64,000 nt of DNA from Larkinella terrae (GTDB lineage: Bacteria; Bacteroidota; Bacteroidia; Cytophagales; Spirosomataceae), in contig NZ_WJXZ01000011.1 of the NCBI RefSeq assembly GCF_009668025.1, positions 1-64,000 on the forward strand. The letters are read 5' to 3'. Positions within the stretch are counted from its first letter, which is position 1. Each line of letters begins with the position of its first letter. The notes under the pieces are model-generated. The model did not search any database. It saw nothing but the letters and a program-made list of their open reading frames with translations, and was not told the origin of the DNA. Made by a program: the position numbers and the translations under genes. Shown here piece after piece: positions 1 through 64,000 of the stretch.

Positions 1-59
1 CTGACAGCGGTTTGATTTGGGTTTCCTGAAAAAATCAAATCTTATTGTGCCGCTGTCAG
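1..59. repeat. Inverted repeat at the window edge
   Basis: CTGACAGCGG at 1-10 pairs exactly with CCGCTGTCAG at 50-59. Inside it TTTGATTT and AAATCAAA form a second pair, so the whole stretch can fold into one long hairpin. The core CTGACAGCG returns in part near 92. It may be the tail of an intergenic hairpin or a terminator of a gene left of the window. No T-run follows on the plus strand. Confidence 0.5.
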
Positions 60-123
60 GGTCTTCGACCGTACGACGGCCCGGCGCTGACAGGGTGAAT
101 TTCCGGCAATTTATTTAAATTTA

Positions 124-131
124 TAGCTTTG
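124..131 (+). promoter_or_regulatory. Bacteroidota -7 promoter box
   Basis: TAGCTTTG matches the Bacteroidota -7 consensus TAnnTTTG exactly. It lies 34 bases before the ATG of the first M14 gene. No clear -33 TTTG is present at the right distance. Confidence 0.5.
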
Positions 132-164
132 CTCCATCATTCGAACTTTGTTTAGTCGTTTTTC

Positions 165-1844
165 ATGAAACACCGTTTCCTTCCGGTTATTCTGGCCGGG
201 ATGTTGACCAGTTGCTTTGCCGTTGTTTTCAATGCCGTTGCGCAAACGCCACCCGCCGGGACCTACCCATCGGCGGCCCAGCTTTCAACCCGATTAAAGG
301 CAATTACGAGTCGATACGGTACGCTGACCAACCTTCAGTCGATTGGGAAATCGCCCGGGGGAAAAGACGTCTGGCTGCTGACGGTTGGTCGCGGGAAAAC
401 CGCCCAGAAACCGGCCCTTGCAATTGTGGCCGGGCTGAACGGCGCGCACCTGGCCGGAACCGAACTGGCCGTTCAACTGGCCGAAAAGCTCCTCGCGACT
501 TCGAATCAGGATAGCGTGGCGCGGTTGCTCGACAGCAAGACGTTCTATATTTTTCCCAGCGTCAATCCCGACGCGCAGGAGCAGTTTGTGGCCAAACCGC
601 GCTACGAACGCAGCGGCAACGGAACCGATACCGACGATGACCGCGACGGCCGACTCAACGAAGATCCGTTTGAAGATTTGAACAAGGACGGCTTGATCAC
701 GCAAATCCGCGTGGAAGACCCAACCGGCACATTCGTTCCCAGCAAAGAAGATCCGCGGGTACTGGTGAAAGCCGATCCGGCCAAGGCGGAAACCGGTCGT
801 TATCTGGTGATTTCGGAAGGAACCGACAACGATAAAGACGGCACTTTCAACGAAGACGGCGCGGGTGGCGTGGCGCTGGATAAAAACTTTACCTTCGATT
901 ACCCCATTTTCGTGCCGGGTTCGGGCGAAATGGCGGTTTCGGAACCGGAAAACCGGGCTTTGCTCGATTTTCTGTACAAAGCTCCGAACGTCTATGCGGT
1001 TTTTACTTTGGGTCCTCACAACAACCTCGCGGAAGCGCCGAAATTCGATCGGACGAAAACCACCAAACGCATCATTACCGGCGTCATGGAGAAAGACGCC
1101 ACCGTTGGCGATCAGGTTTCGAAGCTTTATAACAGCCAGACAGCGCTGAAAGACGCTCCACCAATGCCGCCGACCAGGGGCAATTTTGCCCAAACCGCTT
1201 ATTACCATTACGGCCGCTTCAGCTTCTCGACACCGGGCTGGTGGGTTCCCAAAGTCGCAGCCTCAGCAGATACCGCAAGAGGGAAAAGCACGCCAAAACC
1301 GTCGGATAATGACGATGTAAAGTTGTTGAAATGGGCCGATGCCAATAAAGTCAGCGACGTTTTTGTCGACTGGAAACCCATCGAGCATCCCGATTTTCCG
1401 GGCCGCAAAGCGGAAGTGGGCGGTATTGCACCCTTCGCCCGACTGAATCCACCGGTTTCGTTTCTGAACGACATTGCGGACAGACACCTGAAATTCGTAA
1501 CGGCCTTTGCCCGCCAAATGCCAGTGATCGACGTGGTGAATCTGCGAACCGAATCGTTGTCGGGCGGGCTGACGCGCGTCACGGCGCAGGTTGTCAACCG
1601 GGGTTTGCTGCCAACAGGCTCGGAAATCGGCGACCGGGTGCGGTTTGTGCCGAAGATGAAAATCGAACTCAAAACCGGTACGGGTCAAACCGTTGTCTCC
1701 GGCCGGAAGCGGATTCTGCGGAGCCCAATGGCGGCTGGCGAATCAATGGAAGTAACGTTCCTCGTCTCCGGCACCGGCCGCGCCACCCTCGAAGCCGGCA
1801 ATGCCATGACCGGGACTAAATCAATCGACATAACCCTCAAATAG
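165..1844 (+). CDS. M14-like secreted carboxypeptidase homologue, probably catalytically inactive
   Basis: This 559-residue protein has a signal peptide (cleavage near AVAQ-T, residue 27) and the M14 zinc carboxypeptidase fold, followed by a C-terminal beta domain. Asp-rich segments around residues 155-185 and 220-232 look like calcium-binding loops and are shared with the next gene. The zinc and catalytic residues appear lost. The neighbour has His110-x-x-Glu113 where this protein has Asn92-x-x-His95, and the neighbour's catalytic Glu378 (FSTEL) lines up with Pro357 (FSTPGW). The third zinc histidine position is also unclear (His285 is nearby). The two genes are 104 bases apart on one strand, so a joint role is plausible. 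Family is confident; inactivity is inferred from hand alignment. Confidence 0.85.
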   Translation: MKHRFLPVILAGMLTSCFAVVFNAVAQTPPAGTYPSAAQLSTRLKAITSRYGTLTNLQSIGKSPGGKDVWLLTVGRGKTAQKPALAIVAGLNGAHLAGTELAVQLAEKLLATSNQDSVARLLDSKTFYIFPSVNPDAQEQFVAKPRYERSGNGTDTDDDRDGRLNEDPFEDLNKDGLITQIRVEDPTGTFVPSKEDPRVLVKADPAKAETGRYLVISEGTDNDKDGTFNEDGAGGVALDKNFTFDYPIFVPGSGEMAVSEPENRALLDFLYKAPNVYAVFTLGPHNNLAEAPKFDRTKTTKRIITGVMEKDATVGDQVSKLYNSQTALKDAPPMPPTRGNFAQTAYYHYGRFSFSTPGWWVPKVAASADTARGKSTPKPSDNDDVKLLKWADANKVSDVFVDWKPIEHPDFPGRKAEVGGIAPFARLNPPVSFLNDIADRHLKFVTAFARQMPVIDVVNLRTESLSGGLTRVTAQVVNRGLLPTGSEIGDRVRFVPKMKIELKTGTGQTVVSGRKRILRSPMAAGESMEVTFLVSGTGRATLEAGNAMTGTKSIDITLK

Positions 1845-1867
1845 ACCTTCGCTCAACTCTTTTTACT

Positions 1868-1917
1868 CCGCTTAACTCCGCGAAAAAGTTTTAAAGTTGT
1901 TTCGCAGAGTTGAGCGG
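1868..1917. repeat. Word-built inverted repeat between the two M14 genes
   Basis: CCGCTTAACTCCGCGAAA (1868-1885) faces TTTCGCAGAGTTGAGCGG (1900-1917) with three mismatches. The words CTCCGC, AACTC and GCGGAGAAAA recur across about 1853-1945. The same words build the repeat at 17131-17233. It fills most of the spacer and ends a few bases before the next ATG, so it would lie in any joint transcript. Confidence 0.7.
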
Positions 1918-1948
1918 AGAAAAGGAGAGGTAAGCGGAGAAAAAAGAT

Positions 1949-3682
1949 ATGAAAAAGTTATTTTTCCTTATAGTGGTAATTATACCGCTTGCCGTTTACG
2001 CGCAGCAGAAACCGGCACAGAATGACGATCTGACCGGTTTGCGGGCCGTGGGTTCGCCCGCGAATCCGAAGGTGCCGATGCGCTGGAACCATTACAACGA
2101 CTACGCGGGCATTACGAAGTTCTGCCAGGATATGGCGAAAGCGCATCCCAACCTCGTCAAAATCGAGTCGATGGGCAAAACGTTTCAGGGCCGCGATCTG
2201 TGGGTGCTGGTCGTCAGTGATTTCAAAACCGGAAACGCCGAGCGCAAACCCGGTTTTTACATCGACGGCAACATCCACTCCAACGAGTTGCAGGGTTCGG
2301 AAATCGCCATGTACACGGCCTGGTACCTGGCCGAGAATTTCGGCACGGTCGACTTTACGACGCAACTGCTGAAAGACAAGGTGTTTTACATTGCGCCCAG
2401 CATCAACCTCGACGCGCGGGAGGATTTCATCAAAAATCCCAATAACCCCAACTCGCCCCGCTCGGGCATGATGCCGTTTGACGACGACGGCGATGGCGAA
2501 ATCGACGAGGACAAATACGACGATCTGGACGGCGACGGTAACATTGTGCTGATGCGCCGGAAAACCCCGCTGGGCCGCATGAAGCAGGACCCCAACGATC
2601 CGACGCGCATGATTCCGGCCAAGGCCGACGAGCCGGGTGAATACGAAATGCTGGGTTACGAAGGCATCGATAACGACGGCGACGGGCAGGTGAACGAAGA
2701 CCTGGCCGGGCGCTATGACCCCAACCGCGACTGGGCCTGGAACTGGCAACCCGACTACGTTCAAAATGGCGCGCTTTTTTATCCGGGAACCCTGCCCGAG
2801 ACGCAGGCCGTCAAGAAGTTTATCCTCAGCCATCCGAACATCGCCGGGGCGCAGAGTTATCACAATTACGGCGGCATGTTTCTGCGGGGGCCGGGTGCCG
2901 AGGAAGATCAGCAGTACTACAACCCGAGCGATGTGGCGGTTTATGACATCATTGGGCGAACCGGCGAGAAAATCATTCCCGGTTACAATTATTTCGTGAT
3001 TTACAAGGACTTGTATACGGTTTACGGCGGGGAAATCGATTGGCTGGCGCTGGGTCGGGGCGTGTTTACGTTCTCGACGGAGTTGATGACGCCGTATCTG
3101 CTGTTCCGGCAAAAACAGACGCAGAACGACGACTTTAACCAGTTCGGCAAGTATTTGCTGTTCGACGACGCTTATGTCGCCTGGAAACCGTTCAAGCATC
3201 CGCAGTACGGCGACATTGAAATCGGCGGGCCGAAGAAGAATTACATCCGGAACCACCCCGGTTTTATGCTCGAAGAAGACGCCCACCGCAACATGTCGTT
3301 TACCCTTTTTCACGCTTACCAGACGCCGAAGCTGGACGTTCAGTCCATCACAACAAAACCGCTGGGCAATGGGCTGACAGAAGTAACGGCCACGGTGGTT
3401 AACCAGCGTGTGATTCCCACGCGTTCGTCGCACGACATCAAATACAAGATCGAACGACCGGATTACATCACGCTGAAAGGTGCTGCCCCGCTGGCAGCCA
3501 TGGTTGTTGAAAACGCCGATCTGAACCTCACGCGGGAACAAAAATACAATCCGGCCACGGTTGAGGTTCCGAACATTCCGGGCATGGGCTACGTGCAGGT
3601 CCGCTGGATTGTGAAAGGCAGCGGGAAATACACGGTCTCGGTTGACAGCCGGAAGGGGGGCTTGGTCGAGAAGACGCTGTAA
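1949..3682 (+). CDS. Secreted M14 family zinc carboxypeptidase
   Basis: This 577-residue protein has a signal peptide (residues 1-18, ending VYAQ). The M14 zinc site is present: His110 and Glu113 in GNIHSNE, and His305 in SYHNYGG. The catalytic glutamate is probably Glu378 in FTFSTEL. Between them are Asp-rich loops (DDDGDGEID near 178, DNDGDGQVN near 241) typical of this Bacteroidota M14 subgroup and likely to bind calcium. The C-terminal 120 residues look like a beta-sandwich. It should hydrolyse peptides or amide-linked substrates in the periplasm or outside the cell. The substrate cannot be told from sequence. Confidence 0.9.
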   Translation: MKKLFFLIVVIIPLAVYAQQKPAQNDDLTGLRAVGSPANPKVPMRWNHYNDYAGITKFCQDMAKAHPNLVKIESMGKTFQGRDLWVLVVSDFKTGNAERKPGFYIDGNIHSNELQGSEIAMYTAWYLAENFGTVDFTTQLLKDKVFYIAPSINLDAREDFIKNPNNPNSPRSGMMPFDDDGDGEIDEDKYDDLDGDGNIVLMRRKTPLGRMKQDPNDPTRMIPAKADEPGEYEMLGYEGIDNDGDGQVNEDLAGRYDPNRDWAWNWQPDYVQNGALFYPGTLPETQAVKKFILSHPNIAGAQSYHNYGGMFLRGPGAEEDQQYYNPSDVAVYDIIGRTGEKIIPGYNYFVIYKDLYTVYGGEIDWLALGRGVFTFSTELMTPYLLFRQKQTQNDDFNQFGKYLLFDDAYVAWKPFKHPQYGDIEIGGPKKNYIRNHPGFMLEEDAHRNMSFTLFHAYQTPKLDVQSITTKPLGNGLTEVTATVVNQRVIPTRSSHDIKYKIERPDYITLKGAAPLAAMVVENADLNLTREQKYNPATVEVPNIPGMGYVQVRWIVKGSGKYTVSVDSRKGGLVEKTL

Positions 3683-3724
3683 GGTGGGGCCACCGGTGGG
3701 GCGTTTCAAGCGATGGCCTACGCA

Positions 3725-4780
3725 TTATTGGTGTCTCTCTTTACTTTTAAAGTCTGTGATGGTCTTTCCATCATACCGATACACGCCGTTCAAAGATCCA
3801 AACCAAATACTTCCATCGTTCGCTTCCAACATCCGGCAAAGCATTCCTTTTTTTATCGACATTATTTCGGTTACAGCGGGCTTTTCAGTGTACAAGGACT
3901 TTTGATCATACCGGGAAAGTGCCCAATCGCCATTGAGTTTCACTTCACCAGTAGTCCAGATGTTTCCTTTTTTATCTTCCATTATGGCAGAAGCACCTCT
4001 CTGCGATACCTTGGTGTAGGTACTGCCGTCATAACGCCAAAGACCTGTTTCAACGGTCAAAATCGGGCCTTTGGGGGCTATTCTTTTTCGATTTTTGATG
4101 ATCGAGCCGCCGAACCATATGATGCCTTTCCGATCTTCGATGATCGACCAGACATTGTAAAAGGTTTTACCGTCCTTGTTTCTGAAAACCGTAAATTTCT
4201 CTCCGTCATAAAAACAGGCATCGCCCCTGGTGCCAATCCATAATTTTCCGGTTTTATCTTCCATGATCGTAGTAATGTCATTCGTGGGAAGTCCGTCTTT
4301 CGTTGTAAAATTTCGGAAAGAGTTCCCATCGTAACGGGTCAGGCCACCTCCGGTAGCGAACCAGATCATACCGGTTTTATCTTCATGGATAAACCCAACG
4401 AAATTACTGGCAAGTCCTTCTTCGGTTGTAAAATGTTGAAAGGATTTACCGTTGTAATAATAAACACCGGAATTCAGGGTGCCGAACCAAAGATTTCCCT
4501 TGCGATCCTCCAGCACATCCCAGAAACTGGGCGAAGGTATATTACTGGTTAAATTGGTAAACGATTTCCCGTCATATCGATACACGGCATTGAATGAAGC
4601 AATCAAAATATCTCCGTTCCTGGCTTGCTTTACATTCCGAACCATTCTAGTAGGCACCCGGGAAGTGCTTGTGTCTTTCGTTTCGGACTTGGTCTCATCT
4701 TTGGTCAGGTCCGTTTTACCTTGACAGAAAGCGCAAAAAACAAACATCAATAAAGCACATACGTGCACGAGCTTCGTCAT
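3725..4780 (-). CDS. Secreted two-component-regulator-propeller repeat protein
   Basis: This 351-residue protein has an N-terminal signal sequence with Cys-rich end (VFCAFCQG) that may be a lipoprotein signal, followed by at least seven Reg_prop blades. Each blade carries the pattern EDKxGxxWxGT...GxxxYDGxxFxxF. Such blades usually form the periplasmic sensor of hybrid kinases, but here no membrane segment or kinase follows, so this is a free propeller. It converges on the M14 gene with 42 bases between stops. A ligand-binding role is inferred; the ligand is unknown. Confidence 0.8.
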   Translation of the reverse strand: MTKLVHVCALLMFVFCAFCQGKTDLTKDETKSETKDTSTSRVPTRMVRNVKQARNGDILIASFNAVYRYDGKSFTNLTSNIPSPSFWDVLEDRKGNLWFGTLNSGVYYYNGKSFQHFTTEEGLASNFVGFIHEDKTGMIWFATGGGLTRYDGNSFRNFTTKDGLPTNDITTIMEDKTGKLWIGTRGDACFYDGEKFTVFRNKDGKTFYNVWSIIEDRKGIIWFGGSIIKNRKRIAPKGPILTVETGLWRYDGSTYTKVSQRGASAIMEDKKGNIWTTGEVKLNGDWALSRYDQKSLYTEKPAVTEIMSIKKGMLCRMLEANDGSIWFGSLNGVYRYDGKTITDFKSKERHQ

Positions 4781-5031
4781 TTCTCTTTTTCTTATCTGGA
4801 ATTTTCACCAATCTACAAGCCGTTAGGATTAGATCTGGCTCTGAGCTTGTAAAAGAATATGAATGAAATGTAAAAGCATTTTTTACCGGCTGTACTGCAT
4901 GGTGGGATGATAAATGATCAGATATTTATTCAAAAGCCAGCAAATTCGTCGATTTTTTCTACCTTGTATGATGCCATCAACCCGTCGTTGATGTTGCTTG
5001 GTAAGCAGTTCATTCTTTTTTCCTAAACCCC

Positions 5032-5379
5032 ATGACCGAAGAGTATCAAACCCCGAAAGATCGTGCGTATACAGACTTGCTGATTAATTCTGCCCCCAAA
5101 GAAGCTTCGGCATTTCTGAACCTCAAATACACCGCCGAGCGAAAAGATGGCGTCATTCCCGTCAAATACCGGGAGTTGATGTCGGTAGCGGTCGCCCTGA
5201 CCACTCAGTGTTCCTATTGCATTGAATCACACATCAAAAATGCCGTTGAGTCCGGAGCAACCCGTGAAGAAATTGCCGAAACCGTATTCATTGCGGCCGC
5301 GCTCCGGGCGGGTGGCGCCGTCGGCAATGGGTTGATGGCGATGCGTCTTTTCGAGGACGAAACCGAAGCCAAACGCTGA
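5032..5379 (+). CDS. AhpD-like carboxymuconolactone decarboxylase family protein
   Basis: This 115-residue protein is a single CMD domain. The redox motif is Cys60-Ser-Tyr-Cys63 with His67 in TQCSYCIESH, as in the AhpD peroxidase branch. It is likely a cytoplasmic antioxidant thiol protein that forms oligomers. It stands alone; the gene before it points the other way and the next is 230 bases downstream, so no operon partner (such as ahpC) helps define the substrate. A weak promoter-like TACCTTGT lies at 4961-4968. Confidence 0.88.
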   Translation: MTEEYQTPKDRAYTDLLINSAPKEASAFLNLKYTAERKDGVIPVKYRELMSVAVALTTQCSYCIESHIKNAVESGATREEIAETVFIAAALRAGGAVGNGLMAMRLFEDETEAKR

Positions 5380-5608
5380 GCGGTTTAGTTTTATTTTTCT
5401 GCTACGCCTAATCATGTGCTGCTTTCAATTGGATTGGCACCTCCAGTTGCGGGTATGAATCAACTAAACTACCAAAGCCATTTAACCACAACTAATTATT
5501 AATCAATCAAATAGCATTTGAACCAAATTGAACAGATTTGGTCAGCATTGAATTTTCGATTACCAGAACGGGTTGCATCTTCGTCGAATCAACAGAACGA
5601 GGATGCAT

Positions 5609-6256
5609 ATGAAACGAATCATCACCGCGCTGGCAGTCGTATTCGCTTTTTTCGGCAACTTCCCGGCTGCCACGGCACAAACCGCTTACAACCTGCCGCT
5701 CCTGCTTCGGGAAAACCGGCTTATTACGACACCGGCTAACGAGATCAAAGTAATAAAGGAAGACGCACACCCGGGGGTGTCTTCCAAAGGAATTGTGTGG
5801 CTGAAAGATGTCAATTTCAAGCAGGGAACGATCGACATCGACCTGCGCGGCAAGGATGTCTTTCTGCAAAGTTTTCTGGGAATTGCCTTCCACGGGGTTG
5901 ATACGCTCGTCTACGATGTCGTTTATTTCCGCCCTTTCAATTTCAGCCACAGCGATACGCTGCGGAGAAACTGGTCGGTTCAGTACATGAGTTCGCCCGA
6001 TCACGGCTGGCCGCAACTCCGGAAAGATTCGCCGTTAACGTATGAAAGCAAGGTTCATCCAGTGCCACGGGCCGATGAGTGGTTTCATTGCAAAATCCAA
6101 ATCAGCAAAACCGCCGTCAGCGTTTTTGTTAATCATGCCCCCACTCCCTCGCTGAGCGTCCAGTTGCTCAATCAACGGTCGGAAGGCCTGATCGGTTTAT
6201 GGGCCGATGGATTAAGCGGTGATTTTTCCGACCTCCGGATAACGCCAGCACATTGA
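5609..6256 (+). CDS. Secreted protein with concanavalin-like (LamG/DUF1080-type) fold
   Basis: The 215-residue product starts MKRIITALAVV and has a signal peptide ending ATAQ. Upstream ATGs at 5573 and 5603 are in frame, but the one at 5609 gives the cleanest signal sequence. The mature part reads as one beta-sandwich: KGIVWLKDVNFKQGTIDIDL near the start and GLIGLWADGLSGDFSDLRI at the end, a pattern seen in LamG/DUF1080 lectin-like domains. Such domains often bind or cleave sugars, but no catalytic signature is evident. Function unknown. Confidence 0.78.
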   Translation: MKRIITALAVVFAFFGNFPAATAQTAYNLPLLLRENRLITTPANEIKVIKEDAHPGVSSKGIVWLKDVNFKQGTIDIDLRGKDVFLQSFLGIAFHGVDTLVYDVVYFRPFNFSHSDTLRRNWSVQYMSSPDHGWPQLRKDSPLTYESKVHPVPRADEWFHCKIQISKTAVSVFVNHAPTPSLSVQLLNQRSEGLIGLWADGLSGDFSDLRITPAH

Positions 6257-6303
6257 GCAAATCAACGCATCAACAAGGATGTAATTCTCCACTTGCCGGT
6301 TTG

Positions 6304-6813
6304 TTACCGCATGTAAACCCCTATTTTTTCCTCGTCGCTCAGCACCACCTGCACGTGCTCGGTCAGCGTGGTCGATAGTTTGTAGCCAATGTAGTCGGCG
6401 GCAATGGGGTAGCGTTTGTGGTCGCGGTCGACAATAACCGCCACTTTCAGACTGATCAGCGGAACGTTCAGAAACGGCTGCAGGGCAAACGCCAGCGTCC
6501 GGCCCGAGTTCAGCACGTCGTCGACGACCACAACCGGTTTGTCCGTAAAAACCGCTTCGTCGGCATCCAGGTGAATGGCGGGCTGCTGCCGGGTGGTTTT
6601 ATCGAGCATGATTTTCATCACCCTGACATTCAGCGGGGCAATCTGCTGCAGCACCTCCGCCAGCCGTTGGGCCAGCACGTGCCCCTCGCCCGAAACACCG
6701 GCCAGGATCACCTCCGACTGTTCGAAATTGTTCTCGTATATTTCAAACGCGATCCGGCGGATTTTTTGCTCCACCTGCACGCGCGTCAGAATCTGGGTAA
6801 CCTCGGCCGTCAT
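6304..6813 (-). CDS. PyrR-like phosphoribosyltransferase
   Basis: This 169-residue protein is a type I phosphoribosyltransferase. The PRPP loop is clear in VVVVDDVLNSGRT, and AGVSGEGHVLAQRL is the upstream phosphate-binding turn. The start at MTAEV is preferred over a 26-residue longer frame because AAGGAGTG lies just before it, one of the few good Shine-Dalgarno sequences in the window. The sequence resembles PyrR and hypoxanthine-type enzymes; base specificity cannot be set by eye. It is divergent from the membrane protein gene at 6994. Confidence 0.82.
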   Translation of the reverse strand: MTAEVTQILTRVQVEQKIRRIAFEIYENNFEQSEVILAGVSGEGHVLAQRLAEVLQQIAPLNVRVMKIMLDKTTRQQPAIHLDADEAVFTDKPVVVVDDVLNSGRTLAFALQPFLNVPLISLKVAVIVDRDHKRYPIAADYIGYKLSTTLTEHVQVVLSDEEKIGVYMR

Positions 6814-6880
6814 ACACTCCTTATTAAAAATGAAAATTAACCGAAATGGGCGAATGCACAAAATAAACGAAGCCTTTTCG

Positions 6881-6888
6881 TACTTTTG
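6881..6888 (+). promoter_or_regulatory. Bacteroidota -7 promoter box
   Basis: TACTTTTG matches TAnnTTTG exactly. It is 106 bases before the ATG at 6994, so the leader RNA would contain the inverted repeat 6899-6960. Confidence 0.5.
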
Positions 6889-6898
6889 CAACTTCGTT

Positions 6899-6960
6899 AG
6901 ACAAGAGAAGTAAGATAGGAGATAAAAGACGCTTGGTTTCTTTTCTTTGTTCTCTTGTCT
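6899..6960. repeat. Word-built inverted repeat in a 5' leader
   Basis: AGACAAGAGAA (6899-6909) pairs exactly with TTCTCTTGTCT (6950-6960). Further purine words (GATAGGAGATAAAAGAC) and their pyrimidine mirror (ATCCTCTTTTGTCTT, to 6975) extend the pattern. It lies between a promoter-like box and the ATG of the next gene, so the RNA hairpin would be in its leader. Confidence 0.65.
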
Positions 6961-6993
6961 ATCCTCTTTTGTCTTAAAAGTTTATCTATTTCA

Positions 6994-7563
6994 ATGATTA
7001 TTAAAACCAAAAAATACGCACTCGACCAGAAAACCTACATCAGTCTGGCGATGCGTAGCTGGGTCAAACACAATTGGTACTGGGGCTTCGTTCCGCTGGG
7101 GCTTATTTTTATCAATGCCATTCTGAACATTACGGGCGTTTATCCGAACTGGTGGATTTACCTCGTCATTGTGCTGCTCACCATTCTGTACGTGCTGTTC
7201 TGGGCGGTGCAGTTTACGGGTATCACGCAGATGGAACAGACCAAAGCGCTGTTTCAGAAATACGTTTACGAAATCGACAGCCGCCAGATCATGCTCAAAC
7301 TGAACGCCCGCGAAGGCGGTATTTTGAAGTGGGACCAGATCCGGAGCGTTACCAAAGACAAAACCGCCTACGTCATGGTCGTTTCCAACGATCAGGCCAT
7401 GAACGGAATGAAAGTAAACTGGCTGGCGAAAATCGTGGCCAAAGGCATGAAGGATGCCCAGTTTCTGTACCTGCCGTATTCGATTTTCACGACCGAAAAC
7501 GAACTGAAGTTCATGGACACACTCCTGAAACGGAAGGGTTTTCTGAGTGAAGCCGAAAAATAG
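6994..7563 (+). CDS. YcxB-like membrane protein
   Basis: The 189-residue product starts MIIKTKKYALDQ. Two adjoining hydrophobic segments (about residues 32-52 and 58-78, around VYPNWW) are followed by a soluble part with the YcxB-like signature ...LLKLNAREGGILKWDQIRSV..., ending in ELKFMDTLLKRKGF. That pattern (a short membrane anchor, then a small beta domain) is typical of YcxB family proteins, whose role is not established. A longer in-frame start at 6955 lies inside the leader repeat and is rejected. A strong terminator follows. Confidence 0.7.
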   Translation: MIIKTKKYALDQKTYISLAMRSWVKHNWYWGFVPLGLIFINAILNITGVYPNWWIYLVIVLLTILYVLFWAVQFTGITQMEQTKALFQKYVYEIDSRQIMLKLNAREGGILKWDQIRSVTKDKTAYVMVVSNDQAMNGMKVNWLAKIVAKGMKDAQFLYLPYSIFTTENELKFMDTLLKRKGFLSEAEK

Positions 7564-7571
7564 AAGGCCAT

Positions 7572-7630
7572 AAAAAAGCGGGTAAAAGAAGAGTTGGGTC
7601 AAAACCGGTTCTTCTTTTACCCGCTTTTTT
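7572..7630. terminator. Bidirectional rho-independent terminator
   Basis: GCGGGTAAAAGAAGA (7578-7592) and TCTTCTTTTACCCGC (7610-7624) form a perfect 15-bp stem with a 17-base loop. Six A residues precede and six T residues follow, so it can end transcription from both of the convergent genes. Confidence 0.9.
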
Positions 7631-7641
7631 GTTGGTCCGGT

Positions 7642-8028
7642 TTACTTCGCCTGATTGGTAAAATCGACCACCGTTACAATGTCGAGCCACGGGCCGACGA
7701 TCTTGCCAAATTCCTTGTGGGCCGGATGCGGCAGGTAATCATCCCGGTCTTTTTCGTTGTCGAACGTCAGGACAAAGGCGTGCGTCAATCCTTTATTGAG
7801 TTTTTCCGGGCTGTTGTTGGTTCCCCACTTAAAGCTTTTGATCTGCTTGATCTTCGACGGTAGTGCTTCAAAAGCGGTAATAATTTCCTGCACTTTCGCG
7901 GGCGTAGCTTCCGGTTTGAACTTAAACAGTACGACGTGCGTGAGATCGGATTTCGTCATTTTGTTCTGGGCGGTAGCACCCGTCAGGGCCATACCTATGA
8001 GGAAAAGAGTGGCAAAAAAGGTTTTCAT
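7642..8028 (-). CDS. Secreted Dabb (stress-responsive alpha/beta barrel) protein
   Basis: The 128-residue product starts MKTFFATLFLIG with a signal peptide ending GATAQ; an 18-residue longer frame upstream lacks signal features. The mature part has the Dabb ferredoxin-like fold: THVVLFKFKP at the first strand, then FKWGTNNSPEKLNKGLTHAFVLTF and YLPHPAHKEF. Dabb proteins form dimeric barrels; most lack an assigned reaction. A promoter-like CGAAACTA (minus strand TAGTTTCG, one mismatch) lies at 8091-8098. Confidence 0.82.
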   Translation of the reverse strand: MKTFFATLFLIGMALTGATAQNKMTKSDLTHVVLFKFKPEATPAKVQEIITAFEALPSKIKQIKSFKWGTNNSPEKLNKGLTHAFVLTFDNEKDRDDYLPHPAHKEFGKIVGPWLDIVTVVDFTNQAK

Positions 8029-8102
8029 GTAATCGGTTTTAAAGATTGAATCGGCCATTGCCGAACGATTGGAAAAAGCCAATTCCGGCGCGAAACTACT
8101 GC

Positions 8103-8906
8103 CTACTGCTTTTCAGCGTACGGAATAACCAGTTTCTCCCCCCGGGCCGCGTAATTCTTGGTTTTTCCATTGGCTTTCATCAGCGCATCGACCGTCACGC
8201 CGTATTTTTCGGCCACGACCCGCAGAATATCCCCGGCCCCGACGGTGTGATACGCCCGCGCTTTCACTTTCAGTTTCGTCACGTCGGCTTTCACCGAATT
8301 GTCTTTCAAATCCGGATTCAGGGCTTTCAACGTATTGATACTCAGATTATATTTTGTTGCAACGCTGTAAATCGTTTCGCCCGGTTTTACCGTGTGCGTA
8401 ACCGTAACGCCCCCCGCCGGCAGGTTGACCTTCGGCGTTTCTTTTTTCTCCTCTTTGGGCTTTTCTTCTTTCGGCTTTTCCTCCACCGGTTTCTCTTCCT
8501 TCGGTTTTTCGACGCGGGTCTCAGCCACCGGTTTTTCAGCGGGTTTTCCTACCGCCGGGCGTTCTTCCGAATCCAGAGCGGGCGCCGGTTTTTTACTCTC
8601 TTCTTTTCCTTCTTCGAGAGGTACGGGCGTGTTCTGCGACATGTCTACCGGCGCATTGCGGCTGGATGTGTCAATTTCGATGGGCGCAGCCAGCTCCGGT
8701 TCCAGCGGCAATTCAACCGGTTTCTGAACGGTTGTATCGAGCGCCACATTGGTCATTTCCTCCGAACCTTTTACATCATCGGCAACGTACTCATACCCAA
8801 CGTATAACAACGCCAGAATCGTCAGCACCAGCACGGCCAGCGTAATGGTTGGCAGACTTGAACCCTCCGTCGGCCGGGGGTTACGCTTCGCATTTTCGGT
8901 TTCCAT
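8103..8906 (-). CDS. Membrane-anchored LysM domain protein
   Basis: This 267-residue protein starts METENAKRN and has one membrane helix near residues 20-42. A long Pro/Glu/Lys-rich linker with repeated EKPKEEKP follows, then two C-terminal LysM motifs (TVKPGETIYSVATKYNLS and TVGAGDILRVVAEKYGVT). LysM domains bind peptidoglycan, so it likely links the inner membrane to the wall. The longer upstream frame is translated from the intergenic repeat 8918-8995 and is rejected. It follows purE on the same strand. Confidence 0.82.
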   Translation of the reverse strand: METENAKRNPRPTEGSSLPTITLAVLVLTILALLYVGYEYVADDVKGSEEMTNVALDTTVQKPVELPLEPELAAPIEIDTSSRNAPVDMSQNTPVPLEEGKEESKKPAPALDSEERPAVGKPAEKPVAETRVEKPKEEKPVEEKPKEEKPKEEKKETPKVNLPAGGVTVTHTVKPGETIYSVATKYNLSINTLKALNPDLKDNSVKADVTKLKVKARAYHTVGAGDILRVVAEKYGVTVDALMKANGKTKNYAARGEKLVIPYAEKQ

Positions 8907-8917
8907 AGTGGGGGTTG

Positions 8918-8995
8918 GCATGGGGCAGAGGGGTAAGGGCACAGGGTAACAAAAAGGCGTCAACTGCCCTATGCCCCTACCCCTCTGCCCCATGC
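8918..8995. repeat. Perfect 18-bp inverted repeat between purE and the LysM gene
   Basis: GCATGGGGCAGAGGGGTA (8918-8935) pairs exactly with TACCCCTCTGCCCCATGC (8978-8995). Next to the arms AGGGCAC/AGGGTAAC and CTGCCCTATGCCCC repeat the same words. The repeat ends two bases before the purE stop codon, so it occupies almost the whole spacer. Confidence 0.8.
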
Positions 8996-8997
8996 TA

Positions 8998-9480
8998 TTA
9001 TTTGTTCTTCACTTCCTGACTCATTATTTCTACTTTCGCTTTCATGTCCTCCTTGTAGGCCTGCAAGCGGTCGGCTACTTTTTCGTCGAACGTGCCGACA
9101 ATCTGGGCGGCCAGAATTCCGGCGTTGCGGGCGCCGTTGAGGGCCACCGTTGCAACGGGAACACCCGACGGCATTTGCAGAATCGACAGCACCGAATCCC
9201 AGCCGTCGATCGAATTGCTGGATTTGACCGGCACACCAATCACCGGCAGCGTCGTCAGCGAAGCAACCATTCCCGGCAGGTGAGCGGCTCCGCCAGCGCC
9301 GGCAATGACCACTTTCAGGCCACGCTTCCGGGCGGTTTTGCCGTATTCCACCATTTTCTCCGGCGTCCGATGGGCCGATACGACATCGATTTCGTACGAT
9401 ACGCCCAGTTCCGCCAACATATCGGCAGCTTCCTGCATGACCTTCAGGTCCGAGCTGCTCCCCATGATAATTCCAACCAT
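8998..9480 (-). CDS. purE: N5-carboxyaminoimidazole ribonucleotide mutase
   Basis: This 160-residue protein is class I PurE, which moves the carboxyl of N5-CAIR to carbon 4 in purine synthesis. Landmarks are [13 protein letters not shown] at the N-terminus, SAHRTPEKM with the catalytic histidine, [12 protein letters not shown] and [23 protein letters not shown]. The length is normal. It follows purK on the same strand across a repeat-filled gap of about 100 bases, so the pair probably shares a transcript. Confidence 0.97.
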
Positions 9481-9487
9481 ATTTTTA

Positions 9488-9595
9488 GTTAAGAGCTAAG
9501 CGTTAAGAATCAAGAGTTGGCTGACGCATTGTATTTAACTCGCGCCAGCCAACTCATAACTCATAACTCTTAACTCTTCATTCTTAACTCTTCAC
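9488..9595. repeat. Word-built inverted repeat between purK and purE
   Basis: The core GAGTTGGCTGACGC faces GCGCCAGCCAACTC with one mismatch. Outside it the words GTTAAGAAT, AAGAGTT and GTTATGAGTT recur on the left and as their complements on the right. It fills nearly the entire purK-purE spacer. The same word set is used at 25306-25377. Confidence 0.75.
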
Positions 9596-10735
9596 TTTTA
9601 TGCTTTCCTTCACGGTTTCGGCTTTTTGCCGAAGCTGTTCTAAATCCGAACTAATAACGGTAATGTGCCCCATTTTACGAAACGGGCGGGTGATTTTTTT
9701 ACCGTAAAGAAACGGAAACACGCCGGGCATGGCCAGCAGGGTTTCCATGCCTTCGTACCGGGCGGGGCCGCTGTGGCCGGGCTCGCCCAGCAGATTGATC
9801 ATCGCGGCTGGCGAAAGGGCCGTTGTGTCGCCCAGGGGCAGGTTCAGAATGGCCCGCCAGTGCTGTTCAAACTGCGAAGTGATGTTGGCCCGAATCGTCT
9901 GGTGACCACTGTTGTGCGGCCGGGGTGCCACTTCATTCACCAGAATGTCACCGGTTTTGGTGAGAAACAGTTCAACGGCCAGCAAACCGACAATTCCAAA
10001 TGCCTGAGCGGTTTTTCGGGCCACGTCCTGCGCCAGATGATCGACGGTTTCGGAAACGGCTGCGGGCGCAAACAGGTATTCGACCAGGTTTTGTTCGGGA
10101 TGAAAAACCATCTCGACCGTCGGGAAAGTTGCGGTTTGGCCCTGTTCGTTGCGGGCGACGATCACCGCGAGTTCTTTCTCAAAATCAACGGCTTTTTCCA
10201 ATACGCCCGGCGCATCGAAGGCTTTGTCGACATCGTCGGCCGTGGCAATCCGCTGCACTCCGCGCCCATCGTACCCGTCGCGGCCCAGTTTATGAAAAGC
10301 GGGCAGAAAACCGGGTTGACCAGCCAAAACCTGCGGCACATCGGCGCGGTTTTCGGTTAGAAGAAAATCGGCAGTGGGCAGCTTATGATCGCGGTAAAAT
10401 TGCTTCTGCGCCCGTTTGTCCTGAATAATCCGGATCACCGACGGTTGCGGAAAAACCCGCTTTCCTTCGCGTTCGAGCGCTTCGAGGGCATCGACGTTCA
10501 CCCGTTCAATTTCAATCGTCAGCACATCAACCTGTTGACCAAACTGATAAACCGTATCGTAATCGGTAAGCGAGCCCTGGGTGAACGTCGTCGCCAGGTG
10601 ACGACAGGGCGCATCGGCATCGGGGTCGAGAATATGAACGATCAGGTTCCAGTCGATCCCGGCCTGAAGGAGCATCAGGCCCAGTTGACCTCCACCGAGG
10701 ATACCAATGCGGGTGTTGGGGTTAAATGTTAACAT
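9584..10735 (-). CDS. purK: 5-(carboxyamino)imidazole ribonucleotide synthase
   Basis: This 383-residue ATP-grasp enzyme carboxylates AIR to N5-CAIR using ATP and bicarbonate. The N-terminus has the nucleotide loop GILGGGQLGLMLLQAG. The ATP-grasp signatures KLGRDGYDGRGV and NEVAPRPHNSGHQT are present. The start is set by the normal N-terminus of the family. An exact -7 promoter box lies just upstream at 10754-10761. PurE follows as the next enzyme in the pathway. Confidence 0.97.
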   Translation of the reverse strand: MLTFNPNTRIGILGGGQLGLMLLQAGIDWNLIVHILDPDADAPCRHLATTFTQGSLTDYDTVYQFGQQVDVLTIEIERVNVDALEALEREGKRVFPQPSVIRIIQDKRAQKQFYRDHKLPTADFLLTENRADVPQVLAGQPGFLPAFHKLGRDGYDGRGVQRIATADDVDKAFDAPGVLEKAVDFEKELAVIVARNEQGQTATFPTVEMVFHPEQNLVEYLFAPAAVSETVDHLAQDVARKTAQAFGIVGLLAVELFLTKTGDILVNEVAPRPHNSGHQTIRANITSQFEQHWRAILNLPLGDTTALSPAAMINLLGEPGHSGPARYEGMETLLAMPGVFPFLYGKKITRPFRKMGHITVISSDLEQLRQKAETVKESIKVKS

Positions 10736-10753
10736 ACGTTAAAAATCCGTCCG

Positions 10754-10761
10754 CAAAAGTA
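10754..10761 (-). promoter_or_regulatory. Bacteroidota -7 promoter box for purK
   Basis: On the minus strand this reads TACTTTTG, an exact TAnnTTTG match, 19 bases before the purK ATG. Confidence 0.5.
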
Positions 10762-10817
10762 GCCCCATTTACGGCTTTATTTTACTTTTTGATGGACTAT
10801 ATTCCAGCACAATGCAA

Positions 10818-11330
10818 TCAACGGTTCTTCTTGGGCGCTATACCGGAAGGAATGGATTGCCTTTGCAGCCGCTCGTTAAACTCGTGCGGAGTTACGTCCA
10901 AAACCGTTACCTGACTCATCAGAGGATGAAGCGGATTAATCAGAATATTGCGGGAAGGCGAACCTTTGAGAATCACTGAAGGCACCGAAAAAGCTAAAAC
11001 CGGATACGCAGGCGTCAGTTTAGGTACAAAAAAATAAGGAAGTTGATCGGGAAACCGGATTTGATCCCAGCCAAGCGGTAAGTCGGCAACGTTTATTTCT
11101 TCAATGGCATCGGGCAATTCGATGGTCACCCGAACAAAAGGAGGCAGTTCCCGAACGGGCGTACCGTCCAGGTGAACCATCGTTTCCAGCAAAGCCAGTT
11201 CGGGCGTTGTGGAGGTATAAATCAGTGGAGTACCCAGTGGATTCCAGCGCCCGCCATTAAGCCGGGCACCTTCGCCCGTTAAGATCGAATCGACAAACTG
11301 TCGTTTCTGAATGCGGTAAACCAGCGCCAT
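10818..11330 (-). CDS. RES domain toxin (NAD-degrading type)
   Basis: This 170-residue protein is a RES domain toxin. The family signature is visible in LNGGRWNPLGTPLIYTS, followed by ELALLETMVHLDG. Studied RES toxins paired with Xre antitoxins deplete NAD+; that activity is inferred here from family. The start MALVYRIQ overlaps the antitoxin stop by one base (TAATG), indicating translational coupling and ruling out the longer frame that runs into the antitoxin gene. The antitoxin gene comes first, as is usual for this type. Confidence 0.9.
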   Translation of the reverse strand: MALVYRIQKRQFVDSILTGEGARLNGGRWNPLGTPLIYTSTTPELALLETMVHLDGTPVRELPPFVRVTIELPDAIEEINVADLPLGWDQIRFPDQLPYFFVPKLTPAYPVLAFSVPSVILKGSPSRNILINPLHPLMSQVTVLDVTPHEFNERLQRQSIPSGIAPKKNR

Positions 11331-11773
11331 TAACTGTAGACACCGTATTCGATGCGTCCAAGAATCTGATCCACAACCTGAAAACCCGTTGCCGTATCCA
11401 ATAGCTGGAGCGGAGACTGGCCTTCCAGAATCTCCAGCGGCCGACGCAGCCACCGGTTAAATTTGCCCTGATCTTCGAACACCCGAAAACCGTGCGCGGT
11501 CAGTGCTTTCAGCAGCAAAAGCCGCTCAGACTCAACTTTGTTCAACGAACCGGATACCAACCGGCGGGCCATGGTTCGTTCGTTCATCGACAGCAGCGTA
11601 GCCAGTTCCCGAATGGTCAGTTCCATCAACGTAGCTAACTCACGGACTTCAGCATGGGCGATGCCCGAACGCGACTTTGCAATCAGGTCAAACGGGCTGG
11701 TTTGCTCCGGTAGAACACGAACCGCCGGATTAGCCGACGGCATCAGGGTCGCACTGCTTTTCTTTCGTTCCAT
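11330..11773 (-). CDS. Xre/MbcA/ParS-type antitoxin
   Basis: This 147-residue protein is the partner antitoxin of the RES toxin. The N-terminal region is helical with a helix-turn-helix-like part (TIRELATLLSMNERTMARRL, about residues 53-72). The C-terminal DUF2384 domain (AHGFRVFEDQGKFNRWLRRP...LDTATGFQVVDQILGRIEYGVYS) should wrap around and block the toxin. The palindrome at 11784-11811, 10 bases before its ATG, is the likely autoregulatory operator. Confidence 0.9.
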   Translation of the reverse strand: MERKKSSATLMPSANPAVRVLPEQTSPFDLIAKSRSGIAHAEVRELATLMELTIRELATLLSMNERTMARRLVSGSLNKVESERLLLLKALTAHGFRVFEDQGKFNRWLRRPLEILEGQSPLQLLDTATGFQVVDQILGRIEYGVYS

Positions 11774-11783
11774 GACTACTTAC

Positions 11784-11811
11784 AAAATGTCAGTAACATT
11801 ACTGACATTTT
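11784..11811. promoter_or_regulatory. Palindromic operator of the RES/Xre operon
   Basis: AAAATGTCAGTAA (11784-11796) and TTACTGACATTTT (11799-11811) are perfect inverted arms with a 2-base centre. It lies 10 bases upstream of the antitoxin ATG. Xre-type antitoxins repress their own operons, so this is the expected binding site. Confidence 0.8.
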
Positions 11812-12133
11812 ACGTAAAGTTAACGCGGCCATTGGTAAAAAAGTTTTTTACTATGCGGTCCTGCCAACTTCAAACAAGGCCTTTTTGGTGCTTTTCAGGC
11901 ATTTTTTAACGGTCAGCCAGGCCGAATCCAGGTGATTCCTTCTTCCGGCAACTTCGGATATTTACTACAATCTCAACTCTTCCTGCTAATTTGCACACTT
12001 ATACGCGAATCTGGAAGTGCCAAAATGAGATGAAAGAGAATAGGCAAGAGACAAAAGATTATTTTAAATGACTGATCACCAAGACACTTGTTCCCGTTTC
12101 TCACATCTAACTACTTACCTCTCTGTTTAAAAC
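11812..12133. other. Intergenic region upstream of the GtrA-like gene
   Basis: About 320 bases without a convincing gene. The left part has short A/T runs (GTAAAAAAGTTTTTTAC). From about 12026 to 12122 purine words (GAGATGAAAGAGAATAGGCAAGAGACAAAAG) are loosely mirrored by pyrimidine words before the ATG, a weak copy of the word-built repeats seen elsewhere, most like the one at 6899-6960. Confidence 0.5.
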
Positions 12134-12622
12134 ATGTCGGACAAGTTATTTAACCAAAAGGATTTAATTGCCTATTTCATTGTAGCGGCCATTGGGGCAT
12201 CCCTGCAAATTGTAGTAAGTGCCCTGCTTCAGGAGTGGTTTCAGGTTTCGTACGAAAATGGGGTGTTAATTGGGTATGTTACCTCCTTTTTTATCGGTTT
12301 TTTTCTCACCAAACTGCTGGCTTTCAACGCCAAAAACTCGGCAAAAACCCGGCGGGAAATGACAAAATTTGCGATGGTTTCGGTGATTTCCTGCCTCATT
12401 ACCGTCTACGGTGCATCGGCTTTGTATAATCTCTCGATCAGCCGCGGCATCTACCAGTTCACGCTTCCGGGCTCGGTTAAAACCGTGAATGTGAACAAGT
12501 TAGTATCGCACACCTTTGGAATGGGATTGAGCTTTATCTCGAATTACATTCTGCACAAAACCTTCACTTTCAAGAATACCGGCTTTTACGAAAAACTGAA
12601 ATCGTTGCTGGGGCTGGAATAA
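12134..12622 (+). CDS. GtrA-like small membrane protein
   Basis: This 162-residue protein has four predicted membrane helices (about residues 11-33, 39-60, 75-97 and 119-141). It begins LIAYFIVAAIGASLQIVVSAL and ends SFISNYILHKTFTF, the typical GtrA/DPMS C-terminal turn where Asn and the Thr-Phe-x-Phe pattern recur. GtrA proteins are thought to move polyprenyl-linked sugars across the membrane. No glycosyltransferase neighbour is present, so the substrate is open. It converges with the helicase gene, with five bases between stops. Confidence 0.8.
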   Translation: MSDKLFNQKDLIAYFIVAAIGASLQIVVSALLQEWFQVSYENGVLIGYVTSFFIGFFLTKLLAFNAKNSAKTRREMTKFAMVSVISCLITVYGASALYNLSISRGIYQFTLPGSVKTVNVNKLVSHTFGMGLSFISNYILHKTFTFKNTGFYEKLKSLLGLE

Positions 12623-12627
12623 TCCGG

Positions 12628-15600
12628 TTACTCCAGCAGCGTCAGAATGTCTTCTTTCGTCAGCGATTTCATGAAGTTCTCTTCGGTCGTAATCAGATCG
12701 CTGGCCAGTTTCTGCTTCGAACGCTGCAACGCCAGAATTTTTTCCTCAACGGTATTGCGGGAAATAAACTTGTAGGTAAAAACCGTGCGCTTCTGCCCAA
12801 TCCGGTGCGCCCGGTCGATGGCCTGAGCTTCGATGGCCGGGTTCCACCAGGGATCGAGGATAAACACGTAGTCGGCCGCCGTCAGGTTGTGGCCCAAACC
12901 GCCCGCCTTCAGCGAGATTAAAAAGAGCTTGATCGAGTCGTTGTTCTGAAACAGATTCACCTGCCCGCGCCGGTCCTGCGTCGATCCGTCGAGGTAGGCA
13001 TATTGAATGCCGCGTTCCTGCAAATACTCCTGAACAACGTCCAGGTGTTTAATAAACTGACTGAATACCAGGATTTTGTGATTGTCGGCCATTGCGCCTT
13101 CCAGCCGCATCACCATGTCGTCGAGCTTTCCGGAATTGCCTTCGTAGGTTTCGTCGATCATCCGCGGGTGGTTGGCAATCTGGCGGAGTTTGGTCAAACC
13201 CTGTAAAACTACCATCTGCGATTTGGCAACGCCTTCCTCCTCGATGCGCTCCAGAATCAGGTTTCGGTAGTAGGATTTGGCTTCCTCATACTGCTTTTCC
13301 TGTTCCGGCGACATGTCGCTGTAGTGAACGCTTTCCACCTTTTCGGGCAAATCCCGCGCTACCTGCGACTTGTGGCGCCGGAGCATGAACGGTTTGATGA
13401 TCCCGTAAAGCCGTTGCGTCTTCTGCTCGTCGTTCTTTTTCTCGATCGGAATCTGAAATTCGTTACGGAAAAACGTCTGGCTTCCCAGCAAACCGGGGTT
13501 GATAAACGTCATTTGCGTCCACAAATCCATCGTGCTGTTTTCCAGCGGAGTACCGGTCAGAATCAGCCGGTGGGCCGAATTCAGTTGCATCACCGCCCGC
13601 GTGATGTGCGACGACGGGTTTTTGATGGCCTGCGATTCGTCCAGAATGATGTAATGAAACCGGTACATTTTTAACAGATCGATGTCGATCCGGACAATCC
13701 CGTAGGAAGTCAGAATGACGTCATACCCGTCGAATTGGGCGGTATTTTTATCGCGATAGGTGCCGGTATACGCCATCACGCGCAAATCGGGCGTAAACCG
13801 TTTGGCTTCCAGTTCCCAGTTGTACAGCAGCGACGTGGGCATAACGAGCAGCGTCGGTTCCGTAAATCCGGCTTCCTTCTGCGACTGCAACATCGTGAGG
13901 GTCATCACGGTTTTGCCCAGACCCATATCATCGGCCAGGCAGCCGCCAAACCGGTATTGATTCAGAAATTGCAGCCAGTCGTAGCCCGCTTTCTGGTACG
14001 GCCGCAATTCGCCCTTGAAACCGGCAGGCAGCGGATGCGAATTGATCTCCTCAAAACTCCGCAATTTCTCCAGTTTCCGGCTGATGACCGCCGACGCCAG
14101 GCTTTCTTCCTGCAATTCCTGAACGAGCGCAATGTGGTGTTTGTGGAGCACCAGCCGATCGCTGTCGACCTCGTGTTCCATGAACGCAAAAAGCTCTGAA
14201 TACTTCGTAAACCAGGTTTCGGGAATTACCGCGATCTCACCATTCGGCAGGGCAAACTCCCGTTTCTTGTTCAGAATCAGCGTCCGAAGCTTGATGAACG
14301 GAATTTCGAATTCTCCGAACTGTACTTTGGCGTAAATGTCGAACCAGTCGCGGGTTTCGTTGATTGATACCACGATGGACGAATAGCCCAGAAAATACCG
14401 CTTGGCGTCGTTGGCGTGCTGCGAAATCTGAAAACCGGCCTCGATCAACAGGTTGTGATTCTGCTGAAGCCACTCGAAAGCCGCAGCTTTCCCGAGTTTG
14501 GAATGGCCGTTATCTTTCAGTTCGAGCCCGTTTTCCTTGAGCCAGAAAAGCGTCGATTTCTCCTTCCGAACGTCCCGGCGAATTTTGTGAAAAACGTAGT
14601 CATCGCCCTTCTTTTCGATGCTGACGTTGGACGAATCCGTGAAACCATCGTAACGAAAGGTGAACTGGCCGTACTGAAATAACAAGTCAAAAACCACCTG
14701 CGAGTCGTCGACGGGCGCGGCATGGGCCATTTCTGTCAACACGGTATTCATGCGTTCGGCGGGGCCATGCCCGTTCCGGTGGGCGTCGCCATTCGAGCCC
14801 GACTGGTCGAACAGGGCAGGCACGGCGCGCTGGGCCGTTGCATGCTCGGAAACCGTCAGCACGGGCGCGGGCGGCAGCACTTCGCTCCGGATTTCAAACC
14901 CCCGGGCATATACGTCATAGGACGCAATCAGCGGGGCAACAAACCGGTGATAGTACTGATCCTCAATATTTTTTGGAATAACGATATTGCGTTTTTGGAG
15001 AAACGGGCGCAGTTTTTTTCCATCGACGTTTTTGTCGAAATGAAAAAGCCGCTGCCCGACCATCATCCAGGCTGGCTCGTCGCAGATCAGCAGAGCATCC
15101 TTGAACTGAAATTCGACCCGTTCGCCCTGGTATTTGATAATGGGAAAATATTCGGTGGCGGTTTCGGTCCGGACAAAATTGAAAAAGACGCGCGCCTTCT
15201 CGGGCATGCGCTCCACGGACATCCAGGCCGGATTGCCATCGTTGCCCATCACATATAACTGCTTGTCGGCCAGACGTTCCAGGATCAAAGCGCGACGCAC
15301 TTCGAGGTATTCACAAATCCGGTCGCGCAGTTCCTTATCGCCTTTCTGGGTGTCGTAAACCTTGAGGAAAAAATCGACGGCCGGAAGTTTTTTCGCGTTG
15401 AATTTTTTCAGAATAACGTCCTGCTGAATTTCGTCAATAATGCGAACCAGCTCAAAATCAGCTTCATCCAATTCACTGGCAAACTCTCCGGCGTTTTTTG
15501 CCGACAGCGTCTGGTTTTGCAATGTCAATTCACCCCGGGCATTCAGCTGCACGACGAATGCTTCAAACAGATAGCCCAGGAACTCGTGTTCCAGGAGCGA

Positions 15601-15639
15601 GTAGACCAGTTGAAACGGTTCCGCGGGAGAGACTTTCAT
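12628..15639 (-). CDS. SNF2-family DEAD/DEAH-box helicase
   Basis: This 1003-residue protein is an Swi2/Snf2 ATPase of the RapA/HepA-like bacterial type. The C-terminal half holds the motor: Walker A ADDMGLGKT near residue 570, Walker B variant DESQ near 666, and the second RecA lobe with QFIKHLDVVQEYL, LISLKAGGLGHNL and QAIDRAHRIGQKR. The N-terminal half is poorly conserved. The start MKVSPAEP is chosen because the 48 residues upstream are hydrophobic and not family-like, and a promoter-like box lies there. It should remodel DNA- or RNA-polymerase-bound complexes; the partner is unknown. Confidence 0.92.
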   Translation of the reverse strand: MKVSPAEPFQLVYSLLEHEFLGYLFEAFVVQLNARGELTLQNQTLSAKNAGEFASELDEADFELVRIIDEIQQDVILKKFNAKKLPAVDFFLKVYDTQKGDKELRDRICEYLEVRRALILERLADKQLYVMGNDGNPAWMSVERMPEKARVFFNFVRTETATEYFPIIKYQGERVEFQFKDALLICDEPAWMMVGQRLFHFDKNVDGKKLRPFLQKRNIVIPKNIEDQYYHRFVAPLIASYDVYARGFEIRSEVLPPAPVLTVSEHATAQRAVPALFDQSGSNGDAHRNGHGPAERMNTVLTEMAHAAPVDDSQVVFDLLFQYGQFTFRYDGFTDSSNVSIEKKGDDYVFHKIRRDVRKEKSTLFWLKENGLELKDNGHSKLGKAAAFEWLQQNHNLLIEAGFQISQHANDAKRYFLGYSSIVVSINETRDWFDIYAKVQFGEFEIPFIKLRTLILNKKREFALPNGEIAVIPETWFTKYSELFAFMEHEVDSDRLVLHKHHIALVQELQEESLASAVISRKLEKLRSFEEINSHPLPAGFKGELRPYQKAGYDWLQFLNQYRFGGCLADDMGLGKTVMTLTMLQSQKEAGFTEPTLLVMPTSLLYNWELEAKRFTPDLRVMAYTGTYRDKNTAQFDGYDVILTSYGIVRIDIDLLKMYRFHYIILDESQAIKNPSSHITRAVMQLNSAHRLILTGTPLENSTMDLWTQMTFINPGLLGSQTFFRNEFQIPIEKKNDEQKTQRLYGIIKPFMLRRHKSQVARDLPEKVESVHYSDMSPEQEKQYEEAKSYYRNLILERIEEEGVAKSQMVVLQGLTKLRQIANHPRMIDETYEGNSGKLDDMVMRLEGAMADNHKILVFSQFIKHLDVVQEYLQERGIQYAYLDGSTQDRRGQVNLFQNNDSIKLFLISLKAGGLGHNLTAADYVFILDPWWNPAIEAQAIDRAHRIGQKRTVFTYKFISRNTVEEKILALQRSKQKLASDLITTEENFMKSLTKEDILTLLE

Positions 15640-15753
15640 AGCAATTTGGTTACTGACGGGCTGCGTCAAAACCGGGTAAATCCTGAACAGATAAGCTTTC
15701 AAAAAGAAAGCAAAATGAACGGTTTGCGGTCCGGTTAGAATGAGCAACAAACT

Positions 15754-15761
15754 CAAATATA
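15754..15761 (-). promoter_or_regulatory. Bacteroidota -7 promoter box for the helicase gene
   Basis: On the minus strand this reads TATATTTG, an exact TAnnTTTG match, about 115 bases before the chosen ATG. Confidence 0.4.
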
Positions 15762-15770
15762 CGAATTGGC

Positions 15771-15806
15771 ACAAAAAACACAAGCCCGAAACGCAGGTTC
15801 CGGGCT
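15771..15806 (-). terminator. Terminator after dnaN
   Basis: On the minus strand AGCCCG and CGGGCT form a stem (15783-15806) with an additional G, and a T-rich tract (TTGTGTTTTTTGTG) follows. It lies downstream of dnaN and just before the helicase promoter box, which fits ending the dnaN transcript. Confidence 0.65.
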
Positions 15807-15827
15807 AGAAATGATTAAATGGGTCTT

Positions 15828-15923
15828 GAACTGGGATTACGCGGATTAAAGGATTCACTGGGATGTAAAAAAAGATTGCGGTAGCTAATCCTCTTAATCC
15901 TTTAATCCACGTAATCCCAGTTC
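15828..15923. repeat. 28-bp inverted repeat after dnaN
   Basis: The arms 15828-15855 and 15896-15923 are 28 bases each with one mismatch. They carry the words GGGATTACGCGGATTAAAGG and AATCCTTTAATCCACG. The spacer repeats fragments of the same words (CTGGGAT, TAATCC). It ends three bases from the dnaN stop. Confidence 0.85.
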
Positions 15924-15926
15924 AGA

Positions 15927-17063
15927 CTATGCGTACGTATTGAGCATCACTGGCATGACCAGCATCAGGATGTCTTCGTTTTCTTCTTTATCGGCCGGAA
16001 TGATCAGGCCGGCGCGGTTGGGGGCCGACATTTCGAACGAGAGCATTTTGGCGCTCAGGTTGTTGAGCATTTCGGTCAGGAACTTGGCGTTGAAGCCGAT
16101 TTCGAGCGGATCACCGTCGTAGTCGCAGAGTAGTTTTTCGTTGGCTTCGTTGCTGTAGTCCAGGTCTTCGGCGGAGATGGTCAGCGAGTTGGTTTTCAGC
16201 GAAAGCCGGATCTGGTGTGTCGTCCGGTTGGCGTAAATCATGATCCGCTTCAGCGAATTCAGCATATCCGTCCGGCCAATGGTCATCACGTTCGGGTTGT
16301 TGACCGGAATCGCGTTTTCGAAATCCGGAAACCGCTCATCGATTAACCGGCAGATCATCTGGGTGGAACCGGCGGGCGAACCGGCAAAGGTAAACGACGC
16401 GTTCGACTGGCTGAATTCGGCCTTCACCGGAGCCGCTTCGGGCAGCGACGCCTTCAGGAGCGTCAGGGCTTTGCGCGGAATAATCATCGACGAATTGCTC
16501 GGCGAATTAATGTCGGACCGGCGGTAGCGAATCAGCCGGTGGCCGTCGGTGGCCACAAACGTAGCGTTTTCGTCCGTCAGCTGCAGATATACCCCCGTCA
16601 TGGCCGGGCGCAGGTCGTCGGTGCTGGTGGCAAAAACCGTATTGTTGATGGCGCTCAGCAGGGCGTCCGACGAAATTTCGACCGACAGGCTCCGATTCAC
16701 CGCCGGGATTTTCGGGAAATCAATCGGGTTTTCGCCCGACAATTTATAGCGACCGTTGTCGGTCAGAATTTCCGTTCCGAACGTTTCGGTATTGACGTTG
16801 AACGTGATGGGTTGTTCGGGCAAACCGCGCAGCGTGTCCAGCAGCAGTTTGGCCGGTATGGCAATAGCTCCCTTCTCCGACGACTCCACGGCGATGTTCG
16901 TAATCATGGTCGTTTGCAGATCCGACGCCGTGACGGTCAGGACGTCATCTTCCAACTTGAACAGAAAGTTTTCCAGAATCGGCACAATCGGGTTCGTTGC
17001 CACCACACCGTTGATGGCCGAAAGTTGCTTGAGTAATACGGAGGAGGAAACGATGAATTTCAT
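15927..17063 (-). CDS. dnaN: DNA polymerase III beta clamp
   Basis: This 378-residue protein is the ring-shaped sliding clamp that tethers the replicase. Family landmarks include MKFIVSSSVLLKQLSAI at the start, TRPAM-like DDLRPAMTGVYLQL, FVATDGHRLIRYR and the C-terminal ILMLVMPVMLN. The start is set at the ATG 21 bases inside the longest frame because it matches the family N-terminus and sits 36 bases after an exact -7 promoter box. No dnaA or recF is adjacent, so this is not the classical origin cluster. gldG lies upstream on the same strand. Confidence 0.97.
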   Translation of the reverse strand: MKFIVSSSVLLKQLSAINGVVATNPIVPILENFLFKLEDDVLTVTASDLQTTMITNIAVESSEKGAIAIPAKLLLDTLRGLPEQPITFNVNTETFGTEILTDNGRYKLSGENPIDFPKIPAVNRSLSVEISSDALLSAINNTVFATSTDDLRPAMTGVYLQLTDENATFVATDGHRLIRYRRSDINSPSNSSMIIPRKALTLLKASLPEAAPVKAEFSQSNASFTFAGSPAGSTQMICRLIDERFPDFENAIPVNNPNVMTIGRTDMLNSLKRIMIYANRTTHQIRLSLKTNSLTISAEDLDYSNEANEKLLCDYDGDPLEIGFNAKFLTEMLNNLSAKMLSFEMSAPNRAGLIIPADKEENEDILMLVMPVMLNTYA

Positions 17064-17098
17064 ATGCAATATGTTTGGGGCCAATAGTCCAATGAGAA

Positions 17099-17106
17099 CA
17101 AAAGTA
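17099..17106 (-). promoter_or_regulatory. Bacteroidota -7 promoter box for dnaN
   Basis: On the minus strand this reads TACTTTTG, an exact TAnnTTTG match, 36 bases before the dnaN ATG. Confidence 0.55.
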
Positions 17107-17130
17107 GGAAAAATAGTCGAAATTTTAGGG

Positions 17131-17233
17131 GTTATTTCGCGGAGTTTAGCGGAGAAAATTAGAGCTAAGTAGAGTTTATTAAAAAAAATCTCCGCGTATC
17201 TCTAATTTTCTCCGCTAAGCTCCGCGAAATAAC
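17131..17233. repeat. 34-bp inverted repeat between gldG and dnaN
   Basis: The arms 17131-17164 and 17200-17233 are 34 bases each with one mismatch. They are built from CGCGGAG, TAGCGGAGAAAA and TTAGAG; the loop (AGAGCTAAGTAGAG, TCTCCGCGTAT) repeats the words. It fills the gldG-dnaN spacer upstream of the dnaN promoter box. It is the clearest member of the word-built class. Confidence 0.9.
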
Positions 17234-17243
17234 TTTTTAACTC

Positions 17244-18899
17244 CTACGCGTACTTTCTCTGGCGGACGAATTGCCACAAAATACCCACAAAAGCCACCAG
17301 AACCGTTGGTCCCAGCAGATTCAGAAGCTGCCACGACAGCCGGTCTTCCCGCAGCCGGATTTTATCTAACGGCCTGATTGTCACCTGCCGGGTGCGGGCG
17401 GTGATGATGCCGTTGTCGTCCATAAGGTAATTCACCGCATTGACCACAAAATCCTTGTTGGCGAAGGTGTTTTTCGAAAACCGCTCATAGCCGAGCGGAT
17501 AGGGCGTGTTGGTGCGGTAGTTGATGTCGTTGACGAGCAGATCGCCGTCGGTGCAGACCACTATTTTTGCGGCCGCTCCCTGCGCTTTAAAGGCCGCAGC
17601 GCGCGGGTCGCCGGGCAGAATCCGGTTGGTGTAGAGCGACTGAAACCGCCCTTCCAGCAGGCAGGCAACGAGCTTGACGCCGTCGTTGTAGGTCCGCGGA
17701 TCGGGTTGCTGACGGGCTTCGTTGTAACTCACCAGCGCGGGCGCTTTCAGGATTTTGGTGTATTGCGACGTCATCAGCAGGGGCGTTTTCACAATACCCA
17801 CGGCCTGAACGGTATCGAGCGTGCTGGTAAACCGGCTGTAAATTGCGTCCAGATTGCGAACAATGGGACTTTTGCCGAAGGTATTGATCAACGGAAAAAA
17901 CCGCCAGGGCAGCATCTGAACGTTGGGTTTGTCGCCCATATCGCCGACGTTCAGCGGAATCAACGCGCAGCTCAAGTCCTTGATAATGTCGTTGTTGACC
18001 CGAACGCCCCAGCGAAAAAACAGATCGTTCAGGTTCAGGTCCAGCGGTTGGGCGTAGGTTCCTTCCCGGCCGACACTATCGATTTTCAGGCCGTCGACAA
18101 AAAACAGCGCTTTGCCGCCGTTGACCACAAACTGGTCGATTTTGTATTTATCGGCTTCCGAAAACGCGCGGTCGGGTTTGGGAACAATCAAACCGTCGAG
18201 GCCCACCAGATCACGCGAATCCTGTAGATTGATCAGCTTGATGTCGTAAAATTCCTGAAGGGTAGCCAGCAAATCCGACAGCCGGAGCGGCTCGACGTTC
18301 GTGTAGGAAACCGCCACGCCCAGCACCTTTTTCTCCCGGATCGTCAGCCGCCGGATGGCCGACGCCAGTTCGTATTCCACATTTTCAATCGACTGATTCA
18401 GTTGCTCTTCCTTTGAACTGGAGCGGTTTCCCCGCAACAATAAAACCGTCTGCTCACGGCCTTTGTAAGACACGACCGCCCACGGAAAAATCAATTGCTC
18501 GGTTCGTTGGTTACCATCGGTATTAGAAATCAGGCTGGTCGGCGAGAGCCCTTTCTGGATCAGTTGCGTTTGTAATTCAGCTCTTTTCTTCGAGTCCGGA
18601 TTGGCAGTCGGGTCAATAAACCGGTAGGTCAGATCCTGGCTGGCCCGGGCCTGAAACTCGGCCAGTGTTTCCCGAACGCTGGTTTCCAGGCGTTTGAACG
18701 CGGGAGGCAGATTCCCCGTCAGGTAAACGTTGACGTGGATGTCATCATCGAGGTTCGTCAGCAGATTTTCGGTCGCTTCCGACAGCGTATACCGGCCTTC
18801 CTGCGTCAGATCGACCCGAAAAAACAGAAAAGACGACAGCAAATTGACAGCAACCAGAACGGCCAGAACAAGCCCGAAACGAAAAACAAATGACTTCAT
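17244..18899 (-). CDS. gldG: Gliding-motility ABC transporter subunit GldG
   Basis: This 551-residue protein matches GldG. An N-terminal membrane helix (residues 5-27) is followed by DLTQEGRYTLSEATENLL, the DUF4350/GldG-type extracytoplasmic domain, and a C-terminal helix (near 525-545). The length is like that of Flavobacterium GldG. GldG works with GldA and GldF in gliding-linked transport. No gldF lies upstream: the next gene (19062) is on the other strand. A near-consensus -7 box (minus strand TACTTTCG) lies 35 bases before the ATG. Confidence 0.92.
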   Translation of the reverse strand: MKSFVFRFGLVLAVLVAVNLLSSFLFFRVDLTQEGRYTLSEATENLLTNLDDDIHVNVYLTGNLPPAFKRLETSVRETLAEFQARASQDLTYRFIDPTANPDSKKRAELQTQLIQKGLSPTSLISNTDGNQRTEQLIFPWAVVSYKGREQTVLLLRGNRSSSKEEQLNQSIENVEYELASAIRRLTIREKKVLGVAVSYTNVEPLRLSDLLATLQEFYDIKLINLQDSRDLVGLDGLIVPKPDRAFSEADKYKIDQFVVNGGKALFFVDGLKIDSVGREGTYAQPLDLNLNDLFFRWGVRVNNDIIKDLSCALIPLNVGDMGDKPNVQMLPWRFFPLINTFGKSPIVRNLDAIYSRFTSTLDTVQAVGIVKTPLLMTSQYTKILKAPALVSYNEARQQPDPRTYNDGVKLVACLLEGRFQSLYTNRILPGDPRAAAFKAQGAAAKIVVCTDGDLLVNDINYRTNTPYPLGYERFSKNTFANKDFVVNAVNYLMDDNGIITARTRQVTIRPLDKIRLREDRLSWQLLNLLGPTVLVAFVGILWQFVRQRKYA

Positions 18900-18933
18900 A
18901 CCTGCGTAAAACGCTGAAAGCAGTTAAGTTGTG

Positions 18934-18941
18934 CGAAAGTA
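18934..18941 (-). promoter_or_regulatory. Candidate -7 promoter box for gldG
   Basis: The minus strand reads TACTTTCG, one mismatch from TAnnTTTG, 35 bases before the ATG, the same spacing as dnaN. Confidence 0.35.
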
Positions 18942-19061
18942 GAAGAAAAAATGACGACCCGCGCGATTGATTTTCTGCTAATTTTTTCAAAACCGGCGTA
19001 GGGGTAACGCCCGGGGTAGCGGTCTTAGGTTCGTAAACAACAATACGACTGAATCATTGTT

Positions 19062-19607
19062 ATGAACTACCGTCACACGTTTTTCTTTCTGTTTTTGCTG
19101 GAATTGACCAGCGCACTGATCCCGGCGTTTGCCGAAACCCGCGAATTTCCGGTTCCACCGCCCGCGCCCAACCGGCTGTTCTACATTCAGCGGAGCAACA
19201 ACACCAATACCGTTATTTACGAAGCGAATGTAACCGGCAATCGGCAACTCGACGCCGACGATCCGGTGAATGTCTACTGGATTCGGTACGCCGAACGGGG
19301 CCAGCGCGAATCGCTGTCGATGTTGCAGTGGAAGATGGCCTACGGCTACAAACACAAGGCGGTGAACCGCAGCGAGAACCGTTTTGAGATTTACCTGAAT
19401 GCGTTCAAAAAACGCACGATCTGGGTCGATTTTCAGCAGGGCAAACCGATGGCCTTAACCACCATCAACGGCCGGAAAGCCTGTTTGCAGAAGGTGTTTG
19501 TGCAGATTGAACCCGGTTCCGGCCTGATTCCAAAGGTTCTGTACGTCGAACTGTTTGGCATCGACCCCGTTGCGGGCGTACCGGTTTACGAACGGATGCT
19601 GGTGTAA
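19062..19607 (+). CDS. DUF4833 secreted protein
   Basis: This 181-residue protein has a signal peptide (residues 1-24, ending AFAE) and one DUF4833 domain: LFYIQRSNNTNTVIYEANV, DPVNVYWIRY, KMAYGYKHKAV and FVQIEPGSGLIPKVLYVELFG. The family is small, found mainly in Bacteroidota, and has no known role. Its last 22 bases overlap the end of the convergent gene at 19586. Confidence 0.8.
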   Translation: MNYRHTFFFLFLLELTSALIPAFAETREFPVPPPAPNRLFYIQRSNNTNTVIYEANVTGNRQLDADDPVNVYWIRYAERGQRESLSMLQWKMAYGYKHKAVNRSENRFEIYLNAFKKRTIWVDFQQGKPMALTTINGRKACLQKVFVQIEPGSGLIPKVLYVELFGIDPVAGVPVYERMLV

Positions 19608-20086
19608 TTTCGGCCGGTTTGAATGCCAAACTCGTTCAGAGCGCGCGGAAAGTTTTTCCCTTCGTGCCCCGAACGGCTTAGTTTGACCAGCGCAAAACGC
19701 TGGAGCACATCGAACTGAATCCACTGCCGGATGGTCAGCGGGACGAAATTGAATTCGGCGGCTTTGTGCTGCACCTCGTCCGGGACCTCCTCCAGCGCAT
19801 CCCAACTGGCGTCGACCGGCGGTAATTCACTGACGGTTTTTCCGCAGCGCTCGGCCACGAGCTGAATCAAAAACCGGCGATACCGCGCAATCTCCGTTTC
19901 CGTAAAACACGGCCGGGTGGCTAGTTCCCGCTTTTCCTCAACTGTCAATTTCACCCATTCGGGGAGTTTCAGTTTGATCAGGCACGTATCCAGTTTATAG
20001 CGAACAATCATCGGAATGCAGCGGAACGTGTCGACAAAGTCGTTCTCAAAATCAAAATAAACGGTTTCGAGTGCGTGCGGTTTCAT
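19586..20086 (-). CDS. Nitrate-reductase-associated protein
   Basis: This 166-residue protein matches the nitrate reductase associated protein family, seen beside assimilatory nitrate reductases in cyanobacteria and Bacteroidota. Landmarks are FRCIPMIVRYKLDTCLIKLKLPEWVKL and EFNFVPLTIRQWIQFDVLQRFALVKLSRSGHEGKNF. The start MKPHALE follows the rubredoxin gene by 35 bases; the far longer frame upstream lies inside that gene and is a shadow. It closes the minus-strand nitrate operon. The molecular role is not known. Confidence 0.9.
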   Translation of the reverse strand: MKPHALETVYFDFENDFVDTFRCIPMIVRYKLDTCLIKLKLPEWVKLTVEEKRELATRPCFTETEIARYRRFLIQLVAERCGKTVSELPPVDASWDALEEVPDEVQHKAAEFNFVPLTIRQWIQFDVLQRFALVKLSRSGHEGKNFPRALNEFGIQTGRNYTSIRS

Positions 20087-20121
20087 ATTGGCAAACGAAT
20101 GAATAACTGAAGGATTGATCG

Positions 20122-21585
20122 TTAAACGAAATTGGTAAAGGACATCGGAATTTCGTGCAGTGCACTTTTGGGAGCGTCGCAGGTAGAACACAAATAATTG
20201 GCCGGTAATTGGCTGAACGGAACGCCCGGCAAAATGCCCCGCCGTTCGTCGCCAAATTGCGGGTCGTAAATCGTCAGACAGTGCGGACACTGGTGAACGA
20301 AGCCGACCGGCTGGGACGTCGTTTCCGTTGGCTCCGCTTCCAGTCGACCGGTTTTTCCGTTTTCCAGCGCACGGCGGTTGCTGAACTGACGACACAACCG
20401 ATCGATCTGGTTGGGCAGAAAGGCTTTGAACAACCCTTTTTCGAAGGAGACATAAGTCCGGCTGTTCGGGTTGAAATTTTCGGTGTAATACAAATCGTAC
20501 AGACTGAATAAGGCCAGCTGCCCGATTTGCAGCACCGGTCGTTTGCGCACCAGTACTGAGCCAAATACCTCCGATTTTGGCCGCGTTTGCACCCCAAAAC
20601 AAAGACCGAACGTGCGCATGTCGTATTTCTCAAAATACCGGATCACGTAGTTTTTCAGTTGCATTCCCTCGTCGCTGTGGTCCTCGGTTTGCCAGGCCAG
20701 TTCGTTGGCGGCATGCCGCACATTGATGTTGTGCTTGCCCAGTATATGCGACCAGGCCGCCCGGTCCTTTTCTTCGATCCCTTTAATAATCAGCGATTTC
20801 CAGGGCGTCACGCACATCTCGCCAATCCGGGTTTTCAGACAAAGGGTGCAGATATCCAGCAAAAAATCAACGGAAAACAGTTCATCCCGGCGATACAAAC
20901 CCAGCCACGAACGTTCGCCGTAGCGGTTAAATCCTTCGTAATACGGCAACGAGAAGTCCGGTAATTCGATTTCCTGCGTGGCAGGCTGGGTGATGAACCG
21001 GTTTTGACTGCTGACCGATTGGTAGAGCATTTCGTCGGTATCGAAGCGGTTTTCGAGCAGAGCGGTTTCAACGGTTCGGGCCAGACGGCCGAGGTCGTTT
21101 GTATAAATGAGGTCCGGCCAGCGGAATACGCGGTTGCTCTGTTTCGGGCGAACGTACAGAAACCAGAAATGCGGTTCCGGCGAGGCAATAAAATTGAGAT
21201 TTCCGGTAAAGAAAGGCGTAAAACTCTGGTTCGAATCCGAGAGATTGATCTTCAGCGTCGGCTCATAGTCGAACTGATCCAAAACCGTATGGTACTCACT
21301 TTCGCGCAGCCACGCCCCCGTCCGGAAAACATCCTCCCCACAATACGAACTGATGATGTTGGGATACTGATCGGAATTGATTTCGTAGAAAATGGGCTGT
21401 TTTTTCAACTCTTTTTCCAACGCTCGTAAATCTTCGTAATGCACGGTCATCAGCAACTGTTGCCGACTGCCAAACCGCACCTTCCGAACATGGGCCATGC
21501 GGGCCGCAGCCAATACATGCTGCAACGTCCCCGGCGAAACAATCCCCGCCGGAAGGTTGATTTTCAGGGTGTAATAATCGCGCAT
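20122..21585 (-). CDS. Rubredoxin protein with a degenerate nitrite/sulfite reductase-like body
   Basis: This 487-residue protein ends in a clear rubredoxin: Cys433-x-x-Cys436 and Cys466-x-x-Cys469 with YDPQFGDERRGILPG and FSQLP between them. The N-terminal 145 residues resemble a siroheme reductase half: LPAGIVSPGTLQHVLAAARM and VRFGSRQQLLMTVH look like the ferredoxin-like lobe, YCGEDVFRTG like CVGSTWCRFG of NirB, and LKINLSDSNQSF like KIKSGVSGCIREC. The four cluster cysteines of NirB are Tyr81, Phe87, Asn119 and Thr123 here by hand alignment, so no [4Fe-4S]-siroheme centre is expected. A one-electron carrier or assembly role for the nitrate reductase is inferred. Confidence 0.75.
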   Translation of the reverse strand: MRDYYTLKINLPAGIVSPGTLQHVLAAARMAHVRKVRFGSRQQLLMTVHYEDLRALEKELKKQPIFYEINSDQYPNIISSYCGEDVFRTGAWLRESEYHTVLDQFDYEPTLKINLSDSNQSFTPFFTGNLNFIASPEPHFWFLYVRPKQSNRVFRWPDLIYTNDLGRLARTVETALLENRFDTDEMLYQSVSSQNRFITQPATQEIELPDFSLPYYEGFNRYGERSWLGLYRRDELFSVDFLLDICTLCLKTRIGEMCVTPWKSLIIKGIEEKDRAAWSHILGKHNINVRHAANELAWQTEDHSDEGMQLKNYVIRYFEKYDMRTFGLCFGVQTRPKSEVFGSVLVRKRPVLQIGQLALFSLYDLYYTENFNPNSRTYVSFEKGLFKAFLPNQIDRLCRQFSNRRALENGKTGRLEAEPTETTSQPVGFVHQCPHCLTIYDPQFGDERRGILPGVPFSQLPANYLCSTCDAPKSALHEIPMSFTNFV

Positions 21586-21596
21586 AAGCTTTCGAA

Positions 21597-21688
21597 ATGA
21601 AAAATTAACAATGAATAATGAAGGGATTAAACCGGGCAAAACGCATCACAGATCTTTCATTGTTCATTTTTCATTGTTCATTAACTAA
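21597..21688. repeat. Word-built repeat between the nitrate reductase and rubredoxin genes
   Basis: AATGAAAAATTAACAATGAATAATGAA on the left (21597-21623) is mirrored by copies of TTCATTGTTCAT on the right (to 21685). The match is imperfect but both sides consist of the words AATGAA and AACAATGA. It overlaps the last bases of the nitrate reductase gene at 21671. Confidence 0.6.
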
Positions 21689-24600
21689 CATAGCTTCACT
21701 CATTTTCTCCAAAATACTCCGCACCTCCGGGCGGCAGGAACCGCAGCCGGTTCCGGCACCGGTTTTTTGACACAGTTGCTGGAAATCGGAGCAGCCCGCT
21801 GCGATGGCGCGTTCCAGATTTCCCTGCCCGACGCTGTTGCAGGAGCAAACCAGTTTGCCTTCCATCGGATCTACTTTTTTGCTCGCCCGCAGCAACTGCA
21901 GCCGTTTTTCGGACAGTTCGGTGCCTTTGGCGATCAGCTCGCGGAATTCCGCAAATTCGTTTTTGTCGCCCACCAGAATCGCGCCCACCAGCTTGTCGCC
22001 GTGCACGATGCATTTCTTGTAATACCGCTTCGCTTTGTCGATAAAAATGATCTCCTCATACTCGGACCCGGAGTTCGACGGAACCTCCGTCAGGCCCATG
22101 CTGCACAGGTGCAAGCCTTCCATTTTCAGAATACCGATGGATAAACTGCCCCGGTAGGGCTGGGAAATATCCCCGGCAACGAAACGGGCGACGACTTCGG
22201 CCTGTTGCTCGGCCGCGAGTGTAATGCCCCACATTTGCCCGTTCCACTGGGCCACTTCACCGGCGGCAAAAATGGCCGGATCGGACGTTTGCAGGTAATC
22301 GTTGACCACGACGCCCCGGTTGCAAACCAGCCCCGCCGACCGCGCCAGTTCAATATTCGGCTCCGTTCCAATGGCCATTACCACCACCTGACAGGCCAGT
22401 TTCCGGCCCGATTTCAGTTGAACACTCTCCAGCCGGTCGGTTCCCGAAAACGTCTGAACTTCTTCGTTGAAGTAAATCTCAATGCCCCGGTCGAGCAGTT
22501 CCAGGTACAACAATTCGCTGGCCAACGGGTCGAGCTGGCGTTCCATCACCCGCCCCGACCGGTGAATCAGGGTAACCCGCACGCCGATTTGGCGCAGCGA
22601 TGCCGCCAGTTCAAGGCCCAACAAACCGCAGCCAACAATGACCGCGTGGGGATTGGGCTGGTTCAGAAACGGCAGCAGCGAATCGGCATCAAGCCGCGAC
22701 CGCATGTTGAAAATGCCGGGCAGACGCGGTACGCCTTTGGGCATAAAGGCCCGGCTGCCCGTGCCAATCAGGAGTTTATCGTACGAATGTTCCAGGCCGT
22801 TGGTGTCCGTTACGATTTTGGCCTGCCGGTCGATGTGCGCAATGCCGACGCCCTTGTGCACCACAATGCGGTTTTCGGCGAACTGCTCCTCGCGCAGTTT
22901 GACCAGTTGCTCCCACGACTGCGCCCCGCTGATGTAATCGGGCAGCAAAACCCGGTTGTAAAACGGGTAGATTTCGTTGGAAAAAACGTGAATCTCGTCC
23001 TCTGAATTGAAGGTCCGATACGAATTGATAAAGCCCAGGCCCGCCGAACCGGCGCCGATGATGATGATTTTTTCGACCGGTTTTTGGTAGGGCAACACGT
23101 CGACCGCCGAAAACTTGAAATCGGGTTCCTTCGAGCGCGGATCGACAAGGGAACTGGTCAGGTTGTTGGTTCGTACCTGATTGTTATTCAGAATCTTCCC
23201 CCAGTGCATGGGCAAAAAACACAAACCGGGTCGCACGTCGTCGGTGAGCTGGGCGTTCACGCGGACTTCGCCCCGCCGACCGCGAACTACGACCAACTGC
23301 CCTTCCTGAATGCCACGGGCTTTGGCATCGTCCGGATGAATCTGCAGAAACGGGTGCGGAATATGCTGCCCCAGCTTGGCCACCCGACCGGTTTTGGTCA
23401 TCGTATGCCACTGATCGCGAATCCGGCCGGTCGTCAGCACCAGTGGAAAATCCTCGTCCGTGGGTTCGGAGGCATTTCCGTCCGGAACCGCGTGAATCTG
23501 GGCGCGTTGGTTAGCCGTATAAAACCGGTGATCGGTAAAAAGCCGCTTCGTGCCGGTTTCAGAGATACGGTTTTCGGCGTACGGTTTTCGGTTTTCCGCT
23601 GACGCGTTTTTTACTTCGCTATTCGCTATTCGATATTCAGTATTCGTTATTCGCTGTTGCGGAAACGGCCACTGAATCGTGCGGTTTTTTCGCAGCAATT
23701 CATACGTCACACCCGTTACATCGACGTTCGTTCCGGCGGTAAGCTGGGCGTATTCCTGATACACTTCGGCGCAACTGGTGTAATTGAAAGCGTCGCCAAA
23801 ACCCATTTTCTGCGCAAACCGCCAGAGAATTTCCGAATCGGGCAGGGTTTCGCCGGGGCCGTCGATGACTTTCGGAAGGTACGCAATCCGCCGTTCGGCG
23901 TTGGTCATCGTGCCCTCCTTTTCGAGCCAAGCGGCTGCGGGCAGCACCACATCGGCGAAAGCAACGGTATCGGCGCGGGTCGAAACATCCTGCACCACCA
24001 CAAACCGGGCGTTTTTCAGCGCACGTTCAACCGCGTTCACATCCGGCATACTCACCATCGGATTCGTGTTGATGATCCAGATGGCTTTCAGCGAAGCGTC
24101 GCCCGAACGCTCATCCGCCAGCGCTTCGAACATTTCCGTGGCCGTCAAACCGGGTTTGGCGGCAATCTTGACCGGGGCTTTCCAGAACGCTTCCACTTCG
24201 GCGCGGTGGGCCGCATTCAGAACGTCGCGGTGGGCGGGCAGCATGTTGGCCAAACCGCCCGTTTCGCGACCGCCCATCGCGTTGGGTTGCCCCGTCAACG
24301 AAAACGGCCCGTTGCCCGGTGTACCAATTCGACCGGTAATCAAGTGTAAATTAATGAGTGACAGGTTTTTATTCACGCCAACCGCCGACTGGTTCAGGCC
24401 CATTGTCCAGAGCGACAGAAACCCGTTGGAGCGGCCGATCCAGGTCGCAGCCGTGTGAATCGCTTCGGGATCGATGCCGCACAACTCGGCCGCTTCAGCC
24501 ACCGAACGCTGCATCACCAGTGCGTGGTAAGCGGCAAAACCGTCGGTATGATCGCTGATGAAATCCGGATCGACGTACCCGTTTTCAATCAATAACCGCC

Positions 24601-25285
24601 CGATCGCGTGGTTGAGCAAAATGTCGGTGCCGGGACGAATGGGCAGATGCAGGTCCGACGAACGGGCGGTGTCGGTCCGACGCGGATCGACGCAGATGAT
24701 TTTGACGTGCGGATTGGCGGTTTTGTGCGCTTCGATGCGTCGCCAGAGAATGGGATGGCACCAGGCCGGATTGGCACCCTGAACCAGAAAAACGTCCGCT
24801 TCCTCGATGTCGTCGTAACAAACCGGTACGGAATCTTCGCCGAGCGAAAGTTTGTAACCCACCACCGCCGAACTCATGCAAAGCCGCGAGTTGGTGTCGA
24901 TGTTGTTGGAGCCGATAAACCCCTTGATGAGTTTATTGACCAGGTAATATTCTTCCGTCAGACACTGGCCCGATACATAAAATGCGACCGAATCAGGGCC
25001 GTATTTCTGAATGAAGGTTTTGAAAACCGCAGCTGTGCGTTCCAGGGCCGCATCCCAACTCACCCGTTGCAGCGGCATCGCCCGATTCAACCGCATCTGC
25101 GGATACAGCAACCGATCCGACTGGTCCATCACCGTATAGTGCAAATTCATGCCTTTCGAACACAGCATACCGTGGTTGGACGGATGCTGCTTGTCGCCCT
25201 CAACCGTCAGTCGACCGTTCGGCTCCTGTTTGACTACGATTCCACAGCCAACCCCGCAATAGCAACAAGTAGTTTGATGAGACAT
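21671..25285 (-). CDS. Fused assimilatory NAD(P)H nitrate reductase
   Basis: This 1204-residue protein joins three modules usually on separate chains. Residues 1-720 are the molybdopterin reductase (NasA type): [4Fe-4S] cysteines Cys7, Cys10, Cys14 and Cys42, and the likely Mo ligand Cys136 in NSRLCMSS. Residues about 735-1130 form a NirB-like FAD/NAD(P)H reductase (IIIIGAGSAGLG). The C-terminus is a BFD-type [2Fe-2S] domain (VCSCNS...GTGCGSC). It can thus take electrons directly from NAD(P)H to reduce nitrate. About 30 residues near 542-571 (NTEYRIANSEVKNASAENRK) are translated from an intergenic-type repeat inserted in frame. Its 5' side neighbours the narK-like transporter gene. Confidence 0.93.
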   Translation of the reverse strand: MSHQTTCCYCGVGCGIVVKQEPNGRLTVEGDKQHPSNHGMLCSKGMNLHYTVMDQSDRLLYPQMRLNRAMPLQRVSWDAALERTAAVFKTFIQKYGPDSVAFYVSGQCLTEEYYLVNKLIKGFIGSNNIDTNSRLCMSSAVVGYKLSLGEDSVPVCYDDIEEADVFLVQGANPAWCHPILWRRIEAHKTANPHVKIICVDPRRTDTARSSDLHLPIRPGTDILLNHAIGRLLIENGYVDPDFISDHTDGFAAYHALVMQRSVAEAAELCGIDPEAIHTAATWIGRSNGFLSLWTMGLNQSAVGVNKNLSLINLHLITGRIGTPGNGPFSLTGQPNAMGGRETGGLANMLPAHRDVLNAAHRAEVEAFWKAPVKIAAKPGLTATEMFEALADERSGDASLKAIWIINTNPMVSMPDVNAVERALKNARFVVVQDVSTRADTVAFADVVLPAAAWLEKEGTMTNAERRIAYLPKVIDGPGETLPDSEILWRFAQKMGFGDAFNYTSCAEVYQEYAQLTAGTNVDVTGVTYELLRKNRTIQWPFPQQRITNTEYRIANSEVKNASAENRKPYAENRISETGTKRLFTDHRFYTANQRAQIHAVPDGNASEPTDEDFPLVLTTGRIRDQWHTMTKTGRVAKLGQHIPHPFLQIHPDDAKARGIQEGQLVVVRGRRGEVRVNAQLTDDVRPGLCFLPMHWGKILNNNQVRTNNLTSSLVDPRSKEPDFKFSAVDVLPYQKPVEKIIIIGAGSAGLGFINSYRTFNSEDEIHVFSNEIYPFYNRVLLPDYISGAQSWEQLVKLREEQFAENRIVVHKGVGIAHIDRQAKIVTDTNGLEHSYDKLLIGTGSRAFMPKGVPRLPGIFNMRSRLDADSLLPFLNQPNPHAVIVGCGLLGLELAASLRQIGVRVTLIHRSGRVMERQLDPLASELLYLELLDRGIEIYFNEEVQTFSGTDRLESVQLKSGRKLACQVVVMAIGTEPNIELARSAGLVCNRGVVVNDYLQTSDPAIFAAGEVAQWNGQMWGITLAAEQQAEVVARFVAGDISQPYRGSLSIGILKMEGLHLCSMGLTEVPSNSGSEYEEIIFIDKAKRYYKKCIVHGDKLVGAILVGDKNEFAEFRELIAKGTELSEKRLQLLRASKKVDPMEGKLVCSCNSVGQGNLERAIAAGCSDFQQLCQKTGAGTGCGSCRPEVRSILEKMSEAMLVNEQ
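23567..23657. repeat. Intergenic-type word repeat inside the nitrate reductase gene
   Basis: Within the coding sequence CGAATAACGAATACTGAATA, GCGAATAGCGAA, ACGCGTCAGC and ACCGAAAACCGT occur in the same order as in the intergenic repeat at 44481-44555. There is no stop in the read frame, so it adds about 30 residues between WPFP and GTKRLF, motifs that lie next to one another in related reductases. Confidence 0.8.
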
Positions 25286-25305
25286 GTTTTTGAATGATGA
25301 GTTAT

Positions 25306-25377
25306 GAGTTAAGAATTAAGAGTTATTTTTCAGGGTGCTTTTTTAACTCTTCACTTATAACTCTTTATTCTTAACTC
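25306..25377. repeat. 21-bp inverted repeat between the transporter and nitrate reductase genes
   Basis: The arms 25306-25326 and 25357-25377 have one mismatch and are made of GAGTTAAGAAT and AAGAGTTAT words, the set used at 9488-9595. It fills the spacer of the two minus-strand genes. Confidence 0.8.
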
Positions 25378-25378
25378 T

Positions 25379-26680
25379 TTAAGCGGTTTGCAATTCGGTT
25401 TCGGCGGGTTTGAGAATGACGGTTTTGCCGAAATTGACGAGGAAAAGGAGTAAACCGGTGGCTGCGACGATGCCTCCGATGTACAGAAAAGCCTGGCCGT
25501 AGCTAATGGATTGCGACTTGAACAGAAAGCCCATCATCATGCCGCCAATGTTACCACCCGCGCCGACCACGCCCGAAATGACCCCAACTGCTTTGGGATT
25601 GACGAACGGAACAATGGCGTACGTGCTTCCGTTGGCCATTTTAAGGAACATCGCGAAGGTGATCATCGACAGAATGGCAAGCGGTAAGTTACCGGAGGTG
25701 GCAAAGAGCATGATTCCGCCCCCTTCCAGCAACAGCAAACCCGCCAGCAGAATCCCCTTGCCGCGCAGGCCGAATTTATTTCCGACTTTATCGGCGACAA
25801 TACCGCCCAGCGCGCGGGCAAAAATGTTCATGAAACCAAACAGCATGGCCCAAAAACCGGCTTCGGTTTCTTTCATGTCGAAATTGTCGAAGAAGTAAAG
25901 GGACGCTATCCCGTCGAAAGTGATTTCCATGCCGAAGCAGCAGGCGTAGGCCAGCGCCAGCGCCCAAACCCGGATGTCGGCGCAGGCTTTCCAGAAACTG
26001 ACTTTTTCGCCCTTGCTTGTTGTGCGTTGAATTTCATCAAAGTTACCGTTTGGGGTATCTTTTGTATATCGGAAATATACAAATGCCATGATCAACATCA
26101 GGACGCCCGGAAACACCATCGCCAGCCGCCAGGCTTCGGGTTTGGTATACCCAAACCCTACGATCGTCGCCATAATAACCGGCATGGCGAGCTGCGTGAT
26201 GCCACCGCCCAGATTTCCCCAGCCTCCAGCAACGGCGTTGGCGGTTCCTTTGATTTTCGGGGCAAACATCATCGAGGTGTGAAATTGCGTGATGACAAAC
26301 GACGCCCCAATGACGCCAATCGCCAGCCGGAAAAGCAGAAAGGTGGCGTAGTCGTGCGCCAGCCCCACCAGCATAACCGGGAATGCGCCCAGGACGAGCA
26401 GCGCCGTGTAAGTTTTGCGGGGTCCCCAGGTGTCGCACAGGCGACCCACGATCAGCCGGGCGAAAATCGTGGCCGATACGGCCGCAATGATGGTGTTGCC
26501 GACCTGCGGTTTGGTGAGGCCCAGATCCGCGCGGATAGCGGGCATGAGCGGTGCCAGACCGAACCAGCCGAAAAAGCAGACGAAAAACGTGATCCAGGTG
26601 ATGTGGAAAGTCCGCATCTGGATGCCTTTGAAACGGAAGATGGAAAGGGTTTCCAGTGGTTTATTGGCGAGTGAGTTCAT
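25379..26680 (-). CDS. NarK/NasA-type nitrate/nitrite transporter
   Basis: This 433-residue MFS protein has twelve predicted helices. Nitrate-porter features are the motif GRLCDTWGPRKTYT after helix 2 and the glycine-rich nitrate signatures AVAGGWGNLGGGITQLAMP and GVVGAGGNIGGMMMGFLF, one in each half. The first start is accepted; an internal ATG (26617) would give a shorter N-terminus. It lies between the outer-membrane channel and the nitrate reductase on one strand and is the expected inner-membrane nitrate importer of the assimilation pathway. Confidence 0.95.
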   Translation of the reverse strand: MNSLANKPLETLSIFRFKGIQMRTFHITWITFFVCFFGWFGLAPLMPAIRADLGLTKPQVGNTIIAAVSATIFARLIVGRLCDTWGPRKTYTALLVLGAFPVMLVGLAHDYATFLLFRLAIGVIGASFVITQFHTSMMFAPKIKGTANAVAGGWGNLGGGITQLAMPVIMATIVGFGYTKPEAWRLAMVFPGVLMLIMAFVYFRYTKDTPNGNFDEIQRTTSKGEKVSFWKACADIRVWALALAYACCFGMEITFDGIASLYFFDNFDMKETEAGFWAMLFGFMNIFARALGGIVADKVGNKFGLRGKGILLAGLLLLEGGGIMLFATSGNLPLAILSMITFAMFLKMANGSTYAIVPFVNPKAVGVISGVVGAGGNIGGMMMGFLFKSQSISYGQAFLYIGGIVAATGLLLFLVNFGKTVILKPAETELQTA

Positions 26681-26687
26681 ATGTTTC

Positions 26688-26758
26688 GTACCTACAGGCG
26701 CTAGTCCGTGAGATTTTGGTTATTTGTGTTTTTACTGAATAGTATTCGCGGGTACTTA
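26688..26758. repeat. GTACCC...TAGTCCGTGA repeat copy at the porin stop
   Basis: CGTACCTACAGGCGCTAGTC with CGTGAGATTTTGG on the left and CGCGGGTAC on the right resemble the two ends of the repeat at kdpC. The right end runs straight into the stop codon of the channel gene (26756-26758). Confidence 0.6.
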
Positions 26759-28279
26759 GAAGAAAACCGGGCGGATGTTGATCATCAGGTAGGCCCAGGT
26801 GCCGAGCTTATCCTTCTGATTCATAGTGCCTTGTTTCGTATATTCCAGTGAATTGGTGCCTTTCATCAGGGCGTAACCGGCTTCCAGCGTCGTAAATTTG
26901 TTCAGCCCGTAGGTGGCCGTAAAATCGTATTCCATGCCCAGCTTCGACTCCAGTTTGGCACCGGTTGCGGCATCCGGCATTTTGTTAAACGTGGTGGCCG
27001 CCAGCGAAAAATAATGGACATCGAAGGCGGTCGTCAGGCGTTTACCAGCGTATTTGAACTTCAGAAACGCATCTTTCAGCCCACCGGCGGGCGAACCGGT
27101 GCCGACGTAGAAGTAATCCATGTACCCCCAATGCTTGTGCGGAGTTCCATACAGCGGATCGAAACGCCCGGTTTCGCCCGGTTTGACGGTGGCGGCATTC
27201 GTACCCGAAAGAATTTCGTATCCGGGGCTGACACTCAGTAGACCTTTCTGGAATGTCACATTCGCGCCGTAGTGGTACGCATTCCGGATGCGCAGCCCGT
27301 CGCGGTCTTTGCCGCTTTGCAGATACCCGAATGCCTGCCACAGAATCTGACCGGTTTTCACGGCGGAAATCGTGGCCTGACCCGTCAGCATCGCGCCGTA
27401 GGTCAGCCGGGAATGAGTGCCCGGAACGTCGTAACGGCGACCATATACGTAACCCGTAGCGGCACTGCCCAGCGAGTCGATCCGGTATTTCGAGAAATCA
27501 TCTTTGAAGAATAAAGCCGAGAATCTGGTCTGGTTAAACTTGCGGCTCAGGTACGCCATCTGAAACGACTTAAACTGTTGATTCTGGCCGTTCGTACTGA
27601 CGGCATTGGCAACAATCGGAGCACCACCCTTCCCCGCCGTGGGCAGAAAACCGCCCGGAATTGCCAGCGTGACGTTTTTGTCCGACAGCGCCGAAACCGG
27701 GGCGTTGGCGGGCGTATAAGCCGTGCCGGTTGTTCCGAACGCATCCGAATTCTGATTAAAACCAAGGCCCAGATCCAGCGACCAGCCGTGGTGCTGGGCT
27801 TTCAGTAAAGCCGCATCAAACCGGCGGCCCTGCTGCAGCCAGTCGAGATTGCCCAACAGCCGCACATCGTCGTACACCAGTTCCTGACGACCGATTTTTA
27901 AGGACAGATTCTGTATCGGTTTGAATTTCAGCGTACTATCGGCGCTATTGATGAGCGTCAGCTCGGCCCAGGCTTCGTGTACCATCAGGCGGTTTCCGTC
28001 GGCGCTGCTGATCGTGGAAGCGTCCTGGCCCCACACCCGCACATCCTGCACGGCCACGTTGAAGTTGACCCGGTTCCATTTGTAACCGAACGTCAGCCGG
28101 GTTCGCTGTGAGGTGAAAGCAGCCGCGCGGCTATTTTTGGGCGTCAGATTGCCGTAGCCGTCGCGCAGTTCGGTGCGGGTGCGGAGCTGGCCGATCAGCG
28201 ATACCTGGGCGTAGAGATGGCAGTGGACAATAGTCAGAAAAAGGCATACGAATCCGAGTAGCCTGAAGTAGAATTTCAT
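26756..28279 (-). CDS. Outer-membrane alginate-export-type channel
   Basis: This 507-residue protein has a signal peptide (ending LYAQ) and reads throughout as amphipathic beta strands ending in an aromatic residue (VFF). The segment GQLRTRTELRDGYGN...TSQRTRLTFGYKWNRVNFNVAVQDVRVWG and the phrase LKIGRQELVYDDVRLLGNLDWLQQGRRFDA match the alginate-export (AlgE-like) barrel family, which in Bacteroidota often accompanies nitrate assimilation. It opens the minus-strand nitrate operon, so it probably admits nitrate or nitrite. The palindrome at 28390-28407 is the likely control site. Confidence 0.85.
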   Translation of the reverse strand: MKFYFRLLGFVCLFLTIVHCHLYAQVSLIGQLRTRTELRDGYGNLTPKNSRAAAFTSQRTRLTFGYKWNRVNFNVAVQDVRVWGQDASTISSADGNRLMVHEAWAELTLINSADSTLKFKPIQNLSLKIGRQELVYDDVRLLGNLDWLQQGRRFDAALLKAQHHGWSLDLGLGFNQNSDAFGTTGTAYTPANAPVSALSDKNVTLAIPGGFLPTAGKGGAPIVANAVSTNGQNQQFKSFQMAYLSRKFNQTRFSALFFKDDFSKYRIDSLGSAATGYVYGRRYDVPGTHSRLTYGAMLTGQATISAVKTGQILWQAFGYLQSGKDRDGLRIRNAYHYGANVTFQKGLLSVSPGYEILSGTNAATVKPGETGRFDPLYGTPHKHWGYMDYFYVGTGSPAGGLKDAFLKFKYAGKRLTTAFDVHYFSLAATTFNKMPDAATGAKLESKLGMEYDFTATYGLNKFTTLEAGYALMKGTNSLEYTKQGTMNQKDKLGTWAYLMINIRPVFF

Positions 28280-28389
28280 GGCATCGATGGTGGTTTAAAG
28301 AAAAAGAAGCGGCCAGTGCAAAAACATCCGGAGAGCCCGGAACGGGAAACTGAAAGGCAATCACCTGAGAAGGCCGGCCGTACAAACCC

Positions 28390-28407
28390 ATAGTTACGAT
28401 CAACTAT
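28390..28407. promoter_or_regulatory. Palindrome upstream of the nitrate operon
   Basis: ATAGTTACGATCAACTAT has perfect 6-bp arms (ATAGTT/AACTAT). The same half-site AACTAT/ATAGTT occurs three times before nirB and twice before cobA, so it may be the binding site of the NarL-type regulator encoded at 34130. It lies about 110 bases before the channel gene ATG. Confidence 0.45.
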
Positions 28408-28504
28408 AAGCGAGGCCGCGCGGTGAAGGTGGCAGAATTTGCTTTACGTCTTTATTTTCATTTTCTTTGAACCGTTTGTGTTTAACATAGACAAACCCGT
28501 TTTG

Positions 28505-28548
28505 GCCGATCCAAAGGTGCCCCCACACCGGATCGGCTTTTTTGTTTT
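28505..28548 (+). terminator. Strong hairpin plus T-run on the plus strand
   Basis: GCCGATCC (28505-28512) pairs with GGATCGGC (28530-28537), inner bases AGGTG/CACC extend the stem, and TTTTTTGTTTT follows. It has the form of a rho-independent terminator on plus, but no plus-strand protein gene lies upstream of it, so it could end a small RNA. Confidence 0.6.
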
Positions 28549-28638
28549 GCGGTTTTCGGTAGTGCCGAATATCGAATATTGAATAACGAACACCGAATAA
28601 CGAAAGCAACCAACCGTGGTGCATTCACCAAAAACCGC
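28549..28638. repeat. Word-built repeat after cobA
   Basis: GCGGTTTT (28549-28556) and AAAACCGC (28631-28638) are the outer arms. Between them GAATATCGAATATTGAATAA and CGAACACCGAATAACGAA repeat the words seen at 44471-44505 and 23600-23655. It ends close to the cobA stop. Confidence 0.65.
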
Positions 28639-28644
28639 ATACCG

Positions 28645-29400
28645 TCAAGCCACCGACAGACTGCGCAGGCACTCCGCCAGGTAGGTCGGGTGCAGGGCAA
28701 CTACTTCGCCGATGATCAGCACAGCGGGCGCCCCCACGCCCTGCTCTGCGACCAGATGAGGCATTTTCCAGACCTGCCCCACCACGCATTGTTCATTGAT
28801 ACGCGTTCCGTTCTGAACCACCGCCATCGGCACGTGACCCCGCCCGGCCTGGCAGTAGAGCGCGCAGATTTCCGCCAGCTTATTCAGGCCCATCAGCACC
28901 ACCACCGTGGCTTTCGACTGAACGGCCAGCCGCAGATCGTCGGATAGTTCGCCGTGGCGCGTGGTGCCGGTGATGACCCAGAAACTTTCGCTCACTCCGC
29001 GCGACGTAACCGGAATTCCCTGCGAAGCCGGAACCGCAATGCAACTGGAAACACCCGGAACAACCTCGCACAAAATGCCGTACTGCCGGACGTATTCAAA
29101 TTCCTCGTATCCGCGTCCGAATACATAAGAATCCCCGCCTTTGAGCCGCACCACATGCCCGTGTTCCTGCGACATCCGCACGATCAGTGCGTTGATTTCG
29201 TCCTGCGTGAAAGAGGCTTTTCCGGCTCTTTTTCCCACGTAGGTCTTCAGGGCGTGTTTGGGTGCAAAATCCAGCAGTGTATCGTTCGCCAGATCGTCGT
29301 ACAAAACAACGTCGGCTTGCTGGAGCGCCCGGATCCCTTTTAAGGTGATCAATTCGCCGTCGCCGGGACCCGCCCCCACGAGTGTAAGCTTTGGCTTCAT
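28645..29400 (-). CDS. cobA: Uroporphyrinogen-III C-methyltransferase
   Basis: This 251-residue enzyme makes precorrin-2, the first step to the siroheme needed by NirB. SUMT landmarks are VGAGPGDGELITLKGIRALQQADVVLYDDL, VVRLKGGDSYVFGRGYEE, EVVPGVSSCIAVPASQGIPVTSRGV and VLMGLNKL. It is single-domain, without CysG dehydrogenase and ferrochelatase parts, so another protein must finish siroheme. It is divergent from nirB across a regulatory spacer. Confidence 0.95.
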   Translation of the reverse strand: MKPKLTLVGAGPGDGELITLKGIRALQQADVVLYDDLANDTLLDFAPKHALKTYVGKRAGKASFTQDEINALIVRMSQEHGHVVRLKGGDSYVFGRGYEEFEYVRQYGILCEVVPGVSSCIAVPASQGIPVTSRGVSESFWVITGTTRHGELSDDLRLAVQSKATVVVLMGLNKLAEICALYCQAGRGHVPMAVVQNGTRINEQCVVGQVWKMPHLVAEQGVGAPAVLIIGEVVALHPTYLAECLRSLSVA

Positions 29401-29429
29401 CGCTTTACGATTTAGAATGGTTAATAGTT

Positions 29430-29437
29430 AAAATGTA
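29430..29437 (-). promoter_or_regulatory. Candidate -7 promoter box for cobA
   Basis: The minus strand reads TACATTTT, one mismatch from TAnnTTTG, about 30 bases before the cobA ATG. The FNR-like box at 29451-29464 lies just upstream of it. Confidence 0.35.
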
Positions 29438-29450
29438 CTATTATTAGTAA

Positions 29451-29464
29451 TTGATAACTATCAA
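29451..29464. promoter_or_regulatory. Perfect FNR/Crp-type box
   Basis: TTGATAACTATCAA fits the FNR consensus TTGAT-N4-ATCAA exactly. It is close to the probable -33 region of cobA. A Crp/Fnr-family protein is the expected binder, but none is encoded in the window. Confidence 0.55.
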
Positions 29465-29620
29465 AATATTGGTTCAAAATTAAGGGTACAATTTTGAAAA
29501 ACAAGTTAATTCAATAAAAATTAGATTAAATTTTAATCAATACGGAATAAAAACATAGAAAATACGAAAAAATCAGTTTAAATTTGAATCACATTATTTC
29601 AATGACAATTGGGGAATTTT

Positions 29621-29636
29621 ATTGAAATAGTTCAAT
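29621..29636. promoter_or_regulatory. Second FNR-like palindrome, nirB side
   Basis: ATTGAAATAGTTCAAT has perfect 6-bp arms and follows the FNR pattern with one change per half (TTGAA-N4-TTCAA). It lies about 50 bases before the nirB ATG. Confidence 0.4.
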
Positions 29637-29655
29637 TAATAAACGGGTTTGTTTT

Positions 29656-29669
29656 ATAACTATAGTTAT
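29656..29669. promoter_or_regulatory. Palindrome directly upstream of nirB
   Basis: ATAACTATAGTTAT is a perfect 14-bp palindrome; a further AACTAT follows at 29674 just before the ATG. The half-site is shared with the channel operon (28390-28407). Confidence 0.45.
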
Positions 29670-29677
29670 CATTAACT

Positions 29678-32212
29678 ATGAACACGGACAAAATGATGCG
29701 TGTCGTCGTTGTCGGCAACGGCATGGTGGGCTACAAATTCTGTGAGAAGCTGGTCACCAAACAAAAAAATGGACTACGATTTACACTGACGGTTTTTGGG
29801 GAAGAACCACGTGTAGCCTACGATCGGGTTCACCTGAGCGCGTATTTCGACGGAAAAACCGCCGATGATCTGACCCTGGCGCCCGAAAGCTGGTACGCCG
29901 AAAACGGTATTGCCCTTTACCTGACCGATCCGGTGGTGGACATCGATCGGGAGCGGAAGGAGGTGCGTTCCCACCACGGCGTTGTGGTGCCGTACGACTA
30001 TCTGATTCTGGCGACCGGTTCCGGTGCATTTGTGCCGCCGGTGGATGGCGTAGAAAAAGATGGCGTTTTCGTGTACCGCACCATCGAGGATCTGGACTTC
30101 ATTCAATCGTACGCGAAAAAAGCCCGCAACGGTCCGGCGTCCCGGGGTGCCGTGATGGGGGGCGGTTTGCTCGGGCTGGAAGCGGCCAAGGCGCTGCTGG
30201 ATCTGGGGCTGGAAGAAGCCCATGTCATCGAGTTTGCTTCCCGGCTGATGCCCCGGCAGATCGACGACGCGGGTTCCGGCATCCTGCAGCGGCAACTGGA
30301 GTCGCTGGGGTTGCAGATACATCTTAACAAAAATACCCGGCAGATCACCGGCGAAGACACCATCAACGGCATTCAGTTTACGGACGGCAGCGCGCTGGAC
30401 GTCGACATGCTGATCATCTCGGCCGGTATTCGTCCGCGTGACGAACTGGCGAAATTGGCCGGTTTGACCACGCACCCGCGCGGGGGCATTGTGGTCGACC
30501 AATTTCTGCAAACGTCTGATCCGGCGGTTTTTGCCATTGGCGAATGCGCTGTCGTTCACCACATGATTTACGGTTTGGTGGCGCCCGGTTATGAGATGGC
30601 TGAAGTGGTGGCGTCCCGGCTGATGGGCGACGACAAGGAGTTCAAACCGTACGATATGTCGACCAAACTGAAGCTGATTGGCACCGATGTCGGCAGTTTT
30701 GGCGACCCGTTTGTGTCGGAACCGGCCTGCCGGACGATCACGTACGAGAACAAAGCCAAAGGCGTTTACAAACGCATCAATATTTCGCCGGACGGCAAGG
30801 AGTTGCTGGGCGGTATTCTTGTGGGCGATGCCGGGCAATACAATATGCTCCTGCAAACCTGCAAGAACAAAACCATTCTGCCGCCCGATCCCGAAGACCT
30901 GATCCTGGGTTCGCGGGGGGGCGAAGAAGCAGGCGCGGGCGTCATGGGCCTGCCCGACGATGCGCTGATCTGCTCCTGCGAAGCGATTACCAAATCGCAA
31001 CTTTGCCACGAAATTGGCGAAAATGGCCATACGACGATCGATTCGCTAAAGAAAGCCACCAAAGCCTGTACGGGTTGTGGCGGCTGTACGCCCCTGGTCA
31101 AAGACCTGATTCAGGGCGTGCTGAAACAGCAGGGGCACTACGTCCGCAACGTGCTGTGCGAACACCTCGACTACACCCGCCAGGAGCTGCTGGACCTGGT
31201 GAAAATCAACCGGTTGACAACGTACAACGACGTGCTGGACCAGTTCGGAAAGGGCGACGGCTGCGAAGTCTGCAAACCGGCGGTGGCGTCGATTCTGGCG
31301 AGTTTGTGGAACGAAAACATCCTCGAAAAAGGCCGGGCAACTATTCAGGATTCGAACGACCGGTTTTTGGCCAACATCCAGAAAGGCGGCACCTACTCGG
31401 TGGTGCCGCGCATTCCGGGCGGGGAAATCACGCCCGACAAACTGATTGTGATTGGTCAGGTGGCCAAGAAATACGGTTTATACACCAAAATAACCGGCGG
31501 GCAGCGCATCGACCTCTTCGGCGCGCACGTGGGCGATCTGCCGCTGATCTGGGAGGAACTGATCGACGCCGGTTTTGAAAGCGGCCACGCCTACGGCAAG
31601 TCGTTGCGGACGGTAAAAAGCTGCGTAGGAAGCACCTGGTGCCGGTTTGGCGTTCAGGATTCGGTTTCGTTTGCCATCGAGGTGGAGGATCGCTACAAGG
31701 GCATCCGGTCTCCGCACAAGATCAAGTCGGGCGTGTCGGGCTGCATTCGCGAATGTGCCGAAGCGCAAAGCAAGGATTTCGGGATTATCGCGACCGAAAA
31801 AGGCTGGAATCTGTACGTCGGGGGCAACGGGGGCTCGAAACCGCAGCACGCCCAGTTGCTGGCTTCGGATATCGACAAGGAAACCTGCCTCCAATACATC
31901 GACCGTTTCCTGATGTTTTACATCAAAACCGCTGATCCACTGACGCGTACGGCAACCTGGATGAACAAGATGGAAGGCGGTTTGACGTACCTGAAAGCCG
32001 TGGTGGTCGACGATGTGCTGGGCATTGCCGACGAGCTGGAGCGCGAAATGCAACTGCTGATCGACACCTTCAAATGCGAGTGGAAAGAAGTGATTGACAA
32101 CCCGGAACTCCGTAAGCGGTTTACGCACTTCGTCAACGTTCCCGAGCAGAAAGACCCGACCGTCGTTTTCGAAACGATGCGCGATCAGAAACGGGCGAAG
32201 GAGTGGCGCTAA
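29678..32212 (+). CDS. nirB: NAD(P)H nitrite reductase large subunit
   Basis: This 844-residue protein has the full NirB layout. Residues 1-400 are the FAD/NAD(P)H module (VVVGNGMVGYKFCEKL, ATGSGAFVPP, GGGLLGLEAAKAL). A BFD-type [2Fe-2S] domain follows (LICSCEAITKSQLC...ACTGCGGCTPLV) with a second short copy (VCKPAVASIL). The C-terminal third is the siroheme domain: SCVGSTWCRFGVQDS and SGVSGCIRECAEAQSKDFG supply the four cluster cysteines. It reduces nitrite to ammonium in the cytoplasm with NirD. Confidence 0.97.
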   Translation: MNTDKMMRVVVVGNGMVGYKFCEKLVTKQKNGLRFTLTVFGEEPRVAYDRVHLSAYFDGKTADDLTLAPESWYAENGIALYLTDPVVDIDRERKEVRSHHGVVVPYDYLILATGSGAFVPPVDGVEKDGVFVYRTIEDLDFIQSYAKKARNGPASRGAVMGGGLLGLEAAKALLDLGLEEAHVIEFASRLMPRQIDDAGSGILQRQLESLGLQIHLNKNTRQITGEDTINGIQFTDGSALDVDMLIISAGIRPRDELAKLAGLTTHPRGGIVVDQFLQTSDPAVFAIGECAVVHHMIYGLVAPGYEMAEVVASRLMGDDKEFKPYDMSTKLKLIGTDVGSFGDPFVSEPACRTITYENKAKGVYKRINISPDGKELLGGILVGDAGQYNMLLQTCKNKTILPPDPEDLILGSRGGEEAGAGVMGLPDDALICSCEAITKSQLCHEIGENGHTTIDSLKKATKACTGCGGCTPLVKDLIQGVLKQQGHYVRNVLCEHLDYTRQELLDLVKINRLTTYNDVLDQFGKGDGCEVCKPAVASILASLWNENILEKGRATIQDSNDRFLANIQKGGTYSVVPRIPGGEITPDKLIVIGQVAKKYGLYTKITGGQRIDLFGAHVGDLPLIWEELIDAGFESGHAYGKSLRTVKSCVGSTWCRFGVQDSVSFAIEVEDRYKGIRSPHKIKSGVSGCIRECAEAQSKDFGIIATEKGWNLYVGGNGGSKPQHAQLLASDIDKETCLQYIDRFLMFYIKTADPLTRTATWMNKMEGGLTYLKAVVVDDVLGIADELEREMQLLIDTFKCEWKEVIDNPELRKRFTHFVNVPEQKDPTVVFETMRDQKRAKEWR

Positions 32213-32241
32213 CGTACCTCATTGTTGGCATTTGGATTTTC

Positions 32242-32265
32242 AGCCCACGGTTAAAACCGTAAGCT
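32242..32265. repeat. Short inverted repeat between nirB and nirD
   Basis: ACGGTT and AACCGT flank two A residues, with AGC and GCT pairing further out. It is a small phrase in the 99-base nirB-nirD spacer and may stabilise or process the mRNA. Confidence 0.4.
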
Positions 32266-32311
32266 AATAACTAAAACATTGTTGTTTCGATTTTTCAAAA
32301 ACATAAAAATC

Positions 32312-32668
32312 ATGGAAGCGTTAGTTGCTGATAAAGAAGAAATTACGTGGCACTTAGCCTGCCGGGTCGACGATGTTCCGACCGACGGTGGAGCCTGTGT
32401 GCTGATCAACGGCCACCAGATTGCCATTTTTCATTTTGCCCGGCGGGGCGAATGGTACGCGACGGACAACGAATGTCCGCACCGCCAGCAGATGGCGCTT
32501 TCGCGGGGCATGATCGGCAGCCAGAACGACGAGCCCAAGGTGGCGTGTCCGTTTCACAAAAAGACTTTCTCGCTCCGGAATGGCCAGTGTTTGAACGACG
32601 ACGGTTACCAAATTACGACCTTCCCGGTCAAAGTAACCGACGGGAACGTGTATATTGGGGTAGAATAA
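32312..32668 (+). CDS. nirD: Nitrite reductase small subunit, Rieske-type
   Basis: This 118-residue protein is NirD, which has a Rieske fold. The [2Fe-2S] motif is partly seen: CPHRQQMALSRG (Cys-x-His) and CPFHKKTFSL (Cys-x-x-His), so a cluster is possible here; NirD of enteric bacteria lacks it. The start MEALVADKEE is chosen inside a slightly longer frame that has a poly-phenylalanine leader. It sits between nirB and the histidine kinase, seven bases before the latter. Confidence 0.93.
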   Translation: MEALVADKEEITWHLACRVDDVPTDGGACVLINGHQIAIFHFARRGEWYATDNECPHRQQMALSRGMIGSQNDEPKVACPFHKKTFSLRNGQCLNDDGYQITTFPVKVTDGNVYIGVE

Positions 32669-32675
32669 GCTTGGA

Positions 32676-34133
32676 ATGAATCAACTCGATCAGCAGGTAG
32701 CGCAGCGATTAACCCGGTTTTACATTCTGGCCCTGACGGTCATTGCGGTTTTGTCGATCACCGGTCTGCTGTTTATCCGGCGGACGCTGAGCGATCATAA
32801 CAACGACGGCCGGGTGGTAAACGTAGCGGGTCGGCAGCGCATGTTGAGCCAGCGCCTGACCAAGCTGGCCCTGCTGCGGATTTCGGGCATTCCAACGTCC
32901 GACACGGCTTCGTTTGCCGCCCTACTGAACACCTGGGGCCAGAGTCATAGGCAGTTGAAGCGGGGCAGCCTGCACATGGAAAAAACGTATCTGGTTCGAA
33001 AAAGCAAGCAGATTGACCGCATGTTTACGACAATTGAGCCGTTTTTTCAATCGATGTACGGGAGTCTGGCCCGCATCAATGCCGCTTCCACAACGCCGGA
33101 TCAGAAAAAAGCCGCGCTGAAAACCGTTCTCCAAAACGAGCCGTTTTTTCTGGAACAGATGAACGCTATTGTGTTTCAGTTTGATAAAGAGAGCTTTGAA
33201 CGGGTCAAGTCGCTGGAACAGATTGAATGGATTTTAAGTGTGGCAACCCTGGTGACGCTGCTGATCGAAGCGCTGCTGATTTTCCGGCCGGTGGTGACGC
33301 ACACCAAAAACGTGATCCGGAAACTGACTGAGTCGGACGAGGCTTTGCGCGTCGTGAACGGCAATCTGGCCGTGGCGAACGCCGACCTGGCCATGACCAA
33401 CCAGCAATTGATCGAAACGCAGCACGAACTGGTGCGGGCTACCGAAGAAAAATACCGCCTGCAGATTGCCGAAGATACCGTGCGGTCGGCGGGGCTGCTG
33501 GAAGGGCAGGAAGAGGAACGGCGCCGGTTTGCGCGCGAACTCCACGACGGAATTGGGCAGATGCTGACCGGTTTGAAGCTGCAGGCCGAAAAGCTGAAGG
33601 TGGTTCCGTTTCCCGAACCCAAACACCGGCAGCGGTTCGAAGAACTGTGCGAACAGATTTACGACGTGATTCAATCGACCCGACAGACGTCGCACAACCT
33701 GATGCCGTCGGTCCTGGGCGACTTCGGACTGGGAGCGGCTTTGCAATTTTTGGCCGAGCAAACCACCCGATCGTCCGGGATTGAGGTTATCTTTGAAGGA
33801 AGCGACGACGAAAACCGGTTAAATCCGGCCGTGGAAATTGGCCTCTACCGGATTGCGCAGGAAGCCCTCAACAACGCCATCAAGCACGCGGAGGCCCAGC
33901 GCATCCGGATCAGCTGGCACCATTCGGACAGCAAAACAGCCCTGCTCATTGAAGACAACGGGAAGGGTTTTTCCCTGAAATCGCCCCCGCAGGAAAACCG
34001 CCCGATTCGGGCCACGCACGGGCTGGAAAACATGCGCACCCGCGCCCGTTTGCTGAATGGCGAATTGACGATTTCGTCGAAGCCGAAAAAAGGAACCAAA
34101 GTAACCGTTCAATTACCGGATACAACCTCATGA
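32676..34133 (+). CDS. NarX-like nitrate/nitrite sensor histidine kinase
   Basis: This 485-residue kinase has two membrane helices (about residues 15-36 and 187-209) around a PilJ/NarX-type sensor. The segment VNVAGRQRMLSQRLTKLAL looks like the nitrate-binding P-box pattern N-x-A-G-x-x-R-M-x-S. After a coiled linker comes a HisKA_3 domain with phospho-His290 in RFARELHDGIGQML, then HATPase_c (NNAIKHAEA, ENMRTRARLL). It is coupled to the regulator gene by an ATGA overlap. Nitrate sensing is inferred from the P-box and its place beside nirBD. Confidence 0.9.
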   Translation: MNQLDQQVAQRLTRFYILALTVIAVLSITGLLFIRRTLSDHNNDGRVVNVAGRQRMLSQRLTKLALLRISGIPTSDTASFAALLNTWGQSHRQLKRGSLHMEKTYLVRKSKQIDRMFTTIEPFFQSMYGSLARINAASTTPDQKKAALKTVLQNEPFFLEQMNAIVFQFDKESFERVKSLEQIEWILSVATLVTLLIEALLIFRPVVTHTKNVIRKLTESDEALRVVNGNLAVANADLAMTNQQLIETQHELVRATEEKYRLQIAEDTVRSAGLLEGQEEERRRFARELHDGIGQMLTGLKLQAEKLKVVPFPEPKHRQRFEELCEQIYDVIQSTRQTSHNLMPSVLGDFGLGAALQFLAEQTTRSSGIEVIFEGSDDENRLNPAVEIGLYRIAQEALNNAIKHAEAQRIRISWHHSDSKTALLIEDNGKGFSLKSPPQENRPIRATHGLENMRTRARLLNGELTISSKPKKGTKVTVQLPDTTS

Positions 34134-34822
34134 CTATGCCGATACGCATCCTTGTTGCCGACGACCATTCCGTGGTGAGAAAGGGAATCCGGACGTTGCT
34201 GGAAGATGAAACCGATATTGAGATCGTGGGCGAAGCGCCCGACGGCGACGAAGCGATCGATCTGATTCCGGTCGTCAAACCGGACGTGCTGTTTCTGGAC
34301 ATTACGATGCCCAAAATGTCGGGTATTGAAGCCCTGCAGATCATCAACCAGCAGTATCCGAAAATCCGGATTTTAATGTTCAGCATGCACAACAACAAGG
34401 ATTACATCCTGAAATCGGTGAAATACGGCGCTGCGGGTTATTTGCAGAAAGACACTGATCGGGAAGAAATTCTGCGGGCCGTGCGGGCGATCAGTACCGG
34501 CGAATTCTATTACCCGCCGAGCGCGTCGTCGGTTATCATCCAGCACCTGATTGTGCCCCTGGTGGCGACGCAGAGCGAGCCGGTGAGCTATCATTCCGGC
34601 AAAAAATCGTCGATCTGGAACAAAGTCAGCTCGCGGGAAGCCCAGATTTTGACCTGTCTGACCGAAGGCATGAGCAGCCAGGAAATTGCTAAAAAGTTCG
34701 ACATCAGCACGAATACCGTGGCCAACCAGCGCGCCAGTATCCTGAAAAAAGTGGGCGTAAAAAATACCGTCGATCTGATTCGGCTGGCGCTGGAAGAGAA
34801 AAATAGCGGATCGAAAAAGTGA
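34130..34822 (+). CDS. NarL/FixJ-type response regulator
   Basis: This 230-residue regulator has a receiver domain with phospho-Asp57 (VLFLDITMP) and a LuxR-type helix-turn-helix (SSREAQILTCLTEGMSSQEIAKKFDISTNTVANQRASILKKVGV). It overlaps the kinase gene by four bases, so the two are one system. The AACTAT/ATAGTT half-sites before nirB, cobA and the channel operon are candidate targets. A weak 5-bp hairpin (34828-34840) follows the stop. Confidence 0.93.
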   Translation: MTMPIRILVADDHSVVRKGIRTLLEDETDIEIVGEAPDGDEAIDLIPVVKPDVLFLDITMPKMSGIEALQIINQQYPKIRILMFSMHNNKDYILKSVKYGAAGYLQKDTDREEILRAVRAISTGEFYYPPSASSVIIQHLIVPLVATQSEPVSYHSGKKSSIWNKVSSREAQILTCLTEGMSSQEIAKKFDISTNTVANQRASILKKVGVKNTVDLIRLALEEKNSGSKK

Positions 34823-34891
34823 GGCTGCCCGGCAACCGGGATTCTCGTCTGTTGCAATAAAAAAAAGCCGCTCCGGAAGGAGAAATCGCTC

Positions 34892-34899
34892 TAATTTCG
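34892..34899 (+). promoter_or_regulatory. Candidate -7 promoter box for the glycosidase cluster
   Basis: TAATTTCG differs from TAnnTTTG at one base and lies 41 bases before the ATG at 34940. Confidence 0.35.
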
Positions 34900-34939
34900 C
34901 TTCTTTCCGAAAGCTTTTGCACCGTAGCGGATTTCTTTA

Positions 34940-37789
34940 TTGCTCACATACATGACCCACTCAGCCGTTAGACGAGCTTTTGCGATTGCGATCCTGACGA
35001 TAGGCGGTTTCAAGCTGCACGCGCAATCTCTTTCCGTTGCGACTCTTCCCCCCTATTCCAGCGAAAATCTGCGCACGAAAACCGACTGGCTGATTTCACC
35101 AGCCGCCCGGAAATCGGCCGTTTATCAGACAAAAGAAGGATTTCTGGCCCTGAGTAACGGCCTGATTACCCGTTCGTTTTCGATCCAGACCAACGGCGCG
35201 ACGGTTGGGCTGGACAACCTGACGACGGGGGAAGCCCTGCTGCGGGCGGTTTCGCCGGAAGCGGTTCTCTGGATCAACGGACACGAAATCAAAGTCGGCG
35301 GTTTGACCGGCCAGCCCATCCAGAATTACCTGCTGGCAGACTGGACGAAGACGATGAAAGCCGATCCGTACAGCCTGAAACTGAAGAGCTACGCGGTTTC
35401 GCCGATCAAAAAACGGATGGAATGGAACCGCCGGACGACCTGGTCGACGCAGAAAACTGACTGGCCGCCGAAAGGGCTGGAAGTTACGTTCACCTACGGA
35501 ACCACGGACGAAATCATTCGGAACAACCACAACCGCCTGACGTCCGACGATCGGCGGGTTAAACTCCTGGACGATTCGTTCAGCAGTTTGTCGCCCGACT
35601 GGAAGGTGGTGGCGTCGCCCGGCAATCAGTCGGCGTCGTTTCGGAACGAGGGCAAACCGGGCGAGATCCAGATTCCGGCCAGCAGCACCCTGTTCGCCGA
35701 GCGGCCGCTGCCCGAAAAAACCGCTGTCGTCATTTGCAAACTCAATTCGGGCACCGATCAGAGTGTTTCCTACGGACCCGGCGTTGCGCTGACGTTTGCG
35801 GATCGATCCCCGATCAAGTTCTTTCTCTCGCCCGGAAATCAGCAATTCGGCCTGCAAAACGGCGATTCCGGCGAGTTTTTTGAAGGTTTCGACCCCGCCA
35901 AATCCTGGTATCTGCGGCTGGAACTGGCCCTGGGCAAACTGCTTTTATCGGTTTCGGAAGATGGCATTGGCTACAAACCGCTCCGCACACTCGACCTGAC
36001 TTCGGCACCGAACGGCATCCGGATCGGCAAAACCGATCAGAAAGGCGGCACGTCGGAACAAAATCCCCCCAAACCGGTGGGCCGGTGCCGGATCGAGCAA
36101 CTGACTCTGCTCGGCGGTCCGCAGAATCCGGGTGCCGACCTCGATTTTCTGAACGGGCTGGATGTCAAAGTCCACTATGAACTCTACGATGGCCTGCCGC
36201 TCCTCAGCAAGTGGGTGACGGTTGAAACGTCTTCCAGTGCCGGATTTATCCTGAATAATCTCAAAACCGAACACCTCGCCGTAACGGAAGCGGAAAGCGC
36301 GGTGGAAAGCAAAAAGCGCTGGGAGTTGCCGCCGATTTTTGCCCAGAGCGACTTTGCCTTTCAGTCGATGTCGCCCAACGCATCCGAAAATGCCTGCATC
36401 GAATGGCAGGAAGATGCGACGTACCGGACGCAGGTCAATTACAATCTGAAAACGCCCTCGGTGCTGGTTTGTCAGCCGCGCCAGGGCGTTGGGCAGAAGA
36501 TCGTTCGTGGGCAGCCGTTCGAGAGCATGCGGATGTGGGAATTGCTTTACGATTCCTGGGACCGCGAACGGCGCGGGCTGGCCCAGCGCAAAATGTACCG
36601 AACGATTGCGCCCTGGGTAACTGAAAATCCGATCATCATGCACATCCGGAGTTCGGCCGATGCGGACGTCAAAAAAGCCGTCGATCAGTGCGCGGAAGCC
36701 GGTTTTGAAATGGCGATTCTGACGTTTGGAAGCGGTTTTAACATCGAAGATTCGACCCGCCAAAACCGCCAGCGGATGAAGGCGCTAAAAGACTATGCGG
36801 CTTCGAAGGGCGTTGCGATTGGCGGTTACTCGCTGCTGGCGAGCCGGTCGATTGACGCGACGAACGACGTGGTGATGCCCAAACCGGGTATGACGCCGAC
36901 TTTCGGCCATTCGCCCTGTCTGGAGAGCGCCTGGGGGCAGCGGTATTTCGAGAATTTATACAGTTTTTACAAAGAAACCGGCATGGATTTGCTGGAACAC
37001 GACGGTTCGTATCCGGGCGATATCTGCGCTTCCACCGCGCATCCGGGCCACGCCGGACTGGAAGATTCGCAGTGGAAACAGTTTGTCCGCATCCGGGATT
37101 TTTACCGCTGGTGCCGCGCAAAAGGCATTTACCTGAACGTGCCCGACTGGTATTTTCTGGCGGGAAGCAGCAAAATTGCGATGGGCTACCGCGAAACGAA
37201 CTGGTCGCTGCCCCGTGAATACCAGGAAATTATCGAACGCCAGAACATTTACGACGGCACCTGGGAAAAAACGCCGTCGATGGGCTGGATGTTCGTGCCG
37301 CTGGTGGAATACCACGGCGGGGGGCCAGCCGCGACCATCGAACCGCTGAAGGATCATTTGCCGCATTATGAACAGCGAATGGCGAATCTGTTCGGTGCGG
37401 GCGTACAGGCCTGTTACCGCGGACCTCAGCTCTACGACGCGCCGGAAACAAAGGCCGTGGTGAAAAAATGGGTCAGTTTTTACAAGAAACACCGCCCGAT
37501 TCTGGATGCCGATCTCATTCACCTGCGCCGACCCGACGGGCGGGATTACGACGCCATTCTGCACGTCGATGCCGCCGGTCCGGAGAAAGGTCTGTTAATG
37601 GTGTATAATCCACTGAATGAACCCATTACCAGAACGCTGACGGTGGATCTGTATTATACCGGCCTGAAAAACCGGGTTTCGGTCAGCAGGCAGGACGGCG
37701 CTTTTGTGAGTCAAAATCTGGACGGAACCAAGCTCACGCTGACTGTTCGAATTCCCGCCAAAAGTCAAACCTGGTATGTTTTTCAATGA
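34940..37789 (+). CDS. GH36-like secreted alpha-galactosidase with a LamG-type insert
   Basis: This 949-residue protein has a signal peptide (ending LHAQ; a second start four codons on is possible). An N-terminal beta-sandwich domain is interrupted at about residues 210-400 by a concanavalin/LamG-like module (LLDDSFSSLSPDWKVV...RIEQLTLLG). The TIM barrel follows, with likely acidic centre residues Asp683 and Asp688 in MDLLEHDGSYPGD. The fold and order are GH36/GH27-clan-like, but the sequence is far from the classical enzymes and alpha-galactosidase is only the best guess. It starts a run of carbohydrate genes; only three bases separate it from the GH31 gene. Confidence 0.75.
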   Translation: MLTYMTHSAVRRAFAIAILTIGGFKLHAQSLSVATLPPYSSENLRTKTDWLISPAARKSAVYQTKEGFLALSNGLITRSFSIQTNGATVGLDNLTTGEALLRAVSPEAVLWINGHEIKVGGLTGQPIQNYLLADWTKTMKADPYSLKLKSYAVSPIKKRMEWNRRTTWSTQKTDWPPKGLEVTFTYGTTDEIIRNNHNRLTSDDRRVKLLDDSFSSLSPDWKVVASPGNQSASFRNEGKPGEIQIPASSTLFAERPLPEKTAVVICKLNSGTDQSVSYGPGVALTFADRSPIKFFLSPGNQQFGLQNGDSGEFFEGFDPAKSWYLRLELALGKLLLSVSEDGIGYKPLRTLDLTSAPNGIRIGKTDQKGGTSEQNPPKPVGRCRIEQLTLLGGPQNPGADLDFLNGLDVKVHYELYDGLPLLSKWVTVETSSSAGFILNNLKTEHLAVTEAESAVESKKRWELPPIFAQSDFAFQSMSPNASENACIEWQEDATYRTQVNYNLKTPSVLVCQPRQGVGQKIVRGQPFESMRMWELLYDSWDRERRGLAQRKMYRTIAPWVTENPIIMHIRSSADADVKKAVDQCAEAGFEMAILTFGSGFNIEDSTRQNRQRMKALKDYAASKGVAIGGYSLLASRSIDATNDVVMPKPGMTPTFGHSPCLESAWGQRYFENLYSFYKETGMDLLEHDGSYPGDICASTAHPGHAGLEDSQWKQFVRIRDFYRWCRAKGIYLNVPDWYFLAGSSKIAMGYRETNWSLPREYQEIIERQNIYDGTWEKTPSMGWMFVPLVEYHGGGPAATIEPLKDHLPHYEQRMANLFGAGVQACYRGPQLYDAPETKAVVKKWVSFYKKHRPILDADLIHLRRPDGRDYDAILHVDAAGPEKGLLMVYNPLNEPITRTLTVDLYYTGLKNRVSVSRQDGAFVSQNLDGTKLTLTVRIPAKSQTWYVFQ

Positions 37790-37792
37790 GTT

Positions 37793-39949
37793 ATGAGCAA
37801 ATTCTCCTTTTTAACGATCGGTTCCCTGGCGGTTTTTCTGTTCATTTCGGGTAGCGGTTTTGCGCAGCAGGCGGTTTTTCAGTGGCAGCCCGTTGCGCCG
37901 GGCGTGTGGAAATCCGTAGTGGGCAGTTCCGACGGGATAACTCCTTTGGGCGTAGCGGAGGTAAAACCGCGTCTGGAAGGTCTTCAGAAACTGGGCGACA
38001 TTTCGTTTCCGGCGGTTCTGGCCGAAAGCGTTTACGAAAAAACCGACGGAAAAACCTATTTGCGGTTTCCGCTCCAACAAGGCGAACAACTCTTCGGGCT
38101 TGGACTCAACTTCAAAACCGTGCAGCAACGGGGCACGATCAAAACGCTGCACGTCGATCATTACAACGGCAAAGACAACGGCCGGACGCACGCGCCGGTT
38201 CCCCTCTACGTCTCCAGCCTGGGCTACGGCGTGCTGATCAATTCGGCGCGCTACATCACGGTTTATGCCGGTTCGGGCGTGTTGGCGGAGGGGAAAAATG
38301 CGCCCCCCGAAATGAACCGCAACACCCAGCGCAACTGGAATCCGCAGCCGTACTCCGATGCCGTGGAGATGGTGGTTCCGGCCGCCGGGACGGAGGTTTA
38401 CGTGTTCGCGGGTCGCAACGCGATGGAGGTGATGCAGCGCTACAATCTCTATTGCGGAGGAGGTACGCTGCCGCCCAAATGGGGGCTGGGTTTTACGCAC
38501 CGGACACCAACCCTGTTTACCGACGAACAAATCCTGAAAGAAGTCGCAGAGTTTGAAGCCAAAGGCTATCCGCTGAGTTTTGTGGGGCTGGAACCGGGCT
38601 GGCAGTCGCATTCGTATCCGAACAGCTTCGTCTGGGACAGCACCCGCTTTCCGCAGCCCGCGCGGTTTCTGGCGCAGCTGGCGCAGAAAAATATTCGTTC
38701 CAATCTGTGGATCAACCCGTATGTTTCGTCGCATTCGCCCATTTTTAAGGACGTCTTGCCGTATACCGGCTCGCACACGGTTTGGGTGGGCCGCGTGCCG
38801 GATTTCAATACCGCACCCGCCCGCCGGTTGTACAAGGAGTTGTTCGCGAAGCAGCACCTGACCATCGGCGTTTCGGGGTATAAAGTGGATGAAGTCGACG
38901 GCTACGATCACTGGCTCTGGCCGGATGTCGCCAAATTTCCGTCCGGCATCGGCGCGGAGCAGATGCGGCAGATTTACGGCCTGCAATTCCAGAAAATGAC
39001 CGACAACTGGTTTCGGGAACAGAACCAGCGAACGTACGGGCTGGTGCGGGGCTCGAACGCCGGGTCGCCCGCGCTGCCGTACGTGATTTACAACGATTAT
39101 TACGATCACCGCGATTTCATTACGGCCTTGTGTACCAGCAGTTTTGCGGGTGTTTTATGGACACCGGAAGCCCGTTCGTCCAAAACCTCGGAAGAGTGGC
39201 TGCGCCGGATGCAGACGGTCTGCTTTTCCCCGATGGCAATGCTGAATGCCTGGGCCGACGGCACCAAACCCTGGACGTTTCCCGATGTGGCGGAGGAAGT
39301 GAAGGCGGTGATGCTGCTGCGGATGCAACTCTTGCCGTATCTCTACACGACGTTTGCGCAATATCATTTTGAGGGAAAACCGCCCATCCGGGCGATGAAT
39401 CTGGTCGACGGTTTTTCGTTCGACGACAAGGCGACTGCCGGGCAACTGAATTCCACCGAAAATCCGTACGCGATGGCGGTAAAAAAAGACATCAAAGACC
39501 AGTTTATGGTCGGTGATTACCTGCTGGTAGCGCCCCTGTTTGCGGGCGAAACGAGTCGAAAAGTGGTGTTGCCCCGCGGAAAATGGTACGACTTTTACAC
39601 CGGAAAACCGGTCGGCGAAAGCGAAGTGATTGAGATCACCCCGGGACTTTCAAAAATACCGGTATTTGTGAAGGAAGGCGGTATTATTCCGATGATTCCA
39701 CCGGTTTTGCACACGCCGACGGAAACAGAAAAGCTGCCGCTGACAGTGCGGTTTTACGGAAAAACGGAAGCGACCGCAACGTTGTACGACGACGACGGCA
39801 AAACCTTCGATTACGATCGCGGAAAATTGACGTGGACAAAACTGGAAGTTAAAAAGAATAAAAAAGGCGAACTGACCGGCAGTTGGACCGCCCCCAAAGA
39901 CCCCGGTTTTCACTACACGACCATTTCCTGGCAATTCATGACGCCCTGA
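37793..39949 (+). CDS. GH31-family alpha-glycosidase
   Basis: This 718-residue secreted enzyme (signal ending GFAQ) has a GH31 layout: N-terminal sandwich (LRFPLQQGEQLFGLGLNF), TIM barrel (GGGTLPPKWGLGFTHRTPT) and C-terminal beta domains (LLVAPLFAGETSRKVVLPRGKWYDFYTGKPV). The expected nucleophile is Asp366 in YKVDEVDG. The acid/base is likely an Asp in YNDYYDHRDF. Substrate (alpha-xylose, glucose or galactose) cannot be set by eye. It directly follows the GH36-like gene, so both probably act on one glycan. Confidence 0.88.
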   Translation: MSKFSFLTIGSLAVFLFISGSGFAQQAVFQWQPVAPGVWKSVVGSSDGITPLGVAEVKPRLEGLQKLGDISFPAVLAESVYEKTDGKTYLRFPLQQGEQLFGLGLNFKTVQQRGTIKTLHVDHYNGKDNGRTHAPVPLYVSSLGYGVLINSARYITVYAGSGVLAEGKNAPPEMNRNTQRNWNPQPYSDAVEMVVPAAGTEVYVFAGRNAMEVMQRYNLYCGGGTLPPKWGLGFTHRTPTLFTDEQILKEVAEFEAKGYPLSFVGLEPGWQSHSYPNSFVWDSTRFPQPARFLAQLAQKNIRSNLWINPYVSSHSPIFKDVLPYTGSHTVWVGRVPDFNTAPARRLYKELFAKQHLTIGVSGYKVDEVDGYDHWLWPDVAKFPSGIGAEQMRQIYGLQFQKMTDNWFREQNQRTYGLVRGSNAGSPALPYVIYNDYYDHRDFITALCTSSFAGVLWTPEARSSKTSEEWLRRMQTVCFSPMAMLNAWADGTKPWTFPDVAEEVKAVMLLRMQLLPYLYTTFAQYHFEGKPPIRAMNLVDGFSFDDKATAGQLNSTENPYAMAVKKDIKDQFMVGDYLLVAPLFAGETSRKVVLPRGKWYDFYTGKPVGESEVIEITPGLSKIPVFVKEGGIIPMIPPVLHTPTETEKLPLTVRFYGKTEATATLYDDDGKTFDYDRGKLTWTKLEVKKNKKGELTGSWTAPKDPGFHYTTISWQFMTP

Positions 39950-39990
39950 CGTACCCTTTTTACGAATACTGAGCCCTTAAAACCTGAGTT

Positions 39991-41400
39991 ATGCGCTTCT
40001 TACTCCTTCTTTTCCTCCTGCTTTCCCTGCCCGGTTTTTCCCAGCCGAAAGTCCGGATTGCCTGCGTCGGCAACAGCATCACGCACGGAACCGTACTGCC
40101 CGAACGGGAGAAGAACAGCTATCCCGCCCAACTGGCGGTTTTATTAGGCGAAAAGTATGAGGTTAAAAACTTCGGAAAGAGCGGGGCGACGTTATTGCGC
40201 AAGGGCAATCTGCCTTACTGGACCAGCACCGAATACCGGCAGGCGCTTGATTTTCAGCCCGATTGGGTGTTTATCAAGCTGGGCACCAACGATAGCAAAC
40301 CGATGAACCGGGTTTATCTGAAAGAGTACGAACAGGATTACAAAGACCTGATTGCTTCGTTTCAGCAATTGCCAAACAGGCCGCGGGTGGTTTTGCTAAC
40401 GCCGGTACCGGTTTTTTCCACAGATTCCACCGGAATTACGGCCAGCGCAGTGGAAAAACAAATCATTCCCGCTGTGCGGCAGGTAACTTACGAAACCGGT
40501 TGTGAGGTGATCAATCTGTATAATTTATTTCTGGATGCACCGGAACTGGTGCCCGACAAGGTTCACCCGAATGTCGAAGGAACCGCCCGCATAGCCCGGC
40601 GGATCAGCGAGTTTATCAGCCGGAAGGAAGAAACCGGTTTTGATTTAATCAAAAACGCGAACCTGACGACGCAGCGGTTTAATTTCTACGGTTTTCAGGG
40701 GCACGATTTTACGTTTCAGGGCCATAATGCCAAGATTGTAACGCCGAAACGGGCGGCTCCCGGCCATCCTTGGATCTGGCGCGCCCGGTTTTGGGGCCAC
40801 GAACCCCAAACGGACATCGCCCTGCTGGAGCGCGGTTTTCACGTCGTGTATTGCGACGTGGCCGAGTTGTTCGGGAATGACGAAGCCATCGCGACCTGGG
40901 ATGCTTATTACAAGCTGTTGACCAAAGCCGGGCTGGCGCCGAAGTCGGCGATGGAAGGCATGAGTCGCGGGGGCGTGTATATTTATCGCTGGGCCGTCCG
41001 GTATCCCGATCGCGTGGCGGCCATTTACGCCGATGCGCCCGTTCTCGACCTGAAAAGCTGGCCGGGCGGGAAAGGCAAAGGGTCGGGCGGACCGAAAGAC
41101 TGGGAAACGTTTAAAAAGGATTTCAACCTGAAAACCGAAGAAGAAGCTCTGGCATTCAGAGGAAATCCCATCGATTTGACCAGCGAGATTGTCAAAGCCG
41201 GTTTTCCGCTGCTACACGTCGTCGGCGACGCGGACGAAGCCGTGCCGGTGGACGAAAATACCAATCCGTTCGAGCAGAAAATCAAAGCCGCCGGTGGGCA
41301 GATTCAGGTGATTCATAAGCCGCTGATCGGCCACCATCCGCATAGTTTGCCCAACCCACAACCCATTGTCGATTTTATTCTGAAAGCGACCGGTTTTTAA
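39991..41400 (+). CDS. Two-domain secreted esterase: SGNH plus alpha/beta hydrolase
   Basis: This 469-residue protein has a signal peptide and two separate hydrolase domains. Residues 20-215 are an SGNH esterase: Ser29 in VGNSITHG, GTNDSK, and the Asp-x-x-His pair DKVHPN. Residues 220-469 are an alpha/beta hydrolase with nucleophile Ser in GMSRGG, an acidic residue in DADEAVPVDENT and His in HHPHSL. Such pairs often remove acetyl or other esters from plant polysaccharides; that role is inferred from the GH36-like/GH31 operon in which it is third. Confidence 0.85.
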   Translation: MRFLLLLFLLLSLPGFSQPKVRIACVGNSITHGTVLPEREKNSYPAQLAVLLGEKYEVKNFGKSGATLLRKGNLPYWTSTEYRQALDFQPDWVFIKLGTNDSKPMNRVYLKEYEQDYKDLIASFQQLPNRPRVVLLTPVPVFSTDSTGITASAVEKQIIPAVRQVTYETGCEVINLYNLFLDAPELVPDKVHPNVEGTARIARRISEFISRKEETGFDLIKNANLTTQRFNFYGFQGHDFTFQGHNAKIVTPKRAAPGHPWIWRARFWGHEPQTDIALLERGFHVVYCDVAELFGNDEAIATWDAYYKLLTKAGLAPKSAMEGMSRGGVYIYRWAVRYPDRVAAIYADAPVLDLKSWPGGKGKGSGGPKDWETFKKDFNLKTEEEALAFRGNPIDLTSEIVKAGFPLLHVVGDADEAVPVDENTNPFEQKIKAAGGQIQVIHKPLIGHHPHSLPNPQPIVDFILKATGF

Positions 41401-41460
41401 AAATCCGGCAACAAAGCCGTTTAGTTAGTTGAGCCACAAGGCCTTATTGGCATTGTCCTG

Positions 41461-41691
41461 TTAGTTCCGGTCCAGTTCTTCCAGAACGGCTTTGGCGAAA
41501 GCTACTTTGTCGGATTTCCGGTATTGCTCGATGTACTGGCTTTTGGAAGGCGGATAAAAATCCTGATTGATTTGCTGGCACGCGCCCCACAAATCCGGGT
41601 TCAACTTGATTTTGTACTGGCGGATGGGGGTATCTGCGCCAAACCAGAGATTGATGATGTTGTTAACGGTTGGTTTAAGAACGACACTCAT
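41461..41691 (-). CDS. Small protein of unknown function
   Basis: This 76-residue soluble protein (begins MSVVLKPTVNNI, ends AKAVLEELDRN) is not recognised. It is rich in charged and aromatic residues and has normal codon usage. A promoter-like CGAAGATA (minus TATCTTCG, one mismatch) lies at 41728-41735. It points against the esterase gene. Confidence 0.6.
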   Translation of the reverse strand: MSVVLKPTVNNIINLWFGADTPIRQYKIKLNPDLWGACQQINQDFYPPSKSQYIEQYRKSDKVAFAKAVLEELDRN

Positions 41692-42223
41692 GATGATTTT
41701 TGCGGGAGCTGTTTAATGTTCGTGGTTCGAAGATAGACTTCGGAGCGATACGATGTTAACTAATTATGTGTCAGTGGTTGAAATGGCGGTTTAAGCCGAT
41801 GAAATACGCGTATGAGACGATTTGATACCTCAAAAATGGAGCCATACTTTAATGTATGTAACGCAGACTTCGGTTTCCTGTTCTGGTTACGGAGCTAAAT
41901 TGTTCTGTTTTTATTTTACGGTCAAAATCGTTTCAGTGTTTCTCCCATTGACAAGACTCCTGGTAACGCGGACCATGCATTTTTTTAGTCGCATTATAGT
42001 TCCATTGTAACCCATATGCCTTTATCGACAACGAATCTTCTGCTTTAGGTACCCAATCGGCGACAATAGTTACGTGTCGCCAGAAAGAAGCGGATTTCCA
42101 TTTTAATTCAAACCGCTAATACGTACTTTCGGACGGGCATTTTGGTAGCGTGATTGCCGATGTTCAAAAACCGCTGTCGACCACCCGAAGACGTGGGTCT
42201 CCTAAGCCTTTAAAAATTAAAGA
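41692..42223. other. Gene-free region before the quinoprotein gene
   Basis: About 530 bases without a supported gene on either strand; base content is more A/T-rich than the neighbours and stop codons are frequent. A -7-like TACTTTCG at 42124-42131 may serve the quinoprotein gene (93 bases before its ATG). Nothing else stands out. Confidence 0.5.
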
Positions 42224-44431
42224 ATGAACTCTTTTAAAAAACCGCTCACCACAACTGCGCAAAAGCTGGTTGTGTCCGGGCTGGTTCTGGGAAGTTGCCT
42301 GCTCTATGGCATGGAAAATCGGAATACCGCACCAGATACCGGAAAAGACTGGCCCAATTACGGCGGCAACAAAGCCGGAAACCGGTATTCGCCCCTGAGC
42401 CAGATCAACACGGAGAATGTCAAAAATTTGCAGGTGGCCTGGATGTATGATGCGTCCGAAAAACCGGACCCCAACGCCCCCGGTCGGCGGGGCGGGCGGG
42501 CCATCCAGTGTCAGCCGATTGTGGTCCACGGCATCCTCTACGGCACCACGCCCGACCTGAATCTTTTTGCGCTCAGGGCCGGAACGGGCGAACAACTCTG
42601 GAAATTTGAACCATCGAAAAACGACCGGCGGAATTCAAACCGGGGCGTGATGTACTGGGAAAACGGAACGGATAAACGCATTTTGTACACCGTCGGCTCA
42701 AGCCTGTACGCCGTAAATGCCGAAACCGGTCAGATTGTGAGCAATTTCGGAACCGACGGAAAAGTCGATCTGCACGAAGGGCTCCAGACCAATATGGACC
42801 ACGACGTGAGCAAATTGTCGGTAACGGCCACCTCACCCGGCATCATTTACCGGAACACGGTGGTGATGGGTTCGAGCGTGTCCGAGTCCGGCGATGCGGC
42901 TCCCGGCCACATCCGGGCGTTCGACGTGCTTACCGGTAAACTGAAGTGGGTTTTTCATACCATTCCGCAGCCGGGCGAAGTTGGCTATGACACCTGGCCG
43001 AAAGATGCCTACAAAAAAATCGGCGCGGTAAACAACTGGAGCGGCATGGTACTCGATGAAAACCGGGGCGTCGTGTATTTCGGCACCGGTTCGCCCGCGT
43101 CCGATTTCTACGGGGGCGATCGCAAAGGGGCCAATTTATTCGCCAACTGCATCATGGCGCTGGAGGCCGAAACCGGTAAAATGAAGTGGTATTACCAGAC
43201 AATCCACCACGATTTGTGGGATCGCGATCATCCCTGTCCGCCCAATCTGATCACGCTGAAACGCAACGGAAAAACCGTTGATGCGGTGGTTCAGGCCACG
43301 AAAGACGGAATGGTGTACGTCCTGGATCGTGACAAGGGTACGTCGCTGTTTCCGGTGGAAGAACGCAAGGTTCCGACGAACGGTTTGCCCGGCGAGTCGC
43401 CCTATCCGACGCAGAAATACCCGACCAAACCGCTGCCGCTTTCCCGGCAGGTTTATACCGAAGCCGATCTGACCAACATTTCGCCGGAAGCGCGTGCGTT
43501 TGTGAAAGAGCGGTTTCTGAAAATCAAAACCGACCACAAATTTGCGCCACCCAACACTACCGGAACCCTGCTTTTTGGCTACAGCGGGGGCGCCGAATGG
43601 GGCGGTAACTCCATCGACCCGGGCGGGGTTCTGTACCAGAATGTCAACGAAGAACCCTGGGAATTGATCATGGCAGAGCGGGCGGGACTGAACGCCCAGA
43701 AAAACCCGGTGACGGCGGGCAATGCGCTTTACACCGCCAACTGTTCGGCCTGCCACGGGCAGGATCGGAAAGGAAGCGGACCGGAGTTGCCGAGCCTGAT
43801 CGACATTGGTAAAAAACGGTCGGCGGACGACATCAAAAATCTATTGAAAACCGGTAGCGGCCGCATGCCATCGTTCCAGCATTTGTCTGATAAAGACCGC
43901 GACGCGATTGTCAATTTCATCCTGAATAAAGAAACCGGTCCGGCCAATGTGGCCAGCGCGCCGAATTCCTCCGCAACTCCGGCCAGTAAAGATGGTTTTC
44001 CGTACGTTCCGGCCTACGTGAGTAAAGTATGGCAGCGGTTTACGGATCAGGACGGTTATCCCGGCATCAAACCTCCCTGGGGCACGCTGAATGCCATCGA
44101 CTTAAATACCGGGGAATACCTCTGGCGGGTTCCCCTGGGCGAATATCCCGAACTGACCAAAAAAGGCATTCCGATTACCGGCACCGACAGTTACGGCGGC
44201 CCACTCTCAACGGCGGGCGGTCTGGTGTTTATTGCCGGAACGAAAGACGAACGCATTCGGGCTTTCGATAAAAAAACCGGAAAGATTGTCTGGGAATACC
44301 AGCTTCCGGCGGGCGGTTTTGCCACGCCGATCACCTACGAAATCGACGGAAAGCAGTACGTTGTGATTGCCGCCGGTGGAGGCCGGGGTCAAAAAATAGG
44401 AGGAAACTACATTGCTTTTGCGTTGAAATGA
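42224..44431 (+). CDS. PQQ-dependent quinoprotein with an internal cytochrome c domain
   Basis: This 735-residue exported dehydrogenase (signal peptide or lipobox ...VLGSC) is a PQQ propeller: DWPNYGGNKAGNRYSPLSQINTENV near the start and repeated VVFGTGS/ALEAETGK blade motifs, ending VVIAAGGGRGQ. A cytochrome c domain is inserted between blades, with Cys507-x-x-Cys510-His511 (CSACH), instead of being at an end. Related proteins oxidise sugars or alcohols such as glucose or quinate in the periplasm. Substrate is unknown; the next gene hints at sugar acids. Confidence 0.88.
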   Translation: MNSFKKPLTTTAQKLVVSGLVLGSCLLYGMENRNTAPDTGKDWPNYGGNKAGNRYSPLSQINTENVKNLQVAWMYDASEKPDPNAPGRRGGRAIQCQPIVVHGILYGTTPDLNLFALRAGTGEQLWKFEPSKNDRRNSNRGVMYWENGTDKRILYTVGSSLYAVNAETGQIVSNFGTDGKVDLHEGLQTNMDHDVSKLSVTATSPGIIYRNTVVMGSSVSESGDAAPGHIRAFDVLTGKLKWVFHTIPQPGEVGYDTWPKDAYKKIGAVNNWSGMVLDENRGVVYFGTGSPASDFYGGDRKGANLFANCIMALEAETGKMKWYYQTIHHDLWDRDHPCPPNLITLKRNGKTVDAVVQATKDGMVYVLDRDKGTSLFPVEERKVPTNGLPGESPYPTQKYPTKPLPLSRQVYTEADLTNISPEARAFVKERFLKIKTDHKFAPPNTTGTLLFGYSGGAEWGGNSIDPGGVLYQNVNEEPWELIMAERAGLNAQKNPVTAGNALYTANCSACHGQDRKGSGPELPSLIDIGKKRSADDIKNLLKTGSGRMPSFQHLSDKDRDAIVNFILNKETGPANVASAPNSSATPASKDGFPYVPAYVSKVWQRFTDQDGYPGIKPPWGTLNAIDLNTGEYLWRVPLGEYPELTKKGIPITGTDSYGGPLSTAGGLVFIAGTKDERIRAFDKKTGKIVWEYQLPAGGFATPITYEIDGKQYVVIAAGGGRGQKIGGNYIAFALK

Positions 44432-44434
44432 GTT

Positions 44435-44538
44435 CGGTTTTCGGTTCACGGTGGGCTGACGCATTCCTGTTTAATATCGAATAACGAATATTGAACAGCG
44501 AACACAGAATGCGTCAGCTCACCGTGAACCGAAAACCG
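44435..44538. repeat. 32-bp inverted repeat between quinoprotein and enolase-superfamily genes
   Basis: The arms 44435-44466 and 44507-44538 are 32 bases each with one mismatch and carry CGGTTTTCGGTTCACGGTG and CTGACGCATTC. The 40-base loop holds AATATCGAATAACGAATATT. After the right arm further ACCGAA words continue to about 44560. It is the fullest relative of the repeat in the nitrate reductase gene. Confidence 0.9.
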
Positions 44539-44573
44539 TCAACCGAATACCGAAAAACCGTCTAAACCCGCAT

Positions 44574-45938
44574 ATGAAAAATCCTGAAATGGTACCAGAA
44601 AACAATCGCCGGAAAGCCCTCAAAATGCTGGGGTTAGGCTCCACGGCCGGAATTTTCGGCCTGTTCGACAGCCCCAAAGCCCGCGCCGAAAAGTACGAAA
44701 CACCGGCTTACGCCAAAGCAGCCGCGCCCGTCACCATCAAAAGCGTCCGGGCAATCACGACCGCACCGGGCGGCTCCAACCTGGTGATTGTCAAAGTCGA
44801 AACCTCCGAACCCGGCTTATACGGGCTGGGTTGCGCGACGTTTACCCAGCGTGCGCTGGTGGTGGTTCCGGCCATTAATACTTATTTGAACGAATTTTGT
44901 GTCGGCAAAAATGTCGACAACATCGAAGACATGTGGCAGTCGGCTTACGTCAGTTCCTACTGGCGCAACGGCCCGGTTCTGAACAACGCGCTTTCGGGGC
45001 TGGACCAGGCGTTGTGGGACATCAAAGGCAAACGGGCCAACATGCCGGTGTATCAGTTGCTGGGCGGAAAAGCCCGGATTGCGGTCGATACGTACACGCA
45101 CGCCAGCGGCCCGACACCCGAAGCCATTGCCGACAAAGTGCAGCAGTTCATGGAAATGGGGTTCCGGCACATTCGTATTCAGCAGGGCGGTTACGGCGGA
45201 GTGGGCGCGATGAACGACCTCAAGCCGGATTTCAAAACCGCCGGTTTTGGCCGCGAAACCGACGATTTTTCGGACCAGCGGACGTATCTGAAACGCGTGC
45301 CGAAAATGTTCGACGTGGTGCGGAAACGCTGCGGAGAAGACGTTCAGCTCCTGCACGACATGCACGAACTGACGGAGCCGATCGACGCCATCAACATGAT
45401 CAAAGGGCTGGAAGAATACCGGCCGTACTTCATCGAAGATCCGTTTTCGCCCGAAAACATGAAGTGGTTCAAGCTGTTACGACAATCAACCTCGGTGCCG
45501 ATTGCGATGGGCGAGCTGTTTAACAACATCAACGAGTTCAAGGAACCAATGGCCGAGCAGTTGTTTGACTTCATCCGGATTCACATTTCGCAGATTGGCG
45601 GCATCACGCCCGCCATGAAAGTGGCCCGGCTGGGCGAGTGGTTCAACGTCAAAACCGCCTGGCACGGTCCGGGCGACACCTCGCCGGTGGGGCACGCAGC
45701 CAACAACAGCATCGACATTGCAGTCTGGAATTTCGGGATTCAGGAATCGCAAATGTTTAATGACCGGGTGAAGGAAGTATTTCCGGGGTGCCCAACGATC
45801 ACAAACGGGTATTATCAGGTCAGCGAATCGCCCGGTTTGGGAATCGATATCAACGAAAAAGAAGCCGCCAAATACCCGATCGGAACCAAATCGCGGTGGA
45901 CTGTTCGAAAGAATGACGGCACGATTCTGAAACCGTAA
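44574..45938 (+). CDS. Tat-exported enolase-superfamily dehydratase (mannonate/galactonate type)
   Basis: This 454-residue protein starts with a Tat-like signal (NNRRKALKMLGLGST) and then the enolase-superfamily fold. Metal and catalytic parts are HDMHELTEP, FIEDPFSPEN, MGELFNN, IHISQIGGITPAMK and WHGPGDTSPVGHAA, the pattern of D-mannonate dehydratase/RspA relatives. These convert sugar acids to 2-keto-3-deoxy acids. Members are normally cytosolic, so export is unusual. It follows the quinoprotein, which might supply sugar acids in the periplasm (inference). Confidence 0.87.
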   Translation: MKNPEMVPENNRRKALKMLGLGSTAGIFGLFDSPKARAEKYETPAYAKAAAPVTIKSVRAITTAPGGSNLVIVKVETSEPGLYGLGCATFTQRALVVVPAINTYLNEFCVGKNVDNIEDMWQSAYVSSYWRNGPVLNNALSGLDQALWDIKGKRANMPVYQLLGGKARIAVDTYTHASGPTPEAIADKVQQFMEMGFRHIRIQQGGYGGVGAMNDLKPDFKTAGFGRETDDFSDQRTYLKRVPKMFDVVRKRCGEDVQLLHDMHELTEPIDAINMIKGLEEYRPYFIEDPFSPENMKWFKLLRQSTSVPIAMGELFNNINEFKEPMAEQLFDFIRIHISQIGGITPAMKVARLGEWFNVKTAWHGPGDTSPVGHAANNSIDIAVWNFGIQESQMFNDRVKEVFPGCPTITNGYYQVSESPGLGIDINEKEAAKYPIGTKSRWTVRKNDGTILKP

Positions 45939-45962
45939 CGCCGGATTCACGCGTTTTTAATC

Positions 45963-46011
45963 AAAAACCGCCCAAAAATCACTCGTCGGTCATTCAATCA
46001 CCGGCGGTTTT
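45963..46011 (+). terminator. Possible terminator after the dehydratase gene
   Basis: AAAACCGCC pairs with GGCGGTTTT across a loop of about 30 bases. The 3' arm ends in four T residues. It lies soon after the stop at 45938. Confidence 0.4.
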
Positions 46012-46022
46012 CCCTCGCTTCA

Positions 46023-46052
46023 AAGTGCAGTGAATTTGATTTCACTGCACTT
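46023..46052. repeat. Perfect 12-bp inverted repeat
   Basis: AAGTGCAGTGAA (46023-46034) and TTCACTGCACTT (46041-46052) are perfect arms around a 6-base centre. It lies about 165 bases before the small membrane protein at 46219 and could be an operator or a second terminator. Confidence 0.5.
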
Positions 46053-46218
46053 ATTTTCAGCCGGTTTGGTCAAGCTGATCCGGCCGTTCTGCCATCCGCA
46101 TATCAATTCAATTCTACCGGTTTTTGGGGTTTTCGGCCCGTCTGTCAATCGAACTGATTTCGCTCCGTTTTTTGCGTCAGTTTTAAGCTTATATCTATCC
46201 ATTTATAAAGATACGAGT

Positions 46219-46362
46219 ATGGAACGTGGCGGAAATTTCACCAGAAAAGACAATTTGAGAACGGTCAAAAGCGGATTACAGCGGTTTCTGGAACAACGGT
46301 TTGACTGGATTGCCCTGTTATTCATCACCCTGATTATCCTGTTTAGTTTAGTATTTTTTTAA
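46219..46362 (+). CDS. Single-pass membrane microprotein
   Basis: The 47-residue product is MERGG at the start, a basic middle (LRTVKSGLQRFLEQRFDW) and a C-terminal membrane helix (IALLFITLIILFSLVFF). The longer in-frame start at 46030 gives an unlikely hydrophobic stretch covering the inverted repeat. Twenty-three bases separate it from the next gene, so the pair may be co-transcribed. No function known. Confidence 0.5.
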   Translation: MERGGNFTRKDNLRTVKSGLQRFLEQRFDWIALLFITLIILFSLVFF

Positions 46363-46385
46363 CGCTTCCACACCCAACGCCGGTT

Positions 46386-46817
46386 ATGAAACCATTCTTT
46401 ACCTACCTGACACTGAGTATCTTGTTTCTAACCGGTTCGATTTTTGTTACCGCTCAAACGAAATACACCGGCACGAACCGGCAGTTGCCGCCCGCCGACA
46501 GCATCCGGTATTTTACGGGGCGGTTTCAACCAAACGGCAGTTTCGCAAGCGTTTCAACCTTCCAGATGCAGCTCCGGATCACCGATAGTTTTATCAAAGG
46601 GTCGTACCGGCTGGCGCATTCGGAGATTGACGTTGAACTGGTTGGCGCGGTGAGCAACCAGCACGAACTGATCTTGATTGAATCCGCGAACGGGAAAACC
46701 ACCGGAGCGTTTAAGGGCATGCTGGAGGAAGACGAAAGCAGCCTGCGGTTATCCGGGGTTTGGTCGAACGCCAGCAACGGGAAACTGCGACCTTTTTCGG
46801 TCGATGAGGTTCGGTAA
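46386..46817 (+). CDS. Secreted protein of unknown function
   Basis: This 143-residue protein has a signal peptide ending VTAQ and a small beta-rich mature part: SIRYFTGRFQPNGSF, LRITDSFIKGSYRLAHSEIDVELVG, and a final GVWSNASNGKLRPFSVDEV. The last part is like a domain in which food/lipid-like strands surround a hydrophobic core, but no family was recognised. It precedes the LytS-type kinase on the same strand. Confidence 0.7.
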   Translation: MKPFFTYLTLSILFLTGSIFVTAQTKYTGTNRQLPPADSIRYFTGRFQPNGSFASVSTFQMQLRITDSFIKGSYRLAHSEIDVELVGAVSNQHELILIESANGKTTGAFKGMLEEDESSLRLSGVWSNASNGKLRPFSVDEVR

Positions 46818-46890
46818 GGAGTGAGAATTCGGTTACGAAAATGCGGTTTTTATCCACTACTATTACAGCGTATCAATCAGGCGTCGGTTT

Positions 46891-49800
46891 ATGCGGTTTA
46901 CTTGGGGTCTTTTGCTGGTTTTTATTGCCTGCTGGCAATCAAACGCCCAAACACCAACCCTAACCCTCGAACTCCTGACCACCAAAGAAGGTCTGCCATC
47001 CAACGACATCTGGTGTTTAAACAAAGACAAGCAGGGCTTTTTGTGGGTGGGCACGGGCCGGAACATCTGCCGCTATGACGGCTACACGTTCCTTCGGCTC
47101 GACAGTCTGAAGCTGGGTTATTGCTCCGGTATCGCTTCCGACTCGTCGGGTAACGTCTACGCTTCCATCGCAACCGGCGGTTTATGCCGGATCGATCCCG
47201 GAACCTTAACGGTTGAAAACATCCTTCGCAACAATTTCGACGACAGCGATCCGACCAACGACACGCACGACCGGGTGTTTGTTGATTCGCACCAGCAGGT
47301 TTGGATGAGCGATTACACGGCGGTGAAACGGTATGACCCGGCCCGCAAAAAACTCCGGCGCTACGCCCTGACTTCCGCAGCGAATGTTCATCACGATGCT
47401 ACTTTTTTTGAAGACAGCAAACACCGGCTCTGGATCATTTCGGAGATTGGTTTGTACGGCTACGACCGGCGAAACGACCGGCTGACGTGTTTGCTGGGCA
47501 GCGAAGCCCGGCTGCCCGCCAACAAAAAACCGGTCCGGCTCGAAAAAGCGTTTGAAGATGCCAGTGGAACGATCTGGATGGGCGGCTACGACTCGGGTCT
47601 GATCCGGTTTTCGCCCGCCGATTCGTCTTTTCAGTTTATCACGAAAGGACTTGAGAATCAGAACGTCATCTGCGGTCAGGAAACCGTCGATGAGAATGGT
47701 CGGAGAGTGTTGTTCATCGGGACCGAAAAAGGCGCCAGTCTCTATTATCCCGATCAGGACAAGCTGTATAACCTGCCCGAATTTTACGACAAGGGAATTC
47801 ACGTCAAAGATACCTACAACGACAAAGACAACGGGATTCTGTGGATTGGTACGCGCGAGGGAATCTTCAAATACCGGTACCGCAATCTGGGCATTCAAAC
47901 CGTTAATATTCCGGCCAGCGTAGTCCGGTTGCCGGTGGAAATGACCAGCGCACTCCGGATTGCCGATGGAAATTTTTGGCTGGGACTTTCACACACCGGC
48001 GCCCTGGCCTGGCAGCCTTCCACGAATCAATTTCGCCTGAGCTCCTATCCCGTCAGCGCCTATACCTACCGGCTTCGGCTGATTCAAAACCGCCCGGTGG
48101 CCTTTACGGACAAAGGTTTATTCGCCGGAAATGCGGCTGGTGAACCATTTTCGGTTTTGTCGAAAGCCCAGCAGTTGTTCAAATCCACGGAGTTTCGGGA
48201 TGGTCTTCAGGATCGGAAAGGGCGGTTCTGGATCGCCAGCCTGACGGAAGGGTTAAAAGTCATTGACCCTCAAACGAATATCGAAATCAAACTCTGGTCG
48301 GCGGAAGTAGGTCAGGAGTTGAGCCACAAAAATTACATTCGAACGCTCATCGAAGCGGCCGACGGCAAAATCTGGGTGGCGACCTGCCCCAACGGTCTGT
48401 ACTACTTTGATGAACCCGGCGGGCGGTTTGTCAATATTCATACGTTGCCCGCCAACCGGAACAGGAGACTGAGCGGTTTGTGCATCAATGCCTTGCAACT
48501 TGGCTCCGGCGGGGCGGTTTTAGTGGCCAGTTGGGGCGGTGTCAACAAGATTTCGCCGACGGGTCAGATTCTGGTTTCGTTTGATTACCAGCACGATAAC
48601 CTCAGCGACACGTACTGTTCCAACATCTGCGAAGACAAGGCCGGCAACCTCTGGTTCAGTTCGAACGAAGGCATTCACATTGCCGATCCGAAAACCCGGA
48701 AGATCAAGTACCTGTCTACCATCGACGGATTGTACAGCAATTATCCGGTCGGTTTTCTGAAAACCCCGGACAATCAGTTGATTCTCGGCCACCTCAATAC
48801 GGTCAATATGCTGAATATGATCACCCTGAATCAGGCGAAGGCCGTTCCACGCATCGCCATCAGTTCGGTGGAGGTGAAGGGGAAAATGATTCATCAGAAC
48901 CTGACGCGGGAGATCGTTATTCAGCCGGACGAGAACGCCATTACGCTCAATTTTTCGACCCTCGATTTCGAACCCACATCCCGCAATTTGTTCAGCTACC
49001 AACTGGAAGGGCTGGAGCCAAACTGGGTCGATCTGGGCACGCAGCACACGGTTTCGTTCAGCAACCTGCCCGCCAAATCGTATACGTTGCGCGTCCGCAG
49101 CAGCAACAGTTTTGGGATTACAAGCCAGAAACCGCTGGTGATTCACTTTACGATAAAACCGTATTTTATCAACACCTGGTTTTTCCGAACGCTCATCGGT
49201 CTCACCATCGCGGGCCTGATCGTCGGGATGATGCGCTGGCGGGTAAACACGCTTGCCGAACGAAACCGGCTGGATTTGCAAATTACGGAGTGGCGGCTGA
49301 AGGCACTGCAATCGCAGATGAATCCGCATTTTCTGTTCAATTCGCTCAATTCCGTCCAGAACTATCTGCTGACGAATCGCGGTGTCGAGGGTGCCAAATA
49401 CCTGTCGAAGTTTTCCAAGCTGGTACGCCGGATCATGGAAAATTCGAACCATCCGTACCTTTCGTTCGAGCAGATCATCGACACGCTGCGCATGTACGTT
49501 GAAATCGAATCGTTCCGTTTCAATCACGAGTTTAGCTATGCATTCGACATTGAGGATAACGAAACATTGCTTGATGCGCAACTGCCGCCGATGCTCCTTC
49601 AGCCCTACGTCGAGAACGCCATCTGGCACGGTTTAATGCCGAAAGAAGGCGAAAAGAAACTAACGATTACGGCCCGGATTCAGAACCGCCACATCGTTTG
49701 CACCATCGAGGACAACGGCGTCGGGCGGACGTTTGCCCCCCGCGCCGAAGGCCATATTTCGCGCGGTCAGGAAATGACCCGGGGTATTTTCGAGTCCCTG

Positions 49801-49908
49801 CGCCGGAAAGACAGCGAAGCCAGAATTGAACTGATCGACCTGTTCGATGCCGATAACAGGCCCGCCGGAACGCGGGTGAACATGGTCATTCCCATTGAAA
49901 ACGTATAA
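46891..49908 (+). CDS. Propeller-sensor LytS-type histidine kinase
   Basis: This 1005-residue membrane protein has a signal sequence, about 14 Reg_prop blades (for example EGLPSNDIWCLNKDKQGFLWVGT) across residues 25-650, a Y_Y_Y domain (LFSYQLEGLEPNWVDLGTQHTV), one membrane helix near 765-785, and a C-terminal His_kinase module. The phospho-acceptor is His813 in MNPHFLFNSLNS; the N-box is PMLLQPYVENAIWHGL. The output regulator (LytTR) follows after three bases. It lacks the receiver and AraC parts of true hybrid systems. The ligand is unknown. Confidence 0.92.
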   Translation: MRFTWGLLLVFIACWQSNAQTPTLTLELLTTKEGLPSNDIWCLNKDKQGFLWVGTGRNICRYDGYTFLRLDSLKLGYCSGIASDSSGNVYASIATGGLCRIDPGTLTVENILRNNFDDSDPTNDTHDRVFVDSHQQVWMSDYTAVKRYDPARKKLRRYALTSAANVHHDATFFEDSKHRLWIISEIGLYGYDRRNDRLTCLLGSEARLPANKKPVRLEKAFEDASGTIWMGGYDSGLIRFSPADSSFQFITKGLENQNVICGQETVDENGRRVLFIGTEKGASLYYPDQDKLYNLPEFYDKGIHVKDTYNDKDNGILWIGTREGIFKYRYRNLGIQTVNIPASVVRLPVEMTSALRIADGNFWLGLSHTGALAWQPSTNQFRLSSYPVSAYTYRLRLIQNRPVAFTDKGLFAGNAAGEPFSVLSKAQQLFKSTEFRDGLQDRKGRFWIASLTEGLKVIDPQTNIEIKLWSAEVGQELSHKNYIRTLIEAADGKIWVATCPNGLYYFDEPGGRFVNIHTLPANRNRRLSGLCINALQLGSGGAVLVASWGGVNKISPTGQILVSFDYQHDNLSDTYCSNICEDKAGNLWFSSNEGIHIADPKTRKIKYLSTIDGLYSNYPVGFLKTPDNQLILGHLNTVNMLNMITLNQAKAVPRIAISSVEVKGKMIHQNLTREIVIQPDENAITLNFSTLDFEPTSRNLFSYQLEGLEPNWVDLGTQHTVSFSNLPAKSYTLRVRSSNSFGITSQKPLVIHFTIKPYFINTWFFRTLIGLTIAGLIVGMMRWRVNTLAERNRLDLQITEWRLKALQSQMNPHFLFNSLNSVQNYLLTNRGVEGAKYLSKFSKLVRRIMENSNHPYLSFEQIIDTLRMYVEIESFRFNHEFSYAFDIEDNETLLDAQLPPMLLQPYVENAIWHGLMPKEGEKKLTITARIQNRHIVCTIEDNGVGRTFAPRAEGHISRGQEMTRGIFESLRRKDSEARIELIDLFDADNRPAGTRVNMVIPIENV

Positions 49909-49911
49909 CTT

Positions 49912-50718
49912 ATGAGCCAACAACTCCGTGCGGTTATTATTGACGACGAAACCAACGCCCGCGAAGCACTCACCAACCTGCTCAAACTGATCTGCCCGGA
50001 AGTTGAAATCTGTGGAGAAGCCAAAAATGCCGATCTGGGCATCGAACTAATCAAAAAAGAGCGTCCGAACCTGATTTTTCTCGACATTCAGATGCCGGGG
50101 AAATCCGGTTTCGAAATGCTGTCGAGTTTCGGAAACGTGAATTTTGGCGTGATTTTCACCACGGCGTATCAGGAATACGCCATTCGCGCGTTCCGGTTCA
50201 GCGCGATCGATTACCTGCTCAAACCGATCGATCCGGACGAATTGCAGACGGCGGTTGAGCGGTTTAAATCGAAAGTAAGCAGCGTCAATCCGCAGCAGTT
50301 GCAGATTTTGCAGGAACAGATCGAAACCTCGCCCAGTCTGCGGCTGGTTCAGCGCAAGAAAAACGACAATCAGCGCATTGCCCTGCCCACCGCCGAAGGC
50401 ATTCATTTTGTGCAGATGACCGAAATTATTCAGTGCGAATCGCTGGGGTCGTACACCAAATTTCACCTCGTTAAAGGCCCGGCGATTGTCGTGTCGCGGT
50501 TGTTGAAGGAGTACGAAGAGATTCTGGACAACTATTATTTTTTCCGCGTCCATCAGTCGAACATCATCAACCTCGAACACATCAAGCGGTACGTCAAGGG
50601 CGATGGCGGTCAGGTCTGGATGAGCGACAACACCGAAATCGAAGTATCGCGTCGGCGCAAGGATGAGTTCCTGTCGCTGCTATCGGATTTTTACGTGAAT
50701 TCGGGGAAGTTGAAGTAA
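49912..50718 (+). CDS. LytTR-family response regulator
   Basis: This 268-residue protein has a receiver domain with phospho-Asp58 (LIFLDIQMPG) and a LytTR DNA-binding domain (IALPTAEGIHFVQMTEIIQCES...FFRVHQSNIINLEHIKRYVKGDGGQV). It pairs with the kinase directly upstream. Targets are not evident in the window. Confidence 0.94.
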   Translation: MSQQLRAVIIDDETNAREALTNLLKLICPEVEICGEAKNADLGIELIKKERPNLIFLDIQMPGKSGFEMLSSFGNVNFGVIFTTAYQEYAIRAFRFSAIDYLLKPIDPDELQTAVERFKSKVSSVNPQQLQILQEQIETSPSLRLVQRKKNDNQRIALPTAEGIHFVQMTEIIQCESLGSYTKFHLVKGPAIVVSRLLKEYEEILDNYYFFRVHQSNIINLEHIKRYVKGDGGQVWMSDNTEIEVSRRRKDEFLSLLSDFYVNSGKLK

Positions 50719-50796
50719 AACCGGTTCCATTGCTATCAGAGTGAGCCAGTTGTTTCAGAATCAATACATATTCGTTCTTTTTCCTATTTTTACTGC

Positions 50797-51621
50797 ATGA
50801 GCAAACAATCAAATCAGTATGACAAGATTTTTCGGGAAAATATAGAAGCCGTCATACCTAGTTTGATGCAAAACGTCCTGGGAATCATTGCGGTTTTGTC
50901 CGAAGAGTTGCCTGATGATATTCAGCACACGAAAGAGCGAAAACCGGACGTGTTGAAGAAAATCACCGACATTCAAGGCAACACCTTCATTTTACAGATT
51001 GAATTTCAGGTTGCCGACGAACCGAAAATGGTGTATCGAATGGCTGAATATTACATCATGCTGGAAAGAAAGTATGAGTTACCGATTGAACAGTTTGTCA
51101 TTTTCTTGGGTCCGCCCAAACCGCAAATGCCTACGCAGTTGGCCCGCAAACGCCTGATATTTGACTTTCCGCTGATTTCACTGGCCAGTCTCGACTACCA
51201 CATTTTTCTCAAATCAACCCACCCGGAAGAAATCGTTTTAAGCATCCTGGCTGATTTTCAAGGCGAAGCTCCCGACAAAGCCTTGCAACAGATTATTCAT
51301 CGGATCGAAGAAACGACAACCGGGGATCTCGCGTTAAAAAGATATTTCAACCAGTTGCGCGTTTTGGCGCAGTTGCGTAATTTGGAACTAACATTCAAAG
51401 AAGCCATGGACAGTATTGAAAAATTCATCAGCGAAGAAAGGGATGTTCTTTATCTGCGCGGGCTTGACAAAGGCGAGGAGAAAGCAAAAAAGCAGACACA
51501 AACTAAGTTTGTAACTAATTTGCTTTTAAAAACTGATTTTTCAGTAGAACGAATTGCCGAAATTACTGATGTATCCATTGATTTTGTCAAAGCAATTCAA
51601 CAGAAAATTGGTAGTAAATAG
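50797..51621 (+). CDS. Rpn-family recombination-promoting nuclease
   Basis: This 274-residue protein matches the Rpn/PD-(D/E)XK family once called transposase_31. The catalytic core is KPDVLKKI...NTFILQIEFQV (Asp then Glu-x-Gln). The N-terminus is DKIFRENIEAVIPSL and the C-terminal part is helical (LYLRGLDKGEEKAKKQTQ) with a helix-turn-helix-like end. Rpn proteins promote recA-independent recombination and are not true transposases; no terminal repeats frame this gene. Confidence 0.85.
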   Translation: MSKQSNQYDKIFRENIEAVIPSLMQNVLGIIAVLSEELPDDIQHTKERKPDVLKKITDIQGNTFILQIEFQVADEPKMVYRMAEYYIMLERKYELPIEQFVIFLGPPKPQMPTQLARKRLIFDFPLISLASLDYHIFLKSTHPEEIVLSILADFQGEAPDKALQQIIHRIEETTTGDLALKRYFNQLRVLAQLRNLELTFKEAMDSIEKFISEERDVLYLRGLDKGEEKAKKQTQTKFVTNLLLKTDFSVERIAEITDVSIDFVKAIQQKIGSK

Positions 51622-51687
51622 CGGTTTTGAGGTTCACATGCCGTTTTCAAAATCCGCTCCGGCATCTGTTTTCCGCTCTGCTTTTTT

Positions 51688-51894
51688 CTAAAAGGCCGTA
51701 TTTTTCTTGCTTATAATTTGCCGATCCTCCAACAATCTGGCGCTATTATCAGACAAGCATTCCATTTTATCTCCAGCCAATTGTAGGGCAATTTCCTCCG
51801 CGTTTAAAGCCAAACCCTCCTCCTGCATAGTCTTCATTTCTGCCCCTCCCACAGGTTGTAGTTTTGAATCATCAAAGGGAAACAAGGACAGCAC
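51688..51894 (-). CDS. Doubtful small ORF
   Basis: A 68-codon frame starting at GTG; an internal ATG at 51837 gives 49 residues (MKTMQEEGLALNAEEIALQL...KKNTAF) after a GGGAGGGG sequence. It is acidic and protein-like but matches nothing recognised. It lies in the spacer before the lipoprotein gene at 51955 and may be a remnant. Confidence 0.3.
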   Translation of the reverse strand: MLSLFPFDDSKLQPVGGAEMKTMQEEGLALNAEEIALQLAGDKMECLSDNSARLLEDRQIISKKNTAF

Positions 51895-51954
51895 AACAAA
51901 TAAATTTTCCTTGCAAACGCCCGATTCAAACTCTTAACAACAACTCTCTCAGTC

Positions 51955-52434
51955 ATGAAAACGTCAAAATTTTTCGCTCTCCTCACCATCATTGCTTTCG
52001 TCGGTTTCAGTTCCTGCAGTAAAAAATCGGACGATGTATCTCCGCAGGAAGCCGCAACAGGTACCGCCGGTTTCCGGGTCAAAATTGACGGCAAAAGCTA
52101 CGCTCCGGATTTTTCGTACGCCCTGACTAATTTTCCGGGCAATGACAAATACTACGCCATTTACGGCCTGGACAGCAAAACCAACGATGTGGTAGCGATT
52201 GCGCTGCCCAATACCGCTGGGGTAGGAACCCACGAAATCAGTAATGTTACATTTGGAGTGATGAATCTCGGCCAACAAAATTTTTCGACCATCAACGGCG
52301 GAACAGGAACCATTACAATTACGACAAAAACCGCAACGAATGTGGCCGGAACCTTCAGCTTTACGGCCTACGACCCCGCTGGTGCCCAGAAAAAGGCATT
52401 AACGGAAGGAAGTTTCAACGTGGCATTCCGGTAA
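51955..52434 (+). CDS. DUF6252-type lipoprotein
   Basis: This 159-residue protein has a lipoprotein signal (FVGFSSCSKK, Cys20-21 region) and a mature beta-rich domain: FRVKIDGKSYAPDFSYAL, then VAIALPNTAGVGTHEISN and GTITITTKTATNVAGTFSFTAYDPAGAQKKALTEGSF. This is the DUF6252 pattern common in Bacteroidota; function unknown. A clear terminator follows. Confidence 0.8.
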   Translation: MKTSKFFALLTIIAFVGFSSCSKKSDDVSPQEAATGTAGFRVKIDGKSYAPDFSYALTNFPGNDKYYAIYGLDSKTNDVVAIALPNTAGVGTHEISNVTFGVMNLGQQNFSTINGGTGTITITTKTATNVAGTFSFTAYDPAGAQKKALTEGSFNVAFR

Positions 52435-52471
52435 AAAAACCGCCTGATTTACTGTCCCGGCCATATCCACA

Positions 52472-52499
52472 AAGCCAGTCCGCAAGACTGGCTTTTTTT
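52472..52499 (+). terminator. Rho-independent terminator
   Basis: AGCCAGTC (52473-52480) pairs with GACTGGCT (52486-52493) over a CGCAA loop, and seven T residues follow. It ends the DUF6252 transcript. Confidence 0.9.
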
Positions 52500-52592
52500 A
52501 TTTCCTGCCCAATTGACTGGCGAATTTATTGATCAGACCGAAAAAATTCCGAATACAAAATCAAATAAACAATCATATATATAATTTAATTA

Positions 52593-52600
52593 TATATTTC
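52593..52600 (+). promoter_or_regulatory. Candidate -7 promoter box
   Basis: TATATTTC is one mismatch from TAnnTTTG, in an A/T-rich stretch 19 bases before the ATG at 52619. Confidence 0.35.
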
Positions 52601-52618
52601 AGAAAACTTTATTCTATT

Positions 52619-54112
52619 ATGCTGATTCTGAACCTTTCTCTCCGCCCTAATCGGGTTTATCATTCTCTGTTTTTATGGCTTGCTGGCTGGTGTCAAATTA
52701 CGCTGGCACAAACTGCTTTATCGGACAAAATCCGGCAGGTTGAAAACAACCTTTTACCCGCCATCGTCGTCGAAGGTGAACAGCCATTTAATCTGACCGA
52801 TCGGATGAAGCAACTCAAGGTTGCCGGGCTCAGCATTGCGGTTATCAAAAATGGGAAAGTGGAATGGACGAAAGGATACGGTTTTGCCAATCGGGAGGAA
52901 AACCGCCCGGTCAATGAAAACACGATGTTTCAGGCGGCTTCGATCAGTAAACCAGTGGCCGCATTGGCGGCTTTACACTGGGTTGAAAAAGGGCGATTTT
53001 CCTTGGATCAACCGGTTAATACGTACCTGAAAGACTGGCAACTACCTGAAAATAAATACACTACCAGTGAAAAGGTAACACTCCGTCGGATCATGAGCCA
53101 CACGGCCGGGCTAACCGTACACGGTTTTCGGGGGTATGCCAACGGCGAAGAAATACCGTCACTTCTTCAACTATTGAATGGGGAAAAACCTGCCAATTCA
53201 CCGGCGGTAGTTCCGGATACGGTTCCTGGCTCTGTTTTCCGGTATTCGGGTGGTGGTTATACGGTTTTACAAAAAGCTTTGGTCGATCAGCTTAACCAGC
53301 CGTTCCCGGTTCTGATGCAGGAAACCGTTTTTTCAAAAATCGGAATGCCGCACAGCAGCTACGAACAACCACTGTCCGATCGGTTTCGGCCGTTCGCGGC
53401 CACGGGTTATCAACTGAACGGACAGGCGATTAGCGGCAACTGGCATACGTATCCCGAAATGGCAGCCGCAGGATTGTGGACAACCCCGTCGGATCTGGCG
53501 CGTTACGTGATCGAAATTCAAAAATCCGTTCAAGGTAAATCCAACCGATTGATTTCCAAAAAGATGGCAGATCAAATGATGACCAAACATTTGGATCAGT
53601 ACGGTCTTGGCCCCATGATGCAAAACGAGGGCGATTCCATGCTGTTTATTCACGGCGGAACCAACAACGGTTTTCGCAGCCTGTACGCAGCGCAGGTCTA
53701 CCACGGCAATGGCGTGGTGATCATGACCAATTCCGACAACGGTTTTACGATTATCTACGAACTTCTGCGAAGCGTTTCGAAGGCTTACGGCTGGAATTTT
53801 TACAATCCGAAGGGGGATGGCTGGAATTTTTATAAACCGACCGTCGTCAGAAAACACAACCTGAGCGCGGAACAGATCCATCGAATCGTCGGTAAATACA
53901 GCATGCCCGATTACACGTTTGATATTGTTCAGACCAACGGAAAACTTTACCTGCAACCGCATTGGGACAAAGCCGTCATGGAGATCATTCCCGAAAACCG
54001 AACCCGTTTCCTGGACCGCGACGGGCAATATCGACTGGATATGATCTATGAAAACAACACCGACGTGAAGGCGATAAAAGTGTACGGTGATGTATTTACC
54101 CGGGAAAAGTGA
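52619..54112 (+). CDS. Beta-lactamase-fold serine hydrolase
   Basis: The 497-residue product starts MLILNLSL with a signal peptide ending TLAQ. A 30-codon longer frame upstream is A/T-rich leader. The penicillin-binding fold is shown by the Ser-x-x-Lys motif in QAASISKPVAALA and a Tyr-Ser-Gly in RYSGGGYTVLQ. The C-terminal 100 residues form a separate beta domain. A 30-base near-exact tandem duplication (53789-53838) gives GWNFYNP...GWNFYKP. It probably acts on D-amino or peptide substrates; resistance function is not implied. Confidence 0.88.
   Translation: MLILNLSLRPNRVYHSLFLWLAGWCQITLAQTALSDKIRQVENNLLPAIVVEGEQPFNLTDRMKQLKVAGLSIAVIKNGKVEWTKGYGFANREENRPVNENTMFQAASISKPVAALAALHWVEKGRFSLDQPVNTYLKDWQLPENKYTTSEKVTLRRIMSHTAGLTVHGFRGYANGEEIPSLLQLLNGEKPANSPAVVPDTVPGSVFRYSGGGYTVLQKALVDQLNQPFPVLMQETVFSKIGMPHSSYEQPLSDRFRPFAATGYQLNGQAISGNWHTYPEMAAAGLWTTPSDLARYVIEIQKSVQGKSNRLISKKMADQMMTKHLDQYGLGPMMQNEGDSMLFIHGGTNNGFRSLYAAQVYHGNGVVIMTNSDNGFTIIYELLRSVSKAYGWNFYNPKGDGWNFYKPTVVRKHNLSAEQIHRIVGKYSMPDYTFDIVQTNGKLYLQPHWDKAVMEIIPENRTRFLDRDGQYRLDMIYENNTDVKAIKVYGDVFTREK
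53789..53838 (+). repeat. 30-base tandem duplication inside the hydrolase gene
   Basis: GGCTGGAATTTTTACAA begins at 53789 and GGCTGGAATTTTTATAA at 53819, one unit (30 bases) apart and in frame. It adds ten residues. Confidence 0.75.
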
Positions 54113-54200
54113 GGAAAACTGCCTCGGTTTTGTTGTATTACTTCCAGCCCGATGAGCTATATTGCGGGCCACGTTTCTCCGTCTGGAAAATTTCTCACGT

Positions 54201-55139
54201 ATGGAAAATCAGATTTTAGGTCTTCACCACATTACGGCCATTGCCGGAAATGCCCAGAAAAATGTCAATTTTTACACCAAAGTGCTGGGGCTGCGGTTTA
54301 TCAAAAAAACCGTCAACTTCGATGATCCGCATACGTACCACTTTTACTTTGGCGACGAAGGCGGTTCACCAGGCACCATTCTGACGTTTTTCCCGTGGGG
54401 CAGTGCCGTTCAGCCGGGCCGACGCGGAACCGGCATGGCTACCGAAATCGGCTATTCGGTTCCGGCGGGCAGCCTCGAGTTCTGGCAGAAGCGGTTTGCG
54501 GATCACAACGTCATTTACAACAAACCCACGCAGCGGTTTGGCGAAACCTACCTGCCTTTTCTGGACCCCGACGGGCTGAAACTGGAATTGATTGTTTCCA
54601 AAACCGCCGACAACCGGACGCCCTGGGAGACGAGCGACGTCAAAGCGGAGGTGGCGACGAAAGGGTTTCACAATGTAACATTAACGCTGCGAAATATCAG
54701 AGACACGGCCGATGTTCTGACCGAACTTTTTGGTTATCAGCTCATTGACCAACACGTTAATCGCTACCGGTTTGCGACCAGCGCGGTCGAAAATGCGTCG
54801 CTGGTCGATCTGGTGGAAGTTCCGGGCGAAAACCAGGGACACGTTGCGGGCGGAACCATTCATCACGTGGCTTTCCGGGTCAAGGATGAAGCGGTTCAGA
54901 AAGTTTTTCAGGAGCGGATCGCCGACAAAGGATTTGAAGTCACCGAACAGATCGACCGGAATTATTTTCATTCGATTTATTTCCGGGAACCGGGCGGGGT
55001 GTTGTTTGAAATTGCCACCGACAACCCCGGTTTTACCGCCGATGAATCCGTCAGCGAATTGGGAACGCACCTGAAGTTACCCGCTCAATACGAGCCCCGG
55101 CGCGCTGAGATTGAGCGTCATTTACCGGTTTTGCTATAA
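54201..55139 (+). CDS. Ring-cleaving dioxygenase, VOC fold
   Basis: This 312-residue protein holds two VOC halves: LGLHHITAIAGNAQKNVNFYTKVLGLRFIKKTVNFDDP and GFHNVTLTLRNIRDTADVLTELFG. The metal histidines are likely in LHHIT and IHHVAFRVKD and the glutamate in FEIATDNP. MhqO/MhqA-type members act on hydroquinones. The start MENQILG is preferred to a 13-codon longer one. The last six bases overlap the convergent esterase gene. Confidence 0.9.
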   Translation: MENQILGLHHITAIAGNAQKNVNFYTKVLGLRFIKKTVNFDDPHTYHFYFGDEGGSPGTILTFFPWGSAVQPGRRGTGMATEIGYSVPAGSLEFWQKRFADHNVIYNKPTQRFGETYLPFLDPDGLKLELIVSKTADNRTPWETSDVKAEVATKGFHNVTLTLRNIRDTADVLTELFGYQLIDQHVNRYRFATSAVENASLVDLVEVPGENQGHVAGGTIHHVAFRVKDEAVQKVFQERIADKGFEVTEQIDRNYFHSIYFREPGGVLFEIATDNPGFTADESVSELGTHLKLPAQYEPRRAEIERHLPVLL

Positions 55140-55862
55140 ATACACTTTCACCATTTGCTGCCAGTATTCGGCCTTGTGGGCGCGGCCTTCCCAGACATAC
55201 AGATCGTGCGGGATCTGCTTTTCACCCAGCGATGAACTCAATTCGCGGTTATTGTCGATAAACGGATCGTCCTGCCCGATGGCGATCAGGAAATGCATCC
55301 GGCGGAGCAGGGCCAGCGTGCATTCGTCGTGCAGATTGGGCAGAAAATGCGTGGGCGTGTTGAAGTAAATCGTTTCGTCGTAATAGGTGTCGAACAATCC
55401 CCGAAAACAGTCGACCGGTTTTGATAAATCGTATCGACCGCTGAGTGCCACCACTTTACCGAACCACTGAGGATGCCGAAGGGCAATGTTTACGGCGTGG
55501 TAGGCACCAAAACTACAGCCAAACGAGATCATGAACGGTTGCGGATTTTTCTGGCGGGTAAACGGCAGCACTTCCTCCAGAATATACTGCTCGTACTGCA
55601 AATGCCGGGAAACGCGTTCGTGCGGGGGAATCCAGCGGCTGTACAAACTCTCGGCGTCGACGCTGTCAACGCAGAACAGTTGCAGGTTGCCATTGTCCAG
55701 TTTATCAGACAGCGCATCGACCAGACCAAAGTCTTCAAAATCGAAAAACCGCCCGCGTCGGGTCGGGAAAACCAGCACCCGCGCACCGGCATGGCCGAAA
55801 ACCAGTAACTCCATATCGCGATTCAATCGAGGACTGAACCATTTGTGGTATTCCCGATGCAT
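55134..55862 (-). CDS. Alpha/beta-fold esterase (esterase D-like)
   Basis: This 242-residue cytoplasmic protein matches esterase family alpha/beta hydrolases: VLVFPTRRGRFFDFEDFG, the nucleophile in MISFGCSFGAYHAVNIAL, an acid in AIGQDDPFIDNNRELS and histidine in WEGRAHKAEYW. Bacteroidota genomes annotate such proteins as esterases of unknown substrate. It converges on the dioxygenase gene. Confidence 0.88.
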   Translation of the reverse strand: MHREYHKWFSPRLNRDMELLVFGHAGARVLVFPTRRGRFFDFEDFGLVDALSDKLDNGNLQLFCVDSVDAESLYSRWIPPHERVSRHLQYEQYILEEVLPFTRQKNPQPFMISFGCSFGAYHAVNIALRHPQWFGKVVALSGRYDLSKPVDCFRGLFDTYYDETIYFNTPTHFLPNLHDECTLALLRRMHFLIAIGQDDPFIDNNRELSSSLGEKQIPHDLYVWEGRAHKAEYWQQMVKVYL

Positions 55863-55933
55863 AACTGCCCCTGTTCAATAAGCAATTTGCACAGATTTTC
55901 AGTTACCGAACAGATTTTTTCTTAAAGAATTTG

Positions 55934-56527
55934 TTAAAAAATCTCGGGATGCTGTAACATAACCTGTTGCCAAAGCGCGTACCCTTTCCGGCTCAGGTGC
56001 AAACCGTCCGATTCGAACAATTCCCAGCGGGGGCGACCGCTGTTGTCGAGCATGGGCGTGAAAATGTCCACATAATGATAACCGGGCATTCGTTCGATTT
56101 TCTGCCGGATGAGCTGATTGGCAAACCGGATGGTGTTGATGAGGTGCCAGCGCGCCGGGCTCGGTTTAATGGCGACAAATGAAAACGGCACTTCGGGCAA
56201 ATGGCGCTGCATTTTAGCCGTCAGCGCGCAGAAAAACAGGTAGACCTCCTCCGCATGGCGGCCGTCGCCCAGGTCGTTGTCACCGGCGTAGAACACGATC
56301 GAGCGCGGCTGAACCGGCACCACCAGTCGTTCGAAAAACCAGCCACAAGCCGCCAGCGTCGAACCACCGAACCCGATGTTCAACACCGGTTTTCCGGAAA
56401 AATCCTGATCGAGCGTGTTCCACAACCGAATGGAGGAACTGCCGTAAAAAACCGTGCGGTTGGTGACTTCGGCGGTGGATCGGACCTTTTTTTCGAGTTG
56501 ATGGACTTCGTCTTCGTACCAGATCAT
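55934..56527 (-). CDS. GDSL/SGNH-type hydrolase
   Basis: This 197-residue protein has the SGNH blocks: FYGSSSIRLWNTL (Ser), NIGFGGST (Gly), VFYAGDNDLGDG (Asn) and ESDGLHLSRKGYAL (Asp-His). It is likely cytoplasmic. A TTG start at 56551 would add eight residues (MSEPFPKP); the ATG is chosen but neither has a clear ribosome site. Substrate unknown. Confidence 0.85.
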   Translation of the reverse strand: MIWYEDEVHQLEKKVRSTAEVTNRTVFYGSSSIRLWNTLDQDFSGKPVLNIGFGGSTLAACGWFFERLVVPVQPRSIVFYAGDNDLGDGRHAEEVYLFFCALTAKMQRHLPEVPFSFVAIKPSPARWHLINTIRFANQLIRQKIERMPGYHYVDIFTPMLDNSGRPRWELFESDGLHLSRKGYALWQQVMLQHPEIF

Positions 56528-56557
56528 GGGTTTCGGGAATGGTTCCGACAAAAGTAC

Positions 56558-56578
56558 GCGTACCCACGGACTTTAGGC
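56558..56578. repeat. GTACCCACGGACTTTAG repeat at the kinase stop
   Basis: GTACCCACGGACTTTAG is one base from the kdpC copy and covers the stop codon of the histidine kinase (TTA at 56573-56575). Confidence 0.6.
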
Positions 56579-58312
56579 CACGGGCAATCGGAAATAAAAG
56601 GCCGCGCCCGGTTCAACGCCTTCTTTCAGCCCAATCTCCCCACCCATCGATTGAATAAACTCCTTGGAAATGGCCAGCCCGAGGCCCGTTCCGCTGACCT
56701 GCCCGTTCTGACCGGGTGCGCGGAAATACCGGTCGAACACTTTGGAGCGATGTTCGGGGCGCAAACCGGGTCCAAAATCCCGAACCGTAAACTCCACTTC
56801 CTTGCCCATCTGCCGAACCGAGATATCAACCGCGTTCTCTTCCGGACTGTGCCGAATGGCGTTCGACAACAGATTAACCAGCACCCAGGTAGCTTTGTCC
56901 GGATCGGCTTTGATAGCGGGCAGGTTGGTCGGATCGGCAACCGCAAACCGTATATGTCGCTGACTGGCAGCCACTTCCAGCGCCCGGGTCGCGTAATGAA
57001 CCAGATCGCCCGGATCAACAGACCGGATTGTCAACTGAATCTGGCCCGATTCGACCTGGGCCATGTTCAGGAGTTCGCCAGTGATGTTCAGCAGGCGGTC
57101 GGCGTCGTTGCGAACGTGATCGACCAGTTGTTTCTGCTCTTCGTTCAAGGCACCAACGCGTTGATCGTCCAGCAGTTTCAGGCTCATTTTAATGGCCGAA
57201 ATGGGCGTTTTCAATTCGTGCGAAACCGTGGCGATGAAGTTGGTTTTGGCCAGGTCGCGCTCCTGGTAGGCGGTGATATTTTCGAGAACTATTACCCAAC
57301 CGGCGGCAATGGGCTGCTCTTCGCCGGTGCGCGTCAGCGTCACCTCGTGCGTCTGCCGGTTAAAATAGCTCTCTTTTCCTTCGTCAAAAATTTTCAGAAA
57401 TTTCCGGTCGGCAGCAGCTTCCGACGGTTTTTCCATCAGGTTCTGAATCAGCGTCCGCAGCAAATCGTTGGTCAGGGCCACATCCGGTGCGTACCGGCCC
57501 ACCACCTCGGCCTCCTGAACGCCCAGCAACCGGCAGGCAACAGGGTTGGCAAACCGGATTTTTTTCTTCTCATCCAGACCGATAATCCCGTTGTCCATCA
57601 ACTGAATCAGCGTATCGATGCGTTTTTTCTCGAACAGCACATCGGCCAGTTTGGTGTGCTCGTATTCATCGAGTTTATGCGCCATCGAGTTGAACGCCCG
57701 CGCCAGTTCGCCAAATTCGTCGTCCGACTTGAAATGCAGCCGTTCCTCAAAATTCCGGCTGGCCACTTCCTGAATCCCACGCGTCAGTTCCCGCAGCGGA
57801 TTGGCAATGTAACCGGGGAAATTGACGATGAAGGAAAAAAGAATCAGGAAGCAGAACGTGCCCATCACTGCCAGCCAGACCAGCGCGTCTTTGGCGGTTT
57901 GCTCGGCCACGGTATTTTTCCGGAACATGGCCTGCTGGTTGATCGACCCCAGTTGCAACAGATTTTGCTGCATCCGAGCGACGGTCAGGGAGTCAATGCG
58001 GTTTCCGGATTTTAGGCGGTCGAAATCCGCCCGGAGTGCATCGGCCAGTTCTTTTTCGCCTTCCTCCGTCAAATGGGTTTCCTGCCCGCGCAGGGCGGTT
58101 TCGAACGTTTTCAGGGCGTTGGGGTCGGTATTGCGCGTCAGCAGGGCCTTTTGCATGCTTCCCACAAACTGCAACGACGTGTAATTGTCCTTCAGAATCG
58201 CCCGGGCATCGTTCGAAAGCTGGTTCAAATAATACATTGCCAAGCCGCCCACCAGCAGCATAACGACAAACAGGAAGCCCAGCGCCAGCGATATTTTTAC
58301 TTTTATTGTCAT
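56573..58312 (-). CDS. HAMP-PAS sensor histidine kinase of the kdp cluster
   Basis: This 579-residue kinase has two membrane helices (about residues 8-30 and 150-175), a HAMP linker (NPLRELTRGIQEV), a PAS-like part (LMDNGIIGLDEKKKIRFANP), HisKA with His365 (FIATVSHELKTPISAIKMSL) and HATPase (NLLSNAIRHSPEEN, RDFGPGLRP, GTGLGLAISKE). It overlaps the KdpD-like gene by four bases. It probably supplies the kinase half that the shortened KdpD lacks. No response regulator gene follows. Confidence 0.93.
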   Translation of the reverse strand: MTIKVKISLALGFLFVVMLLVGGLAMYYLNQLSNDARAILKDNYTSLQFVGSMQKALLTRNTDPNALKTFETALRGQETHLTEEGEKELADALRADFDRLKSGNRIDSLTVARMQQNLLQLGSINQQAMFRKNTVAEQTAKDALVWLAVMGTFCFLILFSFIVNFPGYIANPLRELTRGIQEVASRNFEERLHFKSDDEFGELARAFNSMAHKLDEYEHTKLADVLFEKKRIDTLIQLMDNGIIGLDEKKKIRFANPVACRLLGVQEAEVVGRYAPDVALTNDLLRTLIQNLMEKPSEAAADRKFLKIFDEGKESYFNRQTHEVTLTRTGEEQPIAAGWVIVLENITAYQERDLAKTNFIATVSHELKTPISAIKMSLKLLDDQRVGALNEEQKQLVDHVRNDADRLLNITGELLNMAQVESGQIQLTIRSVDPGDLVHYATRALEVAASQRHIRFAVADPTNLPAIKADPDKATWVLVNLLSNAIRHSPEENAVDISVRQMGKEVEFTVRDFGPGLRPEHRSKVFDRYFRAPGQNGQVSGTGLGLAISKEFIQSMGGEIGLKEGVEPGAAFYFRLPVA

Positions 58313-59436
58313 GACAGAATCACTAAATCAATGTCCGATTCCGAAAGTTTAGTCAGCAACCGATTGAATGCATTCGTGCGCAGAATGACCTGCCGGAGGT
58401 TAAAATGCGGTTTTCCGATGCAGACGGTCGTAATTTTTCGCTTCTCACACTCCTCAACCAGTGCGTTAAAGATACTCTTGTTTTTCACCTGAACGACTTC
58501 CGCGCCCAGTTCCGTCGCCAGTTTCAGGTTGTTGATCAAATGCCGCTGCACGTCCAGCTTGATGCGGCTGGAATCTTCGGCGGGCGTCTGCACGTACAGC
58601 ACGCACCAACGGGCCTGGTAATAAGCCGCCAGCCGGGCGGTTTTTCGAATCACGCTCCGGGCCACCACCTGATTGCTGCTGATGGACGCCATCAGGCGCT
58701 CGGGCCGGAACTGCGCACCAACCGGCAAAATCGTTTCGACTTTTCGTTCAACCGCCGTCGCCACTTCTTTCAGTGCCAGCTCGCGCAATTGCAGAATTTT
58801 ATCGGCCTGGAAGAAATTGCGCAAAGCGGTTTCGACTTTGGCCGGATCATAAATCTTGCCATCTTTCAGACGCATAATCAGCTCATCGGCCGGCAAATCG
58901 ATGTTCACCACCTCGTCGGCAGTCTGCAAAACCCGGTCGGGCACACGTTCCCGCACCTCAATGCCGGTGATGTTGTGCACCTCGTCGTACAGACTTTCGA
59001 TGTGCTGAATGTTGACGGCGCTGACCACGTTAATGCCCGCTTCGAGTATTTCGAGCACATCCTGCCAGCGTTTTTCATTTCGGGAACCCGGCACGTTGGT
59101 GTGCGCCAGTTCGTCCACAATCACCAGTTCAGGATGCTGATTCAGAATGGTTTGCAAGTCCATCTCTTCCAGTTCGCGACCTTTGTAAAACACTTTCCGG
59201 CGCGGAATCAGCGGCAATCCTTCCACCAATGCCTGCGTTTCGGCCCGGTTGTGCGTCTCCACAAAACCTACCTTCACATCGATCCCTCCGCGCAGCAGCG
59301 CGTGCGCTTCCTGCAACATGCGGTAGGTTTTGCCGACCCCCGCACTCATCCCGATGTAAATCTTAAACTTCCCCCGGCGCGACTCCTGAATGAGCCGGAG
59401 AAACTGGTCAGCAGACTGATCGCGGTTGTTGTCCAT
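58309..59436 (-). CDS. kdpD: KdpD N-terminal half, without the kinase
   Basis: This 375-residue protein has only the N-terminal part of KdpD: Walker A IYIGMSAGVGKTYRMLQEA, then VKVGFVETHNRAETQALVEGL, VDELAHTNVPGSRNEKRWQDV and ITGIEVRERVPDRVLQ, followed by a USP-like domain (QARWCVLYVQTP). Normal KdpD goes on with four membrane helices and a histidine kinase; here a separate kinase overlaps downstream by four bases. The start MDNNRDQ is chosen; an upstream in-frame ATG at 59463 sits in the repeat 59454-59506. Confidence 0.92.
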   Translation of the reverse strand: MDNNRDQSADQFLRLIQESRRGKFKIYIGMSAGVGKTYRMLQEAHALLRGGIDVKVGFVETHNRAETQALVEGLPLIPRRKVFYKGRELEEMDLQTILNQHPELVIVDELAHTNVPGSRNEKRWQDVLEILEAGINVVSAVNIQHIESLYDEVHNITGIEVRERVPDRVLQTADEVVNIDLPADELIMRLKDGKIYDPAKVETALRNFFQADKILQLRELALKEVATAVERKVETILPVGAQFRPERLMASISSNQVVARSVIRKTARLAAYYQARWCVLYVQTPAEDSSRIKLDVQRHLINNLKLATELGAEVVQVKNKSIFNALVEECEKRKITTVCIGKPHFNLRQVILRTNAFNRLLTKLSESDIDLVILS

Positions 59437-59453
59437 GTTGAGAGGTGATTGAA

Positions 59454-59506
59454 GATTGACCATCGACCGCCGACCATCGACGATTGACTATGGTCGATGG
59501 TCAATC
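59454..59506. repeat. Word-built inverted repeat between the porin and kdpD genes
   Basis: GATTGACCATCGAC (59454-59467) pairs exactly with GTCGATGGTCAATC (59493-59506). The loop repeats GACCATCGACG and GATTGAC. It fills the spacer. Confidence 0.8.
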
Positions 59507-59512
59507 GTCATT

Positions 59513-60625
59513 CTAGAAACTTACAGCTATTGAGGTCGTGACTGCCTGGTTGGTTCGTCGCACCGGGGTTGTTGCGGTTTCGGAAAAAACCGCATCCTTG
59601 CTGCTGAAAACCCGGTATTCAATCCGCCAGACCGCATTAGGCAAAACCGCGTAGTCGTAGTTGACGGAATAACCCCAGGTTTGAAAACCGTTCAGCGTAC
59701 CCGTGCTGATAATCACCCCGTTTTTGTCGTTGTAATATTCCGCCCGCCCCGCTACGTAGCTTTTGGGGCTGACGGCATACCGGGCAATCACCACCGGCGA
59801 ATACCAGACGTAACTTCCACTTCCAACGCGCCTTCCTTCACTGATGAGCGGTTTTCGGTCGGCACCGAAGTCGAAGCCCAGCGTAACGCCCAACTTGCCG
59901 GTCGGATTGATGATGGCGTAGAAATTATTGAAAAACCGGGTCTGTTTCAACGAATCCGGCCGATCTGATCCCAGAAATGTACTCCAGTTAAGCGTCAGTT
60001 TTGAGCTGGGCTTGAACTGCACCTGGGTACTGAACGACGGTTTTGTATAGCCCGCCAGCCGGTTGATCCGCTGCCAGCCGTTCAAAACCGATCCCAGAAC
60101 CGTCCATTTTCCATTCGGTGCGTTGTAGGTCAGTTTGGCTCCGGCCAGGTAATACGGCGAATTTTCGGCTAACAGGCTGCGCGTCAAGGTCCAGCAATCC
60201 TTGGAAACCGCACTCTCAAACCCGATGTGGGACGTAAAAATCCCGGCCTCCAGCCACAGATCGCGGTTTTTAATCAGCTTCACGCCCGCATTGGCTTCGT
60301 AAATATTCCGCAGCAACGGCTGCTCGGCGGCATAGTTGTACTGGGCGTACGTACCCACCTGAATTGCCAGATTTGCCCGTACTCGTTCGTCGGAATAAGC
60401 CGCCTTGAGAAACGCCAGATTCACATTCACCTCGCGGTTTCGTTTGTGGTTATACAGAAAACCGGGCCGCTCCTGCGCTTTAGGCTGGCTCAGGTCCTGC
60501 GCGTAATAGACTTCGGCGTAACCGGAAAAGGTTAGTTTTGAAGCGGATGACGAATCGGTTTGTCCAAACGAATTGCGACCCAAAACCGCTATTAAAACAG
60601 CGGTAATTATTAAAACTTTCTTCAT
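59513..60625 (-). CDS. Outer-membrane beta-barrel porin of the kdp cluster
   Basis: This 370-residue protein has a signal peptide ending SFGQ and is almost all beta strands, ending in the aromatic signature VAVSF. The motif GYAEVYYAQDLSQPKAQERPGF is that of a barrel found in Bacteroidota kdp clusters. It is between kdpC and kdpD, so a role in letting potassium or small solutes through the outer membrane is plausible but not shown by the sequence. Confidence 0.82.
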   Translation of the reverse strand: MKKVLIITAVLIAVLGRNSFGQTDSSSASKLTFSGYAEVYYAQDLSQPKAQERPGFLYNHKRNREVNVNLAFLKAAYSDERVRANLAIQVGTYAQYNYAAEQPLLRNIYEANAGVKLIKNRDLWLEAGIFTSHIGFESAVSKDCWTLTRSLLAENSPYYLAGAKLTYNAPNGKWTVLGSVLNGWQRINRLAGYTKPSFSTQVQFKPSSKLTLNWSTFLGSDRPDSLKQTRFFNNFYAIINPTGKLGVTLGFDFGADRKPLISEGRRVGSGSYVWYSPVVIARYAVSPKSYVAGRAEYYNDKNGVIISTGTLNGFQTWGYSVNYDYAVLPNAVWRIEYRVFSSKDAVFSETATTPVRRTNQAVTTSIAVSF

Positions 60626-60668
60626 GATTTGATGCGGCTATTCTACCAGCCGAGTTTTGTTGCACTAC

Positions 60669-60915
60669 ATGTACCCACGGACCACCGGGCGACCTCGTTT
60701 AGTCCCTGAGATCCTGGCATTTTTTATGTAAACTTTAAGAGATTGTCCAAAAATCTCATCTTCTACCGTAAAGGTCCGCCCCCAACCCCCTAAAGGGGGC
60801 TTTAATCGGTGTGCTAAAGCCCCCTTTAGGGGGTTGGGGGCAAAGCGAAAGAAGGAAAATTGTAATTTTAGACAGTCTCTAAGCAAAGGCTTCACGGACT
60901 AAAGTCCGCGGGTAC
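60669..60915. repeat. Nested repeat element between kdpC and the porin gene
   Basis: Three layers can be seen. The outer ends are GTACCCACGGAC...TTAGTCCCTGA (60669-60706) and TTCACGGACTAAAGTCCGCGGGTAC (60891-60915). Next come transposon-end-like arms, AAGAGATTGTCCAAAAAT (60737-60754) and a right copy ending AGACAGTCTCT (60865-60881). The centre is a 27-bp perfect palindrome (60778-60841). No transposase gene is present. The right edge provides the stop of kdpC. Confidence 0.75.
60778..60841. repeat. Perfect 27-bp inverted repeat (CCCCCTAAAGGGGG type)
   Basis: The arms 60778-60804 and 60815-60841 are complementary at all 27 positions, with a 10-base loop. Each arm contains a smaller palindrome, CCCCCTAAAGGGGG. 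From general knowledge, C-rich phrases like this are frequent in Bacteroidota spacers. Confidence 0.9.
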
Positions 60916-61474
60916 GTAATTCGTCCAAACCGACATTCAGGCGAAGCACATTTACTTTGGCCGGACCAAACAAGCCCAGCAGTGGCCCTTCGGTTTGACT
61001 ATCAACCAATTGGTTCAGCTTTTCTACGGAAATACCGCGCACTTTCGCAATCCGGGCCAGCTGAATTTTAGCCGCTGCGGGCGACAGATCGGGGTCGAGG
61101 CCGGAGCCGGAAGCCGTCACCAGTTCGGCGGGAATAGCGGCTTTCTGAACTTCGGGATTATGCACCAGAAAGGTATCAATCCGCGCCTGAACGGTTTTCA
61201 GGTAATCCGGATTGCTCGGCCCTTTGTTCGACCCCGCCGACCCGGCCGCGTTGTAATCCACCGCAGACGGGCGGCTGTTGAAATACCGGTCTTCCGTAAA
61301 TTGCTGGCCAATCAACTGATAACCAACCACTTTTCCATTGACCAGAACCGTTTCACCTTTGCCGCCACCCGGCGCAAATCGGGCAATTCCGGCGACGAGC
61401 AAAGGATAAATAACCGCTAAAAGAACCAGCATGACCAGGGTCAGTCGAATGGCTGGGGAGATATGAGTTTTCAT
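60899..61474 (-). CDS. kdpC: Potassium-transporting ATPase subunit C
   Basis: This 191-residue protein has one N-terminal membrane helix (residues 10-30) and KdpC features: RYFNSRPSAVDYNAAGSAGSN, VPAELVTASGSGLDPDLSPAAA and LGLFGPAKVNVLRLN. The last residues (RTRGL) are coded by the repeat at 60899-60915. It follows kdpB with 12 bases between. Confidence 0.95.
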   Translation of the reverse strand: MKTHISPAIRLTLVMLVLLAVIYPLLVAGIARFAPGGGKGETVLVNGKVVGYQLIGQQFTEDRYFNSRPSAVDYNAAGSAGSNKGPSNPDYLKTVQARIDTFLVHNPEVQKAAIPAELVTASGSGLDPDLSPAAAKIQLARIAKVRGISVEKLNQLVDSQTEGPLLGLFGPAKVNVLRLNVGLDELRTRGL

Positions 61475-61486
61475 TTTTTTAATTTG

Positions 61487-63556
61487 TTAGATGAATAATC
61501 CGACGACTAAATCCAGGAGTTTAATACCAATAAACGGCGCGACAAGTCCGCCAAAACCGTAGATGAACAGGTTCCGGCGCAACAGCGCGCTGGCCCCGAT
61601 CGGTTTGTATTCGACCCCGCGCAAGGCCAGCGGAATCAGCATCGGAATGATGATGGCGTTGAAAATAACCGCCGACAAAATAGCCGACTCCGCACTGTGT
61701 AACCGCATGATATTCAGGCTTTGCAGGGCCGGTATGGAAACCGTAAACAGCGCCGGAACGATGGCAAAATACTTAGCGACGTCGTTAGCAATCGAGAAGG
61801 TCGTGAGGGTTCCGCGCGTGATCAGCAACTGTTTACCAATTTCCACCACTTCAATGAGTTTGGTCGGGTCGTTGTCCAGATCAACCATGTTACCGGCTTC
61901 CTTCGCAGCCTGCGTCCCGCTATTCATGGCCACGCCCACGTCGGCCTGGGCCAACGCCGGGGCATCGTTCGTTCCGTCGCCCATCATCGCGACCAGTTTC
62001 CCACCGGTTTGTTCGTTGCGGATATAGTTCATTTTGTCCTCCGGTTTGGCTTCGGCGATGTAATCATCCACTCCCGCCTTTTCGGCAATAAACCTGGCCG
62101 TCAACGGATTATCACCCGTTACCATCACGGTTTTGACGCCCATTTTCCGCAGCCGGTCGAAGCGTTCGGCAATCCCCGGTTTGATAATATCCTGTAGTTC
62201 GATGACGCCCATCACGGTTTCGTTTTGGGCAACGACCAAGGGCGTACCACCATTGGCGGCAATTTTTTTGGCCTGTTCTTCGGTTTCAACTGGAAAAGAA
62301 TGGCCCGCCCGAACCACCATATTTCGGATGGAATCCGTGGCCCCTTTCCGAATCCGAAGCCGTTCAGTGCTGCGGCCATTTTCCGGCAAATCGATGCCGG
62401 ACGAGCGGGTTTCGGCGGTAAACTTGATCAGCGTCGCGCCGGTGGTGCTTAGGTTGCGCGTCACTTCCGGCCCCGCCAGTTCCACAATTGACTTTCCTTC
62501 CGGCGTTTCATCGGCCAGCGAACTCAGCGCACTGGAGCGGATCATGTCGTTTTTGGAGATACCTGGTGCGGGGTAAAAATGGGTCGCCTTCCGGTTTCCG
62601 ATCGTGATTGTACCGGTTTTGTCCAGTAGCAGCGTATCCACATCCCCGGCGGTTTCAACGGCCCGGCCCGACTTGGCAATCACGTTCGCCCGCAACGCCC
62701 GGTCCATGCCCGCGATCCCGATGGCCGACAGCAAACCGCCGATAGTGGTCGGAATTAGGCAGACGAAAAGTGAAATCAGGGCCGCAATGGTAATCGGCGT
62801 ATTGGCGTAATCGGCGAACGGTTTCAGGGCCACGCAGACGATGATGAAAATGAGCGTAAAACCGGCCAGCAGAATCGTCAGGGCGATTTCGTTCGGGGTT
62901 TTCTGCCGACTGGCTCCTTCCACCAGCGCAATCATTTTGTCGAGAAACGACTCGCCGGGCTGGGTCGTCACCTGCACTTTGATGCGGTCGGAAAGCACTT
63001 TGGTACCGCCCGTGACCGACGATTTATCCCCTCCGGCTTCGCGAATAACCGGTGCCGATTCGCCCGTAATGGCCGACTCGTCGATGGTAGCCAGCCCTTC
63101 AATGATCTCACCGTCGGACGGAATGATGTCGCCGGTTTCGCAGACGAAAACGTCGCCTTTCACCAGTTGCGACGACGGAATTGTTTGAATTTCATTGACT
63201 TTCATCATCCCAACTGCGCGAATCACTTTGGCCGGGGTTTCCTGCCGGGTTTTCCGCAACGATTCGGCCTGGGCTTTGCCCCGCGCTTCGGCGATGGCTT
63301 CGGCGAAGTTGGCAAACAACACCGTCACCAGCAGGATCAGGGTGATGACCAGGTTATAGCTCAGCGTTCCCTGAGTCGTGTCGCCCGAAAAGGCAATGTA
63401 GGCGGTCACCAGCACCATGATAAGCGTGCCGACTTCGACGGTGAACATGACCGGGTTCTTGATCAGAATAGCCGGATTTAGTTTGATAAACGACTCCCGA
63501 ATGGCTTTCCCGACGAGCTCGCGCTGGAAGAGGGAGGATTGTTTTGGCTGTGCCAT
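61487..63556 (-). CDS. kdpB: Potassium-transporting P-type ATPase subunit B
   Basis: This 689-residue P-type ATPase has phospho-Asp312 in [35 protein letters not shown] and [44 protein letters not shown]. KdpB acts only in a complex with KdpA, the potassium channel subunit. In other genomes kdpA usually lies directly upstream of kdpB. Here the upstream position is taken by a divergent small gene, so kdpA must lie elsewhere or be missing. Confidence 0.97.
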
Positions 63557-63561
63557 AGTGT

Positions 63562-63569
63562 TATATTTG
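63562..63569 (+). promoter_or_regulatory. Bacteroidota -7 promoter box
   Basis: TATATTTG fits TAnnTTTG exactly. The RNA start would fall near 63576, so the ATG at 63588 is favoured over the one at 63576. Confidence 0.5.
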
Positions 63570-63587
63570 AAAAAAATGTCTTGTGTT

Positions 63588-63905
63588 ATGATTGCATCAC
63601 CGAATCAATCCGTACTGGAGAAAGTAGTTCATGCGTTCGGCTATCGTAGTACGGAAGACTTCCTTCGCATTGAAATCCGAAATCTATTGCAGCAAAAAAT
63701 TGCCTATTACCAAAGCCGCATTGATTTTTACGAACAGAAATACGGAATGAATTTTGATGAATTCCGCCGTCGGGTTGTCGATAAATCGGACCCGGTTTTA
63801 TCAAAATTTGGGATCATTGAGAAAGAGGATGACGACAATGATTGGGATGATTCGATCGATTTCATACTGGATTATTCTAGTTATCTGCAGCAGATTAATC
63901 CATGA
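63588..63905 (+). CDS. Small acidic protein of unknown function, first gene of a pair
   Basis: This 105-residue protein ([21 protein letters not shown]...) is helical, with a coiled stretch ([20 protein letters not shown]) and an acidic tail ([17 protein letters not shown]). Its stop overlaps the next ATG as ATGA. A small acidic protein translationally coupled to a second gene is a common look of toxin-antitoxin pairs, but the family is not recognised. Confidence 0.6.
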
Positions 63906-64000
63906 TTGAAGTCATTGAAACGTTCGCTGCAATTGTTAGTACGTATCAGCACACCGTAGAAAATAGTCCTGGAACCAAAACCGTTGAACGCGCCCAAATT
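63902..64000 (+). CDS. Start of the second gene of the pair, cut by the window end
   Basis: Only 33 codons are seen ([20 protein letters not shown]...). It starts in a four-base overlap with the gene before it. No family can be named from this much; a toxin of a small two-gene system is possible. Confidence 0.5.
   Translation, partial: MIEVIETFAAIVSTYQHTVENSPGTKTVERAQI

Follow-up and report, generated by a model that had tools for sequence, protein, structure and literature searches.

Intergenic hairpins built from tandem words in Larkinella: retention in their spacers and evidence for concerted change of both arms

Results

Hairpins of the window and their counterparts in related species

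Analysis of a 64,000-nucleotide stretch of the Larkinella terrae genome (G000, 7.85 Mb; contig C3, positions 1 to 64000, referred to as the window) revealed a hairpin of GCGGAG words at 17131 to 17233, the site under which the preliminary description reports the class. Pfam assignments identified its neighbors as dnaN (15927 to 17084, minus strand) and an ABC_transp_aux gene (17244 to 18899, minus strand). Genes were taken from a simple dicodon caller, so start positions are approximate. The hairpin score was determined by local alignment of a spacer with its own reverse complement and was compared with dinucleotide shuffles, 1000 for each listed site of the window; ungapped arms were measured separately. 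The hairpin at 17131 reached a score of 122. The preliminary description had listed eleven such hairpins, and for nine of these at most one of 1000 shuffles scored as high. At 1868, 8918, 9488, 15828, 17131, 25306, 44435, and 59454, the hairpin outscored every shuffle, and at 21597 all but one; the site at 6899 was marginal (32/1000), and the site at 28549 failed (132/1000). Two hairpins outside the list, both with 0/1000 shuffles, were found in a convergent spacer (7572 to 7630, score 63) and at 60778 to 60841 (score 86), the latter being a REP-like CCCCTAAAGGGG hairpin of a distinct, mobile-looking class. The number of Rfam matches at the gathering score in the window was zero.

The window was compared with related genomes (G001 to G008), which we infer to belong to the genus Larkinella. 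Syntenic pieces were taken from G001 to G006 and G008, including 468 kb each from G002 and G008, which are separate species with a DNA identity of 94%. In about 60 to 68 kb taken from each of seven relatives, the syntenic orthologues of the window end past the gene at 19062, near window position 20000. In the first 20 kb of the window, orthologous spacers often carried hairpins with other words and sometimes none. In the orthologous spacer of the 17131 hairpin, ACAGAG/TCAGAG words were present in G008, and no hairpin of this kind was seen in G007. The hairpin at 1847 to 1939 (score 73), located between two M14 peptidase genes, belongs to the CTCCGC/GCGGAG family. Its spacer contains CTCCGC words in G000, G003, and G005 and CTCTGAT/CCCTGAT words in both arms in G002, G004, G006, and G008; the letters between the words are partly retained between the two versions.

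The preliminary description had placed the hairpin at 6899 between divergent genes, in the leader of the gene at 6994. This GACAAGAGA-word hairpin (6898 to 6961, score 30) does lie in a divergent spacer, and a TACTTTTG box, which we take to resemble the -7 element of Bacteroidota, is located just upstream, as a leader position would require; the hairpin itself is marginal. Its orthologues scored 94 in G005, 56 in G004, and 45 in G008 and were low in G006 (30) and G002 (21), and a different hairpin scored best in G001 and G003. The GACAAGAGA hairpin is a possible leader element of the gene at 6994. Inspection by eye of window positions 6875 to 6990 revealed a TANNTTTG box ahead of the hairpin position in all eight species, with a strong hairpin in three.

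Words also differed between species in other spacers. The sequence of the convergent-spacer hairpin at 7572 to 7630 varied widely among the eight species, with G002 and G008 alike. At 8918 to 8995 (score 57), the GGGGCAGAGGGG words of G000 correspond to GGTTTACGG/GGTTTATGG-type words in G002, G008, and G004 and to CGGTTTACCG-type words in G006, with a GGCTGACGC core; little or no hairpin was present in G005, G001, and G003. The hairpin at 9491 to 9578 (score 58) consists of AGTTAAG words around the core TTGGCTGACGCAT. In its spacer (8998/9584), G000, G005, and G006 share AGTTAAG words, G008 repeats AGTGAAG along both arms, and G002 has ATGATGA; the words of G004 are mixed, the array of G001 is confined to one side, and G003 has little. 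The core is exact in five of the eight species and differs by a single letter in G002 and G001; G003 has lost it. Downstream of dnaN, a GGGATTACGCGGATTAAAGGATT hairpin (15827 to 15924, score 59) has a counterpart of the same family in G006 and remnants by eye in G001; none was seen in G003 and G004, and the flanking genes are non-adjacent in G005, G002, and G008.

Five listed sites lie beyond the syntenic part. These are a AATGAAAAATTAACAATGAA hairpin (21596 to 21675, score 38), a GAGTTAAGAATTAAGAGTTAT hairpin (25306 to 25377, score 37), direct CGAATAT/CGAATAA words without a significant hairpin (28540 to 28605, score 24), a CGGTTTTCGGTTCACGGTG plus GGCTGACGC hairpin with CGAATAACGAATATTGAA words in its loop (44435 to 44538, score 94, in a cluster of six), and a GACCATCGACC-word hairpin between a KdpD-domain gene and a BBP2 gene assigned by Pfam (59447 to 59513, score 59, in a cluster of four).

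Hairpins are abundant in spacers of the genome

The sample of G000 combined the window with 640 kb of contig C6, which gave 704 kb or about 9% of the genome. At a score of at least 40, which passes over the window sites 6899, 21597, 25306, and 28549, a total of 126 hairpins was detected. The share of spacers with a hairpin was highest between convergent genes (23 of 40), lower between co-directional genes (93 of 263), and lowest between divergent genes (10 of 54) (convergent versus divergent, p 0.0002; co-directional versus divergent, p 0.017; convergent versus co-directional, p 0.009). An inverted-repeat search by spacer type had been proposed in the preliminary description, and convergent and divergent frequencies were found to be unequal. 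The accompanying statement that nearly all copies lie between genes on one strand gave no rate; co-directional spacers carry many of them, yet convergent spacers are richer and divergent spacers are the poorest. In a smaller set (window and C6:1-400000), the same threshold was reached in 65/168 co-directional, 16/29 convergent, and 6/35 divergent spacers, against 6, 1, and 3 spacers, respectively, for the best of 20 shuffles. None of 210 mid-gene coding stretches from this set scored at least 40. The 72 co-directional hairpins with a score of at least 50 start at a median of 6 nt past the upstream stop codon and end 47 nt ahead of the called next start. The intergenic word hairpins are a real, abundant, and genome-wide class, and their arms are tandem arrays of 7- to 10-nt words.

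Clustering left 16 of the 126 hairpins single and grouped the others into 15 clusters of at least three members and a number of smaller ones; some of the small clusters were mixed. The largest clusters were GCGGAG (14), AATGAAC/AATTAAC (13), the REP-like CCCCTAAAGGGG class (11), and GGTTTACGG (6), followed by ATGGTTA (5), AGTTAAG (5), TCAGAG (4), GACCATC (4), GGGCAGA (4 and 2), and GGATTACGC (3). The view that the words differ between copies and do not form one dispersed repeat was only partly correct: 17131 and 1868 share one cluster, and 9491, 44435, 59447, 15827, and 8918 each cluster with copies elsewhere. Used as a query against its own genome, the 17131 hairpin gave 81 matches on both strands, corresponding to at least 40 places including itself; this is a lower bound, with 40 of 77 first-look candidates scored. 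Most matches of this GCGGAG family are about 100 nt long. As a DNA query, the same hairpin matched in 8 of 9 genus genomes and in 1 of 50 other genomes of the family or order.

The arms of the 126 hairpins revealed a heptad period, with a self-match of 0.357 at lag 7 (z 12.4). Lag 14 gave z 8.9, and lag 10 gave z 7.3, the latter mainly from the GCGGAG family. In 172 hairpin-free spacers, lag 7 reached z 4.6, no higher than lags 4, 8, and 9. A universal heptad rule was rejected because 9- and 10-nt families are present. The motif GGCTGACGC was likewise rejected as a universal core, as only some families have it, and the 640 kb of C6 contain it at 10 sites between genes and at 6 within coding sequence. 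It links arms and loop in the AGTTAAG, GGTTTACGG, AATGAAT, and ATGGTTA families (e.g., window positions 9491 to 9578 and 44435 to 44538).

Hairpins are retained in orthologous spacers while their sequences diverge

Comparison of 215 orthologous spacers of G002 and G008 revealed a hairpin in both species in 56 cases, in one species in 31, and in neither in 128. The co-directional spacers had a hairpin in both in 37 cases, in one only in 14 and 5, and in neither in 85 (Fisher p 4e-17). The corresponding 89 co-directional spacers of G002 and G005 gave 22 with a hairpin in both, 7 and 2 in one only, and 58 in neither. These sequence comparisons show that the hairpin usually stays in its spacer between related Larkinella species.

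The retained hairpins include terminators and REP-like elements besides word hairpins. Their spacers were less alike than hairpin-free control spacers of 50 to 250 bp. Between G002 and G008, the median identity was 0.70 for shared-hairpin spacers (n = 56) versus 0.89 for controls (n = 79), and 10/56 versus 2/79 could not be aligned above 60 shuffles. The values for G002 versus G005 were 0.57 for 39 shared-hairpin spacers (10 unalignable) and 0.88 for 54 hairpin-free spacers (1 unalignable). No identity gap was detected in the small set from the more distant pair G002 and G004 (0.69, n = 13, 1 unalignable, versus 0.67, n = 10, 0 unalignable). Within alignable hairpins, the arms changed faster than flank and loop in the comparison with G008 (0.103 versus 0.082) and slower in those with G005 (0.072 versus 0.093) and G004 (0.060 versus 0.137).

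Apparent swaps between word families were seen between G002 and G008 at loci 60863, 45854, 384581, and 393901, and at 185143, 361149, and 419590 G008 has CTCTGA-type words and G002 has CTCTGC/CTCCGC-type words. Core and loop were kept at the changed loci 403810 and 367572. Locus 403810, which corresponds to window position 9491, contains GTGAAGA in G008, ATGATGA in G002, and GTTAAGA in G005. The G005 array still carries all three words side by side, which makes it look as if different words of an older mixture became fixed in the relatives.

The two arms change together

At 38 of the 56 shared hairpins, G002 and G008 could be aligned at an identity of at least 70%, giving 1265 base pairs, of which 1069 were unchanged. 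The remainder comprised 56 compensated double changes, 132 single changes, and 8 uncompensated double changes, where 4.45 compensated doubles would be expected from independent arms. Transversions made up 23 of the 56 compensated doubles. These changes came from 19 loci, and by eye 14 loci with 49 of the changes were word-type; four loci (403810, 175643, 45854, and 361149) contributed 30 of the 56, and 45854 resembles a family swap. A count with a stricter filter gave 44 compensated, 34 single, and 825 unchanged pairs with 360 pairs excluded, and the unfiltered recount supplied the figures adopted here. The comparison with G005 yielded 20 compensated (1.36 expected), 61 single, and 6 uncompensated changes among 781 pairs; that with G004, limited to 3 hairpins and 109 pairs, yielded no compensated doubles (0.11 expected). 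Joint change of the arms thus exceeded independent mutation with both G008 and G005, as template switching predicts.

Template switching also predicts loop inversion between close relatives, and this was observed in 7 of 22 decided cases with G008. In sets that mix word hairpins, terminators, and REP-like elements, the loops were inverted, in the same orientation, or undecided in 7/15/34 cases with G008 (n = 56), 4/9/26 with G005 (n = 39), and 3/3/7 with G004 (n = 13). A narrower test of the loop only gave 3/7/11 (n = 21), 2/5/7 (n = 14), and 1/1/2 (n = 4), respectively. Five of the seven flipped G008 loops were word-type by eye; 394909 and 460644 were non-word, as was 258673 of the G005 set.

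An 18-nt GC-rich insert was detected at the word hairpin 117014 in both arms in G002 and in one arm in G008. A second insert, in a non-word palindrome at 104878, was likewise present in both arms in G002 and in one arm in G008. Two further loci of G002 contain the 117014 insert: 116091 has it in each arm, and 393901 has it in a single arm. Independent insertion at two mirror-image positions is improbable, and copying of the inserts from arm to arm appears to be the simplest reading; the alternative would be loss from one arm. These results provide good evidence, from sequence comparison, that both arms change in concert.

GC-rich inserts of about 13 to 18 nt (CGCCGGGCGGCCCCG at AAC^T, GCGGTTCCCCGCCGGGAC) occupy one or both hairpin arms at several sites, namely the G006 and G005 orthologues of 17131, the G006 orthologue of 15828, 4342, 104878, 116091, 117014, and 393901 in G002, and 30971 in G008. 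These inserts could represent mobile repeats of very small size.

Terminator and promoter signals near the hairpins

A T-rich 3' end (at least 10 T in 16 nt) was present in 3 of 72 co-directional hairpins of G000 with a score of at least 50 and in 1 of 90 such hairpins of G002 and G008. Canonical intrinsic terminators were therefore rejected. The numbers of G-U and A-C mismatches were 48:49 in G000 and 87:46 in three pooled relatives sharing loci.

A TACTTTTG box was found upstream of dnaN, between dnaN and the 17131 hairpin. For this hairpin, a 3'-terminal position in the ABC_transp_aux transcript is therefore more likely than inclusion in a transcript shared by both genes; many other spacers leave little room for a promoter. 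In stretches of at least 20 nt behind hairpins, TANNTTTG boxes were present in 7/48 cases in G000 (shuffles 4.4%), 6/34 in G002 (4.2%), and 4/27 in G008 (7.6%). Since hairpin-free spacers also contain them (11/107, 19/73, and 17/83 in G000, G002, and G008; shuffles 7.4 to 7.8%), the box was rejected as a marker of unit borders.

Mobile palindromes are distinct from word hairpins

The genome contains three RAYT (Y1_Tnp) genes. A link of the word hairpins with REPINs and RAYT was rejected, as the word hairpins did not flank the RAYT genes at the three loci (3.3 kb each). Loci L026 and L027 have GTCGC..GCGAC or CCCACGGTTTAAACCGTGGG palindromes that are probably REP partners, and L028 has another long palindrome.

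Between G002 and G008, 26 spacers differed in hairpin state at a score of at least 50, and 21 of these were inspected. Where the other species had a clean empty site, the palindrome was of the CCCCTAAAGGGG type or of another kind (among others 46816, 149550, 258673, and 297677). The word-type differing loci by eye (30971, 43957, 49370, 117014, 177052, 182687, 184154, and 201283) all keep word arrays in the other species, some of them decayed or made of different words, and none of the eight provided the empty site of a MITE. Hairpins of the CCCCTAAATCCCCTAAAGGGG type (window positions 60778 to 60841; 258673 and 297677 in G002) showed clean presence or absence between species, and an AAGAATA duplication flanks the one at 258673. 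They appear to be a MITE-like class apart from the word hairpins.

A word hairpin in several phyla

Searching a species-level genome collection for the exact pattern of an AGTTAWG-word hairpin revealed at least 117 stretches in several phyla, with less than 0.01 expected by chance according to our own arithmetic for uniform base composition. Among the 80 matches listed, some of which share a genome, 56 were assigned by title to Bacteroidota (7 to Larkinella), 9 to Cyanobacteria, 6 to Acidobacteriota, 5 to Nitrospirae, and one each to Lachnospiraceae, Chloroflexi, and Calditrichaeota, with one unassigned. A control in genomes of the phylum had no power (word pattern in 1/247, the own genome; two scrambled words in 0/247). 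Other hairpins near the 73 non-Larkinella loci, a sample biased by its selection through the word hairpin, gave z 12.8 at lag 7 (80 arms) and z 6.7 after removal of AGTTA/AGTTG-word arms (61 arms).

Discussion

The preferred reading, to which we assign a probability of about 0.55, is that slippage among tandem words and arm-to-arm template switching homogenize each locus while the hairpin persists. One word variant would spread along an arm when its tandem words slip or exchange unequally. Template switching between the arms during replication would copy the variant to the other arm and could invert the loop, so that each locus would become homogeneous on its own words with the hairpin persisting. 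The repeat-growing process on local words envisaged in the preliminary description finds support here, as words are homogenized within a locus, in both arms, at several loci. A weaker part of the proposal is that the hairpins may be tolerated or kept on account of their position at the 3' ends of transcripts: placed behind a stop codon and ahead of whichever promoter or gene follows, they could terminate transcription or protect the RNA. A minority of loci with an unrelated word family would require copying from another hairpin or another route. The excess of single-sided changes (132) over compensated doubles (56) counts against the template-switch explanation, as do the concentration of 30 of these doubles in four loci, the slower change of arms than of flank and loop in two of three comparisons, and the lack of a difference with G004. 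The unalignable hairpins with apparent family swaps and the 9- and 10-nt families also fit it poorly.

The paired changes could instead be ordinary compensatory substitutions in hairpins that selection maintains for a role in the RNA, as terminators, as protectors of 3' ends, or as processing sites, and we hold this to be a possible, though not the favored, account. The start of the hairpins just behind stop codons, their lower frequency in divergent than in convergent and co-directional spacers, and their retention between species are consistent with it, and the ratio of 87 G-U to 46 A-C mismatches in the pooled relatives leaves room for selection on RNA pairing. An RNA role had also been suggested in the preliminary description, and the position fits, but T-tracts are rare and the G-U and A-C counts are flat in G000. 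Moreover, the 23 transverted compensated changes have no route through G-U, and loop flips and inserts in one or both arms are DNA events. Selection on RNA would account for the retention of the hairpins, not for their mode of change, and could act jointly with slippage and template switching. A similarly tentative explanation for word swaps is ectopic gene conversion, in which a break at an extruded hairpin is repaired from another dispersed copy. The family swaps at the retained loci 60863 and 45854 and the CTCTGA-type words of G008 at 185143, 361149, and 419590 would agree with such conversion, but retention of core and loop at 403810 and 367572 favors local change.

Spread of REPIN- or MITE-like mobile elements by RAYT or another transposase, with each word family being an element family, is unlikely. 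The GCGGAG family with its many places of rather uniform length, the three Y1_Tnp genes, and the clean presence or absence of the CCCCTAAAGGGG class would speak for mobility. The three RAYT loci, however, carry other palindromes and no word hairpins within about 1.5 kb per side, all eight word-type state differences retain the word array without an empty site, and the loops vary between copies of the same family by eye. Still more doubtful is a dedicated process that would start at a conserved loop or core (e.g., GGCTGACGC) and fill both arms outward with new 7-nt words. The locus would then keep its hairpin while the sequence is replaced, and word hairpins of this kind would recur in several phyla because they have the process, not the sequence, in common.

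Slippage and template switching are each known, and we found no printed description of their combination on the scale of a genome. Among the titles and abstracts searched, with subscription papers outside the search, none described this class of word hairpins and none reported inverted repeats in Larkinella. Covariation of paired arms is commonly taken as a sign of selection on RNA structure, and replication itself may produce it here, which calls for caution in covariation-based RNA discovery in such genomes. The 126 hairpins in 9% of one genome, 56 of them comparable between two close relatives, form a natural set that makes hairpin persistence without selection and a bacterial preference for a 7-nt unit testable in one genus.

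According to the available parts of the reports, template-switch hairpins (Monttinen and Loytynoja 2022, PMC8794818; Abraham and Hazkani-Covo 2021, PMC8604942) resemble the word hairpins in arm homogenization, multi-base compensated changes, and inversion of the spacer (loop). Those systems are RNA genes and yeast coding DNA, whereas the present ones are intergenic bacterial hairpins of tandem words with turnover at the word level. REPINs and REPs with RAYT (PMC3116915, PMC2817692, PMC3733652) are, in the accessible text, similarly dispersed intergenic palindromes of similar size; the word hairpins differ in their word arrays, in their absence near the three RAYT genes, and in that no empty sites were seen. 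Intrinsic terminators, as far as the consulted part of a survey shows (PMC13155455), also follow stop codons and are frequent in convergent spacers, but the word hairpins rarely have a T-tract and often have long loops. The same part of the survey reports arms of inverted repeats to be more conserved than spacers; here, whole hairpin spacers were less alike than hairpin-free ones, and arm sites were slower than flank and loop in two of three comparisons.

Bacterial heptanucleotide repeats share with the word hairpins the intergenic 7-nt tandem words and inverted array pairs. The accessible parts of the papers describe GGGAATC in Xanthomonas and GGGGA(C/T)T in Nostoc, with 70 cases of two heptad arrays in inverted arrangement in X. 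campestris (PMC4692102), and TAACTGA in Beggiatoaceae, Cyanobacteria, and Bacteroidetes, with 7 nt put forward as a slippage unit (PMC4679880). In these parts, one or a few words are treated without comparison of orthologous arms, whereas many families were detected here as hairpins, which the search targeted. The GGCTGACGC motif recurs in a Bacteroidales symbiont, 'Candidatus Symbiothrix' (L152), which also has the GCGTCAGCC core.
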